Source: Candidatus Saccharibacteria bacterium RIFCSPHIGHO2_12_FULL_44_22
GTDB lineage: Bacteria; Patescibacteriota; Saccharimonadia; Saccharimonadales; Saccharimonadaceae
Assembly: GCA_001790515.1 (NCBI GenBank)
Contig: MGCS01000012.1
Location: 1 to 64,000, forward strand
Reading direction: 5' to 3'
DNA length: 64,000 nt
The translations under genes and the position numbers were made by a program. Below the pieces are notes generated by a model that saw nothing but the letters and a program-made list of their open reading frames with translations, was not told the DNA's origin and made no database searches. Shown piece after piece: positions 1 to 64,000 of this stretch (positions are counted from its first letter, which is position 1; every line of letters begins with the position of its first letter).

Positions 1-160
1 TGCATGTATCGTTGGCGTATCGCTTCCTTGGCCTGGCAAGTCGGTCACGTTCCGCGACCCCGAAACTTCGCGATTGAAAAGCCAGTTTTCATCGGAAGGT
101 TTCCTTGCAAACTGTCACTGACAGTTCTCACTCTAAAAACAGAGCGACGCCCTCATGCTT
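1..160 (-). ncRNA. 5' part of an unidentified structured RNA or leader, leaving the window
   Basis: A good promoter (167-195, minus) fires into this stretch, which contains no convincing ORF. The first 150 bases hold a nine-pair closing helix (14-24 with 143-151, two-base bulge). Four hairpins lie inside it: 76-90 (GAAAA/TTTTC), 96-106 (AAGG/CCTT), the near-perfect palindrome AACTGTCA-C-TGACAGTT at 110-126, and 131-144 (CTCT/AGAG). This serial arrangement looks like a structured RNA or a riboswitch-type leader of a gene further left. I compared it by eye with RNase P, tmRNA, SRP RNA and common riboswitch cores and could not assign it. A minus-strand frame from a GTG near position 48 stays open to the edge, so a coding start is not excluded. 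Confidence 0.35.
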
Positions 161-166
161 CGATAA

Positions 167-195
167 ATTATAGACTAACGGTAGTAGAAATTCAA
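167..195 (-). promoter_or_regulatory. sigma-70 type promoter, leftward
   Basis: On the minus strand TTGAAT (190-195) and TATAAT (167-172) are separated by exactly 17 bases. Transcription would start near 160 and read into the structured segment at the window edge. It is back to back with the rightward promoter of the C39-like peptidase gene. Confidence 0.6.
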
Positions 196-211
196 CCTTT
201 TGAAAAAATAT

Positions 212-220
212 TGCTATAAT
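212..220 (+). promoter_or_regulatory. extended -10 box of the C39-like peptidase gene
   Basis: TGCTATAAT ends six bases before the ATG at 227. With a normal -10 to start distance the transcript would begin at or next to the start codon, so the mRNA is probably leaderless. There is no recognisable -35 at 17 bases and no Shine-Dalgarno sequence. Confidence 0.55.
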
Positions 221-226
221 ACAGAC

Positions 227-925
227 ATGAAAAGCCTCAAAAGCAAGATTGCTATTGGAGTCAAGCATATTGGGCATCAACTTAACTCGCCATACATCCC
301 CCGCGCATACATGCGCGATTCCATTCCTTATGTGTCGCAGTGGGAATCGCCAGAATTAGCCGAACAGATTATCAACGGACAATTACGCGCACGCGATGAT
401 CCGAAATGGCGCAAATCAGGCGCGCGCACACGCGATGAATATCAAACATACAGCTGGAATATGTGCGGGATGGCATGCCTGCGAATGATATTACTCGACC
501 GCAGCGGGAAAGCCGATACGATTATTAAATTAGGCAAAAAGTGCACAAAGTACGGCGGATATACTCTCCCATTCGGTGAATCTGCCGGTTTGCAGTATCG
601 CCAATTCGCAGCGTTTATGAAATCAGAATACGATATAGATAGTATCGTCAAACCCGCCCTACTGCAGCATGATATTAAAGTAGCTATATCAAAAGGCGAA
701 TATGTCATAGCGTCCGTCAGCCCACAAATTCGTCGCCCAGATTCACTGCCGCAGCACAAAGGTGGTCATTTAGTACTCATCACGGGATACGATGACGTCA
801 AACGGATATTCTATCTCCATAATCCATCCGGCATCGCTGGTTTATCACAAGTAAATACCGTCATCAGCTATCGAGATTTTCGAAAGTTCTTTGCTCATCG
901 CGGAATAATTGTCAAAAGCAAATAA
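227..925 (+). CDS. C39-like (papain-fold) cysteine peptidase
   Basis: A 232-residue protein with the layout of the peptidase_C39_2 / C39-like families. The candidate nucleophile is Cys80 in the motif WNMCGMAC, the candidate histidine is His181 in GGHLVLITGYD, and Asn199 in LHNPSG would complete the triad. These families cleave peptides, often Gly-Gly leaders, but many stand-alone members have no known substrate. No ABC transporter or leader-peptide gene is adjacent, so the target is unknown. I see no signal peptide or membrane segment. The ATG at 227 is preferred over the upstream TTG at 200 because an extended -10 box ends just before it. It stands alone between an opposing promoter and the convergent pyrF. 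Family assignment is fairly sure; function is not. Confidence 0.72.
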   Translation: MKSLKSKIAIGVKHIGHQLNSPYIPRAYMRDSIPYVSQWESPELAEQIINGQLRARDDPKWRKSGARTRDEYQTYSWNMCGMACLRMILLDRSGKADTIIKLGKKCTKYGGYTLPFGESAGLQYRQFAAFMKSEYDIDSIVKPALLQHDIKVAISKGEYVIASVSPQIRRPDSLPQHKGGHLVLITGYDDVKRIFYLHNPSGIAGLSQVNTVISYRDFRKFFAHRGIIVKSK

Positions 926-936
926 TATCACCAGAT

Positions 937-986
937 ATGAAGCTGCCCCCGACCACGAAGGCCTGGGGCAGCTTCATGGTCGGGGG
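937..986. terminator. two overlapping, mutually exclusive GC-rich hairpins between convergent genes
   Basis: 937-949 pairs perfectly with 965-977 (13 bp). Independently, 946-955 pairs perfectly with 977-986 (10 bp). The two helices share bases 946-949 and 977, so both cannot form fully at once. The element sits between the C39-like gene and pyrF, which converge here, and may end transcription from both sides although no clear U-tract follows. Its GC content matches pyrF rather than the left neighbour. Confidence 0.5.
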
Positions 987-996
987 ACTGATTTGA

Positions 997-1890
997 TCAG
1001 ACGCGCGTAAGCACTTCGGCGATCTGCGCGTTCATGACTTCGACGACCTTCCGTGCGGCTTGGGTGAAATCACCATGTCGACTCGCGTGAATAACACCAC
1101 GCGAGCTGTTGATGATCATGCCTTGACCTTGCGAATTGGCGCCAGCACTCACCGTTGCCTCCAGATCGCCACCTTGCGCGCCGATCCCTGGAATAAGAAT
1201 CGGCATATCGCCGACGGCTTTGCGGACACTAGCCAGATCCTCGGGTTTGGTTGCGCCCACCACCACGGCACAGTTGCCATTGCCGTTCCATTTTTCCGCG
1301 ACGTGTCGCGCGACGGTTTCGTACAACTTCTCCTTGCCATCTTCAACATCCAGATCCTGGAACTCGCCCGCTCCTGGATTGGAGGTTCGGACAAGGACGA
1401 TAATCCCCTTGTTCGAATACTCCATGAACGCAGACAGTGACTCGCTACCCATATACGGGGCGATCGTTATCGCGTCCACACCCAGCACATCGAATGCGAG
1501 TTCGGCGTAACCGGCATTCGTGTTGCCGATGTCACCCCGCTTCGCATCATAGATGATCGGGATCGTTGGATCTTTGCGACGAATATACGCCACTGTTCTT
1601 TCAAGCGCACGCATACCATTCCAGCCTATGCGCTCATAGAACGCCGAATTGGGCTTGTAGGCGCATACCAAATCGCACGTCGCATCGACAATGCGCTCGT
1701 TGAAGCGGACGATGGCCGTTGCCGCGCTTTCACGCGACCCCATCCCTTGCCAGTTCTCGATCAAGTTTATTTCCTGCGGATTCAAGCTCAAATGCGGAAG
1801 AGGAAGCTTCGTGATGTCCGGGTCCAGCCCGACACACACGCTCTTGCCTTCGTCAAACTTGGCCTGCAGCATATCGTTGAACGATGTCAT
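997..1890 (-). CDS. pyrF: orotidine 5'-phosphate decarboxylase
   Basis: OMP decarboxylase converts orotidine monophosphate to UMP, the last step of de novo pyrimidine synthesis. The 297-residue product has the opening SVCVGLDPD, the catalytic motif DAKRGDIGNT and a C-terminal IPGIGAQGG phosphate-loop region, typical of the longer PyrF group. The ATG at 1890 is chosen because GGAGA lies just upstream and the protein then begins at the family start. A longer TTG-initiated frame adds non-conserved residues. No other pyr gene is in the window. Base composition is clearly richer in G+C (a sampled 60-base stretch has about 38 G/C), with GC-rich third positions unlike its neighbours, which suggests horizontal acquisition. 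A 32-codon ORF overlaps the start. Confidence 0.93.
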   Translation of the reverse strand: MTSFNDMLQAKFDEGKSVCVGLDPDITKLPLPHLSLNPQEINLIENWQGMGSRESAATAIVRFNERIVDATCDLVCAYKPNSAFYERIGWNGMRALERTVAYIRRKDPTIPIIYDAKRGDIGNTNAGYAELAFDVLGVDAITIAPYMGSESLSAFMEYSNKGIIVLVRTSNPGAGEFQDLDVEDGKEKLYETVARHVAEKWNGNGNCAVVVGATKPEDLASVRKAVGDMPILIPGIGAQGGDLEATVSAGANSQGQGMIINSSRGVIHASRHGDFTQAARKVVEVMNAQIAEVLTRV

Positions 1891-1985
1891 CTGATTCTCC
1901 TGATGTTGGATGGTTTCCGGACAGGAATATACATGAATATATACACTCCTTGCCAAAAGCCAACCTCCCTCAGGCTGATACCCAT
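1887..1985 (-). CDS. possible leader ORF coupled to pyrF
   Basis: A 32-codon frame (MGISLREVGFWQ...) ends in a TGA overlapping the pyrF start as ATGA, an arrangement common elsewhere in this window. The overlap and the absence of another gene suggest a translated leader. Beside it is an imperfect palindrome (AGGA, TATAT, TATAT, TCCT, around 1917-1947). No homologous family is recognised, and chance cannot be excluded at this length. Confidence 0.25.
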   Translation of the reverse strand: MGISLREVGFWQGVYIFMYIPVRKPSNIRRIR

Positions 1986-2037
1986 TGAATAACAATTAAT
2001 GGAGGTATGCAAGCAGTAGCAATTTATATAACAAACC

Positions 2038-2074
2038 AAAGAAATACCCCCATCTTTCGATGAGGGTATTTCTT
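2038..2074 (-). terminator. terminator following tRNA-Phe
   Basis: A long hairpin, AAAGAAATACCC paired with GGGTATTTCTTT, extended by CAT/ATG around a CTTTCG loop. It starts at the encoded CCA end of tRNA-Phe, so its outer base pair uses the tRNA's final A. Transcription would stop directly after the tRNA. Confidence 0.6.
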
Positions 2075-2150
2075 TGGTGGCTCCTCCCAGACTTGAACTG
2101 GGGACACAGGGCTCTTCAGGCCCCTGCTCTACCAACTGAGCTAAAGAGCC
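2075..2150 (-). tRNA. tRNA-Phe (anticodon GAA)
   Basis: A full cloverleaf on the minus strand: acceptor GGCTCTT pairs with AGGAGCC, the D arm is GCTC/GAGC, the anticodon loop CTGAAGA gives GAA, and the T arm is CCCAG-TTCAAGT-CTGGG. The 3' CCA is encoded. A possible promoter (TTGTAA, 18 bases, TTATAA) lies about 25 bases upstream. Confidence 0.97.
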
Positions 2151-2272
2151 AGGTATGGTGCATGGTGTGCAAGTACTTATAAAAGCCAGAATCTTACTCT
2201 TTACAACGGTAGAGCTGCTCTACGATTGATTATTTACATCCATTCGGATGATGAGTTAAAACTGGCTTGTTG

Positions 2273-2312
2273 ACTCGCAACTCTGTATATTTTACTAGAG
2301 TTGCGAGTTTTT
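2273..2312 (+). terminator. hairpin with rightward U-tract
   Basis: ACTCGCAACTCT (2273-2284) pairs perfectly with AGAGTTGCGAGT (2297-2308), followed on the plus strand by TTTT. It may end the leftward slipin operon, but the U-tract favours rightward termination although no rightward gene is recognised between 2151 and 2272. Confidence 0.5.
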
Positions 2313-2324
2313 GCCAAGAGGTGG

Positions 2325-3080
2325 CTACTTGTGTCCGCCTAAAACTGATTTCACATTCTCAATCAGATCAGCTGGTAGTACAAACAACGTCTTTTGGCTA
2401 GGTTCTGCGCTAATCTTTTCGAGTGTCTGTAGCGTACGGATGTTAATACCCCCAGGAACTTTAGCTAACATTGCGGCTGCGTCTGCAACAGCTTGTGCGG
2501 CTGCTTTTTCACCTTCTGCCGTGATGATGACTGCGCGCCGTTCACGTTCTGCTTCGGCTTGTTTTGCCATGGCACGCTTCATGTCTTGTGGTAATTCGAT
2601 ATTCTGCACTTTTACGTTTTCGACATCGATTCCCCATTGGTCAGTCTGCGCGTCGACAATTTCTTTGATTTGCTGCGAGATTTGCTCTCGTTTACTGAGC
2701 AGTTCGTCCATATCGGCGTTACCCGCAACGTCACGAAGTGCAGCTTGTGCGAACTGGCTAGTTGCGTAAATATAATTGGTTGTTTCGAGTACAGCCTTCG
2801 GTGCATCAATGACGCGGAAGTAGACAACGGCATCAACACCTACCGTTACGTTATCTTTGGTAATGACTTCTTGTTTTGGTACATCAATCGGCGTGCTACG
2901 GATATCAACGCGGATCATTCGCTGAAAGATTGGGATAATTACCCGTAGTCCTGGGTCGCGCATGCCGGTAAATTTACCGAGCGTCAATACGACACCACGT
3001 TCGTATTGATTAACAATTTTTAATCCACTGAGGATAAATCCACCGATGATAATGATGATAAATATTACAAATGGCGTCAT
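2325..3080 (-). CDS. slipin / stomatin-like SPFH protein
   Basis: A 251-residue SPFH (band 7) protein. An N-terminal hydrophobic segment (residues 3-20) anchors it, followed by the characteristic NQYERGVVLTLGKF and PGLRVIIPIFQRM. A helical, charged region around residues 170-215 (KQAEAERERRAVIITAEGEKAAA) would drive oligomerisation. Slipins form membrane scaffolds and are often paired with an NfeD-type protease-like protein, which is absent here. The start codon overlaps the end of ddl as ATGA, so it is translationally coupled to it. The client is unknown. The family call is secure. Confidence 0.9.
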   Translation of the reverse strand: MTPFVIFIIIIIGGFILSGLKIVNQYERGVVLTLGKFTGMRDPGLRVIIPIFQRMIRVDIRSTPIDVPKQEVITKDNVTVGVDAVVYFRVIDAPKAVLETTNYIYATSQFAQAALRDVAGNADMDELLSKREQISQQIKEIVDAQTDQWGIDVENVKVQNIELPQDMKRAMAKQAEAERERRAVIITAEGEKAAAQAVADAAAMLAKVPGGINIRTLQTLEKISAEPSQKTLFVLPADLIENVKSVLGGHK

Positions 3081-4150
3081 ACTGTCTCCTCTGTGAGTTG
3101 CGTTTGTTCTGGTATGTCTATTGTAGCATCCATAGCGAGCGCATCACTAATCAGCTGTTCGATTAATTCTGGATAACTGATACCGCTATTACGCCACAAT
3201 TTTGGATACATACTGATATTCGTAAATCCTGGCATTGTGTTAACTTCGTTCAAATACAATGTACCGTCGTCTGATAAAAAGAAATCAATTCGCGACAGTC
3301 CTTTGCATCCCAGAATTTCGTAAATCCGGCTACTCAGTGCTTGGATTTTATGTGACATCGACGGTTCAATAGCGGCCGGAATAGCGACTGACGACGTCCC
3401 GTTCGTGTATTTGTCATCATAACTATAAAAATCAGCATCACTCAGCACTTCACCGACATTCGTCACATGATGACGCGGCGGTGTCCCTAGTACGCCAACT
3501 TCTAATTCCCGTGCCACTATTGCTTGTTCGATTAGCACATCCGTGCTATGTTCGTGAGCAGTTTTTAGTGCCACAATTAACTCGTCTTCGCTATAAACTT
3601 TGCTGACACCCACCGAACTACCAGCGCGCGCCGGCTTTACGAATAGTGGACTACCCAGCGTCATACTTAGTTTATTAAATTCGGGTGTGGTGTCGGATAC
3701 ATGATGCACTTCGTACGGCACGATCGTAATAGCATGCGCGCTCAATACTTCTTTGGTTTTGATCTTGTCCATGCCAACAGCACTTGCCGTGATGTCACAC
3801 CCAACAATTGGTATATGGGCTAATTGCGCTAGGCCCTGCACACTACCGTCCTCGCCACCATTTCCATGCAAAATAGGCAAGATGACGTCAGGTTGAATGA
3901 TTCGTTGTTCAGGTAGTGTCACGAACCCTTTCATTCCTAGCGCAGGTAGTAACTGCAACGCGCCGTGGGTTTCGATCTGCATGCCAAAACTATCGAGTAG
4001 CCACCATTTGCCATCCCGGTCGATATAGCCCAGGATCACTTCAAACTTTTCATCATCTATCGCCGCATAGACATTGCGCGCCGAAGAGATCGAGACATCA
4101 TGTTCTGATGATTCACCGCCGAACAATAATAATACTGACGTACGATCCAT
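3077..4150 (-). CDS. ddl: D-alanine--D-alanine ligase
   Basis: An ATP-grasp ligase joining two D-alanines for the peptidoglycan stem peptide in the cytoplasm. Visible hallmarks are VLLLFGGESSEHDVS at the N-terminus, HGNGGEDGSVQG in place of the usual HGxxGEDGxxQG, KPARAGSSVGVSKV, and the C-terminal YLNEVNTMPGFT that binds metal and substrate. At 357 residues the length is normal. The ATG at 4150 is chosen because the protein starts directly at the conserved strand and TACAAT lies seven bases upstream. Longer forms would run back into the preceding aminotransferase gene. It sits between an aminotransferase and slipin on the same strand. Confidence 0.95.
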   Translation of the reverse strand: MDRTSVLLLFGGESSEHDVSISSARNVYAAIDDEKFEVILGYIDRDGKWWLLDSFGMQIETHGALQLLPALGMKGFVTLPEQRIIQPDVILPILHGNGGEDGSVQGLAQLAHIPIVGCDITASAVGMDKIKTKEVLSAHAITIVPYEVHHVSDTTPEFNKLSMTLGSPLFVKPARAGSSVGVSKVYSEDELIVALKTAHEHSTDVLIEQAIVARELEVGVLGTPPRHHVTNVGEVLSDADFYSYDDKYTNGTSSVAIPAAIEPSMSHKIQALSSRIYEILGCKGLSRIDFFLSDDGTLYLNEVNTMPGFTNISMYPKLWRNSGISYPELIEQLISDALAMDATIDIPEQTQLTEETV

Positions 4151-4163
4151 AGTAGTTATTGTA

Positions 4164-5291
4164 TCACTGTGCTGCATAATAACGATGCATCCTTTCAATA
4201 CCCGCCGTAATTGCTGTCGATGATCGCCCAAAACAGATCCGCACGTAGCCTTCTCCAGCTGAACCGAACACAGAACCAGGAATAACAATCACGCCGACCT
4301 TAGCTAATTGTTCTGCAACGATGCGACTTGGCGCGCTACCCGGTAGTTTTGCAAATAGATAATAGCCGGCCATGGGTGCTGTCACTATTAATTCAGTGAC
4401 AGACGTAGCTAATAATGTACTGATTTGCGCTAACCGTGTGCGGTAGATGGTAGCATTCGCTGTTAGTATTCGTTCTTGGTGCTTCAGTGCAGTAACGGCG
4501 ACATATTGCGACACGACAGGAGTGCAATTCACCAATGTGTCGTGAATTGCTACCATATCTTTGATCCTGCTAGCCGATGACTGGATATAGCCAACTCGCC
4601 AGCCAGTCATCATAAAATCTTTTGAAAAACTCATGATTCGTATAATCGAATCCTTACAGTTGATGTCCTCCGCCGGCGAATAGAATGGCGTGTCATCGTG
4701 CATCATATGACGATAGACTTCATCGATGATCAGTACGATGCCACTGTCTTTTGCTAGCTGCGCCAATTGACGTATCGTCGCTTTGTCGTACACCGTTCCA
4801 GTCGGATTGTTCGGATTACATAGCAATATCGCTGTCGTATGTCGACGAATAAGCTGCCTAATGGCGTCACAATCTATCTGCCAATTGTTATTGGGTGTCG
4901 TCTGGTAATCAACGACAATTCCGCCGTTTTGCGTCACTACTGAAAAGTAGGCGCTGTAGGTAGGCGTCGGGATGATTATCCCACTCCGTTTTTCTGTTAC
5001 AACACTACGAATCGCAACGTTGATTGCTTCGATTGCACCAGATGTTACTAAAATCTCGTCAGGTGTATAGATCATGTTTTCTGATGCAGTTGATTCAGAA
5101 ATCGCAGAACGCAGTTCATACATTCCCTGCGGATCAGAATACGAGTCTGTGGTGCCGTAGGTGATTGCGTTGATTGCCGCTTGCTTTAATGCAGGGTCCA
5201 TCGTGCCGCTAGGAATACCTTGCCCCAAAGAAATAACTGTTGTATCGTGTCGAGCAATTCGCTCCATTGCTTTGATTGTGTCTAATTTCAT
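4164..5291 (-). CDS. PLP-dependent class I/II aminotransferase
   Basis: A fold-type I aminotransferase of 375 residues. It shows the NPNNPTGTVY loop, the cofactor aspartate in IIDEVYRHM, and the Schiff-base lysine in SFSKDFMMTGWRVGY. Related enzymes act on aspartate, aromatic or alanine-type substrates, and the sequence alone does not fix which. Its position directly upstream of ddl (13 bases between stop and start) allows a link to amino-acid supply for the wall, but this is inference. TATCAT nine bases before the ATG suggests a near-leaderless transcript. Confidence 0.88.
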   Translation of the reverse strand: MKLDTIKAMERIARHDTTVISLGQGIPSGTMDPALKQAAINAITYGTTDSYSDPQGMYELRSAISESTASENMIYTPDEILVTSGAIEAINVAIRSVVTEKRSGIIIPTPTYSAYFSVVTQNGGIVVDYQTTPNNNWQIDCDAIRQLIRRHTTAILLCNPNNPTGTVYDKATIRQLAQLAKDSGIVLIIDEVYRHMMHDDTPFYSPAEDINCKDSIIRIMSFSKDFMMTGWRVGYIQSSASRIKDMVAIHDTLVNCTPVVSQYVAVTALKHQERILTANATIYRTRLAQISTLLATSVTELIVTAPMAGYYLFAKLPGSAPSRIVAEQLAKVGVIVIPGSVFGSAGEGYVRICFGRSSTAITAGIERMHRYYAAQ

Positions 5292-5381
5292 AGTATTAGT
5301 ATGATAGTGTCAATAAATTATGACAAAAAAGATGAAAACGTACGGTTAAACTATAGATACGGCTCCTCCTTGTACTATTAT

Positions 5382-5410
5382 TTGTCCAATACTATTAGAT
5401 TTGTTACTGT
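5382..5410 (+). promoter_or_regulatory. promoter of the TrmB-like regulator
   Basis: TTGTCC and TACTGT are separated by 17 bases with a TG just before the -10. The box ends six bases before the ATG at 5417, so the mRNA would be leaderless or nearly so. Confidence 0.5.
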
Positions 5411-5416
5411 AAAGGC

Positions 5417-6169
5417 ATGGACCAGTATCTGACCTCAGCACTCACACAATTGAACTGTTCGCCCAAAGAGATCCGATTATTTTTAGCTAGTTATAGCCTG
5501 GGGCCAGCAAAAATTGTCGACCTGGCAAAGAAAGCACGTATGCAGCGATCAACCGCATACTTGTTATGCGAACAAATGATTCAAAAACGCCTATTCATTG
5601 ATGATCCTAGTGCGTATGGCAAAAAATTAACGGCCATCACTCCAGACACACTCATCAGATTGTTAGAAGCAAAAAAGCGTCGCATCGGGCGCTCAAGCAT
5701 AAACCTGACAGACAATATCGAACAGCTACGCGATTTGTATGGATCGGCTGATGTCATTCCACGAATCAGTACGTATCATGGCGTCACCGGCCTTAGAACA
5801 GCGCTCTCGCACATCTTATCGTCGACCACAGAACTGTTGCTATGGACTAACCAAGAATCAGAGCGTCATTTCTTTGCTAATCCAGAACACACCGCATTCG
5901 TGCGTGATCGCATATACGAGAAGATTCCAATTCGCGTCCTTGCCGTCAATAATAATGCCGGTAAAAAGCTTCTTGATAGCGACACTTCATCCCTCCGCAC
6001 AACAAAACTACTACCCGATACAATTCATTTCACGGCAGAAACCTATATATTCGAAAGCAAAGTTGTGATTATCGATTTTACCGCCGATATTATCGCGATC
6101 GTCATAGAAAACACCTCCGTCCACTCTGCGCAAGCCGCGCAGTTTGAATATACATGGAGTACGCTGTAA
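5417..6169 (+). CDS. TrmB-family-like transcriptional regulator
   Basis: A 250-residue protein. Residues 1-80 form a winged-helix-like region (SPKEIRLFLASYSLGPAKIVDLAKKARMQRSTAYLLCEQMI) like the N-terminal TrmB HTH. The rest resembles the effector/PLD-like half of such regulators (GVTGLRTALSHIL, ...TAETYIFESKVVII). TrmB proteins usually sense sugars and control sugar uptake genes. The ligand and targets here are unknown. The gene precedes rarA on the same strand with a short gap that carries rarA's own -10. The HTH is clear; the exact family is moderately sure. Confidence 0.7.
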   Translation: MDQYLTSALTQLNCSPKEIRLFLASYSLGPAKIVDLAKKARMQRSTAYLLCEQMIQKRLFIDDPSAYGKKLTAITPDTLIRLLEAKKRRIGRSSINLTDNIEQLRDLYGSADVIPRISTYHGVTGLRTALSHILSSTTELLLWTNQESERHFFANPEHTAFVRDRIYEKIPIRVLAVNNNAGKKLLDSDTSSLRTTKLLPDTIHFTAETYIFESKVVIIDFTADIIAIVIENTSVHSAQAAQFEYTWSTL

Positions 6170-6191
6170 CTATCAGCGTATAATAGATAGT

Positions 6192-7367
6192 ATGCAGCGA
6201 GTCCCCTTAGCCGAGCGTATGCGACCAACTACATTAGACGAGGTGATCGGACAGACTCACTTGCTTAATGATGGGGAGATTTTGCGACAAATCGTCAAGC
6301 GCAAAGAACCTGTCAGCCTAATACTTTGGGGGCCGCCAGGTAGCGGCAAGACAACGCTTGCCCGAATCATCGCAAGTGAAGTCGACGCTGAATTCGTTGA
6401 ACTTTCAGCCGTCACAAGCGGTAAAAAAGATGTAGAAAAAGTCATCGAACATGCCAGACAGAATTGGAACCTACAGATTCGCACAATTCTGTTCGTCGAC
6501 GAAATTCATCGGTTCAACAAAGCTCAGCAAGATGCGTTTCTGCCGCACGTTGAATCAGGGCTGATTACATTAATTGGAGCGACGACCGAAAATCCAAGTT
6601 TTGAAGTCATCAACCCGCTTCTTTCGCGCTCCCGCGTCCTCGTCCTTGAACCGCTCTCAAAAAGCGAGATTATTAACATCCTCAAACGCGCACTCAAAGA
6701 CGAAAAGAAAACAAAGCTGGTGACACCAAAAGCTTTGGACTACCTGGCGGAATTGTCTGGCGGTGACGCTCGAGTGGCACTTGGCAATTTGGAACTATCA
6801 CTCAGTATGAATGAGGTAAAAGTAACGCCCGAAATTGTCAAAGTCGCTGCGCAAAAGCGTGTGCCGGGCTATGACAAAAAGGGCGAAATGCACTACAACG
6901 TCATCAGTGCGTTTATCAAAAGCATGCGCGGCAGTAACGTCGATGCCACACTCTACTATCTGGCACGTATGATCGACGCTGGCGAAGATCCAAAGTTTAT
7001 CGCTAGGCGTATGGTGATATTTGCCAGTGAAGACATTGGCCTAGCTGGTAACGGGGCGCTTGGGTTGGCGCTGAGTGCCTTTCAGGCCGTCGAACGCATT
7101 GGCATGCCTGAATCATCGTATATACTGTTCCACGTCGCCACAGCACTCGCACAGTCCAAAAAATCACGACAGACGACCAGCGCTATGTACGCTGCGCAGT
7201 CACTTGCCAAACAATATCCAGATTCACCCGTTCCATTACACCTCCGTAATGCACCCACAAAACTAATGAAAGACATCGGCTATGCCCAAGATTACAAGTG
7301 GGAGGCCGATTTCAAACATGACAAGGGCTTTATGCCCGATGATATTCGTGACAAAAAGATATTCTGA
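6192..7367 (+). CDS. rarA: replication-associated recombination protein A (RarA/MgsA AAA+ ATPase)
   Basis: A 391-residue clamp-loader-like ATPase acting at stalled replication forks. Walker A is [10 protein letters not shown], Walker B with the DEIHRFN signature follows, the sensor region is [11 protein letters not shown], and the C-terminal MgsA tetramerisation half is present ([22 protein letters not shown]). The ATG at 6192 is chosen over an upstream frame extension because TATAAT ends seven bases before it and the family starts at [16 protein letters not shown]. Its stop codon abuts the stop of the convergent glycosyltransferase gene with no spacer and no terminator. Confidence 0.96.
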
Positions 7368-8573
7368 TTAACGTTCTTCTGCTTCACTGCGTTTCAAACG
7401 AGGAATAGCCTGTTTGACTTTACGAATCTTGCTTTTGATAAAGATTTTCGCTGCGGTCAGTTGGATTGGGTCTTCGTATTTCAAGATTTTACAGAATGCC
7501 TGTTCGTAATGATCAACCATTTGTTCAATCGCAAACATCTGCGCCACATGATCACGACAATCTTGACGTTTAATTTGGTCGATCTTACCAACGGCTTCGA
7601 CCATTTCACCAACGCTATGGACAACAAATCCAGTTTTGCCATCAATGACAATTTCTGGTGCTGCTCCACGATGGAGTGAAATCACAGGCGTGCCACAAGC
7701 CATTGCTTCAACAGTTGTCAGCCCAAACGGCTCTTCCCATTGCACAGGGGTTAAAACCGCTTTTGCCTTTTGATAGTATTTCGGCAACTGTTCTTGATCC
7801 ATACGCCCTAGATAAAGGATCTGGTCATCAAGCTGCGGTTTGATGTATTGATCGAAATATCCTTTAGCGCCGTGGTCGATTGGGCCAATAATCAATAGTC
7901 GATGATGAGAATCACGAGCGATCTGAATTGCTTCTTTGACTCCCTTTTCAGGAATGATTCGGCCGGCGAATAGTAAATAGTCATCGTGTTCGTCAGAGAA
8001 ATTAAACAGATCGACATCCGTACCGTTATACACGGTTGAAATATACGGAAGATCCGGTGCGTCACGTCGCTGGTTGTTTGATATCGAAATATAATGCTGA
8101 TTTGGACTGGCGTAGAGTTCAAATAATTCTCGGTACCATGGATAGATCGGATCATGCAAGGTATAGACTGTAGGAACATTAAGGTATTTTACCGCAGTCG
8201 ACAATGCAGATTCTGGATGATGGAAATAAAGCAGATCAAACTCACCGGCTGCCGCACGAGTATACATCTCATTCACCATATAACGGTCCCAAAGCCCGTG
8301 AACATCGTGAGACAGATGGTTAGTGTTATCTAGAAGTGCTGTGAATTCAGCTTGATTTGTCACGAGTGGACGAAGATTCATCGTTTCGACAGTGACATTC
8401 GGTCCGTGGACTTCTGTACCGATTGGCGCAAATATCGTTACTTGGTGGCCACGAGCACCAAGCCCTTTTGCTACGGCTACAGCAAGATCAATTGGAGCAT
8501 ATATCATGTCGCTAGGTCGTGGCATAGGTATAAATGCACGAACCATGATAGCGATTTTCATAGGTTTACTCAT
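7368..8573 (-). CDS. GT4-family glycosyltransferase
   Basis: A 401-residue GT-B fold glycosyltransferase. The N-terminal half carries the acceptor domain (SDMIYAPIDLAVAVAKGLGARGHQVTIFAP). The C-terminal half has FAGRIIPEKGVKEAI and the nucleotide-sugar EPFGLTTVEAMACGTPVI E-x7-E motif, as in family 4. No signal peptide or membrane span is seen, so it is cytoplasmic or peripheral. Donor and acceptor cannot be read from sequence. It lies 56 bases downstream of the trehalase gene on the same strand, so a sugar or glycan role is likely. A second in-frame ATG at 8561 is a possible start. The C-terminus is basic (KSKIRKVKQAIPRLKR). Confidence 0.85.
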   Translation of the reverse strand: MSKPMKIAIMVRAFIPMPRPSDMIYAPIDLAVAVAKGLGARGHQVTIFAPIGTEVHGPNVTVETMNLRPLVTNQAEFTALLDNTNHLSHDVHGLWDRYMVNEMYTRAAAGEFDLLYFHHPESALSTAVKYLNVPTVYTLHDPIYPWYRELFELYASPNQHYISISNNQRRDAPDLPYISTVYNGTDVDLFNFSDEHDDYLLFAGRIIPEKGVKEAIQIARDSHHRLLIIGPIDHGAKGYFDQYIKPQLDDQILYLGRMDQEQLPKYYQKAKAVLTPVQWEEPFGLTTVEAMACGTPVISLHRGAAPEIVIDGKTGFVVHSVGEMVEAVGKIDQIKRQDCRDHVAQMFAIEQMVDHYEQAFCKILKYEDPIQLTAAKIFIKSKIRKVKQAIPRLKRSEAEER

Positions 8574-8629
8574 TAGTTATTACCATTTAACCACAAATAG
8601 TGATCAAACGGTGTAAGATTTTTTACTGA

Positions 8630-10225
8630 CTACTCTTCATCCATCAATGCAGCCAAGACACCGTTAGTCCAGCCAAAGCCATCTTGCAGCGGATATTCAC
8701 CGCCACCACCTAGCCGAGTGTCACTCGTCACGTCATATTTTTCTACCATCTTTTGCTTTTGAGCAAATACTTCTAGTCCCGAATTCACCCACGCATCTTT
8801 GATTTTGTCCGCAAGCGTATTGTGTCCATATTCACGTAAGCCTTGGATAGTAATCCAGTGCAGTGGTGCCCAGCCGTTCGGCGCATCCCATTGTTGGCCG
8901 TTTTCGGTTAATGTCGTTAACAAGCCACCTGGTTTTAAGAAGTCACGTTCTAACCTATCAGCCACCGCCTGCGCTTGCTGTGTCGTCGCGACTTTCGCAT
9001 ACAGCGGGAATACGCCAGCAAGCGTGACGTGCGGCGTCGATTTTGCCGTTCGAAAATCATAATCCATAAAGAATTGGTCGGATTCACTCCACATATATCG
9101 TGAGATGGTCGCAGCCCTGCGTTCTGCCAGTGTACGGAACTTGCGCGCCAGGAGCGGTTGAAACATCAGCCGATACGTTTCGGCGATCGTCATCTCTAGC
9201 TGATAGATCAAACAGTTCAGATCAACAGGAACAATGTCTGTGGTGTGAATCGTCGTAATATCAGCGCCGTCAGTAAACCAGCGACTACTAAAGTCCCATC
9301 CAGACTCTGCCCCAGCACGAAGATCCAGATACAGTCGTTCAGAGTCATGCAGTCCAGCTAGCTCTGCCGTTTCGATGTCTTCGCGCAGTGATTCTGGACG
9401 AGGCGTCGTTTTGTTATCAAAATAACGGTTCAAAATGACGCCGTTTGGCATTTGAACCACACGAGCGATCGCGCGAGTGTCGATATGACTATTGACCGAT
9501 TTTCGCCCCTTTACCCAAAAACGATATTCGGCCAGCATGTACGGCAAATATTCCAAATATGTGCGTCGACGTCCATTATGTTGCGCCAGCAAGCGAACCA
9601 TATGACTAAAGAATGGTGGTTGGCTGCGCGACAAAAAGTACGTTCGATTGGCGGTCGGGATGAATCCGAATTTACGAATCATATGAACGTAATTTTTCAT
9701 CATACCTTCAATCAGATCCCATTTGCCATCAGCCGCCAGACCGAGCATAATGAAATACGTATCCCAGTAAAACTGCTCACTGAAACGTCCACCAGGGACG
9801 ACGTACATGTTCGGTAGTGCGATTAACGACCCGCGATCGACACGATTACGTCGTTCAAGCACTTTCCAAAGATCGGTGATATGTTCACGAGCCGATCGAT
9901 CCGTATCAGTATGATAGGTTGCGGCAGTGTGTTCGAATTCATAAAAATGCCGTGACACAAATTCACGAAGGTCAAAATTTGGGTCTTTTTTGGCAAGCAG
10001 ATATTCTTTTTTGATCTGTTGTGACCGTTTTTTTGGGATCAGATCGACAAACGTCTTGCCGTCGCTATATACCTGCTTTGCCTGCACTTCTGCAAACAAA
10101 TCACCCAGGGCTTCGTCGGGACTTTTACGGGCACGAAGCAATGTTCCTGTTGTCGCAACAAGTGCTGATTTAATTCGGTCGTCACCTGGAAGCGGCAATG
10201 ATGGGAGTTTGATTATTCGTGCCAT
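8630..10225 (-). CDS. GH37 alpha,alpha-trehalase-like glycoside hydrolase
   Basis: A 531-residue (alpha/alpha)6-barrel hydrolase with both GH37 signatures: PGGRFSEQFYWDTYF near residue 150 and QWDAPNGWAPLHW near residue 450, plus the glycine-rich GGGGEYPLQDGFGWTNGV end. Trehalases split trehalose into two glucoses, which would feed glycolysis. There is no signal peptide, so the enzyme appears cytoplasmic (TreF-like). The ATG at 10225 is preferred: TATACT lies ten bases upstream with AGGTGA between, and upstream residues are not conserved. It is followed by a GT4 gene. Family assignment is strong; trehalose specificity is inferred. Confidence 0.88.
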   Translation of the reverse strand: MARIIKLPSLPLPGDDRIKSALVATTGTLLRARKSPDEALGDLFAEVQAKQVYSDGKTFVDLIPKKRSQQIKKEYLLAKKDPNFDLREFVSRHFYEFEHTAATYHTDTDRSAREHITDLWKVLERRNRVDRGSLIALPNMYVVPGGRFSEQFYWDTYFIMLGLAADGKWDLIEGMMKNYVHMIRKFGFIPTANRTYFLSRSQPPFFSHMVRLLAQHNGRRRTYLEYLPYMLAEYRFWVKGRKSVNSHIDTRAIARVVQMPNGVILNRYFDNKTTPRPESLREDIETAELAGLHDSERLYLDLRAGAESGWDFSSRWFTDGADITTIHTTDIVPVDLNCLIYQLEMTIAETYRLMFQPLLARKFRTLAERRAATISRYMWSESDQFFMDYDFRTAKSTPHVTLAGVFPLYAKVATTQQAQAVADRLERDFLKPGGLLTTLTENGQQWDAPNGWAPLHWITIQGLREYGHNTLADKIKDAWVNSGLEVFAQKQKMVEKYDVTSDTRLGGGGEYPLQDGFGWTNGVLAALMDEE

Positions 10226-10306
10226 TACTTCACCTAGTATAGTAGTTACGTCTATCCTGTGCAACCATGTCAAAAAGATTGTTATGATATATTTTATATA
10301 ATATTA

Positions 10307-10335
10307 TTGACAAAATATAATACTTATGCTAATAT
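10307..10335 (+). promoter_or_regulatory. strong consensus promoter, rightward
   Basis: A perfect TTGACA -35 (10307-10312), a 17-base spacer ending in TGC, and TAATAT (10330-10335). It drives a transcript of about 135 bases that ends at the terminator at 10446-10475. No ordinary gene lies downstream. Confidence 0.7.
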
Positions 10336-10394
10336 GAAGATAGTGTTACACAACACAAACAAACAATACAACTAACAAAAAAGGAATAATGTGA

Positions 10395-10430
10395 ATGAAC
10401 CGAAAGCGGATTGTTGTCCGATTCGAATGA
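10395..10430 (+). CDS. candidate 11-residue basic peptide
   Basis: MNRKRIVVRFE with AAGGA nine bases upstream, inside a transcript with its own promoter and terminator. Too short for homology reasoning. The alternative is that the RNA itself is functional. Confidence 0.3.
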   Translation: MNRKRIVVRFE

Positions 10431-10445
10431 GTTATTAAACCAAAT

Positions 10446-10475
10446 AAAACAGCCGCTATCGTAGCGGCTGTTTTA
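10446..10475. terminator. bidirectional terminator (typA and the small transcript)
   Basis: AAAACAGCCGCTA-TCG-TAGCGGCTGTTTT: a 13-bp perfect stem with an A-tract on one side and a T-tract on the other. It can end both the leftward typA message and the rightward small RNA. Confidence 0.85.
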
Positions 10476-10485
10476 TTAAGTAATC

Positions 10486-12309
10486 CTAGTTCTTTGCTGC
10501 GCGTTTTCGTTGATTAGGATCAAGGAATCGTTTGCGAATACGGATTGATTTTGGCGTTACTTCTAGTAGTTCATCGTCTTCGATAAAGTCGATCGACTGT
10601 TCCAGGCTCAGGTCAGTAAACGGTGTTAGCTGAATCGTTCCATCGCTTGATGATGTACGCATGTTCGTTAGCTGTTTACCACGGCAAACATTGACATCCA
10701 AATCACCTTGGCGGTTATACACACCGACAACCATACCTTGATACACCGTCGTTCCAGGACCAACATACAATTCACCACGCGCGCTAGCAAGATCAAGTGC
10801 ATAAGCAGTCGTCGAGCCAGCTTCGGTGGCAACCAGCGCGCCGTTACGTGTCTGCTGGAGCTTTGGACCGACTGGCTGGTAGCCGTGTGGCAAGCTGTTA
10901 ATGATCACCGTGCCCTTTGTTGCAGTCAGTAGTAAGTTACGAAGACCAATCATTGCACGAGTTGGCAAGATGTACGTCGTTCGTGTTGTACCACTACTTG
11001 TCTGTTCCTGTTTTGTCAGTGCAGCTCGTCGCGTACCAAGTTCTTGACTGACGGCACCAAGGAATTCTGGGGCAACTTCGATCAATAGTTCTTCGACAGG
11101 TTCTTTGACTTCTCCGTCTTCTTCAATCGTCACGACTTGTGGACGACCAACTTCAAATTCAAATCCTTCACGACGAAGTGTCTCGATCAATACAGATAAG
11201 TGCAATTCACCACGACCACTAACTGTAAAGCCAATACCGTCGTCTTCGACGCGGAGTGAAACATTTGTCTCAAGTTCTTTCTTCAAACGATCACCAATTT
11301 GGCGAGAAGTGTTAAATTCAGCTTCTTTACCTTTAAGTGGACTCGTGTTTGGACCAAGATACATGCTCAACGTTGGTGCTTCAACATCGATTACAGGCAA
11401 TGCCTCAGGATTTTCCTTGTCAGCAAGTGTTTCACCGATATGCGCATCGGCAATACCTGTTAGCGCCACGATATCACCAGCGCTCGCTGAGTCGATTTCT
11501 TCGCGATTCAAACCACGGTAGCCAAATACTTTGTCGATTTTACTATTCACGATTGTTCCGTCACGCTTCATCAGAACGATTTGCTGTGCTTTTTTGACGC
11601 TACCACGCGTTATACGACCAATGGCATATTTACCAAGGAAATTGTCATACTGTAGTGACGTAACAAGCAATTGGAATGGCTTGTCAGCCTCGACTGTCGG
11701 TGCAGGAATATCATTAATAATCGCATCAAAGATTGGCGTCAGGTCAGTATGCTCGCCTGGGTTATCAGGAAGTTCTTTCCAAGCCTTACCTTCGCGGCCA
11801 ATTGCAAAATACACTGGATAATGTAGCTGGCTATCGTCGACAGCAAGTTCCAAAAATAGATCCGATACTTCATCAATCACTTCGTCGATTCGTCGTGATG
11901 GTTTGTCGATTTTGTTGATAATGACAACTGGTTTTAGACCCAGCTCAAGTGCTTTTGACAGTACGAATTTTGTCTGTGGCATTGGACCTTCTTGCGCGTC
12001 AACAACAAGGAGTACGCCGTCTGCCATATTCAGCGTTCGTTCAACTTCGCCAGAAAAGTCGGCGTGGCCTGGTGTATCGATGATGTTGATTTTGTAGTCA
12101 TCGTGATAAATCGATGTTTGCTTTGCGGTAATGGTAATACCACGTTCGTGCTCTTGGTCGCCACTGTCCATGATAAGTGACTGTTCCATTTCCGCTTGGT
12201 TAGAACGGAATGTATTTGACTGCTTTAGCAGTCCATCAACCATAGTTGTTTTGCCATGGTCAACGTGCGCGATAATAGCGATGTTGCGAATGAATTTAGG
12301 GTCTTTCAT
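10486..12309 (-). CDS. typA: ribosome-associated translational GTPase TypA/BipA
   Basis: A 607-residue translation-factor GTPase of the EF-G superfamily, linked in other bacteria to 50S assembly and stress or cold adaptation. G1 is AHVDHGKTT, G3 DTPGHAD and G4 NKID. The switch region has the typical DSGDQEHERGITITAKQ, and the C-terminal half carries the BipA-specific TRAMIGLRNLLLT and the GYQPVGPKLQQTRNGALVA segment. Length is normal. It is transcribed alone and ends at a strong bidirectional terminator. A -10-like TACAAT lies about 35 bases upstream of the start. Confidence 0.96.
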   Translation of the reverse strand: MKDPKFIRNIAIIAHVDHGKTTMVDGLLKQSNTFRSNQAEMEQSLIMDSGDQEHERGITITAKQTSIYHDDYKINIIDTPGHADFSGEVERTLNMADGVLLVVDAQEGPMPQTKFVLSKALELGLKPVVIINKIDKPSRRIDEVIDEVSDLFLELAVDDSQLHYPVYFAIGREGKAWKELPDNPGEHTDLTPIFDAIINDIPAPTVEADKPFQLLVTSLQYDNFLGKYAIGRITRGSVKKAQQIVLMKRDGTIVNSKIDKVFGYRGLNREEIDSASAGDIVALTGIADAHIGETLADKENPEALPVIDVEAPTLSMYLGPNTSPLKGKEAEFNTSRQIGDRLKKELETNVSLRVEDDGIGFTVSGRGELHLSVLIETLRREGFEFEVGRPQVVTIEEDGEVKEPVEELLIEVAPEFLGAVSQELGTRRAALTKQEQTSSGTTRTTYILPTRAMIGLRNLLLTATKGTVIINSLPHGYQPVGPKLQQTRNGALVATEAGSTTAYALDLASARGELYVGPGTTVYQGMVVGVYNRQGDLDVNVCRGKQLTNMRTSSSDGTIQLTPFTDLSLEQSIDFIEDDELLEVTPKSIRIRKRFLDPNQRKRAAKN

Positions 12310-12402
12310 GAAAATATGCCCAGATTTGACGGGCTTCCTTTAATTGTACTTTAACAGATAGAGAGGAGTTTTTCAAACATAAGAGGTTAGACGGCTATTA
12401 CT

Positions 12403-12439
12403 AAATTAAAACGAGATCCATAAAGATCTCGATTTAATT
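12403..12439 (-). terminator. terminator following tRNA-Leu
   Basis: AAATTAAA-A-CGAGATC, loop CATAAA, GATCTCG-A-TTTAATTT: an AT-rich outer stem on a GC-rich inner stem, directly beyond the encoded CCA of tRNA-Leu. As with tRNA-Phe, the hairpin abuts the tRNA 3' end. Confidence 0.65.
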
Positions 12440-12526
12440 TGGTGCGCGAAAGAGGACTTGAACCTCCACGCCCCGAAGGGCACCAGCCCCTCAAGCTGAC
12501 GCGTCTACCAATTCCGCCATTCGCGC
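12440..12526 (-). tRNA. tRNA-Leu (anticodon GAG)
   Basis: A class II tRNA with acceptor GCGCGAA/TTCGCGC, the D-arm GGTAGAC typical of tRNA-Leu, anticodon stem TCAGC/GCTGG with loop TTGAGGG (anticodon GAG), a long variable arm TGCCCTTCGGGGCG, T arm GGAGG-TTCAAGT-CCTCT, and an encoded CCA. TATACT about 90 bases upstream is the nearest -10-like box. Confidence 0.96.
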
Positions 12527-12623
12527 ATATGCACCATTTGGTAGTTTCTCTGCCTTACACCGTGAATATTGAGGAATAGACACGTTCACATGCATCACCA
12601 GAACTTTATCAAGTATACCCAGC

Positions 12624-14411
12624 CTAAGGAGTTTTGTAAACGTTTTTCATTTCTGCGGTCCAGTATTGAATATCGGCAAATCGTTCGTTTGGCGCGATGA
12701 TCTTTTCATCACTTGTTACCGAGCGAACATTTTTGCCAGCAACATACAGTGAATTTGATTGATATAAACCGACAGCTGGGACATCTTCAAGCCACTTTGT
12801 TGCAAACGCAGCATACTTTACTTTCCGGAGTTCAATATTTGTCTGGTCGCGTGCAGTCAGTAGTGCATCGTCACTTGCAACACTGCTGTAGTTCGCTAAA
12901 TTTACTCGCCCGCGTGAATGCCAGTATTCAAATACGTCAGGGTCTGCACCGATTTCAAGTTCATCGATAAGCACATCATAGTCACGTGGCTGCAGAACTA
13001 ACTGCGTAAAGCTTTGATTTGCAGCGGCCGAATCAACAACTACTTTTTCTACTTCGATACCGATTTTTTTCCACTGACCCGCTAGTTCTTGCATGACGCG
13101 CTCGTAGTCACTATTTTTTCGTGTTACTACACGTAGTTTTAGCGGCTGACCATCTTTTGATCGCACCTCGTTGTCGCCAAGTTTCCATCCAGCCGCATCG
13201 AGCAGTTTGTTTGCCTGCGTTATATCAACTGCCGGTCGTTGCGGCACATTTACACCTGTTAGCTGACCGTTCACGAATGGCAAATCTAATGCTTCAGGTT
13301 GACCATACAGCGCTTTGCGTATAGGCTCGGTGTTTGTCGCAAGTTGCAACGCACGTCGCACCTCAACTACGTTCAATTGCGGTCGGGTTGTATTAATGAT
13401 TGCATACACACCGTTATTAATTGGTTTTTTAATGACAGTGTAGCGTTTTTCGTCTATCACACGAGCCGTATCGTTTGGTACATCAGATGCGGCACTGACC
13501 TCGCCCGTACGAAGCGCTCGCGCAATTTCGTCGGACGTGCCATATACGTGCAATTGATAGCGGTCAAGCTTTGGTGCACCCGAATAATATCGTTCATTAG
13601 CCGCTAAGTGTACTATCTTTCGCCCTTGCCCCTCGCTAATTGCTTGTAGCAGTCGTAGTGTAAATGGTCCACTGCCAACAGGCGCGTTGCTAAAATTATT
13701 CTCGCGGATCGCATGCGGATCAACATCGCGCAAAATATGCTCTGGCAGTACAGAGAATGTCAGAGCCTGAGGAAAGGTTGCCGACGTCGTCCGTAGCGTG
13801 AAGCGAACACTCGTATCACTGACGGCCGCTACTTCTACATCCTTCCAGCTGGCGTTCATCACCGAGCGCGCACTTGGGTCTTTCATTATATTCACTGTAT
13901 AGACGATGTCTTTAGCAGTGACGCTATATCCGTCACTCCATACCGCACCTGGACGCAGCGTAATAGTGTAGTTTTTGCCACTATCATCCATTTCCATCGT
14001 TGTCGCCAGATCACCCTTTAAATTCCCTGTTGTGTCATATTTGTATAACGACGAGAATAATAATCGACTGGCTGATTTTTCTGCGCTCGTTGTTGCATAT
14101 AGCGGATTGAGCGTTGCAAGTGGCCCACGAACAGCCTCTGCATACGTCCCGCCAGCAACTGGCGCAGCTACTAAATAATTCTTTTGGAACCACATCATCT
14201 GCAAACCAATGACAAGTATCAAAGCCGAGACTCCCGCCATCCACAATAGAATATGTCGCCGTACACCACGAATGTTATCCCAACGCTTTACGATGAATCG
14301 ATGAGCGTGACGAACTGTCGCACCTTCGACGCGCTTTGCACGTCGCGATAGATCTTTGCGCCTTCCTTTGACCGTTTGAAAGCGACGCCACCGAGATTCT
14401 TGTTCTGACAT
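12624..14411 (-). CDS. membrane-anchored family-5 extracellular solute (peptide)-binding protein
   Basis: A 595-residue SBP_bac_5 (DppA/OppA-like) protein. A basic N-terminus of about 50 residues precedes one membrane helix (residues 53-72, ILLWMAGVSALILVIGLQMMW). The extracellular binding lobes follow, recognisable by TLNPLYAT, LRPGAVWSDGYSVTAKDIVYT and NNGVYAIINTTRPQLN. Such proteins deliver oligopeptides to an ABC permease, but none is in the window. Unusually for a monoderm it lacks a lipobox and is held by an uncleaved helix with a long cytoplasmic tail. It is last in an operon after secG (14-base gap, AGGTGA). Peptide uptake fits a host-dependent lifestyle. Confidence 0.85.
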   Translation of the reverse strand: MSEQESRWRRFQTVKGRRKDLSRRAKRVEGATVRHAHRFIVKRWDNIRGVRRHILLWMAGVSALILVIGLQMMWFQKNYLVAAPVAGGTYAEAVRGPLATLNPLYATTSAEKSASRLLFSSLYKYDTTGNLKGDLATTMEMDDSGKNYTITLRPGAVWSDGYSVTAKDIVYTVNIMKDPSARSVMNASWKDVEVAAVSDTSVRFTLRTTSATFPQALTFSVLPEHILRDVDPHAIRENNFSNAPVGSGPFTLRLLQAISEGQGRKIVHLAANERYYSGAPKLDRYQLHVYGTSDEIARALRTGEVSAASDVPNDTARVIDEKRYTVIKKPINNGVYAIINTTRPQLNVVEVRRALQLATNTEPIRKALYGQPEALDLPFVNGQLTGVNVPQRPAVDITQANKLLDAAGWKLGDNEVRSKDGQPLKLRVVTRKNSDYERVMQELAGQWKKIGIEVEKVVVDSAAANQSFTQLVLQPRDYDVLIDELEIGADPDVFEYWHSRGRVNLANYSSVASDDALLTARDQTNIELRKVKYAAFATKWLEDVPAVGLYQSNSLYVAGKNVRSVTSDEKIIAPNERFADIQYWTAEMKNVYKTP

Positions 14412-14425
14412 GGTCTATGACTCAC

Positions 14426-14653
14426 CTAGGCGGGGAGAAGAAGTCCTGTCAAGATTGCTATGACAAAAATGACAGCCAAAACAACGGTCGCTTCGAACAA
14501 GTTTTTGTCCAACCCGCGACGTGTCGTATACAATTCACCAGAACTACCAAATCCAGCACCAAGGCTTGCACCACGTTGCTGTAACAAAATTGCTGCTATC
14601 ATTAAGATTCCTGATCCAGCGGTTACTACTTGTAAAATCACATCAATATTCAT
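14426..14653 (-). CDS. secG: preprotein translocase subunit SecG
   Basis: A 75-residue protein with two membrane helices (residues 6-24 and 53-73) around the conserved cytoplasmic loop LLQQRGASLGAGFGSSGELYTTRRG. SecG assists SecYE during protein export. Its ATG overlaps the stop of the upstream membrane gene as ATGA, and GAGGAG provides a ribosome site within that gene. Length and motif are standard. Confidence 0.95.
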   Translation of the reverse strand: MNIDVILQVVTAGSGILMIAAILLQQRGASLGAGFGSSGELYTTRRGLDKNLFEATVVLAVIFVIAILTGLLLPA

Positions 14654-15045
14654 ATTTTCTCCTCGTTTCGACGACCGTACCCTAATTCCAGTACGCTACT
14701 TACTATATAGTTTATCAGACTAAGGATAATTCCGGTAAGAATTGAGTTGATAAACGTCATTTGCAACCCTGGGGTCAACATCAGCGATAAATACACCATC
14801 AATCCATTGACGACCAAGATAAACAGTCCTAGCGTCACCAATATAGCTGGAAGCGATAAAATAATGATGATTGGTCGCAAAATACTATTAATCACTGAAA
14901 AGATTAATCCAGCAACCAAAAACAACGTAAAGCCACCATCTACTTGGGCGTCACTGAACCCAGTGCCTAGCAGGCGAACAGCCAGCCACAATCCAAACGA
15001 ATTGAGTAACCAGCGAACAAGAAATACAGCAAATTGTCGTCTCAT
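14650..15045 (-). CDS. phage-holin-family-4 / YvlD-type membrane protein
   Basis: A 131-residue protein with four predicted membrane helices, carrying the family features FSVINSILRPIIIILSLPAILVTLGLFILVVNGLMVYL. Members of this family (PF04020) occur widely in Gram-positive envelopes and YvlD belongs to an envelope-stress operon in Bacillus; the biochemical role is unknown. It lies between pepP and secG, with overlap into secG. Confidence 0.88.
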   Translation of the reverse strand: MRRQFAVFLVRWLLNSFGLWLAVRLLGTGFSDAQVDGGFTLFLVAGLIFSVINSILRPIIIILSLPAILVTLGLFILVVNGLMVYLSLMLTPGLQMTFINSILTGIILSLINYIVSSVLELGYGRRNEEKI

Positions 15046-15069
15046 AATACTAGATGGTATTATACTGAC

Positions 15070-16287
15070 TCACTCCATGCTTGTCGATAGCTTCGCGCTT
15101 AAGTTTCGATACCCGTCTTTCGTAATCAGTATATCGTCCTCGATACGCACACCGATATTTTCTTCTGGAATGTAAATGCCTGGTTCGACTGTCAACACCA
15201 TTCCCTGTTGGAATGTTCGTGGGCGGCCTAACGAATCATGGACATCAATTCCCAGCCCATGACTAACCGCATGCGGAAAGTATGTACGATACCGTGGATC
15301 GTCGCCATCCGCAATCAGTCCCAATCCAATCAATTCTCGCTTCATGATATCGTCAACAGTATCGTGATATTCGGCGACGTTCAAATTTGGCTGCAATAAT
15401 TTGATAATTTCAGCCTGCGCACGAACAACTGCGTCATGGACGGCGATTTGACGCTTGGTTGGTTTGCCGACGGCGTACGTTCGCGTGATATCTGCCGCAT
15501 ACCCGTGACGCCTAGCTCCAATGTCTAACAGAAGCAGTGAACCTTTTTTGAGTGGATCATCGTTGTGAATGTAATGAAGCGTGCAGGCATTGTGTTCATC
15601 GGCGACAATAGGATCATATGCATGGCCACGCGCTCCGGCACGTCGGAATATGTGGTTAAAATCAGCCTCTACTTGATATTCATATTTGTACGTCTTGATA
15701 GATTTCTTGACATGAGTAAATGCCTCGATCGTCAGATCAATTGCAGACTGCATTGCATCAATTTCTACAGGTTGTTTAATTGCTCGTAATTCGGCGATTT
15801 TCGGTCGGAAATCTTCTACACGCTTAAACAATCGCGACAACTGATCACGCAATTCACGCGCAGCAGGATTCATCGTAAACCCGAAATGTTCACTGTGCGC
15901 AGGCTGATCAATCGTATAAACAGTTTGGTAGGTTCGTGCAACTTGACTTAAAATTGCCAAAGCTTCTGATCGATCAATCACCTCATCAATACCACTTATT
16001 TGTTTTGCCGACGAGGCCGACAGACTGCCGTTGAATAAGTCATGGACATCATCGACAGTCGGTGACACTAGCCATGTCTTATTACGCTTTCCATCAATAA
16101 TCACCCACCAATCAGCATGTTCTATACCCGTCAGATACCAAAAGTTTGCCTCTTGTTCAAACTGAAACGCCATATCATTCCCGCGTTGCATCTGCGAGTA
16201 TGCCGACGCAACTAATAGGCTGCCTTGCAGCTGTTCAATAGTTCGTGTCCTATTGCCCCCAAAAAACGTTGCGTCAAGTGATTTCAT
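15070..16287 (-). CDS. pepP: M24 family Xaa-Pro aminopeptidase
   Basis: A 405-residue metallopeptidase removing N-terminal residues ahead of proline. The N-terminal AMP_N domain (residues 1-140) precedes the pita-bread fold. Dimetal ligands are visible as Asp in LLLDIGARRHGYAADITRTY (two Asp), His in SHGLGIDVHD, Glu in LTVEPGIYI and Glu in GVRIEDDILIT. It is cytoplasmic and probably recycles proline peptides, in keeping with the peptide-binding protein in the same operon. It follows uvrC by 14 bases. A TATGAT box lies 13 bases before the start inside that gap. Confidence 0.92.
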   Translation of the reverse strand: MKSLDATFFGGNRTRTIEQLQGSLLVASAYSQMQRGNDMAFQFEQEANFWYLTGIEHADWWVIIDGKRNKTWLVSPTVDDVHDLFNGSLSASSAKQISGIDEVIDRSEALAILSQVARTYQTVYTIDQPAHSEHFGFTMNPAARELRDQLSRLFKRVEDFRPKIAELRAIKQPVEIDAMQSAIDLTIEAFTHVKKSIKTYKYEYQVEADFNHIFRRAGARGHAYDPIVADEHNACTLHYIHNDDPLKKGSLLLLDIGARRHGYAADITRTYAVGKPTKRQIAVHDAVVRAQAEIIKLLQPNLNVAEYHDTVDDIMKRELIGLGLIADGDDPRYRTYFPHAVSHGLGIDVHDSLGRPRTFQQGMVLTVEPGIYIPEENIGVRIEDDILITKDGYRNLSAKLSTSME

Positions 16288-16301
16288 ATGTATTTAGCGT
16301 A

Positions 16302-17849
16302 TCATAAATATGGCGTAATCATGGTTGCTTTCGCTTCGCCAATTGCAGCGACAATTTGTTCAGGTTCCGCCGTCTTGACACCGCGCAGGCTACCGAATGT
16401 TTTGATCAATTTCTTCCGCGTCGCTGGGCCAATACCAGGAATTTCTTCGAGACTACTGGCTGTCTGTTTCTGCCGTTTCAAAACAGTGTGGTAGCTGACA
16501 GCAAATCGATGCGACTCATCGCGAATTCGCTGAAATAGTTTCACGACATCAGAATATGCATTGATTGATGGTGCACCTCGCAAGTTTTTTGAGTGTGATG
16601 AGGCGTTACGCTGTCCAGCATGAAGATTCACGATATAATGATTCGCCGTACTTTCAACAATGACGCCTTCCGGGGGATCCTGCAGCATTGCTTGAATGGT
16701 CGAGACATTGATGTTTGATCGCGCTTTATTGACGATGATCTCCTCTTCACGCTTTGCAATACTAATGATAGGGAAATTGACACCGTTTTTCTCCATGGCA
16801 TCGATAGCGGCGTCTAATTGCCCCTTGCCACCATCTATTAACAGCAAGCTTGGCTCACCCCATGCTTTGAGGTTTTTCGGACTGGTGCGTCGTTGCAATG
16901 TTTCGTTCATATTGTACGTATCGTTATTATGTTCAATTTTTGTTTTGAATTTTCGATACTCAGCACGATCACTGACGCCATTTGTAAACACAACCATACT
17001 GGCAACAACATTCGTACCACCCATATGGCTGATATCATAGCCTTCGATACGAACAGGAATCTTGGGTAATGCTAGCAGGTCACGCAAATCGGATAATGCG
17101 CGATCTTTACTAATATCCAAAAATTCTTTGTCGCCAAACATAATACGTCGCTGCAACTCACCAAGATCGCGAAGTTTATTGCGAAGCGCCGCTGCCGTTT
17201 CAAAATCATGAAGCCCAGCGGCTGTCTTCATGTCGCGCTCAATTTCTTTGGCGAGTGTTTTTCGCCCACCCTCAAAGTATTTGATTAATTTTCGGAGCGT
17301 CGATTTGTACTCTTCACTGGTTGTTCCCGGTTTTGGGCTGAGTCCTATATGCGAATCAAGGTCAGGGCGACCACCAATCTTTGGTGGTTTTGTATAATAC
17401 GGAAAAATCTTTCGAAGATAGCGGAGTGCTTTTTTGACTGCGAGACCGTTGTAATACGGTCCATAGTATGTGGCGCCATCGTCGGCTGGATTGCGCGTAA
17501 AGCAGACACATGGCCATTCACTCTTCATATCAATTCGTATGAACGTCTGTGATTTGTCGTCACGAAGCAAGATATTAAACCGTGGCATGTAGCGTTTGAC
17601 CATTTCTGATTCCAGAAACAATGCATCAATCTCACTTTCTGTTTCTGTCCAGTCGGTGGTATAAATCTCTGCAACTAACGCTCGCGTCTTGACGTCCATA
17701 TCTCGACTACTTTGGAAATATTGACGGACACGGTTTTTCAACACTGCGGCTTTGCCGACATAAATAATCTCACCACTTTCTGATTTGTGAAAATAGACAC
17801 CAGGACTGCGCGGAAGAGTTTTTAGTTTTGCTTCAAGTGCTTTATTCAT
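16302..17849 (-). CDS. uvrC: excinuclease ABC subunit C
   Basis: The dual-incision nuclease of nucleotide excision repair; uvrA lies about 9 kb away in this window. Domains in order: GIY-YIG nuclease (SPGVYFHKSESGEIIYVGKA, residues 12-90), UVR/UvrB-binding helix (LHDFETAAALRNKLRDL, near 205), RNase H-like nuclease (ISHMGGTNVVASMVVF... LLIDGGKGQL), and C-terminal helix-hairpin-helix (LEEIPGIGPATRKKLIKTFGS). At 515 residues it is shorter than the usual 600. The ATG at 17849 is set by TGCTATACT ending eight bases upstream, inside the end of the preceding gene. Confidence 0.95.
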   Translation of the reverse strand: MNKALEAKLKTLPRSPGVYFHKSESGEIIYVGKAAVLKNRVRQYFQSSRDMDVKTRALVAEIYTTDWTETESEIDALFLESEMVKRYMPRFNILLRDDKSQTFIRIDMKSEWPCVCFTRNPADDGATYYGPYYNGLAVKKALRYLRKIFPYYTKPPKIGGRPDLDSHIGLSPKPGTTSEEYKSTLRKLIKYFEGGRKTLAKEIERDMKTAAGLHDFETAAALRNKLRDLGELQRRIMFGDKEFLDISKDRALSDLRDLLALPKIPVRIEGYDISHMGGTNVVASMVVFTNGVSDRAEYRKFKTKIEHNNDTYNMNETLQRRTSPKNLKAWGEPSLLLIDGGKGQLDAAIDAMEKNGVNFPIISIAKREEEIIVNKARSNINVSTIQAMLQDPPEGVIVESTANHYIVNLHAGQRNASSHSKNLRGAPSINAYSDVVKLFQRIRDESHRFAVSYHTVLKRQKQTASSLEEIPGIGPATRKKLIKTFGSLRGVKTAEPEQIVAAIGEAKATMITPYL

Positions 17850-19110
17850 CTGGATCCAGTATAGCAAGGTGCGAGTCTGAGTGTGCAATTGCTAAGTACG
17901 CCAAATCTGAAATCGCTTTCTCGGATTCTCTTCGCTCAAGAAACGGAATAATCCTATTTTGAATCACCTCGTTATATTCGCTCGGGCGTTGATTGGGGTT
18001 TGCATGGCCTGTATTATGCAACTTCGCAATTAATAAGTTTCGGTTTTCAGCATTCGTCGTTGCTGTTACTAATCGCTGCCCCAAAGATACATCAACAACA
18101 GTATCTTGATTCGGATCGAAGGGTCTCATATATATCACCGACAGCAGATCACCACCCTCATCGATTTCGTTGAGCACATTTAAACTATCTATTGCATCAT
18201 CATACTTAATCTGTCCAACTTGCTCTGCGATGAATCTACCACTTGCCACATCTTTTTTCAAAATCTTATCAACATACACTTCTTTGAACGCAGCGATAAA
18301 TTCGTCGACATCTATCATCCATGGTGCGGGTATATCGCCAGTCATATATCGCTCTTTTCGTGCTACCATTTCCACCGGAAACCGTACAGACCGCGCCACA
18401 TCACCACCAACTATCTCTGCGACGGGCAAATACTTCATTAGCTGTAATCCTTTTTCTCGATGTTCAGGTCGAACTGAATCTAAACCAAACGGACTGCAAT
18501 CAAACAGTACGAACTCCGTCTTGATTTCGTATCTCTCTCGTAGATCAAGTGCGACTTTTGGTACAATCTCACCTCCCATACTGCCTGCAAAAAATCCTAC
18601 AGTATAATCAGTCATTTCAGCACCCTCAACGTCAGACGCATCACTCACAAGACTATCCTTGATCTTATCCGCAATAACGGTAATATCTATACCTTGATTG
18701 TCCAACTTGATAGCCTTTACGTCACCTATGTCTGCCAAACTATCAAGCGTTGTCATAGTCTCTTCGGCGCTAATATTACCCAATCCCATAATCCCATAGA
18801 TTTTTGTATTACTATCTGCAGGATCATTAGCCTCGTATACATCAATGACTTCAGGGTGCGTGTTAGCAAGCCGCTCATACTCTGGTAATACATCATATTT
18901 TAGATATGCCCCAAACGGCAGTAATGACATACTGCCATATATGGCCGATTTAGCTAAAAAACGACGTGTTCTGCCTAATTTATCCCAATTTTGGCCAAGC
19001 TTTGTTTCATGCAATCTCTGTTTTCTCCGTGACTCGTCATACTCACTCACTGTTGTCGGATGACGTATCATGTCACCGACTGGTTGAAACTCGGGAGACT
19101 TCATAAACAT
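17842..19110 (-). CDS. membrane-anchored alpha/beta-hydrolase-like protein
   Basis: A 422-residue protein. After a basic N-terminus with TRRFLAKSA (residues 48-56, reminiscent of but not matching a Tat motif) comes one hydrophobic segment to about residue 70. The body looks like an alpha/beta hydrolase: a strand TDYTVGFFAGSMGG forms a nucleophile-elbow-like AGSMGG (instead of GxSxG), followed by FVLFDCSPFGLDS. A late LHNTGHAN near residue 366 could supply the histidine. Substrate and catalytic competence are unknown. The ATG at 19110 follows TATAAT by eight bases. First gene of the uvrC-pepP-secG operon, overlapping uvrC by eight bases. Confidence 0.55.
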   Translation of the reverse strand: MFMKSPEFQPVGDMIRHPTTVSEYDESRRKQRLHETKLGQNWDKLGRTRRFLAKSAIYGSMSLLPFGAYLKYDVLPEYERLANTHPEVIDVYEANDPADSNTKIYGIMGLGNISAEETMTTLDSLADIGDVKAIKLDNQGIDITVIADKIKDSLVSDASDVEGAEMTDYTVGFFAGSMGGEIVPKVALDLRERYEIKTEFVLFDCSPFGLDSVRPEHREKGLQLMKYLPVAEIVGGDVARSVRFPVEMVARKERYMTGDIPAPWMIDVDEFIAAFKEVYVDKILKKDVASGRFIAEQVGQIKYDDAIDSLNVLNEIDEGGDLLSVIYMRPFDPNQDTVVDVSLGQRLVTATTNAENRNLLIAKLHNTGHANPNQRPSEYNEVIQNRIIPFLERRESEKAISDLAYLAIAHSDSHLAILDPDE

Positions 19111-19159
19111 GTACCATCATTATACGCCTGCCATAGCAATTTGCTATACTAAATAGAGC
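19111..19159. promoter_or_regulatory. divergent leaderless promoter pair
   Basis: On the minus strand TATAAT (19119-19124) ends eight bases before the ATG of the hydrolase-like gene. On the plus strand TGCTATACT (19142-19150) ends nine bases before the ATG at 19160. The two -10 boxes are only 20 bases apart, so each polymerase footprint covers the other promoter and firing should be mutually exclusive. Confidence 0.55.
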
Positions 19160-19924
19160 ATGATAAAACACATACGCCTATTTAGAATCTTTATAATTTC
19201 ACTCGTCATATCTGTTATTATCGTTACGATCAAATATTTATTGCACGACCATAACCTCGAACCTATCGAACAAAGCTCACTCCACAACAGTGTGTCGTCG
19301 GGCGTGTTTTTTGTCGTTGGGTTTATCTTGTCTGCAACAATCGCCGACTACAAAGAAAGTGAAAAAATACCCGCCGACTTTGCATCAAACGTCGAAGGAC
19401 TTGTTGAAGATGCCCGTTCAATCCACCAAAGCTATCCAAAATTTGACCTTGACGGATACGAGACACAGTTAAAAACTATCCTGACATCATTTAATAGTGA
19501 TGTCCGTCGTAAATCACATAAATCTCGCGATCATATTCACGCGCTCAATCCCTATTACCTCCAAATGGAAAAAGCAGGCGTCCCTGCAAACTTCATCGTA
19601 AAGCTGAAGCAACAGCAATCGATACTACTTCGTAGTGTCTTCCGCGTTAACTACATTCAACGTATTAGCTTTATTCCATCAGCAACCATTTTGGCTCGTT
19701 CAATCGTTATTCTACTCATCATCATGTTAACTCTTACGAATGTCGATCCATTTTACGGCGGACTGGTTATCGTTGGCCTGATCAGCTTTATCCTTGCGTA
19801 TATGCTGATACTCATCCACGTCATCAGCACGCCATTCCACGCCGAAGGCAAGACCCGTGATGATGTCAGCCTATTCCTACTGGCCGATGTTAAACGTCAC
19901 ATTGGTTCAAAAGAAAGAACCTAA
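19160..19924 (+). CDS. uncharacterised membrane protein with four helices
   Basis: A 254-residue protein. Two hydrophobic segments lie near the N-terminus (residues 9-27 and 47-62), then a charged cytoplasmic stretch of about 115 residues rich in helix formers, then two close hydrophobic segments (about residues 176-195 and 200-222). The 2+2 layout with a soluble middle resembles bestrophin-like/DUF4239 proteins, but I see no diagnostic motif. It starts directly after a leaderless-type promoter. Its stop overlaps the stop of the convergent VIT1-like gene (TAA/TAG sharing bases). Confidence 0.55.
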   Translation: MIKHIRLFRIFIISLVISVIIVTIKYLLHDHNLEPIEQSSLHNSVSSGVFFVVGFILSATIADYKESEKIPADFASNVEGLVEDARSIHQSYPKFDLDGYETQLKTILTSFNSDVRRKSHKSRDHIHALNPYYLQMEKAGVPANFIVKLKQQQSILLRSVFRVNYIQRISFIPSATILARSIVILLIIMLTLTNVDPFYGGLVIVGLISFILAYMLILIHVISTPFHAEGKTRDDVSLFLLADVKRHIGSKERT

Positions 19925-20652
19925 ATACCCGTTGCAACACCAAAAAGATGGCCAATGCCGTAGGTGACAGCAGCAGAGAAGACGATAATTAAAAACTGAC
20001 GAAGCGCCCCATACCAAATCGCTTTACCACTTGATCGTGCAGTATACGCACCAACGAATAGTCCGGCAAATCCTGTCAGCGAGACGGCGACAAATATACT
20101 GAGCGTGCCGTGCAAATTGATCAACCATGGAACAAGTGGAATTAATGCACCGATAGTGAATAATACGAATGATGAAATTGCTGCGTTCCACGGTGATCCA
20201 AGTTCATCTTCGTTTAGCCCGATAACTTGCGCCGAATACATCGACATCAGTTGCTTGTCCTTTGTGGCAACGTCCTTTGCTGCTATAGTAGCAGTTTTTG
20301 TATCGATACCATGTTCCCGAAAGTTATCTGACAGATTTTTAACAAGTAGCTGACGATCCGCTTTCATCGCCTTTTTTAGATCACCCAGGACACCCTCAAA
20401 CAACTCAACTTGTGTTCGCACCGATATCCACTCGCCTGCTGCCATTGATATAGCGCCCGCCAACAACCCGGCAAGTCCTGCGGTCAATACAGCCATATTT
20501 GGGGCGCCTGTTGCAGCAACGCCAACGACGATACATAATGTGCTGACTAATCCGTCATTAACACCCAACACAGCAGCGCGCGCGCCACCTCGCTGCACTT
20601 GTGCTGCTCGCTCGGACAGCGCACTGCTTATATTTGAATTATTTTTTGTCAT
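19921..20652 (-). CDS. VIT1/CCC1-family Fe2+/Mn2+ transporter-like protein
   Basis: A 243-residue membrane protein with the family signatures VLGVNDGLVSTLCIVVGV and GLLAGAISMAAGEWISVRTQ at the first two helices. A cytoplasmic helical domain follows with ELGSPWNAAISSFVLFTIGALIPLVPW and three C-terminal helices (GFAGLFVGAYTARSSGKAIWYGALRQF). Family members move iron or manganese; metal choice is not readable here. It is monocistronic or the last gene after the LiaF-like gene, separated from it by about 120 bases with no clear terminator. Confidence 0.9.
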   Translation of the reverse strand: MTKNNSNISSALSERAAQVQRGGARAAVLGVNDGLVSTLCIVVGVAATGAPNMAVLTAGLAGLLAGAISMAAGEWISVRTQVELFEGVLGDLKKAMKADRQLLVKNLSDNFREHGIDTKTATIAAKDVATKDKQLMSMYSAQVIGLNEDELGSPWNAAISSFVLFTIGALIPLVPWLINLHGTLSIFVAVSLTGFAGLFVGAYTARSSGKAIWYGALRQFLIIVFSAAVTYGIGHLFGVATGI

Positions 20653-20775
20653 ATAGTATTACCAGTATATCATTTCGAAGCGCTCGATAATGGATCATCG
20701 ACGTCATTTAGCTTGACGAGGAGTTTTTGAGTAGTCGAGCAGGCACTAATCGTTATCTGTTTATACACACCGTCA

Positions 20776-21441
20776 CTAGTTTTTGATCTCAACACCACCG
20801 AGGACGACATCGCCTGTGATATAGAGAACAGGTGCGCCCTTTTCTTTATCTGGCTCTGCTTTGTTTTCAACGCCACCCAAGATAGCTGATGTTTGATTTT
20901 TTACCAGAACATCTCGTGGGACGACAATTTCGATGCCGCCCATAAGTGCAAATACATCAATCACTGCTTCTTTTTTGATCACTGCTTTATGTAAATCTAG
21001 TTTGACACCACCCATCACCGCCGTTATTTTACTACCCTTAAAATCTTCAGAACTATTACGCTGATCATTGCCACCTAGTATCGCCGTTATGTCGTTACGA
21101 TCCGATTTAGTGACACGCTTTTTATAAGCAGACTGATTCAATAAAATCGAAATACCGACAACAATGATGGCAACCGGCCAAAACACTTGCCATGGATTGA
21201 CATCGATACTATCGAGTACTTGAAGTTGCAACACAGCACCGAAGCCAACCACGAGCAGCGCCCATAAATAATTTTTTGTATCGTTAATGAAAATGATGAT
21301 CCCTGCAAGTATGATACCTAACGGCCACCAGTTACTCAAGAAATCTGTCGTGTCGACAATGTTAAGGTTATTTGCGAGAAACAGCCCGCCAACGAGAATA
21401 ATAGCGAACCCTGTAATGAATCGTGATGTATATGCTTTCAT
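20776..21441 (-). CDS. LiaF-like envelope stress membrane protein
   Basis: A 221-residue protein with four short N-terminal helices in two hairpins (residues 8-26, 35-52, 57-75, 85-102; DUF5668-type). The C-terminal beta-rich domain has repeated SKITAVMGGVKLDL, VIDVFALMGGIEIVVP and TSAILGGVENK, which is the LiaF/YvqF C-terminal repeat pattern. LiaF inhibits the LiaRS cell-envelope stress system in Firmicutes, but no LiaRS pair is near. It lies 12 bases after the CBU_0592-like gene. TATTAT lies six bases before the ATG. Confidence 0.8.
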   Translation of the reverse strand: MKAYTSRFITGFAIILVGGLFLANNLNIVDTTDFLSNWWPLGIILAGIIIFINDTKNYLWALLVVGFGAVLQLQVLDSIDVNPWQVFWPVAIIVVGISILLNQSAYKKRVTKSDRNDITAILGGNDQRNSSEDFKGSKITAVMGGVKLDLHKAVIKKEAVIDVFALMGGIEIVVPRDVLVKNQTSAILGGVENKAEPDKEKGAPVLYITGDVVLGGVEIKN

Positions 21442-21453
21442 GCACTTATAATA

Positions 21454-21696
21454 CTACATAATACTTCGGATCAGCCCAATACCCGCAATCGCAACCCAAA
21501 CAACATTCAGTACCAATGTCTGCCAAACTCGTTTGTAGAGTGACACGACAATCACGCCAATTGCACCAGTCAGATTGAGTAGCTGATATACATGATGTTG
21601 ACTATCAATCACACCAAAACTGACAGCTGCGTATGCTGCAAGTATCGCGGCAATCCCGTACCAACCACAAATCTCTGCAACTACACTACGCTTCAT
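21454..21696 (-). CDS. CBU_0592-like small membrane protein
   Basis: An 80-residue protein with three hydrophobic stretches and the pattern GWYGIAAILAAYAAVSFG ... VYQLLNLTGAIGVIVVSLYKRVWQTLVLNVVW, typical of the CBU_0592-like domain, whose function is unknown. The ATG at 21696 overlaps the end of the PH-like gene by 11 bases, which fits translational coupling. A longer frame reaching to 21993 is only out-of-frame overlap with that gene. Confidence 0.75.
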   Translation of the reverse strand: MKRSVVAEICGWYGIAAILAAYAAVSFGVIDSQHHVYQLLNLTGAIGVIVVSLYKRVWQTLVLNVVWVAIAGIGLIRSIM

Positions 21697-22120
21697 AGCG
21701 CTTCGCCTCGATTGCAGCCGCCACATCCTGAGGATTCTTGATTTGCATAATAATTTGATCAAACGACGATGGATTTCCTTTTCGTAGTAGTAAATGCAAA
21801 CAGTCATCATCTGGATTATCATAGCCGGCCAATACATGAAGCCCTTTTGTGCGGAACCGCCCAGCCCTGGCACCTGTTGCTGGATTTGAATAACCGATCC
21901 GTGGCGCAAGCGGCGAGATACCTTCGGCTGGACCAACAATGACCGATTCAATATCGGTATACATAACATCGACCGAACCGTATAGTGCGGCAATACGACT
22001 TAGCCGTTTAAACTCGACCGTTACATGATTACTGTTTACACGAACAAACCGCGACGGCCGATATCGCTGAAACGGTAATTGCGATTTTATTTCTTGGAAC
22101 TGCTGTTCGATTTTACCCAT
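21686..22120 (-). CDS. PH-like domain protein
   Basis: A 144-residue beta-rich protein. Strands such as VTVEFKRLSRIAALYGSVDVMYTDIESVIVG followed by GARAGRFRTKGLHVLAGY and a C-terminal helix (PQDVAAAIEAKRY) resemble bacterial PH-like domains that act at the membrane face. No catalytic residues are visible. It starts five bases after trhO stops and overlaps the next small membrane gene, so the three are one operon. Confidence 0.6.
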   Translation of the reverse strand: MGKIEQQFQEIKSQLPFQRYRPSRFVRVNSNHVTVEFKRLSRIAALYGSVDVMYTDIESVIVGPAEGISPLAPRIGYSNPATGARAGRFRTKGLHVLAGYDNPDDDCLHLLLRKGNPSSFDQIIMQIKNPQDVAAAIEAKRYEA

Positions 22121-22125
22121 GCGCG

Positions 22126-23025
22126 CTATGCCGTCGCGCCAATTTTTGCTTTATTACGACACGTTTCGGTGTGGTACAGCAGGTCTGGATTTTGTTTACA
22201 GTGCAGACAGATAAGCACCAGATCATTACAATTTTCCCAAGCACAGTTTTCGTAGTTATTCGTTGCACCTTCACAGTGACTACAAACACCAATTACTTTG
22301 GGATTATCACTAAAATCAACCGTCATACGATCGTCGAATACGCGTAAGCTGCCTTCCCATAGCCCATCATCACCATATGCTTCACCGTATTTTACAATAC
22401 CTCCATCGATTTGATAGACTTCTTGAAACCCACGATTTTTCATCAATGAACTAAGAATTTCGCAGCGAATGCCGCCCGTGCAATAGGTAACGATAGGTTT
22501 GTCTTTCAGATCATCGTATTTACCACTATCAAGTTCGCGAATAAAGTCACGACTGGTGTGCGTATTTGGGACGACCGCATTTTTAAACTTACCAATCGCC
22601 GCTTCATGTGCATTACGGCCATCAAAGAACACAACATCGTCACGCTCTTGAACCAGTTTATGCACCTGGTTTGGTTTCAGATGCTTGCCGCCGCCAACGA
22701 CACCATTTTCATCAACTCGCAGTTCATCTGCTGCATCAAACGCAACAATCTCACTTTTGATCTTGACGCTCATGCGTGGAAATTCATCACGTGTTCCGTC
22801 TGACCATTTAAATACCGTACCTTTAAACCCAGGGAATTCTTTTGTCGCTTTTATGTATTTTTTTAGATCTTCCATGTCACCACCAACGGTTCCATTAAAA
22901 CCGTGAGGTGAAATCAAAATACGCCCCTTCAAATTCAGACTATCCGTCAATGTCTTTTGCCATAGCTTCATTGTCTCCGGGTCTTTGATGGGAGTAAATT
23001 TATAGTATAGTAAAATCTTTTGCAT
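22126..23025 (-). CDS. trhO: tRNA uridine(34) hydroxylase (rhodanese family)
   Basis: TrhO (YceA) makes 5-hydroxyuridine at tRNA position 34, oxygen-dependently. The 299-residue product has the N-terminal acylphosphatase-like domain ([18 protein letters not shown]), the rhodanese domain with active-site loop CTGGIRCE near residue 180, and a C-terminal cysteine-rich tail ([19 protein letters not shown] ... CLHC ... C) likely binding zinc. Length is normal. TATAAT ends eight bases before the ATG, so the mRNA is probably leaderless. It leads an operon with a PH-like, a CBU_0592-like and a LiaF-like gene. Confidence 0.93.
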
Positions 23026-23153
23026 CAGTAGTTATTATACTATATAATTTAAAATACTATGATCCGACTCTTGGATCCTCTACTCGCAAACGTTTGGACG
23101 ACCAAACCAATAGCGTGAATTACTACAAACTTTGATCGAAAGGCTCTTCTACT

Positions 23154-24902
23154 TTGCACACAAATAAACAAACACTAAAACTTTACTGGCAGCAAGTTCG
23201 TCATCATAAAGTCAGCTTTTTCCTGATGCTCATTCTCATACCATCAGGTGCGCTGCTTATCGATACTATCCTGCCATATTTCCTTAGCCAGGCGATCGGA
23301 GGACTCGCTAATAACAATACTGCAGAGATTAACCGCAATCTTCTCATCGGAGGTGTGGTGGGTATATTCGGTGCTGTAATGAACTTTATTGGCTTTCAAG
23401 CAATGGTTCGCCATGAAGGTAATGTCATAGCGCGACTGAGAGAAAGTACTTTTGAGCGGCTTATATCTAAAGACCTTGGCTTTTTCTCTAACCAAAAAAT
23501 TGGTGCAATGACAAGTCGTTATATAGATTTTATTCGTGCTGAAGTTACAATTCAAGATCTTTTCATAATCCGCACACTCGGCTTTATTCTGTCCGTTGGT
23601 GGTGGCATTGTTCTTCTTGCGTCACAATCGCTCATTGTTGCGGGTATTATCCTAGCCTTGATCATTATATTAATTTTAGAAATCCGCTGGAGTACAAAGA
23701 AGCGCGCGCCTTGGCGACACGAGCGCAAAGCATTGATCAGCGAAATTCACGGAACAACTGCTGATGCACTAACAAATAACCTTATTGTTAAAACATTCGC
23801 AAGTGAAGATCGAGAAATTAAGGCACTTAATAAGCTAACGGATCGATTTCGTGATATTTACAAAAAAGATATTGGTTTTGTCGCGACCGAAGGCTCCACG
23901 CGCGTCGCACTAATGGTTGTCGTCCAGATTATCGCAATAGTCATAGCAGCATCAATGGCTGCTCAGGGCAACCTAACGATTGCAACGGCCATCTTCATGC
24001 TCGCCTATCTACAACGAATAGGTTCACAACTTTTCGTGCTCGGCGATATTATAAACGGCTATGATCAAGCTTTTCTTGACGCATCTCCGATGGCAGAAAT
24101 GTTAGAGATTGAAAATAAAATCACTGACTCACCGGATGCGGTTGGGCTTCCAAAAGCCTCTTCGACATTAAGCTTTAAAAATGCATCGTACAAATACGAA
24201 GACAGTGATCAAGATGTTCTAACAAACCTACAACTTACTATTCCAGCTGGACAAAAAGTTGGACTTGTCGGTCATAGTGGTGCCGGAAAAACAACTATTA
24301 CCCACTTACTCCTTCGCTTCGCAGATGTCACAAAGGGCGCAATCACTATAAACGATACGGATATTCGTGACGTCACTCAACACAGTTTACGCTCAGCCAT
24401 TGCTTACGTGCCACAAGAGCCGATGTTATTTCACCGCAGTTTGCGAGAAAACATAGCATATGGCAATCCTGATGCAACCGATAAAGATATCCGTCGAGCA
24501 GCAAAGCAAGCGAACGCCCTTGGGTTCATCGAGACCTTGCCACAAGGACTGGATACAGAGGTCGGTGAACGCGGCGTCAAATTATCTGGCGGCCAACGCC
24601 AACGTATTGCAATCGCTCGCGCTATCCTCAAAGACGCACCAATACTGATCCTTGATGAAGCAACAAGTGCGCTTGATAGTGAGAGTGAAAAACTGATTCA
24701 AGACGCGCTCGAAAAGTTGATGAAAGGCCGAACATCAATCGTTGTTGCGCACCGTTTGTCGACTATCGCGAAATTGGATCGTATTATCGTCCTCGAAAAT
24801 GGATCTATCATCGAAGATGGAACCCATAATGAATTACTGAAACAACAAGGACGATATGCAAAACTTTGGTCTCATCAGAGTGGTGGATTTATTGAGGAGT
24901 AA
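23154..24902 (+). CDS. ABC exporter, fused membrane and ATPase domains
   Basis: A 582-residue half-transporter of the multidrug/lipid exporter type. About six membrane helices span residues 20-310, then the nucleotide-binding domain has Walker A GLVGHSGAGKTT, Q-loop YVPQEP, signature LSGGQRQRIAIARAIL, Walker B ILILDEATSALD and the H-loop VAHRLST. It would act as a homodimer; substrate unknown. No ATG suits the conserved N-terminus. The likely start is TTG at 23154 with GAAAGG ten bases upstream. Upstream (23044-23100) are two small inverted repeats, GATCC/GGATC and GTTTGG-ACGA-CCAAAC, possible operators. The 3' end overlaps the convergent GreA/B-type gene by 14 bases. Confidence 0.92.
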   Translation: MHTNKQTLKLYWQQVRHHKVSFFLMLILIPSGALLIDTILPYFLSQAIGGLANNNTAEINRNLLIGGVVGIFGAVMNFIGFQAMVRHEGNVIARLRESTFERLISKDLGFFSNQKIGAMTSRYIDFIRAEVTIQDLFIIRTLGFILSVGGGIVLLASQSLIVAGIILALIIILILEIRWSTKKRAPWRHERKALISEIHGTTADALTNNLIVKTFASEDREIKALNKLTDRFRDIYKKDIGFVATEGSTRVALMVVVQIIAIVIAASMAAQGNLTIATAIFMLAYLQRIGSQLFVLGDIINGYDQAFLDASPMAEMLEIENKITDSPDAVGLPKASSTLSFKNASYKYEDSDQDVLTNLQLTIPAGQKVGLVGHSGAGKTTITHLLLRFADVTKGAITINDTDIRDVTQHSLRSAIAYVPQEPMLFHRSLRENIAYGNPDATDKDIRRAAKQANALGFIETLPQGLDTEVGERGVKLSGGQRQRIAIARAILKDAPILILDEATSALDSESEKLIQDALEKLMKGRTSIVVAHRLSTIAKLDRIIVLENGSIIEDGTHNELLKQQGRYAKLWSHQSGGFIEE

Positions 24903-25254
24903 TGACTTCAATGATCTCTGCAGAGGTCACACCATGAGGAGTTTTCCATTCCAGTACAACTCCAACAGTCATACCTGCCATTCGCTGGCCTAATGGGCTC
25001 GTCGGACTGACAGACATAATATCTTCGTCTGCGTCATCTGTAATACCCTTGCCTAATAATTTATACTTCACGATTTCATCTCCGTGATCAAGTGTTGCGA
25101 TACTACCGGGGATAATAGTCACACGTGGTTCTGCGTCGACAGATGGAACATCAAATCCTTGTGATTCAAGTGCCGTGCTGCCTAGCGCGCGAGTTTCGCC
25201 ATCAGATAACACGTGATTTGATTCTACTTCGTGACGAGATATTAGTTCGCTCAT
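24889..25254 (-). CDS. GreA/GreB C-terminal domain protein
   Basis: A 121-residue protein whose second half matches the FKBP-like GreA/GreB C-terminal domain (PGSIATLDHGDEIVKYKLLGKGITDDADEDIMSVSPTSPLGQRMAGMTVG...). The long N-terminal coiled coil that reaches the RNA polymerase channel is missing; only about 45 uncharacterised residues precede the domain. It therefore resembles Rnk-like or decoy Gre proteins that bind polymerase without cleavage stimulation. The ATG at 25254 is chosen for its strong GGAGGAGGT site. Confidence 0.78.
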   Translation of the reverse strand: MSELISRHEVESNHVLSDGETRALGSTALESQGFDVPSVDAEPRVTIIPGSIATLDHGDEIVKYKLLGKGITDDADEDIMSVSPTSPLGQRMAGMTVGVVLEWKTPHGVTSAEIIEVITPQ

Positions 25255-25322
25255 TACACCTCCTCCGTTACACACGTTAGTACACTCTATTATAGTACGT
25301 TCAGATAAAATTCACTACGGCC

Positions 25323-25359
25323 TAAAAAATAACTCGCGAACATATTGTCCGCGAGTTAT
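25323..25359 (-). terminator. terminator after the bL25 gene
   Basis: On the minus strand ATAACTCGCG (25350-25359) pairs with CGCGAGTTAT (25329-25338) across an 11-base loop, followed by TTTTTT. A classic intrinsic terminator 19 bases past the stop codon. Confidence 0.88.
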
Positions 25360-25378
25360 AAGCAGTTGTCGTTACTAG

Positions 25379-26110
25379 CTATTTGTTAGCGTCAACATTG
25401 GACTGCTTTGGCTCATCCTGTGATTTGCCACCTGGACGAGATTCTTCAGCCTGATTGTCCTGTGGAGTGTCCGCACCGTTATCGGCAGTGACTTCACTTT
25501 CATCTTCGGCATCACCACCAGCAGCATCATTTGCAGCTTGTAGTGCACTCGGTTCGTAAACATTCGCCACGACAAGTTCAAGGTCTTGATCCATATCAGC
25601 GTATTCTACGTGTGCAGGAAGTTTAATATCTCCCAGCGTTAGCTTGTCATCTGCAGTTGCTAACTGTGCGATAGAAATTTCTAGCGCTTCAGGCAATGCA
25701 GCAGGCTTTGCCTTAATTTCGATATGCTCAATTGCTTGCAGAACAACCAATCCAGCTTTTTCAGCGTCACTTTCGCCTTGACCAGTCAAATGAATTGGCA
25801 CTTCTGCAGTGATAATATCATTCTGATTAATCGTATGAAACGCCACGTGGCGGATTTCATGACGCACCGGATCGATGTCAATACTCTTGATCATCGCAAG
25901 CTTTTTTTGTCCATCAATAGTTAGATGAACTGGCGTATGTTTGCCAGCTGCATGGGCAACTTTAGTTGTTTCAACAACAAGTGATTGTGTACTCATCGGG
26001 TCTGTCGTGCCACCATAGACGACACTTGGAATAATCCCGTCACGTCGAAGGGTCGATAGTTTTTTACCAGCAACTTCGCGCGTATCTAGTTTCAATGTAA
26101 TATCGTTCAC
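25379..26110 (-). CDS. rplY: ribosomal protein bL25, CTC form
   Basis: bL25 binds 5S rRNA. The 243-residue product has the N-terminal 5S-binding domain (LDTREVAGKKLSTLRRDGIIPSVVYGG), the C-terminal TL5/CTC beta domain (HVAFHTINQNDIITAEVPIHLTGQGESDAEKAG), and a 45-residue acidic, disordered tail from about residue 198. The start is GTG at 26110, supported by AGGAGA nine bases upstream. It has its own terminator. The acidic tail is longer than in Thermus TL5-type proteins but not unusual in CTC forms. Confidence 0.93.
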   Translation of the reverse strand: MNDITLKLDTREVAGKKLSTLRRDGIIPSVVYGGTTDPMSTQSLVVETTKVAHAAGKHTPVHLTIDGQKKLAMIKSIDIDPVRHEIRHVAFHTINQNDIITAEVPIHLTGQGESDAEKAGLVVLQAIEHIEIKAKPAALPEALEISIAQLATADDKLTLGDIKLPAHVEYADMDQDLELVVANVYEPSALQAANDAAGGDAEDESEVTADNGADTPQDNQAEESRPGGKSQDEPKQSNVDANK

Positions 26111-26213
26111 GTAATGTATCTCCTGTTTTTGGTCGTTTGATAGTACCCTGTCAGTATAACACTATCCATCTGAGATATCTGTGAGGAATCTTACATGCTA
26201 CACTATATAGTAT

Positions 26214-26924
26214 ATGTTTGAATTATTTTCTCACCCATCAGTGTTTGCAGCCATTCCAGGACTTGATCTTGTTGAACTTATATCTCATCTAGGATGGATT
26301 GCCGTTATTGCTGTCATCTTTGCCGAATCAGGTTTACTAATCGGCTTTTTCCTGCCTGGGGATAGCCTATTATTTACCTCAGGATTTTTAGTATATAGTG
26401 GCGTGCTTAATATCAATATTCACCTTTTCGTCTTCTTACTGTTCCTCGCCGCTGTCATTGGTGATAACGTCGGATACTCCTTCGGTCGACGTGCAGGCCC
26501 ACGTTTGTTTAAAAAGCCAAACTCTCGGTTCTTTAAACAAGAAAATGTCCAAGCTGCCCAAAAATTCTATGAAAAGCATGGAGGTAAAACTGTCATTATC
26601 GCAAGGTTTATTCCATTCGTGCGAACATTCGCACCAGTGATCGCTGGCATCGGTAAAATGGACTACAAAAAGTTTTTGATCTATAACATGATCGGTGGAT
26701 TCATGTGGGCCGTAGGAATCACCTACCTTGGCTACTATTTAGGGGCACTCTTCACCAGCCTTGGCCTTGATATCGACCACGTGCTTCTCCCGATTATCGC
26801 CCTTATCCTTTTGACATCATTATTACCACCAGTCATTCACATTCTTCGTAACAAAAAACAGCGCGACACACTCCTCGCACTGTCAAAAAAACAAATCAAC
26901 ACTCTCTTCGGCTTCAAAAAATAA
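26214..26924 (+). CDS. DedA-family (VTT/SNARE-associated) membrane protein
   Basis: A 236-residue DedA protein, the family implicated in phospholipid or undecaprenyl-phosphate flipping. It shows the E-x-GL...FFLPGDSLLF motif, GDNVGYSFGRRAGPRLF, and RFIPFVRTFAPVIAGIGKMDYKKFL with the essential arginines, then GGFMWAVGITYLGYYLG. About five membrane segments. TGCTACACT ends nine bases before the ATG, so initiation is likely leaderless. It is alone on the plus strand and converges on the hairpin-rich gap before uvrA. Confidence 0.92.
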   Translation: MFELFSHPSVFAAIPGLDLVELISHLGWIAVIAVIFAESGLLIGFFLPGDSLLFTSGFLVYSGVLNINIHLFVFLLFLAAVIGDNVGYSFGRRAGPRLFKKPNSRFFKQENVQAAQKFYEKHGGKTVIIARFIPFVRTFAPVIAGIGKMDYKKFLIYNMIGGFMWAVGITYLGYYLGALFTSLGLDIDHVLLPIIALILLTSLLPPVIHILRNKKQRDTLLALSKKQINTLFGFKK

Positions 26925-27287
26925 TTCAAAAAATCATTCGCAGTCCTCCTGCGTAGAATAACAATCAACTAATCGTGACATCTGCAGCTACCGGATAAGA
27001 GCTAGTGGCTGTAGCCTGGAGTGGTGAGGACTGTTTGAGAATATCTGGTATATCTAACCAGGTATTCGAGTTCCGCAACCACCCAAGATACAGTCGCTGG
27101 CTCTTTAGCCGCGTAGTGAAGCCGTCACTAGTTCTTTTGCTTCTTTTCGTTCGATAAAGAAAATAAGACGTTTTGGTTCTTTCGTAAAAAAGAACATAAG
27201 ACAGTAAGTTTAGTTGAATAGATGATGATTGGATCCTGAAACAAGTTCAGGATGACAATAGTATCAGGTTGCAATAACTAGCACCCT
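26925..27287. other. hairpin-rich 363-base gap between convergent genes
   Basis: No ORF is convincing here. Plus-strand hairpins in series: 26939-26953 (CGCAG/CTGCG), 27039-27067 (11-bp stem GAATATCTGGT/ACCAGGTATTC with one wobble), 27099-27110 (GGCT/AGCC), 27114-27130 (TAGTGA/TCACTA), 27141-27161 (TTCTTT/AAAGAA), 27176-27195 (GTTCTTT/AAAGAAC), and 27233-27253 (ATCCTGAA-ACAAG-TTCAGGAT). The fifth and sixth are followed by a near-identical 14-mer (AAAGAAAATAAGAC at 27156, AAAGAACATAAGAC at 27189). Wobble pairing in the 11-bp stem favours plus-strand RNA, i.e. a dedA 3' UTR or an independent RNA. Confidence 0.5.
27233..27253. repeat. ATCCTGAA-ACAAG-TTCAGGAT inverted repeat
   Basis: A perfect 8-bp stem with five-base loop just before the uvrA stop. 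From general knowledge, near-identical TCCTGAA/TTCAGGA elements occur as dispersed intergenic repeats in some bacteria; only one copy was seen in this window, so repetition here is not shown. It may also serve as the uvrA terminator. Confidence 0.4.
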
Positions 27288-30107
27288 CTACTTCTTCAAA
27301 AGTGGCATCAAATATTTACCAGTAAAAGAATCTTTGACCTTCGAAATAGCTTCCGGCGTCCCCTGTGCAACCACCACACCACCACCCATGCCACCTTCGG
27401 GTCCCATATCAATAACATGATCTGCAGTTTTGATAACGTCAAGATTATGCTCAATAATTACCATGCTATTGCCACCTTCGACAAGTTTCTGCAATATTCC
27501 AAGCAGTCGCTTTACATCGGCACTATGAAGCCCGGTTGTTGGTTCGTCTAAAATATACATCGTTTTACCAGTACTGCGCCTGGACAATTCACTCGCTAAC
27601 TTTATACGTTGCGCCTCACCGCCACTAAATGTCGTCGCTGGTTGGCCAAGCCGAATATACCCCAGCCCTACATCAACAAGTGTCGTTAATTTGCGGCCAA
27701 TCGTCGGCACATTTTCAAAGAATAGTGCGGCCTGTTCGACGGTCATATCCAAAATATCGCTGATCGTTTTGTCTTTGTACTTGATCTCCAAAGCTTCGCG
27801 ATTATAGCGTTTGCCTTGACATACATCACAGGTCACATAGACATCAGGCAAAAAGTGCATTTCGATTTTGATAACACCGTCACCTTGGCAGTTTTCACAG
27901 CGACCACCTTTGACGTTAAAGCTGAATCGCCCTGCTTTGTAACCGCGAATATTTGCTTCTGGTGTACCCGCAAATAGTTCACGAATTGGCGTAAATACTC
28001 CGGTGTAGGTTGCCGGGTTTGATCGTGGCGTTCGACCAATCGCAGACTGATCGATAACGATAGCTTTATCAAGCAGCCCAACACCATCAATAGTGTCATG
28101 AGTACCGGGAACGGTTTGCGCACGATGGAGTCGTGCCGATAATTCTTTTGCCAAGATATCATTCACAAGTGTTGACTTGCCGCTGCCGCTCACGCCGCTC
28201 ACCACAGTAATCACACCAAGAGGTATCGTCACGTCAATATTTTTCAGATTATTTTCGCGCGCGCCACGGATTACCAGCTTGCGGTCTTTTTCGATTGTTC
28301 GTCGTTTCTTTGGCACATCGATCTTTTCTGTACCAGCCAAGTAACGACCAGTTACGCTGTTCGCGTCGTTCGCTACTTCGGCAGGCGTCCCAGCCGACAC
28401 GACCTCACCACCAGCCACGCCAGCGCCAGGGCCAATGTCCAATAGATAGTCTGCTTCACGAATCGTATCTTCATCATGTTCCACAACCAGTACCGTATTG
28501 CCTAGATCACGCAGTCGCTTTAGCGTCCCAATCAAACGATCGTTGTCGCGCTGATGTAGTCCGATTGATGGTTCGTCTAGAACATATAGCACGCCCTGTA
28601 GCCCAGATCCAATTTGCGTCGCTAGCCGAATACGCTGCGCTTCACCGCCCGACAGCGTATTTGCAGCACGCGCAAGTTCGAGGTAGTTCAATCCAACGTT
28701 GCTCATAAATGTCAGGCGCGACGTAATCTCTTTCATAATTTGACTGGCAATAAATACCTCTTGCTCATTCAGTTTGAAGTTATTCGCAAACATATCCAAT
28801 GCATCATCGACACCCAGATTACAGATATCCATGATATTCAGACCATGAACAGTCACCGCCAATACGACAGGTTTTAGCCGAGCACCCTTACATGTATGAC
28901 ATTTGCTTTCACGCATAAATCGCTCAATGTCTTTTCGCATAAATTCGCTGTCGGTTTCTTTGTGTCGACGCTCAAGATTCGGAATCACACCTTCGTACGT
29001 TGATTCGTAGCTACGACCGCTTCCTAAATTCACTTTGTACTTTTGCGCACCCGTTCCATACAGCACCATGTTCAACTGTTCTGGCGATAGTTCTTCAACC
29101 GGCACCTGTAGACTGAACCGATTTGCTTTTGCGACTTCGGCGAGTCGCTTCATATACCACGCATCACTATTCACACGATTAAACGGCCGTATCGCACCTT
29201 CAGCTATCGTTAGGCTGGCGTTGAATACTAAATCAGGGTCGACTTCCAAACGACTACCAAGCCCCATGCAAACAGGACATGCACCTTGCGGCGCGTTAAA
29301 ACTAAATAGTCGGGGTTCAAGTTCTGGAATTTCTTCGTGCGGATGATCAATGCATGCGTATCGCTGCGAAAATATCGCGATTGAATCGTCAGACGTATCC
29401 AAGATTTCGACAATCCCGCCAGCAATGTCTAACGCCTGCTCAACAGACTGTGCAACTCGACTATTCATGTCGCTACTCATCGCGATGCGATCAACCACAA
29501 TTTCTATATCGTGCTTGAAGTTCTTTTGCAGATCAGGGAATTCGTCAAGTGAATAGACGATTCCGTCGACGCGTGCACGGGCAAACCCTAGTCGGCGATA
29601 TTGTTCGGCAACATGCGCGAACTCGCCTTTTTTTGATTTGACGATTGGCGCAAGCAGCATCAGTCGCGCACCCTCTGGATACTGCAATACTTGATCGATA
29701 ATATCCTGTGGTGTACGGCGCTGCACTTCGTTTCCGTCGATTGGACAATGCGGTATACCGATACGCGCATACAGTAATCGTAAATAATCATAGATCTCCG
29801 TCACTGTCGCCACCGTCGAACGCGGGTTACGACTGGTTGACTTTTGATCAATACTAATTGCAGGGCTCAGACCTTCGATCTGATCAACGTCGGGTTTGTC
29901 CATCGTCCCCAAAAATTGCCGCGCATAGCTGCTCAGACTTTCGACGTACCGACGCTGACCTTCGGCATAAATAGTATCAAACGCCAAGCTTGATTTTCCA
30001 GATCCAGACAGGCCTGTAATCACCACTAATTTATCACGCGGGATTTCCACGTTGATGTTCTTTAAATTGTGCTCCCTCGCACCGGTAACCCTGATAAACT
30101 CTGGCAT
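27288..30107 (-). CDS. uvrA: excinuclease ABC subunit A
   Basis: The damage-recognition ATPase of nucleotide excision repair, 939 residues, with two ABC modules: Walker [15 protein letters not shown] (near residue 30) and [14 protein letters not shown] (near 640), signatures [14 protein letters not shown] and [14 protein letters not shown], and Walker [11 protein letters not shown] and [10 protein letters not shown]. Zinc-binding cysteines appear in [23 protein letters not shown] and [10 protein letters not shown]. The ATG at 30107 is chosen because TGGTATAAT ends nine bases upstream and the family starts at [15 protein letters not shown]. It is single on its strand here. Confidence 0.97.
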
Positions 30108-30196
30108 AACTGATTTATTATACCACGATGTACACTTCCCTATCCACCGTTCATAGCTGCAAAAAAATGGAATCGCCCCTCGCATGATGCTTATCG

Positions 30197-30225
30197 TTGC
30201 ACATACTTGACAGGACTGCTATATT
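30197..30225 (+). promoter_or_regulatory. promoter of the small membrane protein gene
   Basis: TTGCAC, 17-base spacer ending in TGC, TATATT. Transcription would start near 30232, leaving a short leader that includes AGGAGG for the ATG at 30258. This is one of the few genes here with both a leader and a strong ribosome site. Confidence 0.55.
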
Positions 30226-30257
30226 TCAATAAACAATCATCATCTCAGGAGGCAGCG

Positions 30258-30548
30258 ATGCGCATATTCGTCTTTTTTATTATTCTTTCAGTCGTTGCGC
30301 TCGTTGCGATTATTGACTCTGGAATAAGTGACGCACTTCTTGCGTTTTTACTGTCTGGCGCCGTGCCAGGGACAACGCTCACTGTTTCGCCGACCGTCAT
30401 GATGATCGGTTGCATTGCCGCGGCGTGGTTAGTACTATTCCGTCTTACTGCGCTCAGCGCAATTAATGTCGTCACTATGCGGCGTCTCGTCAATCACCAT
30501 AGCAAGCGCCAAGCACGCATGCCTAAACGACGCTATAGCCGAATCTAG
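30258..30548 (+). CDS. small two-helix membrane protein, unknown
   Basis: A 96-residue protein. Two hydrophobic segments (residues 2-18 and 47-66) flank a short loop, and the tail is very basic (RRLVNHHSKRQARMPKRRYSRI). The ATG at 30258 is supported by AGGAGG six bases upstream; an upstream ATG at 30207 has no such site. The end overlaps the convergent exonuclease I gene by four bases. No family is recognised. Confidence 0.6.
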   Translation: MRIFVFFIILSVVALVAIIDSGISDALLAFLLSGAVPGTTLTVSPTVMMIGCIAAAWLVLFRLTALSAINVVTMRRLVNHHSKRQARMPKRRYSRI

Positions 30549-31981
30549 TCCATACTATCTTGATTGCTCGTGTCCGCAGGTGCGATACTCTCCAGCCATA
30601 ACTTCATTTCTTCAAATATAAATAGCTTACCTTCGTCCGTTTCGCCAGCGGACAGTTTTTCAAACGATTTCATAAATGCAGGCAATTGGTTTGCAATCCG
30701 CTGCGTTCGCCATTGCTCCCATTCAACGGATTCTGACTGCGTCAGTGTTCTTGGGAAATTTCGTGCTTTGTAATGCAGAAGGAGCGGACTAAGTCGTTCA
30801 TCGCTAAACTCTGGATGAAAATCAGTCAGTTCACGTTCTGTTGCATTCCGAACAGTCTCTATACGCAACTTGTCTCGGTCGCCGACAAACCCATCGTATA
30901 ATTGCACCTCCACGTCTTTTGATTTTGGAAAATCTGCCCTGTTCTCAAATAAACTCCTGATGTTCTCTGCAAAATGCGGCGCGCGAAGCAGTGCGTCTCG
31001 ATGCTTTTCGATTGTTGCAGCGTCTAAATGAATTCGCTCCCATGCTCCAGCCTGTTCCAATACACCTAGCGGCGCGACCGCAGGCGCACGATTATACTGC
31101 AGTTCTTTGACCGGAACTTTTACGAAACCATCGGCGTTGCGTTCTTCCCAACTGGCGTTAAGTTTCTTTTTCAATTCGTCGGGTGATAAATCGACGACAG
31201 CTGATGGATCGTAGCGTAAATCGTAGACAATGACATTGCCGTTTTTGCCTGACGTCAGCGGAAATGCAACTGTCGTTTTTGCATGCTCTGCGTCGTAACG
31301 ACCGCTGGTATACACAAAGGGCTTTTTATCATCCAAATTCACAAGGCTCTTGACTGCTTTTTTATCGCGAACACTAAAAAGATATTTGTACATTTGTGGT
31401 TGCTTGTCGCGAATCAGTTTCGTCACAGCTATCAGTGCCTCAACATCGCTGAGTGCGTCGTGCGCCTTCAGATGGTCAATACCGTTCACTTTGGTTAGTA
31501 ATTCTAACTTGTTTGATGCTTTGCCATCTATTTCTGGCCAAACAATGCCGTCTGGTCGAAGCGCACGAACCATGCGCACGACATCTAGCAGATCCCACCG
31601 ACCGCGGCCGTTTTTCCAGCACCATTCATACGGATCGTTAAATGTCCGCCAAAACAAATGACGAACGAATTCATCGTCGAACCGTATATTATTAAATCCA
31701 ATTGCGACCGTATCGTCAGTAAACACTTCGTCAGTCAATAGCCGAGCAAACTGTGCTTCTGTATAGCCATCCGTCACAGTTTGCTGTGGCGTTATGCCCG
31801 TGACGAGTAGTGCTTCTGGACTAGGAAGCGTGTCATCATTGAGTGCGACCAGTACGTTATACGGTTCACCGATAGGATTGAAGTCGGTATCTGTCCGAAT
31901 CCCAGCAAACTGCATAATCCGTGAATCGCGTGCATTCAGTCCGCTTGTTTCGAGGTCATAAAAAAAGAATGTTTGTGCCAT
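30545..31981 (-). CDS. sbcB: exodeoxyribonuclease I
   Basis: A 478-residue 3'-5' single-strand DNA exonuclease of the DEDDh class, working in recombination and mismatch repair. Motifs: FFYDLETSGLNARDSRIMQFA (Exo I, with Asp and Glu), GFNNIRFDDEFVRHLFWRT (Exo II), and HDALSDVEALIAV (Exo III with His and Asp). The SH3-like and helical C-terminal parts of ExoI are visible (FVYTSGRYDAEHAKTTVAFPL, RAPHFAENIRSLFE). Length matches E. coli ExoI. TATTAT seven bases before the ATG implies a leaderless mRNA. The terminator of the next unit upstream lies within 20 bases of the start. Confidence 0.93.
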   Translation of the reverse strand: MAQTFFFYDLETSGLNARDSRIMQFAGIRTDTDFNPIGEPYNVLVALNDDTLPSPEALLVTGITPQQTVTDGYTEAQFARLLTDEVFTDDTVAIGFNNIRFDDEFVRHLFWRTFNDPYEWCWKNGRGRWDLLDVVRMVRALRPDGIVWPEIDGKASNKLELLTKVNGIDHLKAHDALSDVEALIAVTKLIRDKQPQMYKYLFSVRDKKAVKSLVNLDDKKPFVYTSGRYDAEHAKTTVAFPLTSGKNGNVIVYDLRYDPSAVVDLSPDELKKKLNASWEERNADGFVKVPVKELQYNRAPAVAPLGVLEQAGAWERIHLDAATIEKHRDALLRAPHFAENIRSLFENRADFPKSKDVEVQLYDGFVGDRDKLRIETVRNATERELTDFHPEFSDERLSPLLLHYKARNFPRTLTQSESVEWEQWRTQRIANQLPAFMKSFEKLSAGETDEGKLFIFEEMKLWLESIAPADTSNQDSMD

Positions 31982-31995
31982 TACCCTTATAATAC

Positions 31996-32018
31996 AAAAA
32001 ATCCCGCTAGATAGCGAG
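31996..32018 (-). terminator. terminator of the orphan GC-rich unit
   Basis: On the minus strand CTCGCT and AGCGGG form a short hairpin followed by ATTTTTT. It ends the leftward transcript that begins near 32602, just before the sbcB -10 box. Confidence 0.65.
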
Positions 32019-32062
32019 TTGTGATAATTGCATTGTGCTGTATGACAGCTAGATACGTAAAT

Positions 32063-32265
32063 GCGAGTCCCGGGACGGGAGCAGGTTATGGGCGCCGTAG
32101 CCCTGTCGCCCTGCTCCCGTCCGGGATGGGCCAGCTGTGCGGTGCGCAGGCTGGTCAGTATTTAGTTTTTTGTGGGGCGAAACGACTAGCGTTTCTCGTA
32201 GATTACCAAGACCATCATTTTCCTTTCGGATCAGATCGACGTCGGCGCCCAGACTGAGGGCGCCG
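32063..32265 (-). ncRNA. 3' structured part of the orphan transcript
   Basis: Strong GC-rich hairpins: 32069-32085 with 32110-32125 (16 pairs, one bulged G) with an inner GGGC/GCCC hairpin in its loop; 32179-32195 (GAAACG/CGTTTC); and 32244-32264 (GGCGCCC/GGGCGCC). It follows the 47-codon ORF in the same predicted RNA and contains a possible 10-residue ORF (MMVLVIYEKR, 32186-32218, with AAAGGA upstream). It may be a structured 3' UTR or the functional part of a large RNA. Confidence 0.4.
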
Positions 32266-32279
32266 CCGGAGTCGAGGGG

Positions 32280-32423
32280 TCAGGAACCTCCGCCGGAATC
32301 GAGGACGAGATCACCGGAGCCGCCGAGGATGTGGTTGTCGGTCATCGGAGCGCGGCCGGCGCGGTTGTGGCTGTCGGAAATCTGCTTCTTCGTGGTCGAG
32401 GTGATCGTGCGAGATTTGAACAT
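32280..32423 (-). CDS. 47-residue ORF of the orphan unit
   Basis: Starts ATG at 32423 with GAAAGG upstream and ends at TGA (32280-32282). The product begins MFKSRTITSTTKKQISDSHN and ends in DLVLDSGGGS. Third codon positions are almost all G or C (ACC, GAC, CGC, GGC, CTC), unlike most genes here but like pyrF. It has no membrane segment or recognised family. Beyond the TGA the same frame stays open for another 74 codons to a TAG near 32055, and repeats a LDSGG motif (DSGGGS then PLDSGGALSLG). The TGA could be a nonsense mutation of a longer gene, or the ORF may be a real short peptide. Confidence 0.4.
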   Translation of the reverse strand: MFKSRTITSTTKKQISDSHNRAGRAPMTDNHILGGSGDLVLDSGGGS

Positions 32424-32444
32424 TTGACTGCCTTTCGTCGTACG

Positions 32445-32524
32445 AACCTGTAAAAACTGTGACAATACACGGATTGTCACTACAGGTTACTAGCTACTCT
32501 ATGAATAACCACTAACCTGTAGTG
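32445..32524 (-). promoter_or_regulatory. switch-like leader with three AACCTGTA-type repeats
   Basis: CACTACAGGTTA (32478-32489) pairs perfectly with TAACCTGTAGTG (32513-32524). Alternatively TACAGGTT (32481-32488) pairs with AACCTGTA (32445-32452) around a nested 8-bp hairpin GTGACAAT/ATTGTCAC (32459-32480). The middle segment cannot be in both, so the RNA leader upstream of the 47-codon ORF can adopt two exclusive folds. As DNA the same repeats could be operator half-sites. Confidence 0.55.
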
Positions 32525-32608
32525 AACACGTGTCTTGTATTTACGTATCTAGCTTGTCAATGTACCAAACAAACGCGGGAGTTACTCACCGAACTTGATG
32601 ATTTTAAC

Positions 32609-32637
32609 ATAATAACACACACATATATATTTGTCAA
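32609..32637 (-). promoter_or_regulatory. consensus promoter of the orphan unit
   Basis: TTGACA (32632-32637), a 17-base spacer ending in TGT, TATTAT (32609-32614). Predicted start near 32602, about 180 bases ahead of the 47-codon ORF. It lies just beyond the end of the pilin-like operon and is among the best -35/-10 matches in the window. Confidence 0.7.
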
Positions 32638-32703
32638 TACTTTTTCAAGATTTATTTCAGTGAAAGGCAACGTATCTTCACAACATGTAAATCGTAGTGA
32701 TCA

Positions 32704-34119
32704 TTAAAAATTTTGTTTATAGCTTACAATACTATATCCCGAAACCATTTTGACGCTTCCTGGAGGTATAGCATCCCAATCATCAACTCCATAGTTACGG
32801 GTTCTGATTTCTACCGAATTACCGATTGCGGCGCCTGGACTTGGCGATGAAAGAATATTCGTGGGTCCGTGCATGTAAAGTTTTCCGAAATATGCCCATA
32901 ACGTCGCACCGTTTGACTGGCAAAACGTGCATTCTATCGCTACATGGTTCGCAGATGCTTCCAATTGACCACCATTACTTAGCGCAGTACACGATGGACT
33001 TGAACTACATGCAGCGTTTACAGAATCGAAGCTAATGATCCGAAGAGATGTCCCGACATCGTTCTTTAGGATTCCCTGATTACTCAGATCGACTTTACCA
33101 TTGACAACGATAGTCGGCGGCGTCGTTAACCCATTTCGAGGCCTGAGTAATGAAGAGCCTCTTACATTCAACGATCCATCAATATAAATATTTCCGTCCA
33201 CTATGCCCGTACAGTAAAAAGTATTATTGATAGTACCCGTATACCTAGTGTTCGCCGTTAGTGTCACAGAATCGTTGCTACAGGAGCCACTACTAGCCGG
33301 CCTGGTTGACGTCATCGAATCGGTAAATGTCTTCTTGTCAAAATACGGCATCGACAACGGAGGCGCCGTACAATTCGGCTGGAATCCAGACGAAGGGCTA
33401 ATGCCTTCATCATCTGTTTGGTTGGTTGCACACACCGTCCCTCGGATAGTCCCCCAAGCAACATTCAATGGCTGCTGGTTTGATGGACACAGTGTCGGGT
33501 ATGCACCCGCCGTAGTGCACGCAATATTTCCTATCTGCAGGTTAACTGGGTTCGATACACTGCCAATAGTACTGTTTAGCGCCATAGACATCTTTCCCAT
33601 AACATAGATATTACCGCCCGAACCCGATGCACTAGACATAGTCAGTCCGCCTGGGCCGGCAAATATACTAGGAGCAATTTCGACCTCTCTCGGATTAACG
33701 ACAACCTCAATCGTTTTTTTATTGGTTGCATTTGTAGAAACAGATTCCGTATTGTTTGCATATACATAGCCAGTCGACACGATTGTCTTTGTGCCGTTCG
33801 CATTTGCCGTAACAGTTGTGCCGTATTCGGCCTTCCCCTGCTCTACACTGTCGTATAAAACGCCTCTATCCCCGTCAACGTCAGGGAACCCAGTAAAACC
33901 GGCACTCTTGCCTAACTCTGAAATAGTCGCACTTACTCCAGCCTCTGCCGTTGATACAGCAGCGTCTACGTATGTATTACGCTTTGTCGACGCATAGGTT
34001 GCAGCGACAGTACTAGCAATAGCCAGTCCTGTGCCCATTAGTACGAACACTAAGATCATCGTCAATATGATCATGTATCCATGCTGATTTGATCGGTTAT
34101 TTTGATTTACCGGTATCAT
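32704..34119 (-). CDS. PilX/GspK-like pilin with Cys-rich C-terminal domain
   Basis: A 471-residue protein. A prepilin-like N-terminus (cleavage after Gly14 in NQHG|YMIIL) leads into one long hydrophobic helix and the PilX-like STAEAGVSATISEL. The mature residue 5 is Leu rather than the usual Glu, as in tip pseudopilins of the GspK kind. Residues 152-471 form a domain homologous to the C-terminus of the upstream 586-residue protein, with eight shared cysteines and an additional CTFC pair near the end. It is presumably exported and displayed on a type IV pilus, perhaps at the tip as an adhesin; that is inference. Last gene of the pilin operon, overlapping the previous gene by four bases. Confidence 0.7.
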   Translation of the reverse strand: MIPVNQNNRSNQHGYMIILTMILVFVLMGTGLAIASTVAATYASTKRNTYVDAAVSTAEAGVSATISELGKSAGFTGFPDVDGDRGVLYDSVEQGKAEYGTTVTANANGTKTIVSTGYVYANNTESVSTNATNKKTIEVVVNPREVEIAPSIFAGPGGLTMSSASGSGGNIYVMGKMSMALNSTIGSVSNPVNLQIGNIACTTAGAYPTLCPSNQQPLNVAWGTIRGTVCATNQTDDEGISPSSGFQPNCTAPPLSMPYFDKKTFTDSMTSTRPASSGSCSNDSVTLTANTRYTGTINNTFYCTGIVDGNIYIDGSLNVRGSSLLRPRNGLTTPPTIVVNGKVDLSNQGILKNDVGTSLRIISFDSVNAACSSSPSCTALSNGGQLEASANHVAIECTFCQSNGATLWAYFGKLYMHGPTNILSSPSPGAAIGNSVEIRTRNYGVDDWDAIPPGSVKMVSGYSIVSYKQNF

Positions 34120-34523
34120 TCTGTTAACCCCGAAGCTCCTATGAGTGCCGTTAATGTCGTCGACTTAGTCACATTACCCACTGGCCACTCTACCCTGACA
34201 TCCAGCCTTTTAATACCGGTCATGCCTGTCGGAATAGACACCGTCACGACGCCACTAGATCCGCTAGGGAGCGTCGTCGGAAGACTTGAGGTAAAATTGA
34301 CCGGTGTCCCAGCTGATAGCGTCGAATATTTACCATTTCGTAAATATTCAACCTGCGCACGAGCTGCACGACTAGCTATATCGAGATATTGCACGTCGCG
34401 CTGTGCATACTGAATATACGAAAACAATGATGACAACGTAATAATTGCCGTGCTAAACATAAAGATAACAACAAGAATCTCTACGATCGTAAATCCTTGT
34501 ATATTGTTTCTCTTTGTTGTCAT
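34116..34523 (-). CDS. type IV pilin-like minor subunit
   Basis: A 135-residue protein with a canonical class III prepilin peptide: MTTKRNNIQG|FTIVEILVVI, glutamate at mature position 5, and a hydrophobic helix to about residue 36. The remainder is a small beta-rich head (GVVTVSIPTGMTGIKRLDVRVEW) like PilV/GspI-type minor pilins that prime pilus assembly. No cysteines. It is seven bases after the major-type pilin and its stop overlaps the next start (ATGA). Confidence 0.82.
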   Translation of the reverse strand: MTTKRNNIQGFTIVEILVVIFMFSTAIITLSSLFSYIQYAQRDVQYLDIASRAARAQVEYLRNGKYSTLSAGTPVNFTSSLPTTLPSGSSGVVTVSIPTGMTGIKRLDVRVEWPVGNVTKSTTLTALIGASGLTE

Positions 34524-34530
34524 TATTTGC

Positions 34531-34938
34531 CTACTGCGTTTCGCTTATACTGTCAGTGCTATTCCATAATGACGCTGGTACCGATATAGTATACCTTACA
34601 CATGTCGCAGGCACGGAACCACAACTACCACCAGTCGTATTTGTTACTGCATACGTATAATCTGATTTGTTAAACTCTTCGCCGATGTCAGTTGTCGTAC
34701 CGCCAAGATACGTTATGACTGCGGCTTTATTTACAGGGTACCTATTAGTATCGGTAAAATGTTCGCCCAGCTTTAGTTTCACTTGCTGGACAGTCGCAGA
34801 GTAGTTTGCTTTTTTTGCTCTGTTTTGCGAACCAGAATACGACACAATGCCGATGCCCGCCAATATTCCAATAACCGCAATCACGACCAACAGCTCTACG
34901 ATCGTAAATCCTTTTCCCCTACCCTGAAATGTTTTCAT
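34531..34938 (-). CDS. type IV major-pilin-like protein
   Basis: A 135-residue pilin with leader MKTFQGRGKG|FTIVELLVVIAVIGIL, mature Glu5 and the usual continuing alpha helix (GIVSYSGSQNRAKKANYSATVQQVK). The head ends in a possible disulfide loop (GGSCGSVPATCVRY). Processing would need a PilD-type peptidase, and the assembly ATPases, neither of which is in the window. It has its own consensus promoter, unlike the flanking pilin genes, which suggests higher expression and a major-subunit role. Confidence 0.88.
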   Translation of the reverse strand: MKTFQGRGKGFTIVELLVVIAVIGILAGIGIVSYSGSQNRAKKANYSATVQQVKLKLGEHFTDTNRYPVNKAAVITYLGGTTTDIGEEFNKSDYTYAVTNTTGGSCGSVPATCVRYTISVPASLWNSTDSISETQ

Positions 34939-34986
34939 AATGTCTATTTATTCTTCCTATTAAGCATAAGCCTGACTAATGTTATT

Positions 34987-35015
34987 ATAATACATATATC
35001 AACTACTCATGTAAA
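34987..35015 (-). promoter_or_regulatory. promoter of the major-pilin-like gene
   Basis: On the minus strand TTTACA (35010-35015), a 17-base spacer ending in TG, and TATTAT (34987-34992), overlapping a second TATAAT register. The predicted leader is about 40 bases. It lies in the 114-base gap after the 586-residue pilin-like gene. Confidence 0.6.
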
Positions 35016-35052
35016 GCTTTCTCGTAAACTTGTGCTGCTGGTTCTGTCGATA

Positions 35053-36813
35053 CTATTGAGAAGGTAGTGGCGGTGATGTTGTCAAACTTATCGTACTCCC
35101 CGTTACGTCTACAGCTTGTCCTCCGAGAGAACCCGCATTCGATCCTAATGCTAGAGACACCCTACCGAAATAGGCATAGAAACTAGTCCCTGGCGCAGAG
35201 GTAGTAATCAAGACAATTGGTGACGCATTACCAAAAGAATCACCATCCCATGTATCAATAGTCGCCTTTAATTGCGTAGGCGATATCGTAGTACACGTAT
35301 CACTATTAGAGCAGGCTGCATCAAGCGATGCATAGCTAATGAAATAAGGGGTAGAGCCATAGCTATTTGGTGTAACCGATGAACCAAATCCGTTGAAGCG
35401 AATCTTTCCATCAGTAACAATGATCGGACGGGTAGTGCCCATACTCTCAGAAACAGTAAATCCTCCCATATAGGCAGAGATCCCACCTTTGATGTAAACA
35501 TTTGAACCATTTATTACCTTCCGGCAACCAGTAGAAAGATCTAAATTACCAATATATCTAGTATTGGCCTGTAGCGGAGTGGTACACGGCAATGTTGAGC
35601 TCGTTACACTCGATGTCGTTTGACCAGTGAACACCGATTTGTTAAAAACTGGGGTATCTACTTTTGGCGCTGAGCATCCAGCTATCAAGCCCGGTAGACC
35701 TACTGTGCTTGTCTGATCATTCGCACAAACTGGCCCATTTATCGATGACATATTCGCCCAACTTAATGGAATGGGTTGCGTTGCACATCTCGACGGATAG
35801 GAAGCACCCGCACCGCAGGAGAAGTTACTTACGGTTACCCGAATAGGATTTACTGACGTACCGATACTACTACTTAGAGTCATGTCAATACCTCCCTGCA
35901 CATACACATCGCCGCCAACTATCGATGCGCTGGCCATGTCGACCCCTCCAGGTCCAACAAACATCTTTGCTGAAGATGTTGGGGTAGTAGGTGTCTCTAT
36001 CTCTGGCTCTGGTGCAGTCAGTGCTACCTGTGAGCCCCTGAACTGCATACGCATGCTACTATCCCTACTAATGTCTTGGCCACTCTGTGTGCGTTTCATC
36101 TTTAGTGTCACAGAGATAGATCGCGCACTGATAAAGCTACTATAATCCGTTCCGGACGGTACGATTACGTTGCCAGATCCATCGTAGTATGTTGCAACAA
36201 ATGGACCACCAGTAGCAGACGTATCCAGACCATCAAGAATCTTTGTGTCAGTTTGGCAACCTCCAGTTGCAATGACGGCGCAAGTGTTGGTCGTAATTGC
36301 ATTTGCTAATGGCGTAGTATACGTTGCGGCAATAATGCGTTTATAGAGCGCATCGCCGCGAACATAGTAAATTATCGTATCTCGTTTTCCAGCGAGAGTT
36401 GCGGGATCGTCATAGATCAACTCTCCACTGGCTGTTTGAGGAGTTCTGTTTATTACTATCTGATCAGATGTTAGTCGCCAGAACGTTTGCTGATTTGAAT
36501 TAGTGGCATCGGCTGGACACGGCACACTGGCAGCAGCACCCGTAAGTGTTTGCGGCGCATTTACATCAGGAGTCAAGTTACACAGGGCAGGATTGGACGA
36601 AGTACGAACATCGTCACTGATTCGTATTAACGCCGTCTGCAAGCTACTTGTCATAGCAGTACGGACACTACTGACTGCAGTCTGTCCCATTAGTGACACC
36701 ATAAATGCAATCAGCACAACCGACAGGAATGCGGTTATACCCATTGCAACAATAAGTTCAACGATCGTATATCCGCGCTGTCCAGATAAACGTATGGTAT
36801 GTTTGTGTTTCAT
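35053..36813 (-). CDS. PilW/GspJ-like pilin fused to Cys-rich domain
   Basis: A 586-residue protein, far longer than ordinary minor pilins. The prepilin leader is MKHKHTIRLSGQRG|YTIVELIVAMGI, with mature Glu5. Residues 40-265 look like a PilW/GspJ-type beta domain (SSLQTALIRISDDVRTSSNPALC ... FWRLTSDQIVINR). A Pro/Thr-rich linker (residues 266-283) then joins to a domain of about 300 residues homologous to the C-terminus of the PilX-like protein: GPGG, NFSC, GPVC, ANTRYIGN, DAACSNSDTC and FYAYFGRV align in order with eight shared cysteines. Probably an exported pilus-associated adhesin; ligand unknown. First gene of the pilin operon. Confidence 0.7.
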   Translation of the reverse strand: MKHKHTIRLSGQRGYTIVELIVAMGITAFLSVVLIAFMVSLMGQTAVSSVRTAMTSSLQTALIRISDDVRTSSNPALCNLTPDVNAPQTLTGAAASVPCPADATNSNQQTFWRLTSDQIVINRTPQTASGELIYDDPATLAGKRDTIIYYVRGDALYKRIIAATYTTPLANAITTNTCAVIATGGCQTDTKILDGLDTSATGGPFVATYYDGSGNVIVPSGTDYSSFISARSISVTLKMKRTQSGQDISRDSSMRMQFRGSQVALTAPEPEIETPTTPTSSAKMFVGPGGVDMASASIVGGDVYVQGGIDMTLSSSIGTSVNPIRVTVSNFSCGAGASYPSRCATQPIPLSWANMSSINGPVCANDQTSTVGLPGLIAGCSAPKVDTPVFNKSVFTGQTTSSVTSSTLPCTTPLQANTRYIGNLDLSTGCRKVINGSNVYIKGGISAYMGGFTVSESMGTTRPIIVTDGKIRFNGFGSSVTPNSYGSTPYFISYASLDAACSNSDTCTTISPTQLKATIDTWDGDSFGNASPIVLITTSAPGTSFYAYFGRVSLALGSNAGSLGGQAVDVTGSTISLTTSPPLPSQ

Positions 36814-36870
36814 TATATACCCTACATTTAAACACGTATTGAATATGGCGACAAGCTTATGGTTAAAAAC

Positions 36871-38178
<1,308 letters not shown>

Positions 38179-38193
38179 TTACTTAGTATAGCA

Positions 38194-38223
38194 AAATTGC
38201 CTCAGAATTAACAGAGGCAATTT
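38194..38223. terminator. terminator after the LysM-CHAP gene
   Basis: AAATTGCCTC (38194-38203) pairs with GAGGCAATTT (38214-38223) over a ten-base loop. On the minus strand TTTT ends the stem, 20 bases past the LysM-CHAP stop and directly ahead of the obgE -10 box. Confidence 0.75.
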
Positions 38224-38243
38224 GACTATTTTTCAAATACATT

Positions 38244-39401
38244 TTAATGAATATATGTGTAAGCCGATGCTTGACCCGCTGAGATAGTTCGACTATTGAC
38301 GACACCAAATCCACCATACGCATAGTTGTTCATCTCGCTCAGTGTGACATCACCATTCGGACCGACACTTTCGACGACAGCAACGTGTCCGTAGTAGCCA
38401 ACCGTATCAACAAGGATAGCGCCAGCAAGAGGAGTACGATTAACTGTATAGCCTGCTGAACGTGCGTAGATACCCCAAGTGTTTGCATTACCCCAGAAAT
38501 TACCAACTGGTCGTCCCATTTGTGCTCGACGTTCAAATACATACCATGTACAGTAACCCCACGCATAGGTATTACTTGATGATCCACGTGCAATAGTTGA
38601 TTTCAAACGGAATCCACTCTCGCCAGTTGAATTAACTCGTACAGGACTTGCTGGAGCCTGATAGCCGGGTCGCTGCTCTTCGGGTAGTATTCCGCCAGGA
38701 ACAACAATCTTTGATCCAACAGTAGCCCCTGATATCTCTAAGTCGTTAAAGCGCACAATGCGATCTTTATCTGCTTTGTATGCGTTTGCGATAGTATCGG
38801 CAGTATCGCCTGACTTCACGGTATAGACAACGCCATCAACTGGTGGAATCGTAATAACCTTTCCAGCATCAACAGTATCGGCAGATAAATTATTTGCCCA
38901 ACGCACTGTATCTGCGGATAAATTATGCGCGCTTGCGATCGATTGTACTGTATCACCTGCAACAGAGGTGTACGAACTAATTTCTCGGCTTGCCGCCGTC
39001 GACTGAATGATCTGTGGTTTGCTAATCTCCGCCTCTGATGTTTGTGCTAGCTCTGACTGCGCAGAGAGTGATACAGATAAGTTGGCGACGTTATTTGCAA
39101 CAGGCATATTAGTTTGCTCTGCTAAATTAGCTGCAACATCAGTTGCAACCATTTCATCAACAGACGGCTTGTCAAGCGCAGATGCGGTTGACGCGGCAGG
39201 AGTTTGAGTCACCGAAGCAGCTTCAATTGATTGAGGCTGACGATATCCGATAGCAATAACGGATATGATAAGTACAAATACACCGGTGTAAGCAGCGAAT
39301 ACGCTAAGCTTTGGCGTTGTTTTTGATTTACGTGTCCTTGGTGTGCGAGCTATAACTTGTTGTCGTAGCTGTGCATTTGACGCTGCAGTAGCATCACCCA
39401 A
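38244..39401 (-). CDS. secreted LysM-LysM-CHAP peptidoglycan hydrolase
   Basis: A wall hydrolase of 385 residues or slightly more. Cytoplasmic basic tail, one membrane/signal helix (residues 32-51), a Ser/Thr/Ala-rich linker, two LysM repeats (SYTSVAGDTVQSIASAHNLSADTV and YTVKSGDTADTIANAYKAD), then a CHAP amidase/endopeptidase with Cys in GYCTWYVFERR and His in YYGHVAVVESV, followed by NNYAYGG. It would cut peptide bonds or the glycan-peptide link during growth or daughter-cell release. Only a TTG at 39401 offers a canonical start, without a ribosome site; AGGAG at 39427-39431 instead points to an in-frame ATT at 39419. A long structured leader precedes it. Confidence 0.88.
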   Translation of the reverse strand: MGDATAASNAQLRQQVIARTPRTRKSKTTPKLSVFAAYTGVFVLIISVIAIGYRQPQSIEAASVTQTPAASTASALDKPSVDEMVATDVAANLAEQTNMPVANNVANLSVSLSAQSELAQTSEAEISKPQIIQSTAASREISSYTSVAGDTVQSIASAHNLSADTVRWANNLSADTVDAGKVITIPPVDGVVYTVKSGDTADTIANAYKADKDRIVRFNDLEISGATVGSKIVVPGGILPEEQRPGYQAPASPVRVNSTGESGFRLKSTIARGSSSNTYAWGYCTWYVFERRAQMGRPVGNFWGNANTWGIYARSAGYTVNRTPLAGAILVDTVGYYGHVAVVESVGPNGDVTLSEMNNYAYGGFGVVNSRTISAGQASAYTYIH

Positions 39402-39419
39402 ATTGTTCTGATTACGAAT

Positions 39420-39678
39420 TTTCGTTCTCCTGCCGCATGTATTGCTACAAGGGCGCTACCTTACTTTGTCTTGCTTCTCGTCACAAGCGCTGTACGCTGG
39501 CGAGAACGGGGTACGTGTCGACCGAATTCATTAATTAGTATTTTTTTGAAAATGTTCATTTCGGTACCCGTACGACATTTGTCGGTAGGCTCATTTGCTA
39601 TTCATCTCCCCACTCGCTGATACCATTTTCAGAATTAATCTGTCTCTGCTATTAGTAGTTGAACTCACAAATGTGCTG
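39420..39678 (-). promoter_or_regulatory. structured 5' leader (riboswitch candidate) of the LysM-CHAP gene
   Basis: About 255 bases of untranslated RNA between a consensus promoter and the gene. Helices seen on the minus strand: a long-range stem ACGGGTAC-CGAA with TTCG...GTACCCCGT (39560-39571 with 39506-39526), a small CGAC/GTCG hairpin (39573-39584), and TTCTCG/CGAGAA (39475-39505). A short out-of-frame uORF (MRQENENS) spans the AGGAG site and ends between the ATT and TTG start options. In other bacteria such hydrolase genes are often under c-di-AMP (ydaO/yuaA) riboswitch control. Some core-like words are present (TCTGAAA...TCAG.GCG...GGGGA), but the match is too weak to assign. Confidence 0.45.
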
Positions 39679-39684
39679 TACCTC

Positions 39685-39713
39685 ATTATAGATAACATTG
39701 CTAAAAATGTCAA
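39685..39713 (-). promoter_or_regulatory. perfect consensus promoter of the LysM-CHAP gene
   Basis: TTGACA (39708-39713), 17 bases, TATAAT (39685-39690) on the minus strand. Both hexamers match the sigma-70 consensus exactly. Confidence 0.75.
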
Positions 39714-39757
39714 TATATTTTTTAAAATGTATTTTTTGTCAATTTTCTTAGACGTAT

Positions 39758-41089
39758 TTAAGGAATAAGACACTTTTCTTTACAGTGGAGCACAATATTT
39801 TGCTCATGTTCAGCGTTTGTACGAGCAAAATACGTCTTGTCATCATCGCCGCTGAGAAAGAAAAGATAGTTGCCGCTAGCTGGCGTAGCAACCGCCTGCA
39901 AAGAACTAAGCCCAGGCGATGCGATTGGCCCGGGGGTCAAACCTGCATATTTACGCGTGTTGTATGGCGAGTCAAGAAGCGGCGTGCGTTCCACCCCTGA
40001 TTTATCGGCCGCGTATTGGTATGTCACATCTGACCCAAGATTCATTCCAACTTTCAACCTGCTATAGAAAACCTGGGCAACCTGCTTTTGGTCGCCACTT
40101 GACGGAACCTCACGTTGCACGATAGAAGCAAGCGTAATGCCTTGGTAGAGAGTAAATCCTTGCTTCTTTAGGCCTTCAACAATATTTGCCTCGCTGAGCT
40201 TTGACTCGAACTCTGTAAATGTTCGCTGCAAGATGTCTTCAACGGTTGCCGACGATGAGAACTCATATGTTTCGCCATAAATATAGCCTTCCAGATCTGC
40301 CGAAGCGGGTTTACTGGCGAACAATGCGCCGCTATAGGTCTTTGCGAGCGCGGCAGTGACTTCTGCATCACTATATCCCGCCTCAATAATCTTTTTCTTA
40401 TGATTTGCCAACGTATCGCCGGGTAAAAAAGTGAGTCTGAATGTATCTTGCTTTCCCGATACCAGATGGCCGACAATCTGTTCGACCGATTCATTTTTTT
40501 GCAAATTATACGTGCCAGCCTTTAGCGTATCGCGCGTTTTCGATAGATTGATATAAAGAGAAAATGCAGCTGTGTTTCGTATCAATCCTCTGTCTTTTAG
40601 CTGATCGGCAATGATAGATGGCGTACTGCCAGATTCAATCACAACGCGTGTTCGCTCTGTGGCATTCACATCAACCGGCTGTAACTGCTGCTGATACCAC
40701 CAGAAGAGTCCCGCGATTGCACTACCAGCAAGGAGTAGTAGAACCGCAACAACAACGCCAAATACTTTCCATTTTGAACGCTTTTTGCGTGGTGGTTCAG
40801 ATATATTCATCGAATCAGATGGTGGCAGGCCACTTTCCAACATGTCTTCGTGCGGTGGAGCAGACAATAAATGGTCACCTGGATGAACCGGCCGAGGCAA
40901 GGTTGCCGTCTGCCGCGACTGACTAGTCTGCGGCCGTGACACCCCTTGGACATCATTAAGTGGTCGCGATTGTTGATTCTGGCTGGTAGATCGCACGACG
41001 TCATTCATGGGACGAAATCGTGGTCGGGGCAATTCATTGGGCGGCGGAGACGACGGCGTATTCAGCCTCGGATCATCATTTGGTCGCAT
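39758..41089 (-). CDS. mltG: endolytic murein transglycosylase MltG (YceG-like)
   Basis: A 443-residue lytic transglycosylase that cleaves nascent glycan strands and sets their length. A proline-rich cytoplasmic tail of about 105 residues precedes one membrane helix (VFGVVVAVLLLLAGSAIAGLF). The LysM-like and catalytic parts follow: LKAGTYNL, ADLEGYIYGETYEF and ASIVQREVPSSGDQKQVAQVFYSRL with the catalytic Glu, then SPYNTRKYAGLTPGPIASPG. The ATG at 41089 lies one base after the ruvX stop with GGAGAG upstream; the longer reading frame overlaps ruvX. The long disordered N-terminal tail is larger than in most MltG proteins. Confidence 0.93.
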   Translation of the reverse strand: MRPNDDPRLNTPSSPPPNELPRPRFRPMNDVVRSTSQNQQSRPLNDVQGVSRPQTSQSRQTATLPRPVHPGDHLLSAPPHEDMLESGLPPSDSMNISEPPRKKRSKWKVFGVVVAVLLLLAGSAIAGLFWWYQQQLQPVDVNATERTRVVIESGSTPSIIADQLKDRGLIRNTAAFSLYINLSKTRDTLKAGTYNLQKNESVEQIVGHLVSGKQDTFRLTFLPGDTLANHKKKIIEAGYSDAEVTAALAKTYSGALFASKPASADLEGYIYGETYEFSSSATVEDILQRTFTEFESKLSEANIVEGLKKQGFTLYQGITLASIVQREVPSSGDQKQVAQVFYSRLKVGMNLGSDVTYQYAADKSGVERTPLLDSPYNTRKYAGLTPGPIASPGLSSLQAVATPASGNYLFFLSGDDDKTYFARTNAEHEQNIVLHCKEKCLIP

Positions 41090-41090
41090 A

Positions 41091-41498
41091 TTAATGGCTC
41101 TCCATATAATCTTGTAATATAATCGCTGCGGCACGAGCATCTATGTCACCCTTGCCGTATGGTCGTCCATCGGCTTTTAATTGGTTTTCTGCCATGACGC
41201 TCGTCAGTGATTCGTCCTGGTATTCAATGGTTGCCACCATGCCATTCAGTCGGGTCGCAAAATCTTCGACAAATTGCGTTTGAGCAGTCGCTTCACCTGA
41301 TTGATTGCGTGGATAACCAATTACCAGAATGTCTGTTTTTTCATCGGCAATAATGCGCGCAATCTGATCAACTTCACTCCCATCGACCTCGATTGTATCG
41401 AGCGACACAGCAATACGAATCGACCCAGATGCTGCCGCTACACCAATACGCTTTTCACCTACGTCTAGCGCAAGCAGTGATTTTCCACTAAGACCCAT
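41091..41498 (-). CDS. ruvX: RuvX/YqgF-family putative pre-16S rRNA nuclease
   Basis: A 135-residue RNase H-fold protein thought to trim the 16S rRNA 5' end. Motifs: LLALDVGEKRIGVA with the first Asp, DILVIGYPRNQSGE, and the C-terminal DESLTSVMAE ... DARAAAIILQDYM with the last acidic pair. Length is typical. It overlaps the preceding gene by 11 bases and is directly followed by mltG, the common ruvX-mltG order in bacteria. Confidence 0.93.
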   Translation of the reverse strand: MGLSGKSLLALDVGEKRIGVAAASGSIRIAVSLDTIEVDGSEVDQIARIIADEKTDILVIGYPRNQSGEATAQTQFVEDFATRLNGMVATIEYQDESLTSVMAENQLKADGRPYGKGDIDARAAAIILQDYMESH

Positions 41499-43152
41499 CT
41501 TTAAGCTTGAACTCGATCTTTATCTTGTTTACATCATTCGGGACTGTCTTGACCCAGAATGGCCAGAACTTTGTATCGGCATTGTTAACACCGTCAATTG
41601 ATTGTAAGTCTGCCTGAATTTCGCCAAAACGCTTTCCTTTTACAGAATCTTTGATCTTCGCTTCATCGATCTTTGGCCCAATCTGGCTTGTTGTCGACAC
41701 AGTTGCCGTACCAACACGATCGCCAGCCTTGAATTCTGTGATCGTTGCTTTTGCAAGCCCTGTTTCGTACACTCGCTGTTCATCTTTATTGGCTAGTGTC
41801 TTTTCTGCCGCGGACTTTAGATAGGTATCAAGATCACTCTTAGAGACAGCGGTCATCGTGTAGGTCGTATCACGAGTCAACTTTGCCTTGCCAGAAGCTA
41901 CCTCTTGTCCGATTGCAGGCGACGGAGTAGCATCACCGCCACTTTTCGCAAAACTACTATCAATCACAACGTCGCTTGTGCCAAATTTTGCAGCCAGCTT
42001 CTTTTTAATCTCATCACTATTCTGAGATTCTAACTGTTCTGTTGCTTTGACGACGTCTGCCTGAAGCACTATTTTCACAATTTTCTCTGTACCACCTGCT
42101 GTTGCGCCAGTCAGACTTGCCGATACGCCAGACCCAGCTCCAGACAAATCTCCAGATGCACCGTTATAGCTTGTGCCGCTGGCTGCCGCAGTAACTGCAA
42201 CCGTTGCACTACCAGCACATGCTGTCGGAAAACAACCAGGTCCAATCGTGCTTGCTGGAATTGTGGCGTTTGCACTCGTTATAAACACAAGTCCATTTGG
42301 CGTAGAGAGTGACGTTCCAGCAGGCACTGCCGTCGATGAAAGCGCTTGAGTCGACAGTTTCACTTGACCAGTTGCCTTTTCACCGACATCTTTACTGCCC
42401 GTTGCATCAAATTCTATCGTGGCAACGTCTTTTTCCTGTTGCGACAGCGATTTGATTGTTGCATCATCAAAACTTGTCGTGACATCAGAACCAAACGCCG
42501 CCTCTGAATTGATTGCTTTGTCTGTAGTACGTGCATCGATAACAAGTGTCGCGCGTGGTGCAAACCAAACTGCCCATATCAAAAATCCAATGAGCAGGAC
42601 ACCGAGTCCACCGAAAATAAATATCTTTTTACGAAATGTATTAAAACTTGGAACTTTTACGCCGCTTTTTACTTTAGGCTTTGCTACGGCAGCGCCTGCA
42701 ATTGGTGGCTTTGCGCGAGCAGACTTTGCATCGTCATCGTCAATATCAAGACCCGAAATCGCACTATCGGGCACACCGGTTGCCGGGGCAGTGTCAGCTG
42801 TTTTTGCCAGCTCACCCACTGGTAATTGTTCGCCATCAATAATATCGTCATCATCGTCAACGGATAATGCTGGAATTTCCGCCAGTTCTGGTTTTGACTG
42901 TAAATTTTTTGCAACCGGAATTAATGCGCTACTTGCAAGACTAATGAGCGCTTGATTATTCGTTATCAAAACGACATGTTTTTTACTTTGCGTGCCAGCA
43001 CGAGCTAGCAATCGCAGATTAACCGCACTTTGCAACACACCGATGCGTTTTGGCGGAACCAACGCAACAACCTTTTCTTTGGCAGCTTTAACCTTACCGA
43101 TTATCGCGGTAATATCATCTTCAACATCAATGTAAACTACGTCTTTTTGCAT
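41488..43152 (-). CDS. membrane protein with baseplate-J-like extracellular domain
   Basis: A 554-residue protein. The cytoplasmic N-terminus (residues 1-80) looks like an alpha/beta nucleotide-binding-like fold (VVYIDVEDDITAIIGKVKAAKEKVVALVPP... HVVLITNNQALISLA). An acidic/Ala-Pro linker leads to one membrane helix (residues 176-197). The outer part has the baseplate J/gp47-type pattern GEKATGQVKLSTQALSSTAVPAGTSLSTPNGLVFIT ... VAVTAAASGTSYNGASGDL. Such proteins are frequent near pilus or division genes in candidate-phyla genomes (recollection, not verified). Position between an FtsA/PilM-like ATPase and mltG suggests an envelope or division role, otherwise unknown. Confidence 0.6.
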   Translation of the reverse strand: MQKDVVYIDVEDDITAIIGKVKAAKEKVVALVPPKRIGVLQSAVNLRLLARAGTQSKKHVVLITNNQALISLASSALIPVAKNLQSKPELAEIPALSVDDDDDIIDGEQLPVGELAKTADTAPATGVPDSAISGLDIDDDDAKSARAKPPIAGAAVAKPKVKSGVKVPSFNTFRKKIFIFGGLGVLLIGFLIWAVWFAPRATLVIDARTTDKAINSEAAFGSDVTTSFDDATIKSLSQQEKDVATIEFDATGSKDVGEKATGQVKLSTQALSSTAVPAGTSLSTPNGLVFITSANATIPASTIGPGCFPTACAGSATVAVTAAASGTSYNGASGDLSGAGSGVSASLTGATAGGTEKIVKIVLQADVVKATEQLESQNSDEIKKKLAAKFGTSDVVIDSSFAKSGGDATPSPAIGQEVASGKAKLTRDTTYTMTAVSKSDLDTYLKSAAEKTLANKDEQRVYETGLAKATITEFKAGDRVGTATVSTTSQIGPKIDEAKIKDSVKGKRFGEIQADLQSIDGVNNADTKFWPFWVKTVPNDVNKIKIEFKLKDGS

Positions 43153-43154
43153 AT

Positions 43155-44420
43155 TTATATTCGAAGTAACCGATTTAATTTTTCTTTGATCGAATCACTA
43201 TCATTACTACCAACTATTGTATCATAGCCAACCCGCAGCAATCCCATCGCGGTGATCAGTGTATGGTCTTTGACTGTGCCAGTCGTATCAGTAATACCAA
43301 CAACCTCATCGGGCTGAATATGATGTACGGTTGGTTTTTTCGTAAACGGCAGTTCTTTGTACCATTCTTGCGTTGATAACGCGTCGACCAGTTGATCGAG
43401 GCTTGACCCGCCACCGCACAGCAGGATTCTGTTTGGTAGGTGATCGACCGAATCAAATTCACTGAGCGCTAGTTCAACACCAGAGATCCAGACATCAAGG
43501 GTTTTGTCGATTGCATCTTCGGCTTGTTTGCGCACTGTAGCTTTTATCTGATCGTGATGCAGATTGACTTTGAGCTTTTCGGCGTCTGCGTAGCTAAGAT
43601 CCATTTCGCTAGCGATTGTCCGCGTAAAGCTTCGTCCACCGATACCAAACATTTTCGTACCCTCAACGCCACCGTCGTTAACGACGGCAATATCTGTGGT
43701 TCCACCGCCGACATCGCACAAAATCGCTGTAAAGTTACTACTTGCGTCAGTACCTAGAACAGATCGGCTAACAGCAAACGGCTCAGCAGCAACGGCAACG
43801 AGTTCAAGTGCAAGATCATTTGCGACACGTTCAAGTGCCCCGATATGCACCATCGGAGCAAATGCAGTATAAATCTGCACAGCCACGTCGCGACCCTGAA
43901 ATCCAATCGGGTTACTGACTTTGTAGCCATCAATGTGAATACTGACAAGTGCACTGTTGACTAGCTTGACTTCAACTTCGTCATTTCCAGTCTCGAGAGC
44001 AATTTGTTTTTGCGCCTTGCCCTGAGCTCGTTCTTGCACTTTTTCGATGATAAATTCCATTTCTGCTACATCAAGTGGTCGGTCTGGCTGCGGACGGCGG
44101 TAGCGGATTGTATTTGTCACACCTTTGACTAGTTCACCAGCGATACCAATAACCGCACGTTTCGCCTGTAGCCCTGCCTGGTCTTCAGCTTCACTGAGCG
44201 CTTCTTCGCAGTTACGCACGACGCCTGATATATCTGCGATTGCACCGCTATGCATATCACTGACATCTTGACGGGCACGACCAACTCCAACAATCTCAAG
44301 CGAGTCTTCGTTCACTCTCGCAATAAGAACTTTAACGAACTCCGTTCCTATATCTAATCCAACGATATATTCACTTTCGGACGATTGTTTTCGGGCGGCG
44401 CGTATTTTATCAAAAACCAT
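43155..44420 (-). CDS. FtsA/PilM-like actin-fold ATPase
   Basis: A 421-residue actin-fold protein with the SHS2 insertion. Phosphate-1 motif IVGLDIGTEFVKVLIARV, phosphate-2 LCDVGGGTTDIAVV, adenosine motif ILLCGGGSSLDQLV. The region HSGAIADISGVVRNCEEALSEAEDQAGLQAKRAVIGIAG is FtsA-like. A C-terminal amphipathic stretch (SIKEKLNRLLRI) could be the membrane-targeting helix by which FtsA tethers FtsZ. PilM, its pilus paralogue, is the alternative: the next gene is a single-span membrane protein, as PilN is for PilM. TATAAT ends ten bases before the ATG. Confidence 0.78.
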   Translation of the reverse strand: MVFDKIRAARKQSSESEYIVGLDIGTEFVKVLIARVNEDSLEIVGVGRARQDVSDMHSGAIADISGVVRNCEEALSEAEDQAGLQAKRAVIGIAGELVKGVTNTIRYRRPQPDRPLDVAEMEFIIEKVQERAQGKAQKQIALETGNDEVEVKLVNSALVSIHIDGYKVSNPIGFQGRDVAVQIYTAFAPMVHIGALERVANDLALELVAVAAEPFAVSRSVLGTDASSNFTAILCDVGGGTTDIAVVNDGGVEGTKMFGIGGRSFTRTIASEMDLSYADAEKLKVNLHHDQIKATVRKQAEDAIDKTLDVWISGVELALSEFDSVDHLPNRILLCGGGSSLDQLVDALSTQEWYKELPFTKKPTVHHIQPDEVVGITDTTGTVKDHTLITAMGLLRVGYDTIVGSNDSDSIKEKLNRLLRI

Positions 44421-44503
44421 AGTTGTACGTATTATATACCAAATATGCTTATGGTGGCAAAATGTTGTAATATTATATTAAATATGATATAATATAATAC
44501 ATA

Positions 44504-45454
44504 ATGACAAACAAATTGCCTGACGTCAATACTCCGTCAACCAACCCAGAAAATTTTTCAATGGGCGAACACATGCGCAATAAAGCTGAGCTCATGCTAC
44601 TGCTGTCTGAACTCTTAGAAAAACTTCCAACCTACCTTCAGCCAACTCATACACAAACAGATATGTCATTCTATCCCCACGACGAGCACACTTACGCATA
44701 TCCAGAGGTTCTATCAGATATAACTCTCACTGCCGACCTGGAAGATGTCATTGTTTCGATAACAAGAGACGAGACTGAGCCACCAGCGACATCGATTGCA
44801 CTCACTGTGAGTAATGGCGACACAATTCATATATCGCGCGATCCCTCAGTCATTTCCTCTGACGAGCGTGATTCACTTATCAGAGGAGATGAGATCTTAG
44901 CAATAGATCGTGTTTCAGATACAGACATCCAGTCATTCCTCATTAGCCTATCAACCCTAGACTGCACGCCATCTACGCTACAACACACAGAAGACAGTGA
45001 CATGCTTGTAGCCAATGCCGCACACAATGAACTTGCATTACGAGCTGCAGCAATGCAAACGATGATTATTTCCGAGTACCCATTATCTGGAGATAGAAGT
45101 ATACAATTCATCACTACCGAACACGACGATGACAGCCACTTAGAGACACTTAGCCTCTCTTACGAGACCGGGAGTGGGCATGATATGATGCTGACCGTTA
45201 ATCAAGATCGTACGATCGGATCGTTAACCTCTGAGATTCAGTTTCGGCGCTACATTGACGGTGAATTGGTCGAGTTTTTACCTGAGGATGGAGACCTTAT
45301 CCGCGCAGCCGAAATAGTGCAAGATGAAATAGACGGCTTGGAACAAAAACGTCTTACGGCTGAAAATGATCTCACGAGAATACTGTCCGCAAAGAGCATG
45401 ACACTGTTTGACCTAGACCAAGACGGCTTTGATGCGCCTAATACCAGCGCTTGA
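44504..45454 (+). CDS. acidic protein of unknown function
   Basis: A 316-residue, strongly acidic protein without signal peptide or membrane segment. A helical N-terminus (MRNKAELMLLLSELLEKLPTYL) precedes an internally beta-rich body with regular alternation (ITLTADLEDVIVSITRDE, IQFITTEHDDDSHLETLSLSYETGSGHDMMLTV), ending in a helical DGDLIRAAEIVQDEIDGLEQKRLTAENDLTRIL. No family recognised. Two overlapping TATAAT boxes end five and ten bases before the ATG. The 3' end overlaps the convergent alaS gene by 42 bases. Confidence 0.6.
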   Translation: MTNKLPDVNTPSTNPENFSMGEHMRNKAELMLLLSELLEKLPTYLQPTHTQTDMSFYPHDEHTYAYPEVLSDITLTADLEDVIVSITRDETEPPATSIALTVSNGDTIHISRDPSVISSDERDSLIRGDEILAIDRVSDTDIQSFLISLSTLDCTPSTLQHTEDSDMLVANAAHNELALRAAAMQTMIISEYPLSGDRSIQFITTEHDDDSHLETLSLSYETGSGHDMMLTVNQDRTIGSLTSEIQFRRYIDGELVEFLPEDGDLIRAAEIVQDEIDGLEQKRLTAENDLTRILSAKSMTLFDLDQDGFDAPNTSA

Positions 45455-47302
45455 CGATTCTTCTTTGGTGATTTTGAATACTTTTCCATCTTCGGCCAAC
45501 TGACTGGTACGATCAACATGAGGGCCGCCGCAAATTTCAAAGCTGACTCGTTTTGGCTCGTCGCCCATCTTATAAACTTTCACGGTGTCGCCATATTTGT
45601 CGCCAAATGCACCAATTGCACCCATGCCAAACGCCTGGTCGGTCGGATATTCCTGGAACGACACTGGCAAATCCCAACTAATCCATTCGTTCACCAGCTT
45701 TTCTACTTCGTCTAGCTGTTCACGCGTGACTTTTTCGTCGTTATTAAAATCAAACCGCAAGCGCTCTTCGGTGATATTGCTACCGTGCTGCGTGACATGA
45801 TCACCCACGACTTTTTTGAGCGCGGCGTACATCAGATGCGTGGCAGTATGGTATTTTTTGTGCTGTATTGTCTGTCCGCCCAAGCCACCTTTGAACGTGC
45901 CTTTGGCGGCGGTTTGCGATCGAGCTCGCTGTTCGGCCATTTTGTCGTCAAATTCTTGTCGCCAGTTGTCTGACAACTTTATCTCTTGCTTGTAGGCTTC
46001 TTCGGTCGATAATTCTACCGGAAACCCGAATGTATCGTACAACGTAAATAATTCGGCGCCCGTCAAACCGTCACCACTAAACTTCTGCATTTGTGATAAT
46101 CCTTTTCGAAGCGTTTGACGAAATACTTTCTCTTCTTTTACCAGTACAGCAATCACTTCGTCGCGCTTTGTTTTGACTTCTGGGTAATCTTCGCTATATA
46201 AATCAGCGATCACAGGCACGATCTGTTCGAGGAAATTTTGTTCGATCCCTAGGTCAAAGGCAAAGCGTATCGCCCGTCGCAACAGTCGTCGCATGACGTA
46301 GCCTTGCTCTTTGTTTGCCGGTACTGCACCGTCAACAGCAAGAAACGTAGCGCCGCGTAAATGATCGGCAATTACACGCATGCTTTCGGTGTGCGATTCG
46401 TACTTTTTACCACTCAGTTGCTGCAATTTTTCGACAATCGGCCACAATAGACTAATACGATACACGTCAGGGTTTTTATTTGCAGCGGCAGCGATTCGCT
46501 CTAACCCGCCACCAAAATCAACGTTCTTGGTTGCCAGTGGCTCGAAGCTACCATCATCAAGTCGACGATACTGCATAAAGACTTGATTGCCGATTTCCAT
46601 AAATTGCCCACTGTCGCTGGCTGGATGTGCCAATCCATATCCCGGTGCGTGATGTTCTGGGCCGAAGTCATAAAACACTTCGCTGTCTGGGCCACATGGA
46701 TCACCGATTGGCGTTTTATCAAGACCGCCGCCCCGAGACCACCAGTTCTCGCCGTCGTCATAATAAAAGATCCGTTCACCGGGTTTTATGCCGCGTTCAT
46801 CGCCGTCTTTGGCACTCCCGATTTCGGCAATATCCGCCGTCAAACCCTTTTCTTGAAACACCTTTTGCCATATCTCAGCGGCTTCTGTGTCTCGAGGAAT
46901 GCCTTGGGTTTCGTCACCAATAAAACATGTGACGTAGATCTTTTCGGGATCAACGCCAGCAACGTCAGTCAAAAATTCAAAGAACCATCGAATTTGCTGT
47001 TCTTTGAAATAGTCACCCATACTCCAGTTACCAAGCATCTCAAAGAATGTCGTATGACGATTATCGCCAACGTCTTCGATATCTTGTGCGCGCAAACACG
47101 TTTGACTATCAACTAATCGCGCACCGGCTGGATGTGGTTGCCCTAAAAGAAACGGCAGGAGCGGCTGCATACCGCTACCGGTAAATAATGTCGTCGGGTC
47201 GTCTTTGAGGATCAGTGGCGCGCGCGCAATGACTTCGTGCTGCCTGTCGCTGTAGAATTTGAGGTATTGGTTACGGATTTCTTGGGCATTTAGTGCGTTC
47301 AT
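45413..47302 (-). CDS. alaS: alanyl-tRNA synthetase, shortened
   Basis: Charges tRNA-Ala. The 629 residues contain the class II catalytic core (LFTGSGMQPLLPFLLGQPHP, NRHTTFFEMLGNWSMGDYF), the tRNA-recognition domain (VIADHLRGATFLAVDGAVPANKEQGYVMRRLLRRAIRFA) and an editing domain with HTATH and CGGPH metal ligands. The C-terminal C-Ala domain and linking coiled coil of the usual 870-residue enzyme are missing. Bacterial AlaRS normally needs that part for efficient tRNA binding, so this is a reduced form. TGTTATAAT ends eight bases before the ATG (leaderless type). The end overlaps the convergent acidic-protein gene. Confidence 0.96.
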   Translation of the reverse strand: MNALNAQEIRNQYLKFYSDRQHEVIARAPLILKDDPTTLFTGSGMQPLLPFLLGQPHPAGARLVDSQTCLRAQDIEDVGDNRHTTFFEMLGNWSMGDYFKEQQIRWFFEFLTDVAGVDPEKIYVTCFIGDETQGIPRDTEAAEIWQKVFQEKGLTADIAEIGSAKDGDERGIKPGERIFYYDDGENWWSRGGGLDKTPIGDPCGPDSEVFYDFGPEHHAPGYGLAHPASDSGQFMEIGNQVFMQYRRLDDGSFEPLATKNVDFGGGLERIAAAANKNPDVYRISLLWPIVEKLQQLSGKKYESHTESMRVIADHLRGATFLAVDGAVPANKEQGYVMRRLLRRAIRFAFDLGIEQNFLEQIVPVIADLYSEDYPEVKTKRDEVIAVLVKEEKVFRQTLRKGLSQMQKFSGDGLTGAELFTLYDTFGFPVELSTEEAYKQEIKLSDNWRQEFDDKMAEQRARSQTAAKGTFKGGLGGQTIQHKKYHTATHLMYAALKKVVGDHVTQHGSNITEERLRFDFNNDEKVTREQLDEVEKLVNEWISWDLPVSFQEYPTDQAFGMGAIGAFGDKYGDTVKVYKMGDEPKRVSFEICGGPHVDRTSQLAEDGKVFKITKEESSSAGIRRIKAVLV

Positions 47303-47345
47303 ATACCCCTATTATAACAGATACAACTCTGCAAAATTATAATAG

Positions 47346-47368
47346 AAAACACGGCACCATTGGCGCCG
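47346..47368 (-). terminator. terminator of the 50-residue helix gene
   Basis: On the minus strand CGGCGCC, loop AAT, GGTGCCG (one G-U pair that works only in this direction), followed by TGTTTTCT. It separates the small gene from the alaS promoter. Confidence 0.6.
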
Positions 47369-47391
47369 CGTCGCATAGCCAGCAATCAATA

Positions 47392-47544
47392 TTACTTAGC
47401 TTCCTCTTCTTTCTTTTTCTGCTCTGCGCGTTCTTCTAACTTGCCCTTTTCTTCGTGCGCTTTGTTTTCAAGCTCATTTGCTTTGTCTTTGATGTCATCC
47501 GTCAGATCTTCGGCTTTTTTCTTTACATCGTCTAGTAGTCCCAT
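47392..47544 (-). CDS. 50-residue charged helical protein
   Basis: MGLLDDVKKKAEDLTDDIKD followed by almost uninterrupted Lys/Glu/Ala helix to EEEAK. The heptad-like spacing and high charge suggest a single amphipathic helix or coiled coil, similar in style to small CsbD- or LEA-like stress proteins. AAAGG precedes the ATG by nine bases and a terminator follows, so it is an independent unit between alaS and mnmA. Its opposite strand shows a longer but artefactual Ser/Phe-rich frame. Confidence 0.7.
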   Translation of the reverse strand: MGLLDDVKKKAEDLTDDIKDKANELENKAHEEKGKLEERAEQKKKEEEAK

Positions 47545-47636
47545 AATTTCGGCCTTTCTGTTAATTATTACTTCATTAGTATGTCAAAACAGAGTGCCGT
47601 CGTCTGTGAATAAATTCACGATGACGATATAAAAAT

Positions 47637-48674
47637 CTATACAACGATGCCGCCACCAAGACACACATCACCGTCATAGATGACGACTGATTGCCCTGCA
47701 GCGACAGCTCGTTCTGGGTCATGTAATTGTAACTGCGCACGCGTATCAGTAATAGCGATAGATGCTGGCGTTAGTTTTGCACGATGTCGCACCCGAATGG
47801 CAAAATCACCGTTGCGAGGTGCTGCGTTGATCCAATGAACGGCAGCTAGTTCGACATTTGATCTCCACAGTGTCCCATCGTTCAGGTCGGTCGTGACATA
47901 TACTTCGTTTTTACCCATATCTTTGCCAATGACGTAGTATGGCAACCCGCCGCCAAGGTCGAGTCCGTGCCGTTGACCAAGCGTATAGAATATCGCACCA
48001 TCATGGTGTCCAAGTACTTTTCCAGAATTTTTGTCGATAATCTTGCCAGGTACCTGTTCGACGTACAGCGACAAAAATTCACGTATCCCGACCTTGCCGA
48101 CAAAACAAATTCCCTGACTGTCTTTTTTGGCGGCGGTGAATAATCCCCGTTCCCGTGCCATTTCCCGAACACGTGGTTTTGTAAACTCACCAAGTGGGAA
48201 GAGTGTTTTTGTAAGCGCAGCACCAGTGACGCGATATAAAAAGTACGTCTGATCCTTATTGGCGTCCACGGCCATTTTTAGCACACCATTATCAACTTTT
48301 GCATAGTGACCAGTTGCGATCATATCAGCGCCATCATCAATCGCCGCATCCAAAAACAGTTTGAATTTGACTTCTTGATTGCACATAATATCCGGGTTTG
48401 GCGTGCGGCCCAATGTGTATTCATCAATCATATACTCAACGACCTTATGCCGATATTCCGTTTCAAAATCAAATACCTTAAAATCGATTCCCAGCTGCAC
48501 GGCAACCCGCTTTGCATCAGCCAAATCATCAGCCCATGGACAGCGCATACCCGGCAAATCCTGCGTCCAGTTCTTCATGTACACGCCAGTCACATCGTAC
48601 CCTTGTTCAACCAATAGCGCAGCTGTCAGCGAAGAGTCAACTCCCCCGCTCATACCGACATATACTTTCGTCAT
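47637..48674 (-). CDS. mnmA: tRNA-specific 2-thiouridylase
   Basis: MnmA thiolates uridine-34 of Lys, Glu and Gln tRNAs. The 345-residue protein has the PP-loop GMSGGVDSS, catalytic Cys in MCNQEVKFK and CFVGKVG (normally both needed), LGRTPNPDIMCN and ATGHYAKV. GGGAGG precedes the ATG, which overlaps the ydcF stop (ATGA). The same operon begins with a cysteine desulfurase, the sulfur source for this reaction. Length normal. Confidence 0.96.
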   Translation of the reverse strand: MTKVYVGMSGGVDSSLTAALLVEQGYDVTGVYMKNWTQDLPGMRCPWADDLADAKRVAVQLGIDFKVFDFETEYRHKVVEYMIDEYTLGRTPNPDIMCNQEVKFKLFLDAAIDDGADMIATGHYAKVDNGVLKMAVDANKDQTYFLYRVTGAALTKTLFPLGEFTKPRVREMARERGLFTAAKKDSQGICFVGKVGIREFLSLYVEQVPGKIIDKNSGKVLGHHDGAIFYTLGQRHGLDLGGGLPYYVIGKDMGKNEVYVTTDLNDGTLWRSNVELAAVHWINAAPRNGDFAIRVRHRAKLTPASIAITDTRAQLQLHDPERAVAAGQSVVIYDGDVCLGGGIVV

Positions 48675-49276
48675 CGAGAACCTCCCGCATAAAACACGAT
48701 TATCTTGAAAAATTCACTCGTTGCAAGCCACCATCCTTGCGGAGTCGTCCACCACCACGAGGACCATTGATTGTCACTTGTCACTGGGTGGTTTACGACA
48801 CGAATATCGCTGCCGGCACGTTTACCAAATTCGAGTCCAGCGCGTCGCTGGTGGTAGGCAGAGGTGACAAGGATCACCGAATGAATATCGTTCGTATCAA
48901 ATAGTTCGCGGGTATTTGCAGCATTTTCACTTGTAGTTTCGCTTGTTTCATCAAGCACTATTGCGGATTCTGGAATCTCCGCCTTGATAGCTTGGCGCCG
49001 CATAGCCTCGGCATTGCTTGGTCCGCTTTTATCGGCTGCAGCTCCGGATAGCACCAAATAATTTGCCCAGCCATTTTTATATAATTGAATCGCTTCTTCG
49101 GTACGGGCAGTCGTATCGCCTCCACTAATTGCCACGACTGCGTCAACTTTTTGGCAATCAAATATGTCAGTTGATGGTGTTGGTCCACATGATTTCATAC
49201 CATCCGGTGCCAAGTAGATTGATAGCCCGACGACCATGACAGCCAATGCGACAATGATACTAATCAAGCCTCTCAT
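48671..49276 (-). CDS. YdcF-like (DUF218) membrane-anchored protein
   Basis: A 201-residue protein: one N-terminal membrane helix (residues 3-21), then the DUF218 fold with VDAVVAISGGDTTARTEEAIQLYKNGWANYLVLSG, SAIVLDETSETTSENAANTRELF and VILVTSAYHQRRAGLEF. The family (YdcF, ElyC, SanA) is tied to envelope biogenesis, but its chemistry is unresolved. The fold binds nucleotides in YdcF. It is coupled by ATGA overlaps to both nifS-like and mnmA genes, an unexpected place for an envelope gene. Confidence 0.88.
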   Translation of the reverse strand: MRGLISIIVALAVMVVGLSIYLAPDGMKSCGPTPSTDIFDCQKVDAVVAISGGDTTARTEEAIQLYKNGWANYLVLSGAAADKSGPSNAEAMRRQAIKAEIPESAIVLDETSETTSENAANTRELFDTNDIHSVILVTSAYHQRRAGLEFGKRAGSDIRVVNHPVTSDNQWSSWWWTTPQGWWLATSEFFKIIVFYAGGSR

Positions 49277-50433
49277 CGCTTTGCCATTCTATCAATTTCA
49301 TTATTGATGACATCAATCAAAATATCACCCGCCTGAGCACTATTTTCTATCGTCGATAATTTACCCAGACTAATACGCAAGCTACCGTCAGCTATTTCTG
49401 GTGCAAGCCCGATAGCTGTCAGTACATGCGACCTCGTACCTTTATTTGCAGCACATGCGCTACCTGTTGCAACCAACACACCACGTGCCTCAAGTCCAAA
49501 AATTAATCGCTCGGCATCAACTGAAGGAAATGAAATATGAAGATGGCCAGGTAGTCGATGTTTTTTATGACCAGACACTACCGCCTGCTTAAAGGCACCC
49601 ATGAGCCTCTTCTCTAACCCATCACGTAGTTCGCGTAATCGTTCCGCCTCCGCTTTCCTGCCTTTGTCTGCCAACTGCATCGCTCGCGCAAAGCCAATCG
49701 TCCCCGCAACATTCTCTGTTCCACTTCGCAATCCACGCTCTTGACCACCACCAACAATGTGAGGAGTCAGTGGAATATGGCGCTGCGCCCACAGGAGACC
49801 CATTTGCTTGGGGCCATATACTTTTGCGGCGTTGACGGTCATCATGTCGACACCCAAGCGAGCAACATTTACATCTAATTGTCCGACACCCTGCGATGCG
49901 TCACTGTGTAGATAAATTGGCGTTGTATTTCCCCGGACACGACGCGCCTCACGTTCGCTGCGAAGCACTTCTGCGATATCACGGAGTGGCTGCAATGTTC
50001 CTAGCTCGTTATTGGCAAGCGCAATGCTGACAAGCATCGTATCGTCTTTGATTGCAGCTCGAATACTTTGCGGATCAATACGACCGCGCTCGTCACAGTC
50101 AACCAGTGTATGGTCGTGTTGGCGTGTCGCAGCCAGTACCGCGTGATGTTCAATTGCTGAACTAATAACATGTCCGTTAACACTCCCGAATGCAAGATTG
50201 ATCGATTCGGTTGCGCCAGCTGTCATTACCAGTTCGTCGGCCGTTGCGCCAATACACTCTGCAATTGTTTGTTTGGCTGCTTCGTAGTCACGACGAATGC
50301 TCACCGCGGGCGCATAAGGACTTGACGGATTGTAGAATAAATCAGAAAAATAGGGGCGCATAGCGTCCAGCACGCGATCATCAAGTGGCGTTGCCGCCGC
50401 GTGATCAAGATAGATAAATTCGGAAGTATTCAT
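49273..50433 (-). CDS. cysteine desulfurase (NifS/IscS family)
   Basis: A PLP enzyme converting cysteine to alanine and a protein-bound persulfide. The 386 residues show YLDHAAATPLDDRVLDAM at the start, the PLP-binding HSDASQGVGQ and lysine in NAAKVYGPKQMG, GGGQERGLRSGTENVAG, and the catalytic cysteine in ATGSACAANKGTRSHVL. Near neighbours point to tRNA thiolation via MnmA as its main task. No iron-sulfur scaffold gene is near. TGCTATAAT lies 11 bases before the ATG. Confidence 0.93.
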   Translation of the reverse strand: MNTSEFIYLDHAAATPLDDRVLDAMRPYFSDLFYNPSSPYAPAVSIRRDYEAAKQTIAECIGATADELVMTAGATESINLAFGSVNGHVISSAIEHHAVLAATRQHDHTLVDCDERGRIDPQSIRAAIKDDTMLVSIALANNELGTLQPLRDIAEVLRSEREARRVRGNTTPIYLHSDASQGVGQLDVNVARLGVDMMTVNAAKVYGPKQMGLLWAQRHIPLTPHIVGGGQERGLRSGTENVAGTIGFARAMQLADKGRKAEAERLRELRDGLEKRLMGAFKQAVVSGHKKHRLPGHLHISFPSVDAERLIFGLEARGVLVATGSACAANKGTRSHVLTAIGLAPEIADGSLRISLGKLSTIENSAQAGDILIDVINNEIDRMAKR

Positions 50434-50461
50434 TTACTTGTCTTATTATAGCAACAAATGA

Positions 50462-50920
50462 CTATGCGGGTGTTACCGCTGCCGATTGCAGAGGTTGACC
50501 CGTCTGCGGGTCACGTTTGTAAATATTTCGAGCGACTTCTTCATAATAAATCCGCATAGCAACAATAAGGTTTTCTAGTTCTTGCCCTTCAAGGAAGTTA
50601 TAGCGAGCGCCTTCTTGCGCTTTTAATATACCATTGTCGTGGATCTCGTATCGTGTTGTTGACGTACGGTGCTTCCCTGAATGATCTGTCCATTCTTCGT
50701 GCCAAATCCATGTAACAGGGTCTAGATTAAAGAATTCACGTCGATGACCGGCCGGAATTGGACCGAATAATTTTGCACCTATTTCGCTCTCTAATTGAAT
50801 AAGTTCTCGCTTTGTAAGCTTGCGGAGTGGGCGGACTTTCTGTGGACGTTTAAAACTAGGCATTGACATGCTGTCAGTACCGATTAAAAGTTCAAATGCT
50901 TTTTTAAACACGTCCGCCAT
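50462..50920 (-). CDS. conserved-looking hypothetical protein
   Basis: A 152-residue soluble protein with a basic N-terminal third (FKRPQKVRPLRKLTKRELIQLESEIGAKLFGPIPAGHRREFFNLD) and an aromatic middle (TWIWHEEWTDHSGKHRTSTTRYEIHDNGILK) that reads as a beta-hairpin-rich domain, then a helix (LENLIVAMRIYYEEVARNIY). It follows the preceding unknown gene by two bases and both lie downstream of metG-tatD. I do not recognise the family. Confidence 0.65.
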   Translation of the reverse strand: MADVFKKAFELLIGTDSMSMPSFKRPQKVRPLRKLTKRELIQLESEIGAKLFGPIPAGHRREFFNLDPVTWIWHEEWTDHSGKHRTSTTRYEIHDNGILKAQEGARYNFLEGQELENLIVAMRIYYEEVARNIYKRDPQTGQPLQSAAVTPA

Positions 50921-50922
50921 GA

Positions 50923-51267
50923 CTATCTTTCAACAATAACATTTGAGCGTAGGTGGTCTATTCTGTTTCCCATATCTTTCGCAAGTTCGTTGATGTCTGC
51001 GGGTGTGTTGATACGTTCCAGAATTGAAGAGAAATTTTGAACCACATTACCCTCTTGAGCAAGAACTGACTGTGGTATGGCTGATTCGCCCGCAGTCGCA
51101 GCATCAATCGCTCGACTTGCCGCATCAGACACAAGATCACTCCGCGACATTTCTTCGCCAATACTGTGTGTCGAAGGAATTGTATTTGATTCACGAGAAG
51201 TTGGCACATAAAAATCGCCCGTTGTGCGAGCAAGTGGCGCAGTATTTCCGTTTTGAACTGGTGACAT
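50923..51267 (-). CDS. hypothetical protein, low complexity N-terminus
   Basis: A 114-residue protein beginning MSPVQNGNTAPLARTTGDFY. The first half is Ser/Thr-rich and probably disordered, the second half helical (ISRAIDAATAGESA-like, ILERINTPADINELAKDMGNRIDHL). The ATG at 51267 is preferred: GAAGGA precedes it and a longer start at 51348 would overlap tatD. It sits between tatD and another unknown gene in one operon. Confidence 0.55.
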   Translation of the reverse strand: MSPVQNGNTAPLARTTGDFYVPTSRESNTIPSTHSIGEEMSRSDLVSDAASRAIDAATAGESAIPQSVLAQEGNVVQNFSSILERINTPADINELAKDMGNRIDHLRSNVIVER

Positions 51268-51322
51268 ACAAAAATTTCCTTCGTGATTAGGAGTGGTGAT
51301 TGTTTCAATTAACCTGTTTGTG

Positions 51323-52078
51323 TTAGAGAGCGAATAACGCTGTGGCATTTGCTGATGTCGTCGACATCACTTCGTTGACCGATATACCCCGTATTGTTGC
51401 ATGATGGTCAGCAATATATCTAACAAATGCTGGCTCATTTACTGTACCACGCTTTGGCACAGGCGTCAAGAACGGTGCATCGGTTTCAAGCAACACTCTC
51501 TCGAGAGGCATGCTGGCAAACAGCTGTTGCTGTGCTTTGTCTTTGGTAAATGTACTGATTCCGTTTACGCCGACATACAGTCCGTGCGCAAATCCTGTCT
51601 CAATTTCTTTTTGCGTACCAGTGAAACTATGAAGGACGCCACGAAGACCGTGAAAGTTTTCAAATACTGGCCAAAAATCATCAAATGCTTCACGGACGTG
51701 AAATATAACCGGCAGTTGATGGTCGACTGCTACTTGCAGTTGAGCTTCTAGCGCAGCTATTTGCGCCTCACGCGGGCTATGCGTATAGAAATAATCAAGC
51801 CCAATTTCACCGATTGCTACTATTGCCGCCCGATCTACCTTGGCCAGATGAGCGATGCTATCCACCCCATCTTTTGCCTCATGCGGATGAACGCCTATCG
51901 ATGCATATAGTGGCTGATATTTTTTTGCAGCAGCGACAGCATCTATCGAACTCGTCTCGTCTGTTCCGACACAGATCATTTTTTCGACACCAGCATCGGC
52001 CGCACGAACGATCACATCGTCAATTTTGAAAGGATAGTCCGATTCATGTATGTGACAATGTGTGTCGACTAGCCCCAT
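51323..52078 (-). CDS. tatD: TatD-family metal-dependent hydrolase
   Basis: A 251-residue TIM-barrel nuclease with the metal ligands of the family: VDTHCHIHE, GEIGLDYFY, FHVREAFDD, LHSFTG and LETDAPFLTP. TatD proteins have 3'-5' exonuclease or D-aminoacyl-tRNA deacylase-like activities. The start abuts the metG stop codon with no gap, matching the frequent metG-tatD pairing in bacteria. Confidence 0.94.
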   Translation of the reverse strand: MGLVDTHCHIHESDYPFKIDDVIVRAADAGVEKMICVGTDETSSIDAVAAAKKYQPLYASIGVHPHEAKDGVDSIAHLAKVDRAAIVAIGEIGLDYFYTHSPREAQIAALEAQLQVAVDHQLPVIFHVREAFDDFWPVFENFHGLRGVLHSFTGTQKEIETGFAHGLYVGVNGISTFTKDKAQQQLFASMPLERVLLETDAPFLTPVPKRGTVNEPAFVRYIADHHATIRGISVNEVMSTTSANATALFAL

Positions 52079-53566
52079 TTAGGCCTCTTTTTTGGTGCGT
52101 GGATCAGGAGTATGCTGGTGAATCTTTGGAAACAGAACGCCCTGTTGATCGGCGATGATGCCTGTCTCAAATATTTTGTGGATTTTATTTGCCGTATCAG
52201 GCAAGAAAGGAACGAGAAGATCCGCAATCTGCAGCAATGTTCCAACCGACTGCGCCAGCACTTCGCTGAGGTGCGAAGCGGCATCAGCATCCGTATCTTT
52301 TGTCTTGGCAATTACCCAGGGTTTGACGGTTTCGAGGTACTGGTTCAACCCGCGCACCATGACCCATACTTCATCAAGTGCTATATCAAATGTTAGCGCG
52401 TACATAGCATCCCGATATGGTTTCATATCGTGCTCTGTCTGTGGCGCGTCACCGATAACACCAGCCTGATAGCGGCTAATCATACTCGCGACACGCTGCA
52501 CAACATTACCAAGGTCATTACCAAGTTCGGTATTATACGCATTCTCGAATTTTTCCCAAGTGAAATCACCGTCGTCTTGCGTCGGAATGTGCCGTGCAAA
52601 GAAATAGCGAAATGCATCAAGTCCGTACTGGTCGATTACCTCGTTTGGATCAACAACATTGCCGACAGATTTGCTCATTTTGGCATTACCGACGTTTACA
52701 AAGCCGTGGACAAGCAGTTTCTTTGGCAAAGATAGCTCAAGACCAAGCAACATTGGCGGCCAGATGCCAGCATGAAAGCGTAAAATATCTTTACCTATCA
52801 CCTGCACGTCGGCAGGCCAAAACTCTCGCCAACCTTCTTGGTCTGGATAACCAAGCACGGTGATGTAATTTGCCAGCGCGTCAAGCCATACATAGACAAC
52901 CTGGTCAGGGTCATTTGGTACCGGTACGCCCCATGAAAGATGTTTTCGTGGTCGGCTGATACTGACATCTTTTAACCCATCTTTTATCAAATCAAGAAAT
53001 TCATTTTTACGAAACTCCGGTACAATCTGCATACGATTATGTGTGATCGCCTCGCGAACTTTATCTGTAAATGCACTTGCTCTTAGATAGTAGTTCTCTT
53101 CGCTGACACGCTCATATGGTTTTTGATGATCTGGGCATACGCCACTCGTTGCTTCGACTTCTTTGTCGGTAAAAAATGCTTCATGCCCGACACAGTACCA
53201 GCCTTCGTATGTTCCTTTATAGATATACGGCTGTAACTTTTGCCATATCCACTGCACGGCTGCAACATGATGCTCATCTGTAGTTCGAACAAAGTCAGTG
53301 TACTCAGCCCCTACTTTGTTCATGAGTGACTGAAAATTACCGTACATTTGATCAGTGTAGGCTTTTGGCTCAACCCCTAATTCCGCCGCTTTTGCAGCGA
53401 TCTTATTGCCATGTTCGTCAGTACCAACCTGGAAACGAACGGCGTGACCGTTTTGTTTTTGGTAGCGCGACCAGATATCAGCTAACAGATAGTCGAGTGC
53501 ATTGCCGATGTGTGGTTTTGCATTAGCATACGGAATTGCGGTAGTGATGTATAAGTTTTTTCCCAT
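52079..53566 (-). CDS. metG: methionyl-tRNA synthetase
   Basis: A class I synthetase of 495 residues. HIGH-like motif TTAIPYANAKPHIGNAL, KMSKS motif KMSKSVGNVVDPNE, and a C-terminal anticodon-binding helical bundle. The zinc knuckle is of the minimal type with a single CPDHQKPYE-like site near residue 150. No C-terminal dimerisation domain. TGTTATAAT ends eight bases before the ATG, indicating a leaderless message. It heads tatD and two unknown genes. Confidence 0.96.
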   Translation of the reverse strand: MGKNLYITTAIPYANAKPHIGNALDYLLADIWSRYQKQNGHAVRFQVGTDEHGNKIAAKAAELGVEPKAYTDQMYGNFQSLMNKVGAEYTDFVRTTDEHHVAAVQWIWQKLQPYIYKGTYEGWYCVGHEAFFTDKEVEATSGVCPDHQKPYERVSEENYYLRASAFTDKVREAITHNRMQIVPEFRKNEFLDLIKDGLKDVSISRPRKHLSWGVPVPNDPDQVVYVWLDALANYITVLGYPDQEGWREFWPADVQVIGKDILRFHAGIWPPMLLGLELSLPKKLLVHGFVNVGNAKMSKSVGNVVDPNEVIDQYGLDAFRYFFARHIPTQDDGDFTWEKFENAYNTELGNDLGNVVQRVASMISRYQAGVIGDAPQTEHDMKPYRDAMYALTFDIALDEVWVMVRGLNQYLETVKPWVIAKTKDTDADAASHLSEVLAQSVGTLLQIADLLVPFLPDTANKIHKIFETGIIADQQGVLFPKIHQHTPDPRTKKEA

Positions 53567-53607
53567 TTATCAGTATTATAACAGATATAAACAGCGCGAT
53601 GAAATGA

Positions 53608-54381
53608 CTAGCTGTATTTACGTGCAAGATCCAGCCACTGCTGGATACTCAAATCCTGCGCACGAACATCTGCGCTGATACCTGCGCTCGCTAGCAACGC
53701 TTCTGCAGATTCTTTAGATATATGCAACCCGCCAGCTATAGATGAACGAAGTTTTTTACGTTTTGCAGAAAACCCTGCTTTTACTAGTGTAAAGAATAGC
53801 TTTTCAGACACGTCTCCAAGAAGATTCTCTTTGCGAGTCTTTAGTATTACTACTTGCGAATCGACTTTCGGAGGTGGCGTAAACAACACAGCTGGCACGA
53901 CGTCCCCCAGGCTCACCTCAGCGAATAACTGGGCGCTGATTGCGAGAATACTCATATCACCAGGTTTAGCCGCGAGACGCTCAGCAACTTCTTTTTGAAT
54001 AAGTAGTACAGCGACCGATGGCTTGTTGTCACTTGTCATGAGCAGCTGAACGATCTTACTTGTGATGTAGTATGGAACGTTTGCGACGACCTTATAGCCT
54101 AGTGGCTGTGACGATAGATCAAATGCCAATATATCACTTTGAATCACTTCGAGGTTTTTTCCAGGGAATTGCGCAGGCAACTTACGCGCAAGATCTTGAT
54201 CAAACTCTACAGCAGTTACTTTGTCGGCCCGGCGGAGTAACTCACTCGTTAATGTTCCCAGCCCTGGTCCAATCTCTAACACTGCATCTGTAGTTGTTAC
54301 TTCAGCGCAGTCGGCAATGTGCGCCAAGACTGCTCGATCTTTTAACCAATGCTGGCCGAGTGATTTGTTTGGCGCGACCAT
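53608..54381 (-). CDS. rsmA: 16S rRNA dimethyladenosine methyltransferase A
   Basis: RsmA (KsgA) dimethylates two adjacent adenosines in helix 45 of 16S rRNA. The 257-residue form has NKSLGQHWL, the SAM motif LEIGPGLGTLT, VEFDQDLA and the catalytic NVPYYITSKI. The ATG at 54381 shares a base with the upstream stop (TAATG); the longer frame is out-of-frame overlap. It is coupled to the Rpf-like hydrolase gene, the same neighbour order (yabE-like, then ksgA) seen in Firmicutes. Confidence 0.96.
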   Translation of the reverse strand: MVAPNKSLGQHWLKDRAVLAHIADCAEVTTTDAVLEIGPGLGTLTSELLRRADKVTAVEFDQDLARKLPAQFPGKNLEVIQSDILAFDLSSQPLGYKVVANVPYYITSKIVQLLMTSDNKPSVAVLLIQKEVAERLAAKPGDMSILAISAQLFAEVSLGDVVPAVLFTPPPKVDSQVVILKTRKENLLGDVSEKLFFTLVKAGFSAKRKKLRSSIAGGLHISKESAEALLASAGISADVRAQDLSIQQWLDLARKYS

Positions 54382-55532
54382 TATCGATAGGTATCCGGTA
54401 GCGTTGAACCGCAGTGTGGCCATGGCTGCCAGCCACGTCGCTGATATGTTTCCCAAGCTGCCTGATCTTGCTGCGCTGGTGTCGCATCAGCCGGGTCATA
54501 TATTCCATATTTATTAGCCCAGGTAGAATATCCGTATTGGTAAGCGCCTCGATATAGCGGATTATTTTTATTCGCGTAATTACCACCCGATTCACATGCA
54601 CGAAGCTTTGCGAGCGCCTGAGCAAAACTGCCAGAAAATACTGGCTTTGCACCAACAACCTCAACCTGTTTTTTTGGCTGTATCGTCACGACACTCTGAA
54701 TTTCTTTACGTGCTACTTCTTTGCCATTTTTCATTTCAATTTCAAAGCTGACTGTCTTTTTGCCCTTTACACCTGGTGTCTGTACTTCACGGAATCCAAT
54801 CTCACGATCAGCATCTTGGATTTTTTCTGTCTCAAACGCAACGTCTTTTTCTTCGGTAACTACTTGCTTGCCATTACGCCAGATTTCGACGATCATGCCA
54901 TCTTGTATCAAGGCATCCTTCGCTACAGATAGAGTATCATCTGCTGCAAGTGTAATATTTTTCGACGATAACATTGCGCCAACTGTTTTTTCTTGCGTGT
55001 AGGCATCGGTTTTTTGGCCATATAATGTCAAGGTAAACGCAGTTGCCCTCTCTATCGTTAGCGTCATCCCAGCACCCTCATTCACAATATCTTCACTTGC
55101 GGCAAGCACCGTCCTATCTTCGTCATGAAGCGTCACGCCTGCATCTTTGGCAATCTTGTCGGACGTTTGATATGGCGTCATAATCTTTTGACGGACAGAT
55201 CCATCAACAACGACGACAGGACGCGCACGATAGATATTGACCGTGTAGTTTGTTGCTATTAATCTTTCATCGACTGCTGGCTCGACAGTATCGCGTTTAT
55301 CAAGTGTAATACCAGCTTGGTCAAGGGCATCAGCGACTGACTGGGCATGCGTCAAAATAACCTTTTCAGCACCACGATCATGGATTGTCACTAAGCGTCC
55401 GTTGCGAGCCTGATCCTCAGTTGCAGCGCCTGCTTTTGCAATGAAAAACTGCGCAATCAACAAAGTGATTACGATACAAGCGAACACAAGGATAGCAACC
55501 GGAGTTGTCGTTTTTTGTACTAAATGCCTCAT
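54381..55532 (-). CDS. Rpf/YabE-like cell wall hydrolase (DUF348, G5, Rpf-type lysozyme domain)
   Basis: A 383-residue exported protein. One N-terminal membrane/signal helix (residues 12-32), three DUF348 repeats (residues 45-205, e.g. THAQSVADALDQAGITLDKRD), a G5 domain (VTEEKDVAFETEKIQDADREIGFREVQTPGVKGKKT), and a resuscitation-promoting-factor/transglycosylase domain (LRACESGGNYANKNNPLYRGAYQYGYSTW ... PWPHC) with the catalytic Glu in ACESGG. Expected to cleave glycan strands of peptidoglycan. TGCTATAAT is followed by a 39-base leader that contains a GTACC-AGA-GGTAC hairpin. Actinobacterial Rpf proteins revive dormant cells; that role here is not shown. Confidence 0.9.
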   Translation of the reverse strand: MRHLVQKTTTPVAILVFACIVITLLIAQFFIAKAGAATEDQARNGRLVTIHDRGAEKVILTHAQSVADALDQAGITLDKRDTVEPAVDERLIATNYTVNIYRARPVVVVDGSVRQKIMTPYQTSDKIAKDAGVTLHDEDRTVLAASEDIVNEGAGMTLTIERATAFTLTLYGQKTDAYTQEKTVGAMLSSKNITLAADDTLSVAKDALIQDGMIVEIWRNGKQVVTEEKDVAFETEKIQDADREIGFREVQTPGVKGKKTVSFEIEMKNGKEVARKEIQSVVTIQPKKQVEVVGAKPVFSGSFAQALAKLRACESGGNYANKNNPLYRGAYQYGYSTWANKYGIYDPADATPAQQDQAAWETYQRRGWQPWPHCGSTLPDTYR

Positions 55533-55580
55533 ATAGTGATAGCGTACCTCTGGTACAACTTCATTAATTATAGCAAACTA

Positions 55581-56060
55581 TTACTGTTTCGTAAGCGTTT
55601 TTAACGCAATCCGCACCATTGGCGACCGCCCTTCCGGTAGCAAATCTATGGCAAACCAACCGATTGCAGCTATTTCACGCGTATTTACCGGTTTATTGGG
55701 AAGCATTCGGCTATCTACCGTCACCTGAAAAATATGCGCTGTATACGGGATGTCATCGTCACCCTTATGTAGCACGCCCAGCTTCACGACAAGCGACTGA
55801 TTGACGACAATCCCCGTCTCTTCTTCTAGCTCACGGACAGCTGCTGTAGCTGCATCTTCGCCCCTCTCAATTCCGCCACCAGGCAGCGACCAACCCCCAT
55901 CAGAAATCGTTCCCTTCACCAATAAAACCTCGCCGGTTTCATTACGGACGATAATACGCGAACGTTCTTGATGAGTAATGTATGTCCATAATCGTAACCC
56001 GACCAGTGCAAAAGGACTGGCTAGTTCGCCTGCGAATCGATACATACCTGCACGTGTCAT
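55581..56060 (-). CDS. Nudix hydrolase
   Basis: A 159-residue pyrophosphohydrolase with an intact Nudix box, [24 protein letters not shown], near residue 62. The N-terminal 30 residues include a hydrophobic stretch ([17 protein letters not shown]) that may sit at the membrane. Substrate cannot be predicted. The start overlaps the pcrA stop (ATGA), so it is produced with the helicase. Confidence 0.88.
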
Positions 56061-58162
56061 AGTTTCTCAAGATGAGCGTATTCAACATTGAGTTTTTTTG
56101 TCACCCCGTCGTCGAAGCTAATCGTGACCGCCAACCCGTCGATATCCGTCACCTCGCCCTTTCCGAATGCAGCTGATCGAACACGATCACCAATATTCAA
56201 ATTGAGCTCATCGCTATAATAATCTTGATCAGGTTCGTAGTGTGGCTGATCTATTTCTGCAACTTGATCACCCATATCAGCAATAAATCGCGACACGGGA
56301 TTGTAGTTGCGTTGTCCGAATTGCAAACGACTCTGCGCATGGCTCAAATGCAGTTCTTCACGTGCTCTCGTCATGCCAACATAGCAAAGTCGACGCTCTT
56401 CTTCGAGCTCTTGTGGACCCGCTTCGTATACACGCGCATTGGGAAATATCCCTTCTTCCATACCCACCATAAATACAACTGGAAACTCAAGCCCTTTTGC
56501 AGCATGAATAGTCATCAGCGTGACTTTTTCTTTACCGGCGGACGTATCAGCACTTGATATCAACGCTACTTCTTCTAAGAATTCCGATAGATCAGCAAAC
56601 ACTTGTACTTCCGACAGTAGTGATCCGATGTTCGCCTCACGCTCTTCCGCTTGCGGAGTGCCATCAAGTAGATAATTTCTGTATCCTGTACTTAGCAGCA
56701 ACTGTTCGATAATCTCTGCTGGTGATTTACCCGCCTCGACCATGCCCTGTAGAGTTCGAAGAATACTGCCGATACCAGCAAGCGCCGTCCGCGCACGAGC
56801 CGTAATACTAGTCGTCTGCTCGGCATTGTTCATGGCCGCGATAATATCCATTCCACTTGACGCCTGCCAAATCAAAAACTTCTCAAGACTTGTCGCACCG
56901 ATACCTCGCGTCGGCACATTAACGATTCGGCTAAAACTCATCCGGTCATTTGGCTGATAAATCAATCGTAGGTATGCAATGACATCTTTAATTTCTTTAC
57001 GATCATAGAACCGTACTCCGCCAACCAATTGATACGGCACCCGGCTAAGTCGCAACGCGCGTTCGAGTGTATAACTTTGCGCATTCGTTCGATACAGCAC
57101 AGCAAAATCGCCGTACCCACGCGCACCCATACTCACCTGCGTTGCAATACGATCGGCGACCAACCCTGCTTCTTCCGCCTCATCATATGTCGCATGAACT
57201 TGCACTGGCGTCCCGTCACCAAGATCGGTCCATAACTCTTTATCGGTACGTTGCAGATTTTTAGTGATGACGTTGTTCGCGGCATTCAAAATCGACGCTG
57301 TACTGCGATAATTTTGCTCCAATTTAATTACTTTTGTACCAGGAAAATCACGTTCGAAATTCAGAATATTCGTAAAATCTGCCCCACGCCAGCTATAAAT
57401 CGACTGCCAGTCGTCACCAACAACACAAATATTATTCTGCTCATTTACCAGACTTTTGACAATCGCATACTGCGCTGCGTTCGTGTCTTGATACTCGTCA
57501 ATGAGGATGTGTTTGAACGTCGTTCGCCATTTGTCGCGAATTTCTGGACGCTCTTTGAATAATCGTACAGTTTCGATCAATAAATCATCAAAATCAAGTG
57601 CTCCGGCGGCGTTTCGAAGCCGTTCGTAAGTCGCATAAATATCGGCAACCTGCTGCTCAAACGGGTAGCGGGCAGAGGCTTTCATATCGTCTGGTAGCTT
57701 CAAGTCATTTTTTGCATTAGAAATGACACTACTTACCGCACGCGGCTTGATTTGTTTATCTGATAGCGACAACTCTTTCATCGCTTGCTTGATCAAACCT
57801 TGACGATCATCTTCGTCATAAATAACAAAGTTTGTCTGGACGCCGATTGAAGCACCCTCGATGCGCAACATCCGTACGCAAATACCATGAAACGTCCCCA
57901 TCCAGGGCATGAAGCCTCGTTGCGCTCCATCCTGATCCAGTAACTGCCCTAGACGCTCACGCATCTCACGCGCCGCTTTGTTCGTAAATGTGACGGCCAG
58001 AATCTCATTCGGCCATACGCCATCGTTTTGAATCAGATGTGCAATACGGTGTGTCAACGTCTTTGTTTTGCCACTTCCAGCACCCGCAAGTATAAGGAGT
58101 GGTCCAGACGTCGTTTCTACCGCCGACGCCTGTGCCGGATTAAATCCATCAAGTAAATTCAT
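56057..58162 (-). CDS. pcrA: UvrD/PcrA-type superfamily 1A DNA helicase
   Basis: A 701-residue 3'-5' helicase for repair and replication restart. Motif [21 protein letters not shown], Ia [93 protein letters not shown]. The C-terminal Tudor-like RNA-polymerase-binding segment is present ([20 protein letters not shown]). TATACT ends eight bases before the ATG. It works in the same pathway as UvrA and UvrC of this window. Confidence 0.95.
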
Positions 58163-58223
58163 TACTACTTAGTATATACAAACTGGCAGTAACCCGCCAC
58201 ATATATTCATGATAACCTGTTTG

Positions 58224-59570
58224 TTATGCATTCTGCGTCAAAAAGTAAAAAGCCGCAGCACCACCGCCACATATAGCAATAATACCAACAATTATTGCTA
58301 CCCATAACCACCCGGAACTTGTTTTTGCAGGGTGAGCCACGGGTTTATGATAGTCGTTTACATCGTAAATTGACCCGGATTCTTTGTCCCCACTATCAGG
58401 CAGTTCGCTATATTGTTGAGCTATTGATTGTGGACCGGATGGAATTATATCCGACTGAACAACAGGTTCAACGATATTCGTTGGCTGTATTTGTCTCACT
58501 TCGTTCAACGTTTGCTCAATCTCTTGCGCCGCCTCGGGTAGCGCCGTTTCATCAACAACTGTTTCCTGAACTGGCTGCGGAGTTTGATCGATTTCAGCGC
58601 TTTGTTCAGATTCCGGCTGAGGCGCAACTTCCATTGCAACGTTTGCACCAGATTCGATAGCCATCAGATCCGAGAAATATTCTTCAGACAACTCGGGATT
58701 AATTTCGACTGCTCGCTGGGCATCTTTTTCTTCGGCAACCTGGACGGGCTCATCCAACATTGTTTGCTCCAGCGTAGGATCGGCTGCAGCTACACCACCA
58801 AGTGGTCGCTTTTCGACCTTGGCATCTGGCAAAAATGGCGATACAAGCGGATCTTGTTCGTTTGGTGGCGAAAACGTGCTGGGATTTTGCGCAGCCACAG
58901 GAATGACTGTCGGATCGACGATAGGCGAATTCGACATAACAGGTGTTTCTATAAATGGCTCTAGGGCTGTTTCAATGCCCCTATACTCGTCTAACTCAGA
59001 TACAATCGACGATTGCGTACTTGTTTCGATGACAGGAATTTGATCAGCGGGAGTCTCATCTGCTGCGGGTGATGGGATTGTTGCACCCTCACGGCTTGTC
59101 GTCGGAGTATTCGATGCAATCGCCAAAGAACTCGCGACCGATGGAGCGAGAGCGGTCGACTTTGTTGCCGCCGTTTTCATGTCTGACGATGGATGCATAA
59201 CATCCATGAATCGTCCGGCAGGTCGCTTTGTAATCATCGGTGGAACTTCAGCCGGTGGATCAGAGGGCATCTGCGCAGGAACACTTGACTGCTGTTCGAT
59301 AGTCGAGTCAGTATCCAAGGGTTGGTCTGTCGGCTCGTCAATATCGTCGAGTGATAATATCTCTGTTCGCTCTACAGGAACAAGAAGCGTTTCATTGCCA
59401 ATTCGTTCAGCAGCTTGTTCAAGCTTCTTATACTCTGGGGCTTCATTATCTTTGAGGGTTGTCGCAATAGTTAACGTCTTTGGATCGGGTTGATCTGGTT
59501 TTATCGATGATACGCCGCCCATAAGTGAGTTGACTGCCTTGTCTAGTTCGTCAAAATCGATATCTTTCAT
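58224..59570 (-). CDS. tail-anchored disordered protein, unknown
   Basis: A 448-residue protein. A short conserved-looking head (MKDIDFDELDKAVNSLMGG) and a second motif (KRPAGRFMDVMHPSSDMK near residue 120) stand out from about 280 residues of acidic, Pro/Thr/Ser-rich disorder. The C-terminus is a single membrane helix (WLWVAIIVGIIAICGGGAAAFYFL) with only four residues beyond it, so the body faces the cytoplasm. The ATG at 59570 overlaps the tpiA stop as ATGA, with AGAGG ten bases upstream. Function unknown. Coupling to tpiA suggests co-expression with glycolysis. Confidence 0.65.
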   Translation of the reverse strand: MKDIDFDELDKAVNSLMGGVSSIKPDQPDPKTLTIATTLKDNEAPEYKKLEQAAERIGNETLLVPVERTEILSLDDIDEPTDQPLDTDSTIEQQSSVPAQMPSDPPAEVPPMITKRPAGRFMDVMHPSSDMKTAATKSTALAPSVASSLAIASNTPTTSREGATIPSPAADETPADQIPVIETSTQSSIVSELDEYRGIETALEPFIETPVMSNSPIVDPTVIPVAAQNPSTFSPPNEQDPLVSPFLPDAKVEKRPLGGVAAADPTLEQTMLDEPVQVAEEKDAQRAVEINPELSEEYFSDLMAIESGANVAMEVAPQPESEQSAEIDQTPQPVQETVVDETALPEAAQEIEQTLNEVRQIQPTNIVEPVVQSDIIPSGPQSIAQQYSELPDSGDKESGSIYDVNDYHKPVAHPAKTSSGWLWVAIIVGIIAICGGGAAAFYFLTQNA

Positions 59571-60358
59571 AATGCCCATGCCTCTGGTGAGTCTGCGCGG
59601 TGATGCGCGGATGCAATAATCAGTTCAAACTCATGGACATTAATGCTCGCTCCGCCTACAAGAAGTCCGTCAATACCAGGAATCGCCAAATAGCTTGCCG
59701 CACTGTCTGGTTTGACACTGCCACCATATAATACACGAATCGCCTGTGCCGCAGCTTCGCCAAACAGATGTTTCACTTGGTTACGAATCGTATGGACGGC
59801 CTTTTTTACGTCATCGGGCATGGCGTTTTTACCTGTTCCGATCGCCCATACAGGTTCATATGCAATCACAATCGATGACAGCTCTTCGCTAGTAATATTA
59901 GCAAGTCCACCGACAATCTGATCGTGTAGTACGCCAGTCGTTTCACCCTCGCTTCGTTCGTGCGCTGTTTCGCCGACACAGAGAATAGGTTTGATACGAT
60001 TTCGTACCGCCGCTTGCACCTTGTCACGAATCAATTTGTCATGTTCATGGAACACATGACGACGCTCACTATGACCAACCAACGCATAGTCAACAAGCCC
60101 ACTTAGTTGCGTTGCCGACACTTCACCAGTAAATGCACCGTGATCACGGAAATAAAAGTTCTGTGCAGCCAGTTTGAATTGACGGCGATCAATCTGCAAA
60201 CTGAGAGGCTGCAACGCAAGCATCGTAGGCGACACCACGACTTCAACATCGCGATGTACAGCGACCTTTTTGCTGAGATGATGGATGAATACACTAGCTT
60301 GATGAACATTCATATTCATCTTCCAGTTACCGACAATGAGTTTTTTTCGTTGCGCCAT
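59567..60358 (-). CDS. tpiA: triosephosphate isomerase
   Basis: Interconverts dihydroxyacetone phosphate and glyceraldehyde 3-phosphate. A 263-residue TIM barrel with VGNWKMNMN (Lys), YALVGHSERR (catalytic His), IAYEPVWAIGTGK (catalytic Glu) and LYGGSVKPDSAASY/ GLLVGGAS phosphate loop. Length is normal. It follows pgk by about 50 bases and is probably on the same transcript. Confidence 0.97.
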   Translation of the reverse strand: MAQRKKLIVGNWKMNMNVHQASVFIHHLSKKVAVHRDVEVVVSPTMLALQPLSLQIDRRQFKLAAQNFYFRDHGAFTGEVSATQLSGLVDYALVGHSERRHVFHEHDKLIRDKVQAAVRNRIKPILCVGETAHERSEGETTGVLHDQIVGGLANITSEELSSIVIAYEPVWAIGTGKNAMPDDVKKAVHTIRNQVKHLFGEAAAQAIRVLYGGSVKPDSAASYLAIPGIDGLLVGGASINVHEFELIIASAHHRADSPEAWAL

Positions 60359-60409
60359 TATATATACTACTTATGGTTATCTTTATTGATTAGTGTATCT
60401 TATTTATGT

Positions 60410-61630
60410 TCAAGCGTCTAGCAAACTTTCTACACCAGGCAAGGTTTTTCCAGCCATCAAATCAAGACTTGCGCCACCCCCGGTAGAAACGTGCGTGAAA
60501 CTTGCGCCTTCGCCCCCATCCCATTTCAATGCAAAGTCTGCCGTATCTCCGCCACCAATAATAGAAACAGTCTGAGGATGTGTTGCCAGTGTCAGTGCAA
60601 CACGCGCTGAACCATGAGCAAATTCCGGCAATTCTGCATAACCAAGCGTGCCGTTCCAGACAACGGTTCGAGCATGCGCAATAATTGCCGAATAACGTTC
60701 AATACTTTCATTACCAATATCAAGCGCAATATCACTATCATGAATGTGTTGAACTGACCTATTGCTGCGCGTATGGTGCGTATCAATACTCGACGCCACA
60801 GCGACATCACTTGGCAGTACCAAAAAGTCATCAACGTGCGACTGGCCGACTTTTTCTGCCACTACTGCGTACAACCTATCGAGGACTTCTGCTTGATCTG
60901 GTTCATATTTACTGCTTCCAACCTTCAGTCCACGATAGGCCAGAAAAGTATTTGCCATTGCACCACCAATAAGGATCGTATCTGCCTTCGGTACAAATTT
61001 CTCGATTACAGCGATCTTATCACTGACTTTTGCGCCACCCATAACCGCCACCAACGGGTGTTTTGGGGTGTGCATAGCATGAGATATTGTGGTATATTCT
61101 CGTTCGACAAGTAGTCCAGCGACACTCGGAAGAAATAACGTTATTGCGTGAGTACTAGCATGTGCACGGTGCACCGCACCAAATCCGTCTTGAACAAAGT
61201 ACTTCGCTCGCGTACTTTTGACAATTGCTTTTGCAAATGCATGACTGTCAGCTTCTTCTTCGGGATAATAGCGGAGATTTTCGAGTAGTAGAACACTCTT
61301 TTTTGGCGCACGACGTACTGCTTGATAGACAGTGTCACCGACCGTATCGTCCACAAATACTACTTCTTTAGCTAACAACGTCGACAATCGTGCTGCAATC
61401 GGTTCAAGGCTATATTTTTTCTCCTTGCCGTCGGGACGTCCTAAATGTGATAGCAACACTACCTTACATCCTCGCGCGAGTAGATATTTAATCGTAGGCA
61501 AACTTGCCTTGATGCGAAGATCGTCACTAATTTCACCATCGTCAGTCAATGGTACATTATAATCGACGCGAACGACGACCGTTTCACCCTGCAATGGCAA
61601 ATCTCGAATTGTCTTTTTGAAAAAAGTCAT
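60410..61630 (-). CDS. pgk: phosphoglycerate kinase
   Basis: Makes ATP from 1,3-bisphosphoglycerate. A 406-residue kinase with VRVDYNVPLTDDGEISDDLRI, SHLGRPDGKEKKYSLEPIA, the hinge region MGGAKVSDKIAVIEKF, and the C-terminal IIGGGDTADFALKW ... STGGGASLDLMAG. A leader of about 30 bases carries AGGGTGGGG shortly before the ATG, preceded by TGGTATGAT. Among the strongest ribosome sites here, consistent with high expression. Confidence 0.97.
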   Translation of the reverse strand: MTFFKKTIRDLPLQGETVVVRVDYNVPLTDDGEISDDLRIKASLPTIKYLLARGCKVVLLSHLGRPDGKEKKYSLEPIAARLSTLLAKEVVFVDDTVGDTVYQAVRRAPKKSVLLLENLRYYPEEEADSHAFAKAIVKSTRAKYFVQDGFGAVHRAHASTHAITLFLPSVAGLLVEREYTTISHAMHTPKHPLVAVMGGAKVSDKIAVIEKFVPKADTILIGGAMANTFLAYRGLKVGSSKYEPDQAEVLDRLYAVVAEKVGQSHVDDFLVLPSDVAVASSIDTHHTRSNRSVQHIHDSDIALDIGNESIERYSAIIAHARTVVWNGTLGYAELPEFAHGSARVALTLATHPQTVSIIGGGDTADFALKWDGGEGASFTHVSTGGGASLDLMAGKTLPGVESLLDA

Positions 61631-61671
61631 GCCCCACCCTATTACGTTTATGGTTATTGTATCATACCAGA

Positions 61672-63618
61672 CTATTGGCCGCCATATCCGTAACCATACC
61701 CTAGAAAACTATTTTTTAGCTTGTGATAATCACTCACCTTTAGTGGTGTTCCGCCGGCTTTTAGCTGATCTTTAGTGGTAATGTATAGCTCACTACCGCC
61801 CTTTTGTAGGAGCAGCCAGTCATCGGTCAACCAGCCGTAGGCAACATATTCGCTCTTTGATGCAATTTCTTCTTTGCTATCAGCATTTTTGCCCCCGACA
61901 AACAACGCATTCTTGCCGTCACGCTCTTCCGACCAGAATGACGCATTGCCATTTGGTGACATCAGGTACGTTGGATAGACATCTGATCCAAACGAATCAA
62001 ACGATACGTCACTGTCTTTATACACCCCAGCTTTTAGTTCGCCGTATTTCGGTTTTTGATTTGATTCACTCGTTTTGGGAACAACCTGATAGCGAACCTC
62101 CTGGGGAAGATACAGGCGTGAACTGAGTTGCGCAACTTGGTCAATCGAGAAACTACGAACTACCTTTTTGTCAGTGCCGTCAGCTTTTGTGGTTATGATC
62201 GTCGTTTGCTTGTCTGCTGTCGTGAGTGTTGTCGCTAAGGGCGCATACCACGTTGTTGTATATGTCAAAAGCCCATCAGTAATAGCGTAATTGCTGAGTA
62301 TATTGTACAACGCAGACTGTGCGGTTGATCCAGGATCGCTTCCGTTTTCATCAATCGTCGTTATCACACCAGTGTCGGCATTGTAGCTTTTAATAGCAGT
62401 TGTTTTCGCTCGCCAATAATCAGCATTCTTGCGCTGAGCCTGGTAGACAAATGAATGGCCAATCCAACCAATGGGCGTAAAGTCCGTTTCGCCTTCATCG
62501 ATAACCTTATAGCTATCATTGTCTGATCGGACTAGGTACAATGCCTCTGGTTTGTTAGGCGCACGCTTTGCCTTTAACATGGCGAATTTCCAGTCACGAG
62601 ATGTTAATAGCGAGGTTGTTTCACTGTTTTCATCACCTGTACCTGCTACCACTACTCTACGATCGCTTCCATCAAGCGCCGTCTTGACGACGTCGATCTT
62701 GCCACTTTGTTTTGACAAGAAATACAGTGATCCGTCAGGAATAAGTGCGAATGACTTGATTGCATCGGTGACTGTCACTTCTTGCACACGATATCCAGGT
62801 GCAGACAGCACAGCTTTCAACTCCTTCGTCGCCGCAGGTACCACGACAGATGCTTTGCCTGCTTTGTCAGAACGAGCATATGTCACAGAGTCTCCATTTG
62901 TTATGATTACATCCGTAATTGCCTGATCCGTCAACCGATTCTTTATGTCTACCTCTACCAGTCTTCCGGTCGCCTCAAGTACAATTGACTGCGAATGATT
63001 GAGTGGAAGTACATCAACAGTCACCTTTTGAGACACCGGTTTGTAGTTTTCTTTTTGAATAACAGCCGTATGGACACCTAACGATACACCACTCAGTGAT
63101 GCAATGCCTGATTCGTTTGTGGTGGCCGTTACCGAATCAATGACTACCGTTGCATCAGTAACAGGCATACCACTAGCTGTATCCGTTACTGCAACATGTG
63201 CAGTCGTATGCCATGCCCAGCCTAGTGCGAAAAAACGTACCTGAGGAATTGCAAGCAGCACGATTACAAGCACGATACTCGCCGCTGGTATGTAGACCTT
63301 CCTATGTTGCCACCAGGGCTTTTTGACAACACGAGGAACAGTAGGAATAACCAGTTCTTTGTCTGGATCGACGCTCTCCTCTACTTTGCCATCTGCACCA
63401 ACCTCCGTTGATTCGATCTCACTCAGTGCCATGAGATCAATCTCGTCCTTGCTTGATACTTCAAGTTGCGGCGTCAAGTCGGTATCTTTGTCATCTGGTA
63501 TTGTCGATGAATCTATGGCTTTCTTAGATTCGGATGTCTTTTTTATCTCGACGTCTGAACTACGATCTTTATCGTCAGACAGTTCCGGTTTTTTATTCGT
63601 ATCTTTTTTTGCTGGCAT
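61672..63618 (-). CDS. membrane-anchored protein with Ig-like and propeller-like regions
   Basis: A 648-residue protein. A charged, disordered cytoplasmic tail (residues 1-105) precedes one membrane helix (VYIPAASIVLVIVLLAIPQV). Outside, two carboxypeptidase-regulatory/PEGA-like beta sandwiches follow (HVAVTDTASGMPVTDATVVIDSVTATTNESGIASLSGV; VDIKNRLTDQAITDVIITNGDS). The rest resembles a beta-propeller, with repeated short strands such as GSLYFLSKQSGKIDVVKTALDGSDRR. It ends in an aromatic/glycine tail YGYGYGGQ. Function unknown; surface display is likely. AGGAG sits oddly far (20 bases) from the ATG at 63618 and just before an in-frame GTG at 63639. It separates pyk from pgk. Confidence 0.65.
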   Translation of the reverse strand: MPAKKDTNKKPELSDDKDRSSDVEIKKTSESKKAIDSSTIPDDKDTDLTPQLEVSSKDEIDLMALSEIESTEVGADGKVEESVDPDKELVIPTVPRVVKKPWWQHRKVYIPAASIVLVIVLLAIPQVRFFALGWAWHTTAHVAVTDTASGMPVTDATVVIDSVTATTNESGIASLSGVSLGVHTAVIQKENYKPVSQKVTVDVLPLNHSQSIVLEATGRLVEVDIKNRLTDQAITDVIITNGDSVTYARSDKAGKASVVVPAATKELKAVLSAPGYRVQEVTVTDAIKSFALIPDGSLYFLSKQSGKIDVVKTALDGSDRRVVVAGTGDENSETTSLLTSRDWKFAMLKAKRAPNKPEALYLVRSDNDSYKVIDEGETDFTPIGWIGHSFVYQAQRKNADYWRAKTTAIKSYNADTGVITTIDENGSDPGSTAQSALYNILSNYAITDGLLTYTTTWYAPLATTLTTADKQTTIITTKADGTDKKVVRSFSIDQVAQLSSRLYLPQEVRYQVVPKTSESNQKPKYGELKAGVYKDSDVSFDSFGSDVYPTYLMSPNGNASFWSEERDGKNALFVGGKNADSKEEIASKSEYVAYGWLTDDWLLLQKGGSELYITTKDQLKAGGTPLKVSDYHKLKNSFLGYGYGYGGQ

Positions 63619-63685
63619 GCACGCGTGTTTTAAAAGCACTCCTTAAAGACCATCATACCATTTATGCTTATCTCAATAAACGGTA

Positions 63686-64000
63686 TTATTCGAGTACGCG
63701 GACACGGATAGTATCAGTGCCACCGATCAAACCAGGTTGTTTACCGCTGACAATAACAACAGTCACATTACCATCGGCCTTAAAGAATCCGTTCGCCTTC
63801 AGCTCCTTTGCCAGCTCAAGTCCTGCTTTTTCGCCGTCTGGACGGACAAACGATTTATTCGCATAACTTAATGCAAGTTGCTGCGCAGCACGTGGACTAC
63901 TCGTCACACTGATAATTGGTAAGTTCGGTCGATGCGCGGCAATATTACCAGCCGTTGCGCCAGACTTTGTTTCGGCGACAATCGCACCAGCGCCTAGCTG
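63686..64000 (-). CDS. pyk: pyruvate kinase, C-terminal part (cut by window edge)
   Basis: The last 104 codons of an ORF that enters from the right edge. It reads AGAIVAETKSGATAGNIAAH followed by RPNLPIISVTSSPRAAQQLALSYANKSFVRPD, the hallmark C-terminal domain of pyruvate kinase where allosteric effectors bind, and ends NVTVVIVSGKQPGLIGGTDTIRV, also typical. The enzyme makes pyruvate and ATP. It lies just upstream of the membrane protein, pgk and tpiA on the same strand, forming a lower-glycolysis cluster. Confidence 0.9.
   Translation of the reverse strand, partial: QLGAGAIVAETKSGATAGNIAAHRPNLPIISVTSSPRAAQQLALSYANKSFVRPDGEKAGLELAKELKANGFFKADGNVTVVIVSGKQPGLIGGTDTIRVRVLE

Follow-up and report, generated by a model that had tools for sequence, protein, structure and literature searches.

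Several described bacterial systems resemble parts of the locus reported here, which lies between obgE and sbcB in Saccharibacteria. Retron msr-msd RNAs are short promoter-driven transcripts of variable sequence with pairing end arms (a1/a2), internal hairpins and, close to the 3′ end, a long stem, features that recur in the unit described here; however, no reverse transcriptase was found among the ORFs inspected within 6 kb, the interior of the unit holds ORFs led by a Shine-Dalgarno (SD) sequence, and its obgE-sbcB context is conserved. With OLE, GOLLD, ROOL and HEARO the unit shares a length of ~600 nt, strong folding, joined ends and orphan status, but those RNAs conserve their interior whereas the unit replaces it. 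RNAIII of S. aureus, SgrS and SR1 are likewise structured RNAs that also encode a small peptide; these conserve both RNA and peptide, whereas the peptide of the unit is exchanged and is written in codons that appear foreign. Integron gene cassettes likewise have small, exchangeable ORFs downstream of a single promoter, and a 3′ hairpin; the unit differs from them in having one slot, with no integrase noticed, in showing no attC core pattern by eye and in its pairing arms, which enclose the ORF on both sides. Hypervariable secreted effector and bacteriocin loci have in common with the unit a fast turnover at a fixed locus and some signal peptides, but the unit has no shared leader and no adjacent immunity or export gene, and it combines an end-paired mRNA frame with codon usage resembling that of another phylum. 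Searches of Rfam, Pfam and the literature returned no counterpart of end-paired mRNAs with exchangeable cargo, or of the SGFT mini-ORFs that some units carry. What we regard as new is the kind of locus (an end-paired messenger with exchanged cargo and apparently foreign codon usage), not the hypothesis of delivery to a host.

In the window (the whole 64,000-nt stretch of DNA that was analyzed) all features of the unit are on the minus strand, within 32637-31994 (Table 1). The consensus promoter, ~180-nt leader (~32602 to the ATG at 32423), 47-codon ORF, strong hairpins and intrinsic terminator listed in an earlier note on this DNA were all located there, and the unit does stand out from its surroundings as the note had said (GC 60–61% versus ~45%). 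The promoter matches the consensus at 11 of 12 positions, with a TG preceding the −10 box. Neighboring genes, identified from their translations, are uvrA, sbcB, pilins and obgE. That the genome belongs to a Saccharibacterium is indicated by its lysM-TM7 RNA and by a relative, itself recorded as Candidatus Saccharibacteria, in which this locus is also present. The GC content of the cargo ORF by codon position is 0.50/0.54/0.79, and by this composition the GC-rich ORF is a real coding sequence; no other SD-led ORF of this kind in the window reaches a GC3 of 0.80, and by inspection its peptide is not hydrophobic, unlike the small toxins of type I toxin-antitoxin systems. No alternative fold could be demonstrated for the leader, which had been called switch-like.

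Table 1. Positions of the parts of the obgE-sbcB unit, and of its downstream neighbor, in the window.
Feature	Position	Strand	Remarks
Promoter TTGACA (32637-32632), 17-nt spacer, TATTAT (32614-32609)	32609-32637	−	Also at the same position in relatives
P1 hairpin at expected transcription start, ATCATCAAG..GGTGAGTAACTCC..GTTTGTTTGGT	32564-32602	−	Part of model R1
Closing stem, 5′ arm, GACAAGCTAGATACGTAAAT	32539-32558	−	Swap test and shuffle test
P3, long hairpin, CACTACAGGTTAGTGG..CCTGTAGTG	32477-32525	−	Inverted repeat and fold; common to G039
Small hairpin ahead of ribosome-binding site, GTGACAATCCGTGTATTGTCAC	32459-32480	−	Absent from G039
SD region of main ORF, CGACGAAAGG	32431-32440	−	Last part in common with G039 ahead of the divergent cargo
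Cargo ORF, 47 aa, MFKSRTITSTTKKQISDSHNRAGRAPMTDNHILGGSGDLVLDSGGGS, GC3 0.80	32280-32423	−	SD-led; no Pfam match
Second SD-led mini-ORF, MMVLVIYEKR, SD GAAAGGA (32227-32221)	32186-32218	−	Predicted; not conserved
GC-rich hairpin directly ahead of 3′ arm, CCGGGACGGGAGCAGG / CCTGCTCCCGTCCGGG	32070-32125	−	Equivalent in G039 differs in sequence
Closing stem, 3′ arm, ATTTACGTATCTAGCTGTC	32044-32062	−	Swap test and shuffle test
Intrinsic terminator, CTCGCTATCTAGCGGGATTTTTT, hairpin 32018-32003 and T run	31994-32018	−	Identical in G039
sbcB (exonuclease I) homologue, conserved downstream neighbor	30545-31981	−	ORF translation

The inverted repeat of the earlier note is present as 16 perfect base pairs, AGCTAGATACGTAAAT (32554-32539) with ATTTACGTATCTAGCT (32062-32047), and extends to 20 nt (GACA/TGTC) with one bulge in the extension. 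It is far from chance, with a stem score of 37 versus 22 or less in 10 dinucleotide shuffles, and the transcript as a whole folds at −231.7 kcal/mol (z = −5.5 versus shuffles). The repeats are not terminal, contrary to what had been supposed: promoter, P1 and terminator are all external to them. End-pairing was detected in 32 genomes from 16 genera of one Saccharibacteria family (30 regions by automated detection, with G008 and G017 added separately), with closing stems of 12–20 bp. The arm sequences vary between genera (e.g., AGCTAGATACGT, AGTTGGATATAGC, AATTCGACAGT and CCAAGTCGTATCAG). When arms were swapped between units, the unit's own far arm scored better than all 29 swapped partners in 27/30 units (mean score 50 versus 27.5), and the median stem score was 37 versus 21 in dinucleotide shuffles (shuffle 95th percentile 27); the stems of G043, G089 and G160 are individually at the noise limit. 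That the arms differ and yet still pair in 16 genera supports the suggestion of a large structured RNA whose ends would pair.

A comparison of the regions upstream of sbcB in 103 genomes of the family indicates that the unit is a family of positional orthologues between obgE (plus pilins) and sbcB in one Saccharibacteria family. The order of the frame is kept: promoter, P1 at +1, 5′ arm, hairpin, GC hairpin, 3′ arm and terminator. All 14 units folded form a hairpin at the P1 position, with energies from −7 to −15 kcal/mol. Every placeable full-length match to R1, a model of the 5′ module, sits between obgE and sbcB, matches below about 26 bits being mostly ordinary promoters. No such unit was found upstream of sbcB in 17 regions from other families of the order. 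Presence is patchy even inside genera, about half of the family being without the unit, and in the only clear case of loss (G007 versus G089) the unit is deleted from G007 with the 3′ arm and terminator left behind. Contamination of assemblies is an unlikely source of the units, which sit inside one-contig genomes (G015, G023, G035, G104 and G116). In Rfam 15 the unit had no match at gathering or permissive thresholds (large RNAs, riboswitch, tmRNA, RNase P), and our literature searches returned no paper describing it.

While the frame is conserved, its contents are not. In G039, whose sbcB is 79% identical to that of the window, promoter, P1, 5′ arm, P3, 3′ arm and terminator all recur at this locus, and the ends of the G039 unit are 80% and 84% identical to those in the window's genome (G000); from the ORF start codon to the GC hairpin the two do not align, and the ORF encodes a different peptide. 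The cargo of a first class of units (class I) is an SD-led ORF of 29–168 codons that is unrelated between species. Within genus g18 the cargos of G017, G137, G159, G166 and G172 all differ, and across genera g18 and g8 only one pair of genomes, G017 and G121, shares a cargo. Signal peptides are obvious by eye in the cargos of G097, G034, G022 and G027. No cargo had a match above cut-off in Pfam or NCBIfam. The frame is also present in several units that have no long ORF (G126, G142 and G110). These alignments show a conserved frame whose interior is replaced or rewritten between species. Of the earlier proposal that the unit carries a peptide gene, the coding part holds; related genomes conserve the structure at this site and not the peptide, which is the part replaced.

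The reading that we prefer, and to which we give about an even chance, is that the unit is an mRNA frame dedicated to carrying exchangeable peptide genes, serving as an end-protected message for fast-changing effector peptides. A strong Saccharibacteria promoter would produce a 300–800-nt transcript that starts in hairpin P1 and ends in the GC hairpin and terminator, and the closing stem would hold both ends together in vivo. From the known behavior of RNases, the 5′ hairpin, closing stem, GC hairpin and terminator would be expected to shield the ends, giving a long-lived message. The SD-led small gene inside is replaced or rewritten from species to species as the frame stays.

The cargo differs from the genes around it in codon usage. 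Fourteen class I ORFs pooled (835 codons) have GC1/2/3 of 0.56/0.57/0.86, with GC3 above GC1/GC2 at P = 1e-50; we picked these as the longest plausible SD-led ORFs of their units, a choice that may favor high GC3 and perhaps biases the mean upward. SD-led ORFs of lower GC3 occur in some units (G013, G064 and G142), and other units have none. The GC3 of 0.86 compares with 0.45 in neighboring genes, and the non-ORF interior of the units has a GC of 0.55 (P = 8e-68 versus cargo GC3). Ribosomal-protein genes have a GC3 of about 0.30–0.59 in five of these genomes. A Rhodococcus codon table (one plasmid stretch, used as a stand-in for the host) gave a log-likelihood of −761 with no fitted parameter, versus −807 and −794 for a GC-tilted Saccharibacteria table. 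Leu TTG stands at 3% in the cargo, where the tilted Saccharibacteria table expects 36%. For these 14 cargo genes the comparison shows codons that are actinobacteria-like, in contrast to the rest of the organism's genes.

Three other sources of the high GC3 were rejected. Cargo mRNAs have no extra structure relative to synonymous shuffles (mean z +0.57), which rules out RNA structure; the GC3 of ribosomal-protein genes rules out high expression, and the GC of the non-ORF interior rules out a GC-rich interior.

High-GC Actinobacteria are the usual hosts of Saccharibacteria, and by analogy with cultured Saccharibacteria we assume an actinobacterial host for this lineage. The main rival reading, a real possibility though one that we doubt, is a capture hot spot: a single slot that takes up and soon loses short genes of actinobacterial hosts or of their plasmids or phages, in which case the high GC3 would be a memory of the donor and translation would take place in the Saccharibacterium. 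The actinobacteria-like codons and high cargo turnover fit such capture, as do the further GC3-high orphan genes found elsewhere, even within a ribosomal-protein operon; Saccharibacteria are also known to have competence and type IV pili (in part, PMC11665869). Against it, no donor homologue was found for the few cargos searched, in searches that see close relatives only: tblastn gave none for the G034 cargo in plasmids or the G097 cargo in phages, viral contigs gave none for the G097 and G035 cargos, and among 84,980 species genomes the G034 cargo matched its own Saccharibacteria record only.

The G017/G121 pair also bears on capture. Its cargo pS is 0.030, compared with 0.201 for obgE (P = 0.007) and a leader divergence of 0.161 (P = 0.028), while its pN is 0.115 versus 0.014 for obgE (P = 3e-6), in a codon test that covers one species pair and 34 synonymous sites. 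The indels of the ORF, each of 3 nt, leave the reading frame intact. In this one pair codon choice is conserved and the peptide changes fast, the reverse of an ordinary gene. Synonymous sites that stay still while neighbors and leader drift argue against a fading memory of the donor genome, which does not predict this.

Under the preferred reading of a message frame with exchangeable cargo, the peptides may be fast-evolving factors that act on or in the actinobacterial host, and GC-ending codons would be kept because host ribosomes, or a host-like tRNA supply, matter. A bolder form of it, which we think rather unlikely, is that the cargo of this RNase-protected, end-paired messenger is in the codon dialect of the host because it is translated there, and that the epibiont delivers peptide effectors encoded in nucleic acid. 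The host-dialect codons suggest, without proving, a message or gene meant for reading in the host. To our knowledge, no substrates of the type IV secretion system are known in Saccharibacteria. In one cultured Saccharibacterium, epibiotic growth depends on this system as an essential component (PMC12102498). More speculatively, RNA or DNA could be passed to the host, for example through that system. Were the cargo read in the host, this would be delivery of translatable nucleic acid from bacterium to bacterium by a parasite, and other GC3-high orphan genes would be a genome-wide signature of host-translated effectors. The locus yields concrete candidate effectors for the action of Saccharibacteria on their hosts, and a simple rule for genome-wide searches: orphan ORFs with GC3 far above that of the genome.

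A second class of cargo (class II) was found in 10 obgE-sbcB units as an SD-led ORF of 7–10 codons ending in Gly-Phe-Thr/Val/Ile/Glu-stop (e.g., MHTSGFT, MNTSGFT, MYTSGFI and MDWPSGFT). There are 13 SD-led matches of this SGFT type, compared with 0.3 expected per shuffled set and 0 on the reverse strand. These mini-ORFs are not GC3-high. Both TCN and AGY codons specify their serines, a sign that selection acts on the peptide. That result is at odds with a reading that we consider improbable, in which the end-paired RNA is itself the product, with incidental ORFs in an interior that is free to diverge. The strong folding, the retained closing stem and the units of G126, G142 and G110, which keep the frame without a long ORF, are what a structured non-coding RNA would show; the SD sequences that precede the ORFs, the excess of GC3 over GC1/GC2 and the frame-keeping 3-nt indels of G017/G121 speak for coding.

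The same mini-ORFs could be taken as ancestral, with an ORF of 7–9 codons ending in (S/T)SGFT-stop encoding a secreted heptapeptide signal or a ribosome-stalling leader, and the larger cargos coming later. Beyond the excess of matches over shuffles, this is favored by the duplication of the mini-ORF in G150 (and, by eye, in G105) and by its recurrence away from the locus. A motif search of 198 genomes gave 8 hits, with 3 in obgE-sbcB units, 3 inside ordinary genes, 1 in a similar unit at another locus of G135 and 1 in a unit of G085. Still, neither the window nor about two thirds of the units have an SGFT-type ORF, and no receptor or regulated gene was identified, so that we rate the signal or leader reading as quite improbable. 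In G085 (L196, contig C13) one transcript at a non-homologous locus carries two SGFT-type mini-ORFs, MYTSGFI and MFTSGFT.

A non-autonomous, MITE-like transposable element with terminal inverted repeats, as the earlier note had proposed from the 16-bp perfect repeat near both ends, and with which the patchy presence would agree, is hardly credible, as the unit occurs once per genome and at a single conserved site, a search of the window's genome found no further copy of the 20-nt repeat, the repeat sequence differs in each genus and is internal to the promoter and terminator, and the loss in G007, which left the 3′ arm and terminator, is a deletion that does not run from repeat to repeat.

Closing stems or GC3-high ORFs were also observed at other loci. 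In G172 (L103, contig C14, 1501-2351) a 178-aa ORF with a GC3 of 0.93 adjoins smpB, and in G024 (L035) a 204-aa ORF with a GC3 of 0.87 lies upstream of the obgE-sbcB unit. The window's own genome has a unit at another locus (L117, G000:C4) whose 5′ arm overlaps the ribosome-binding site, and two orphan ORFs (L107 and L110, contigs C11 and C16) with raised GC3 (0.72 and 0.77), each having a strong promoter and a hairpin terminator of its own. In G116 (L218) GC3-high orphan genes (0.71–0.81) with their own promoters lie at 13838-14219 and 14406-14943 on the plus strand and 163-717 on the minus strand; two of these orphans are between secY and infA/rpsM, where the surrounding ribosomal genes have a GC3 of about 0.45. 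The G116 orphans are without the end-paired frame, and frame and codon usage are therefore partly independent. Several high-GC3 ORFs also occur on a short contig (L102, G069:C89) from a fragmented MAG; this contig could be a plasmid or contamination.

Further structured RNAs were observed. A conserved promoter-driven RNA of about 320–350 nt is present in G135 (L009, 1131-1515, minus strand), G119 (L017, 1535-1851, plus strand) and G125 (L018, 1172-1520, minus strand), with the motifs GCACCTAAATAA, GTATTACCTCCACTT, AACCGGCGGRCCC and GTGAGGTGGGTC and the terminator loop GGTGATGCCCACCCTTACC. It has no Rfam match, and compensatory changes are found in 13/77 predicted pairs among the three sequences; the copies in G119 and G125 are located upstream of topA. 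The window itself contains two known Rfam cis-regulatory RNAs, lysM-TM7 (39427-39590, minus strand) and MDR-NUDIX (23056-23116, plus strand).
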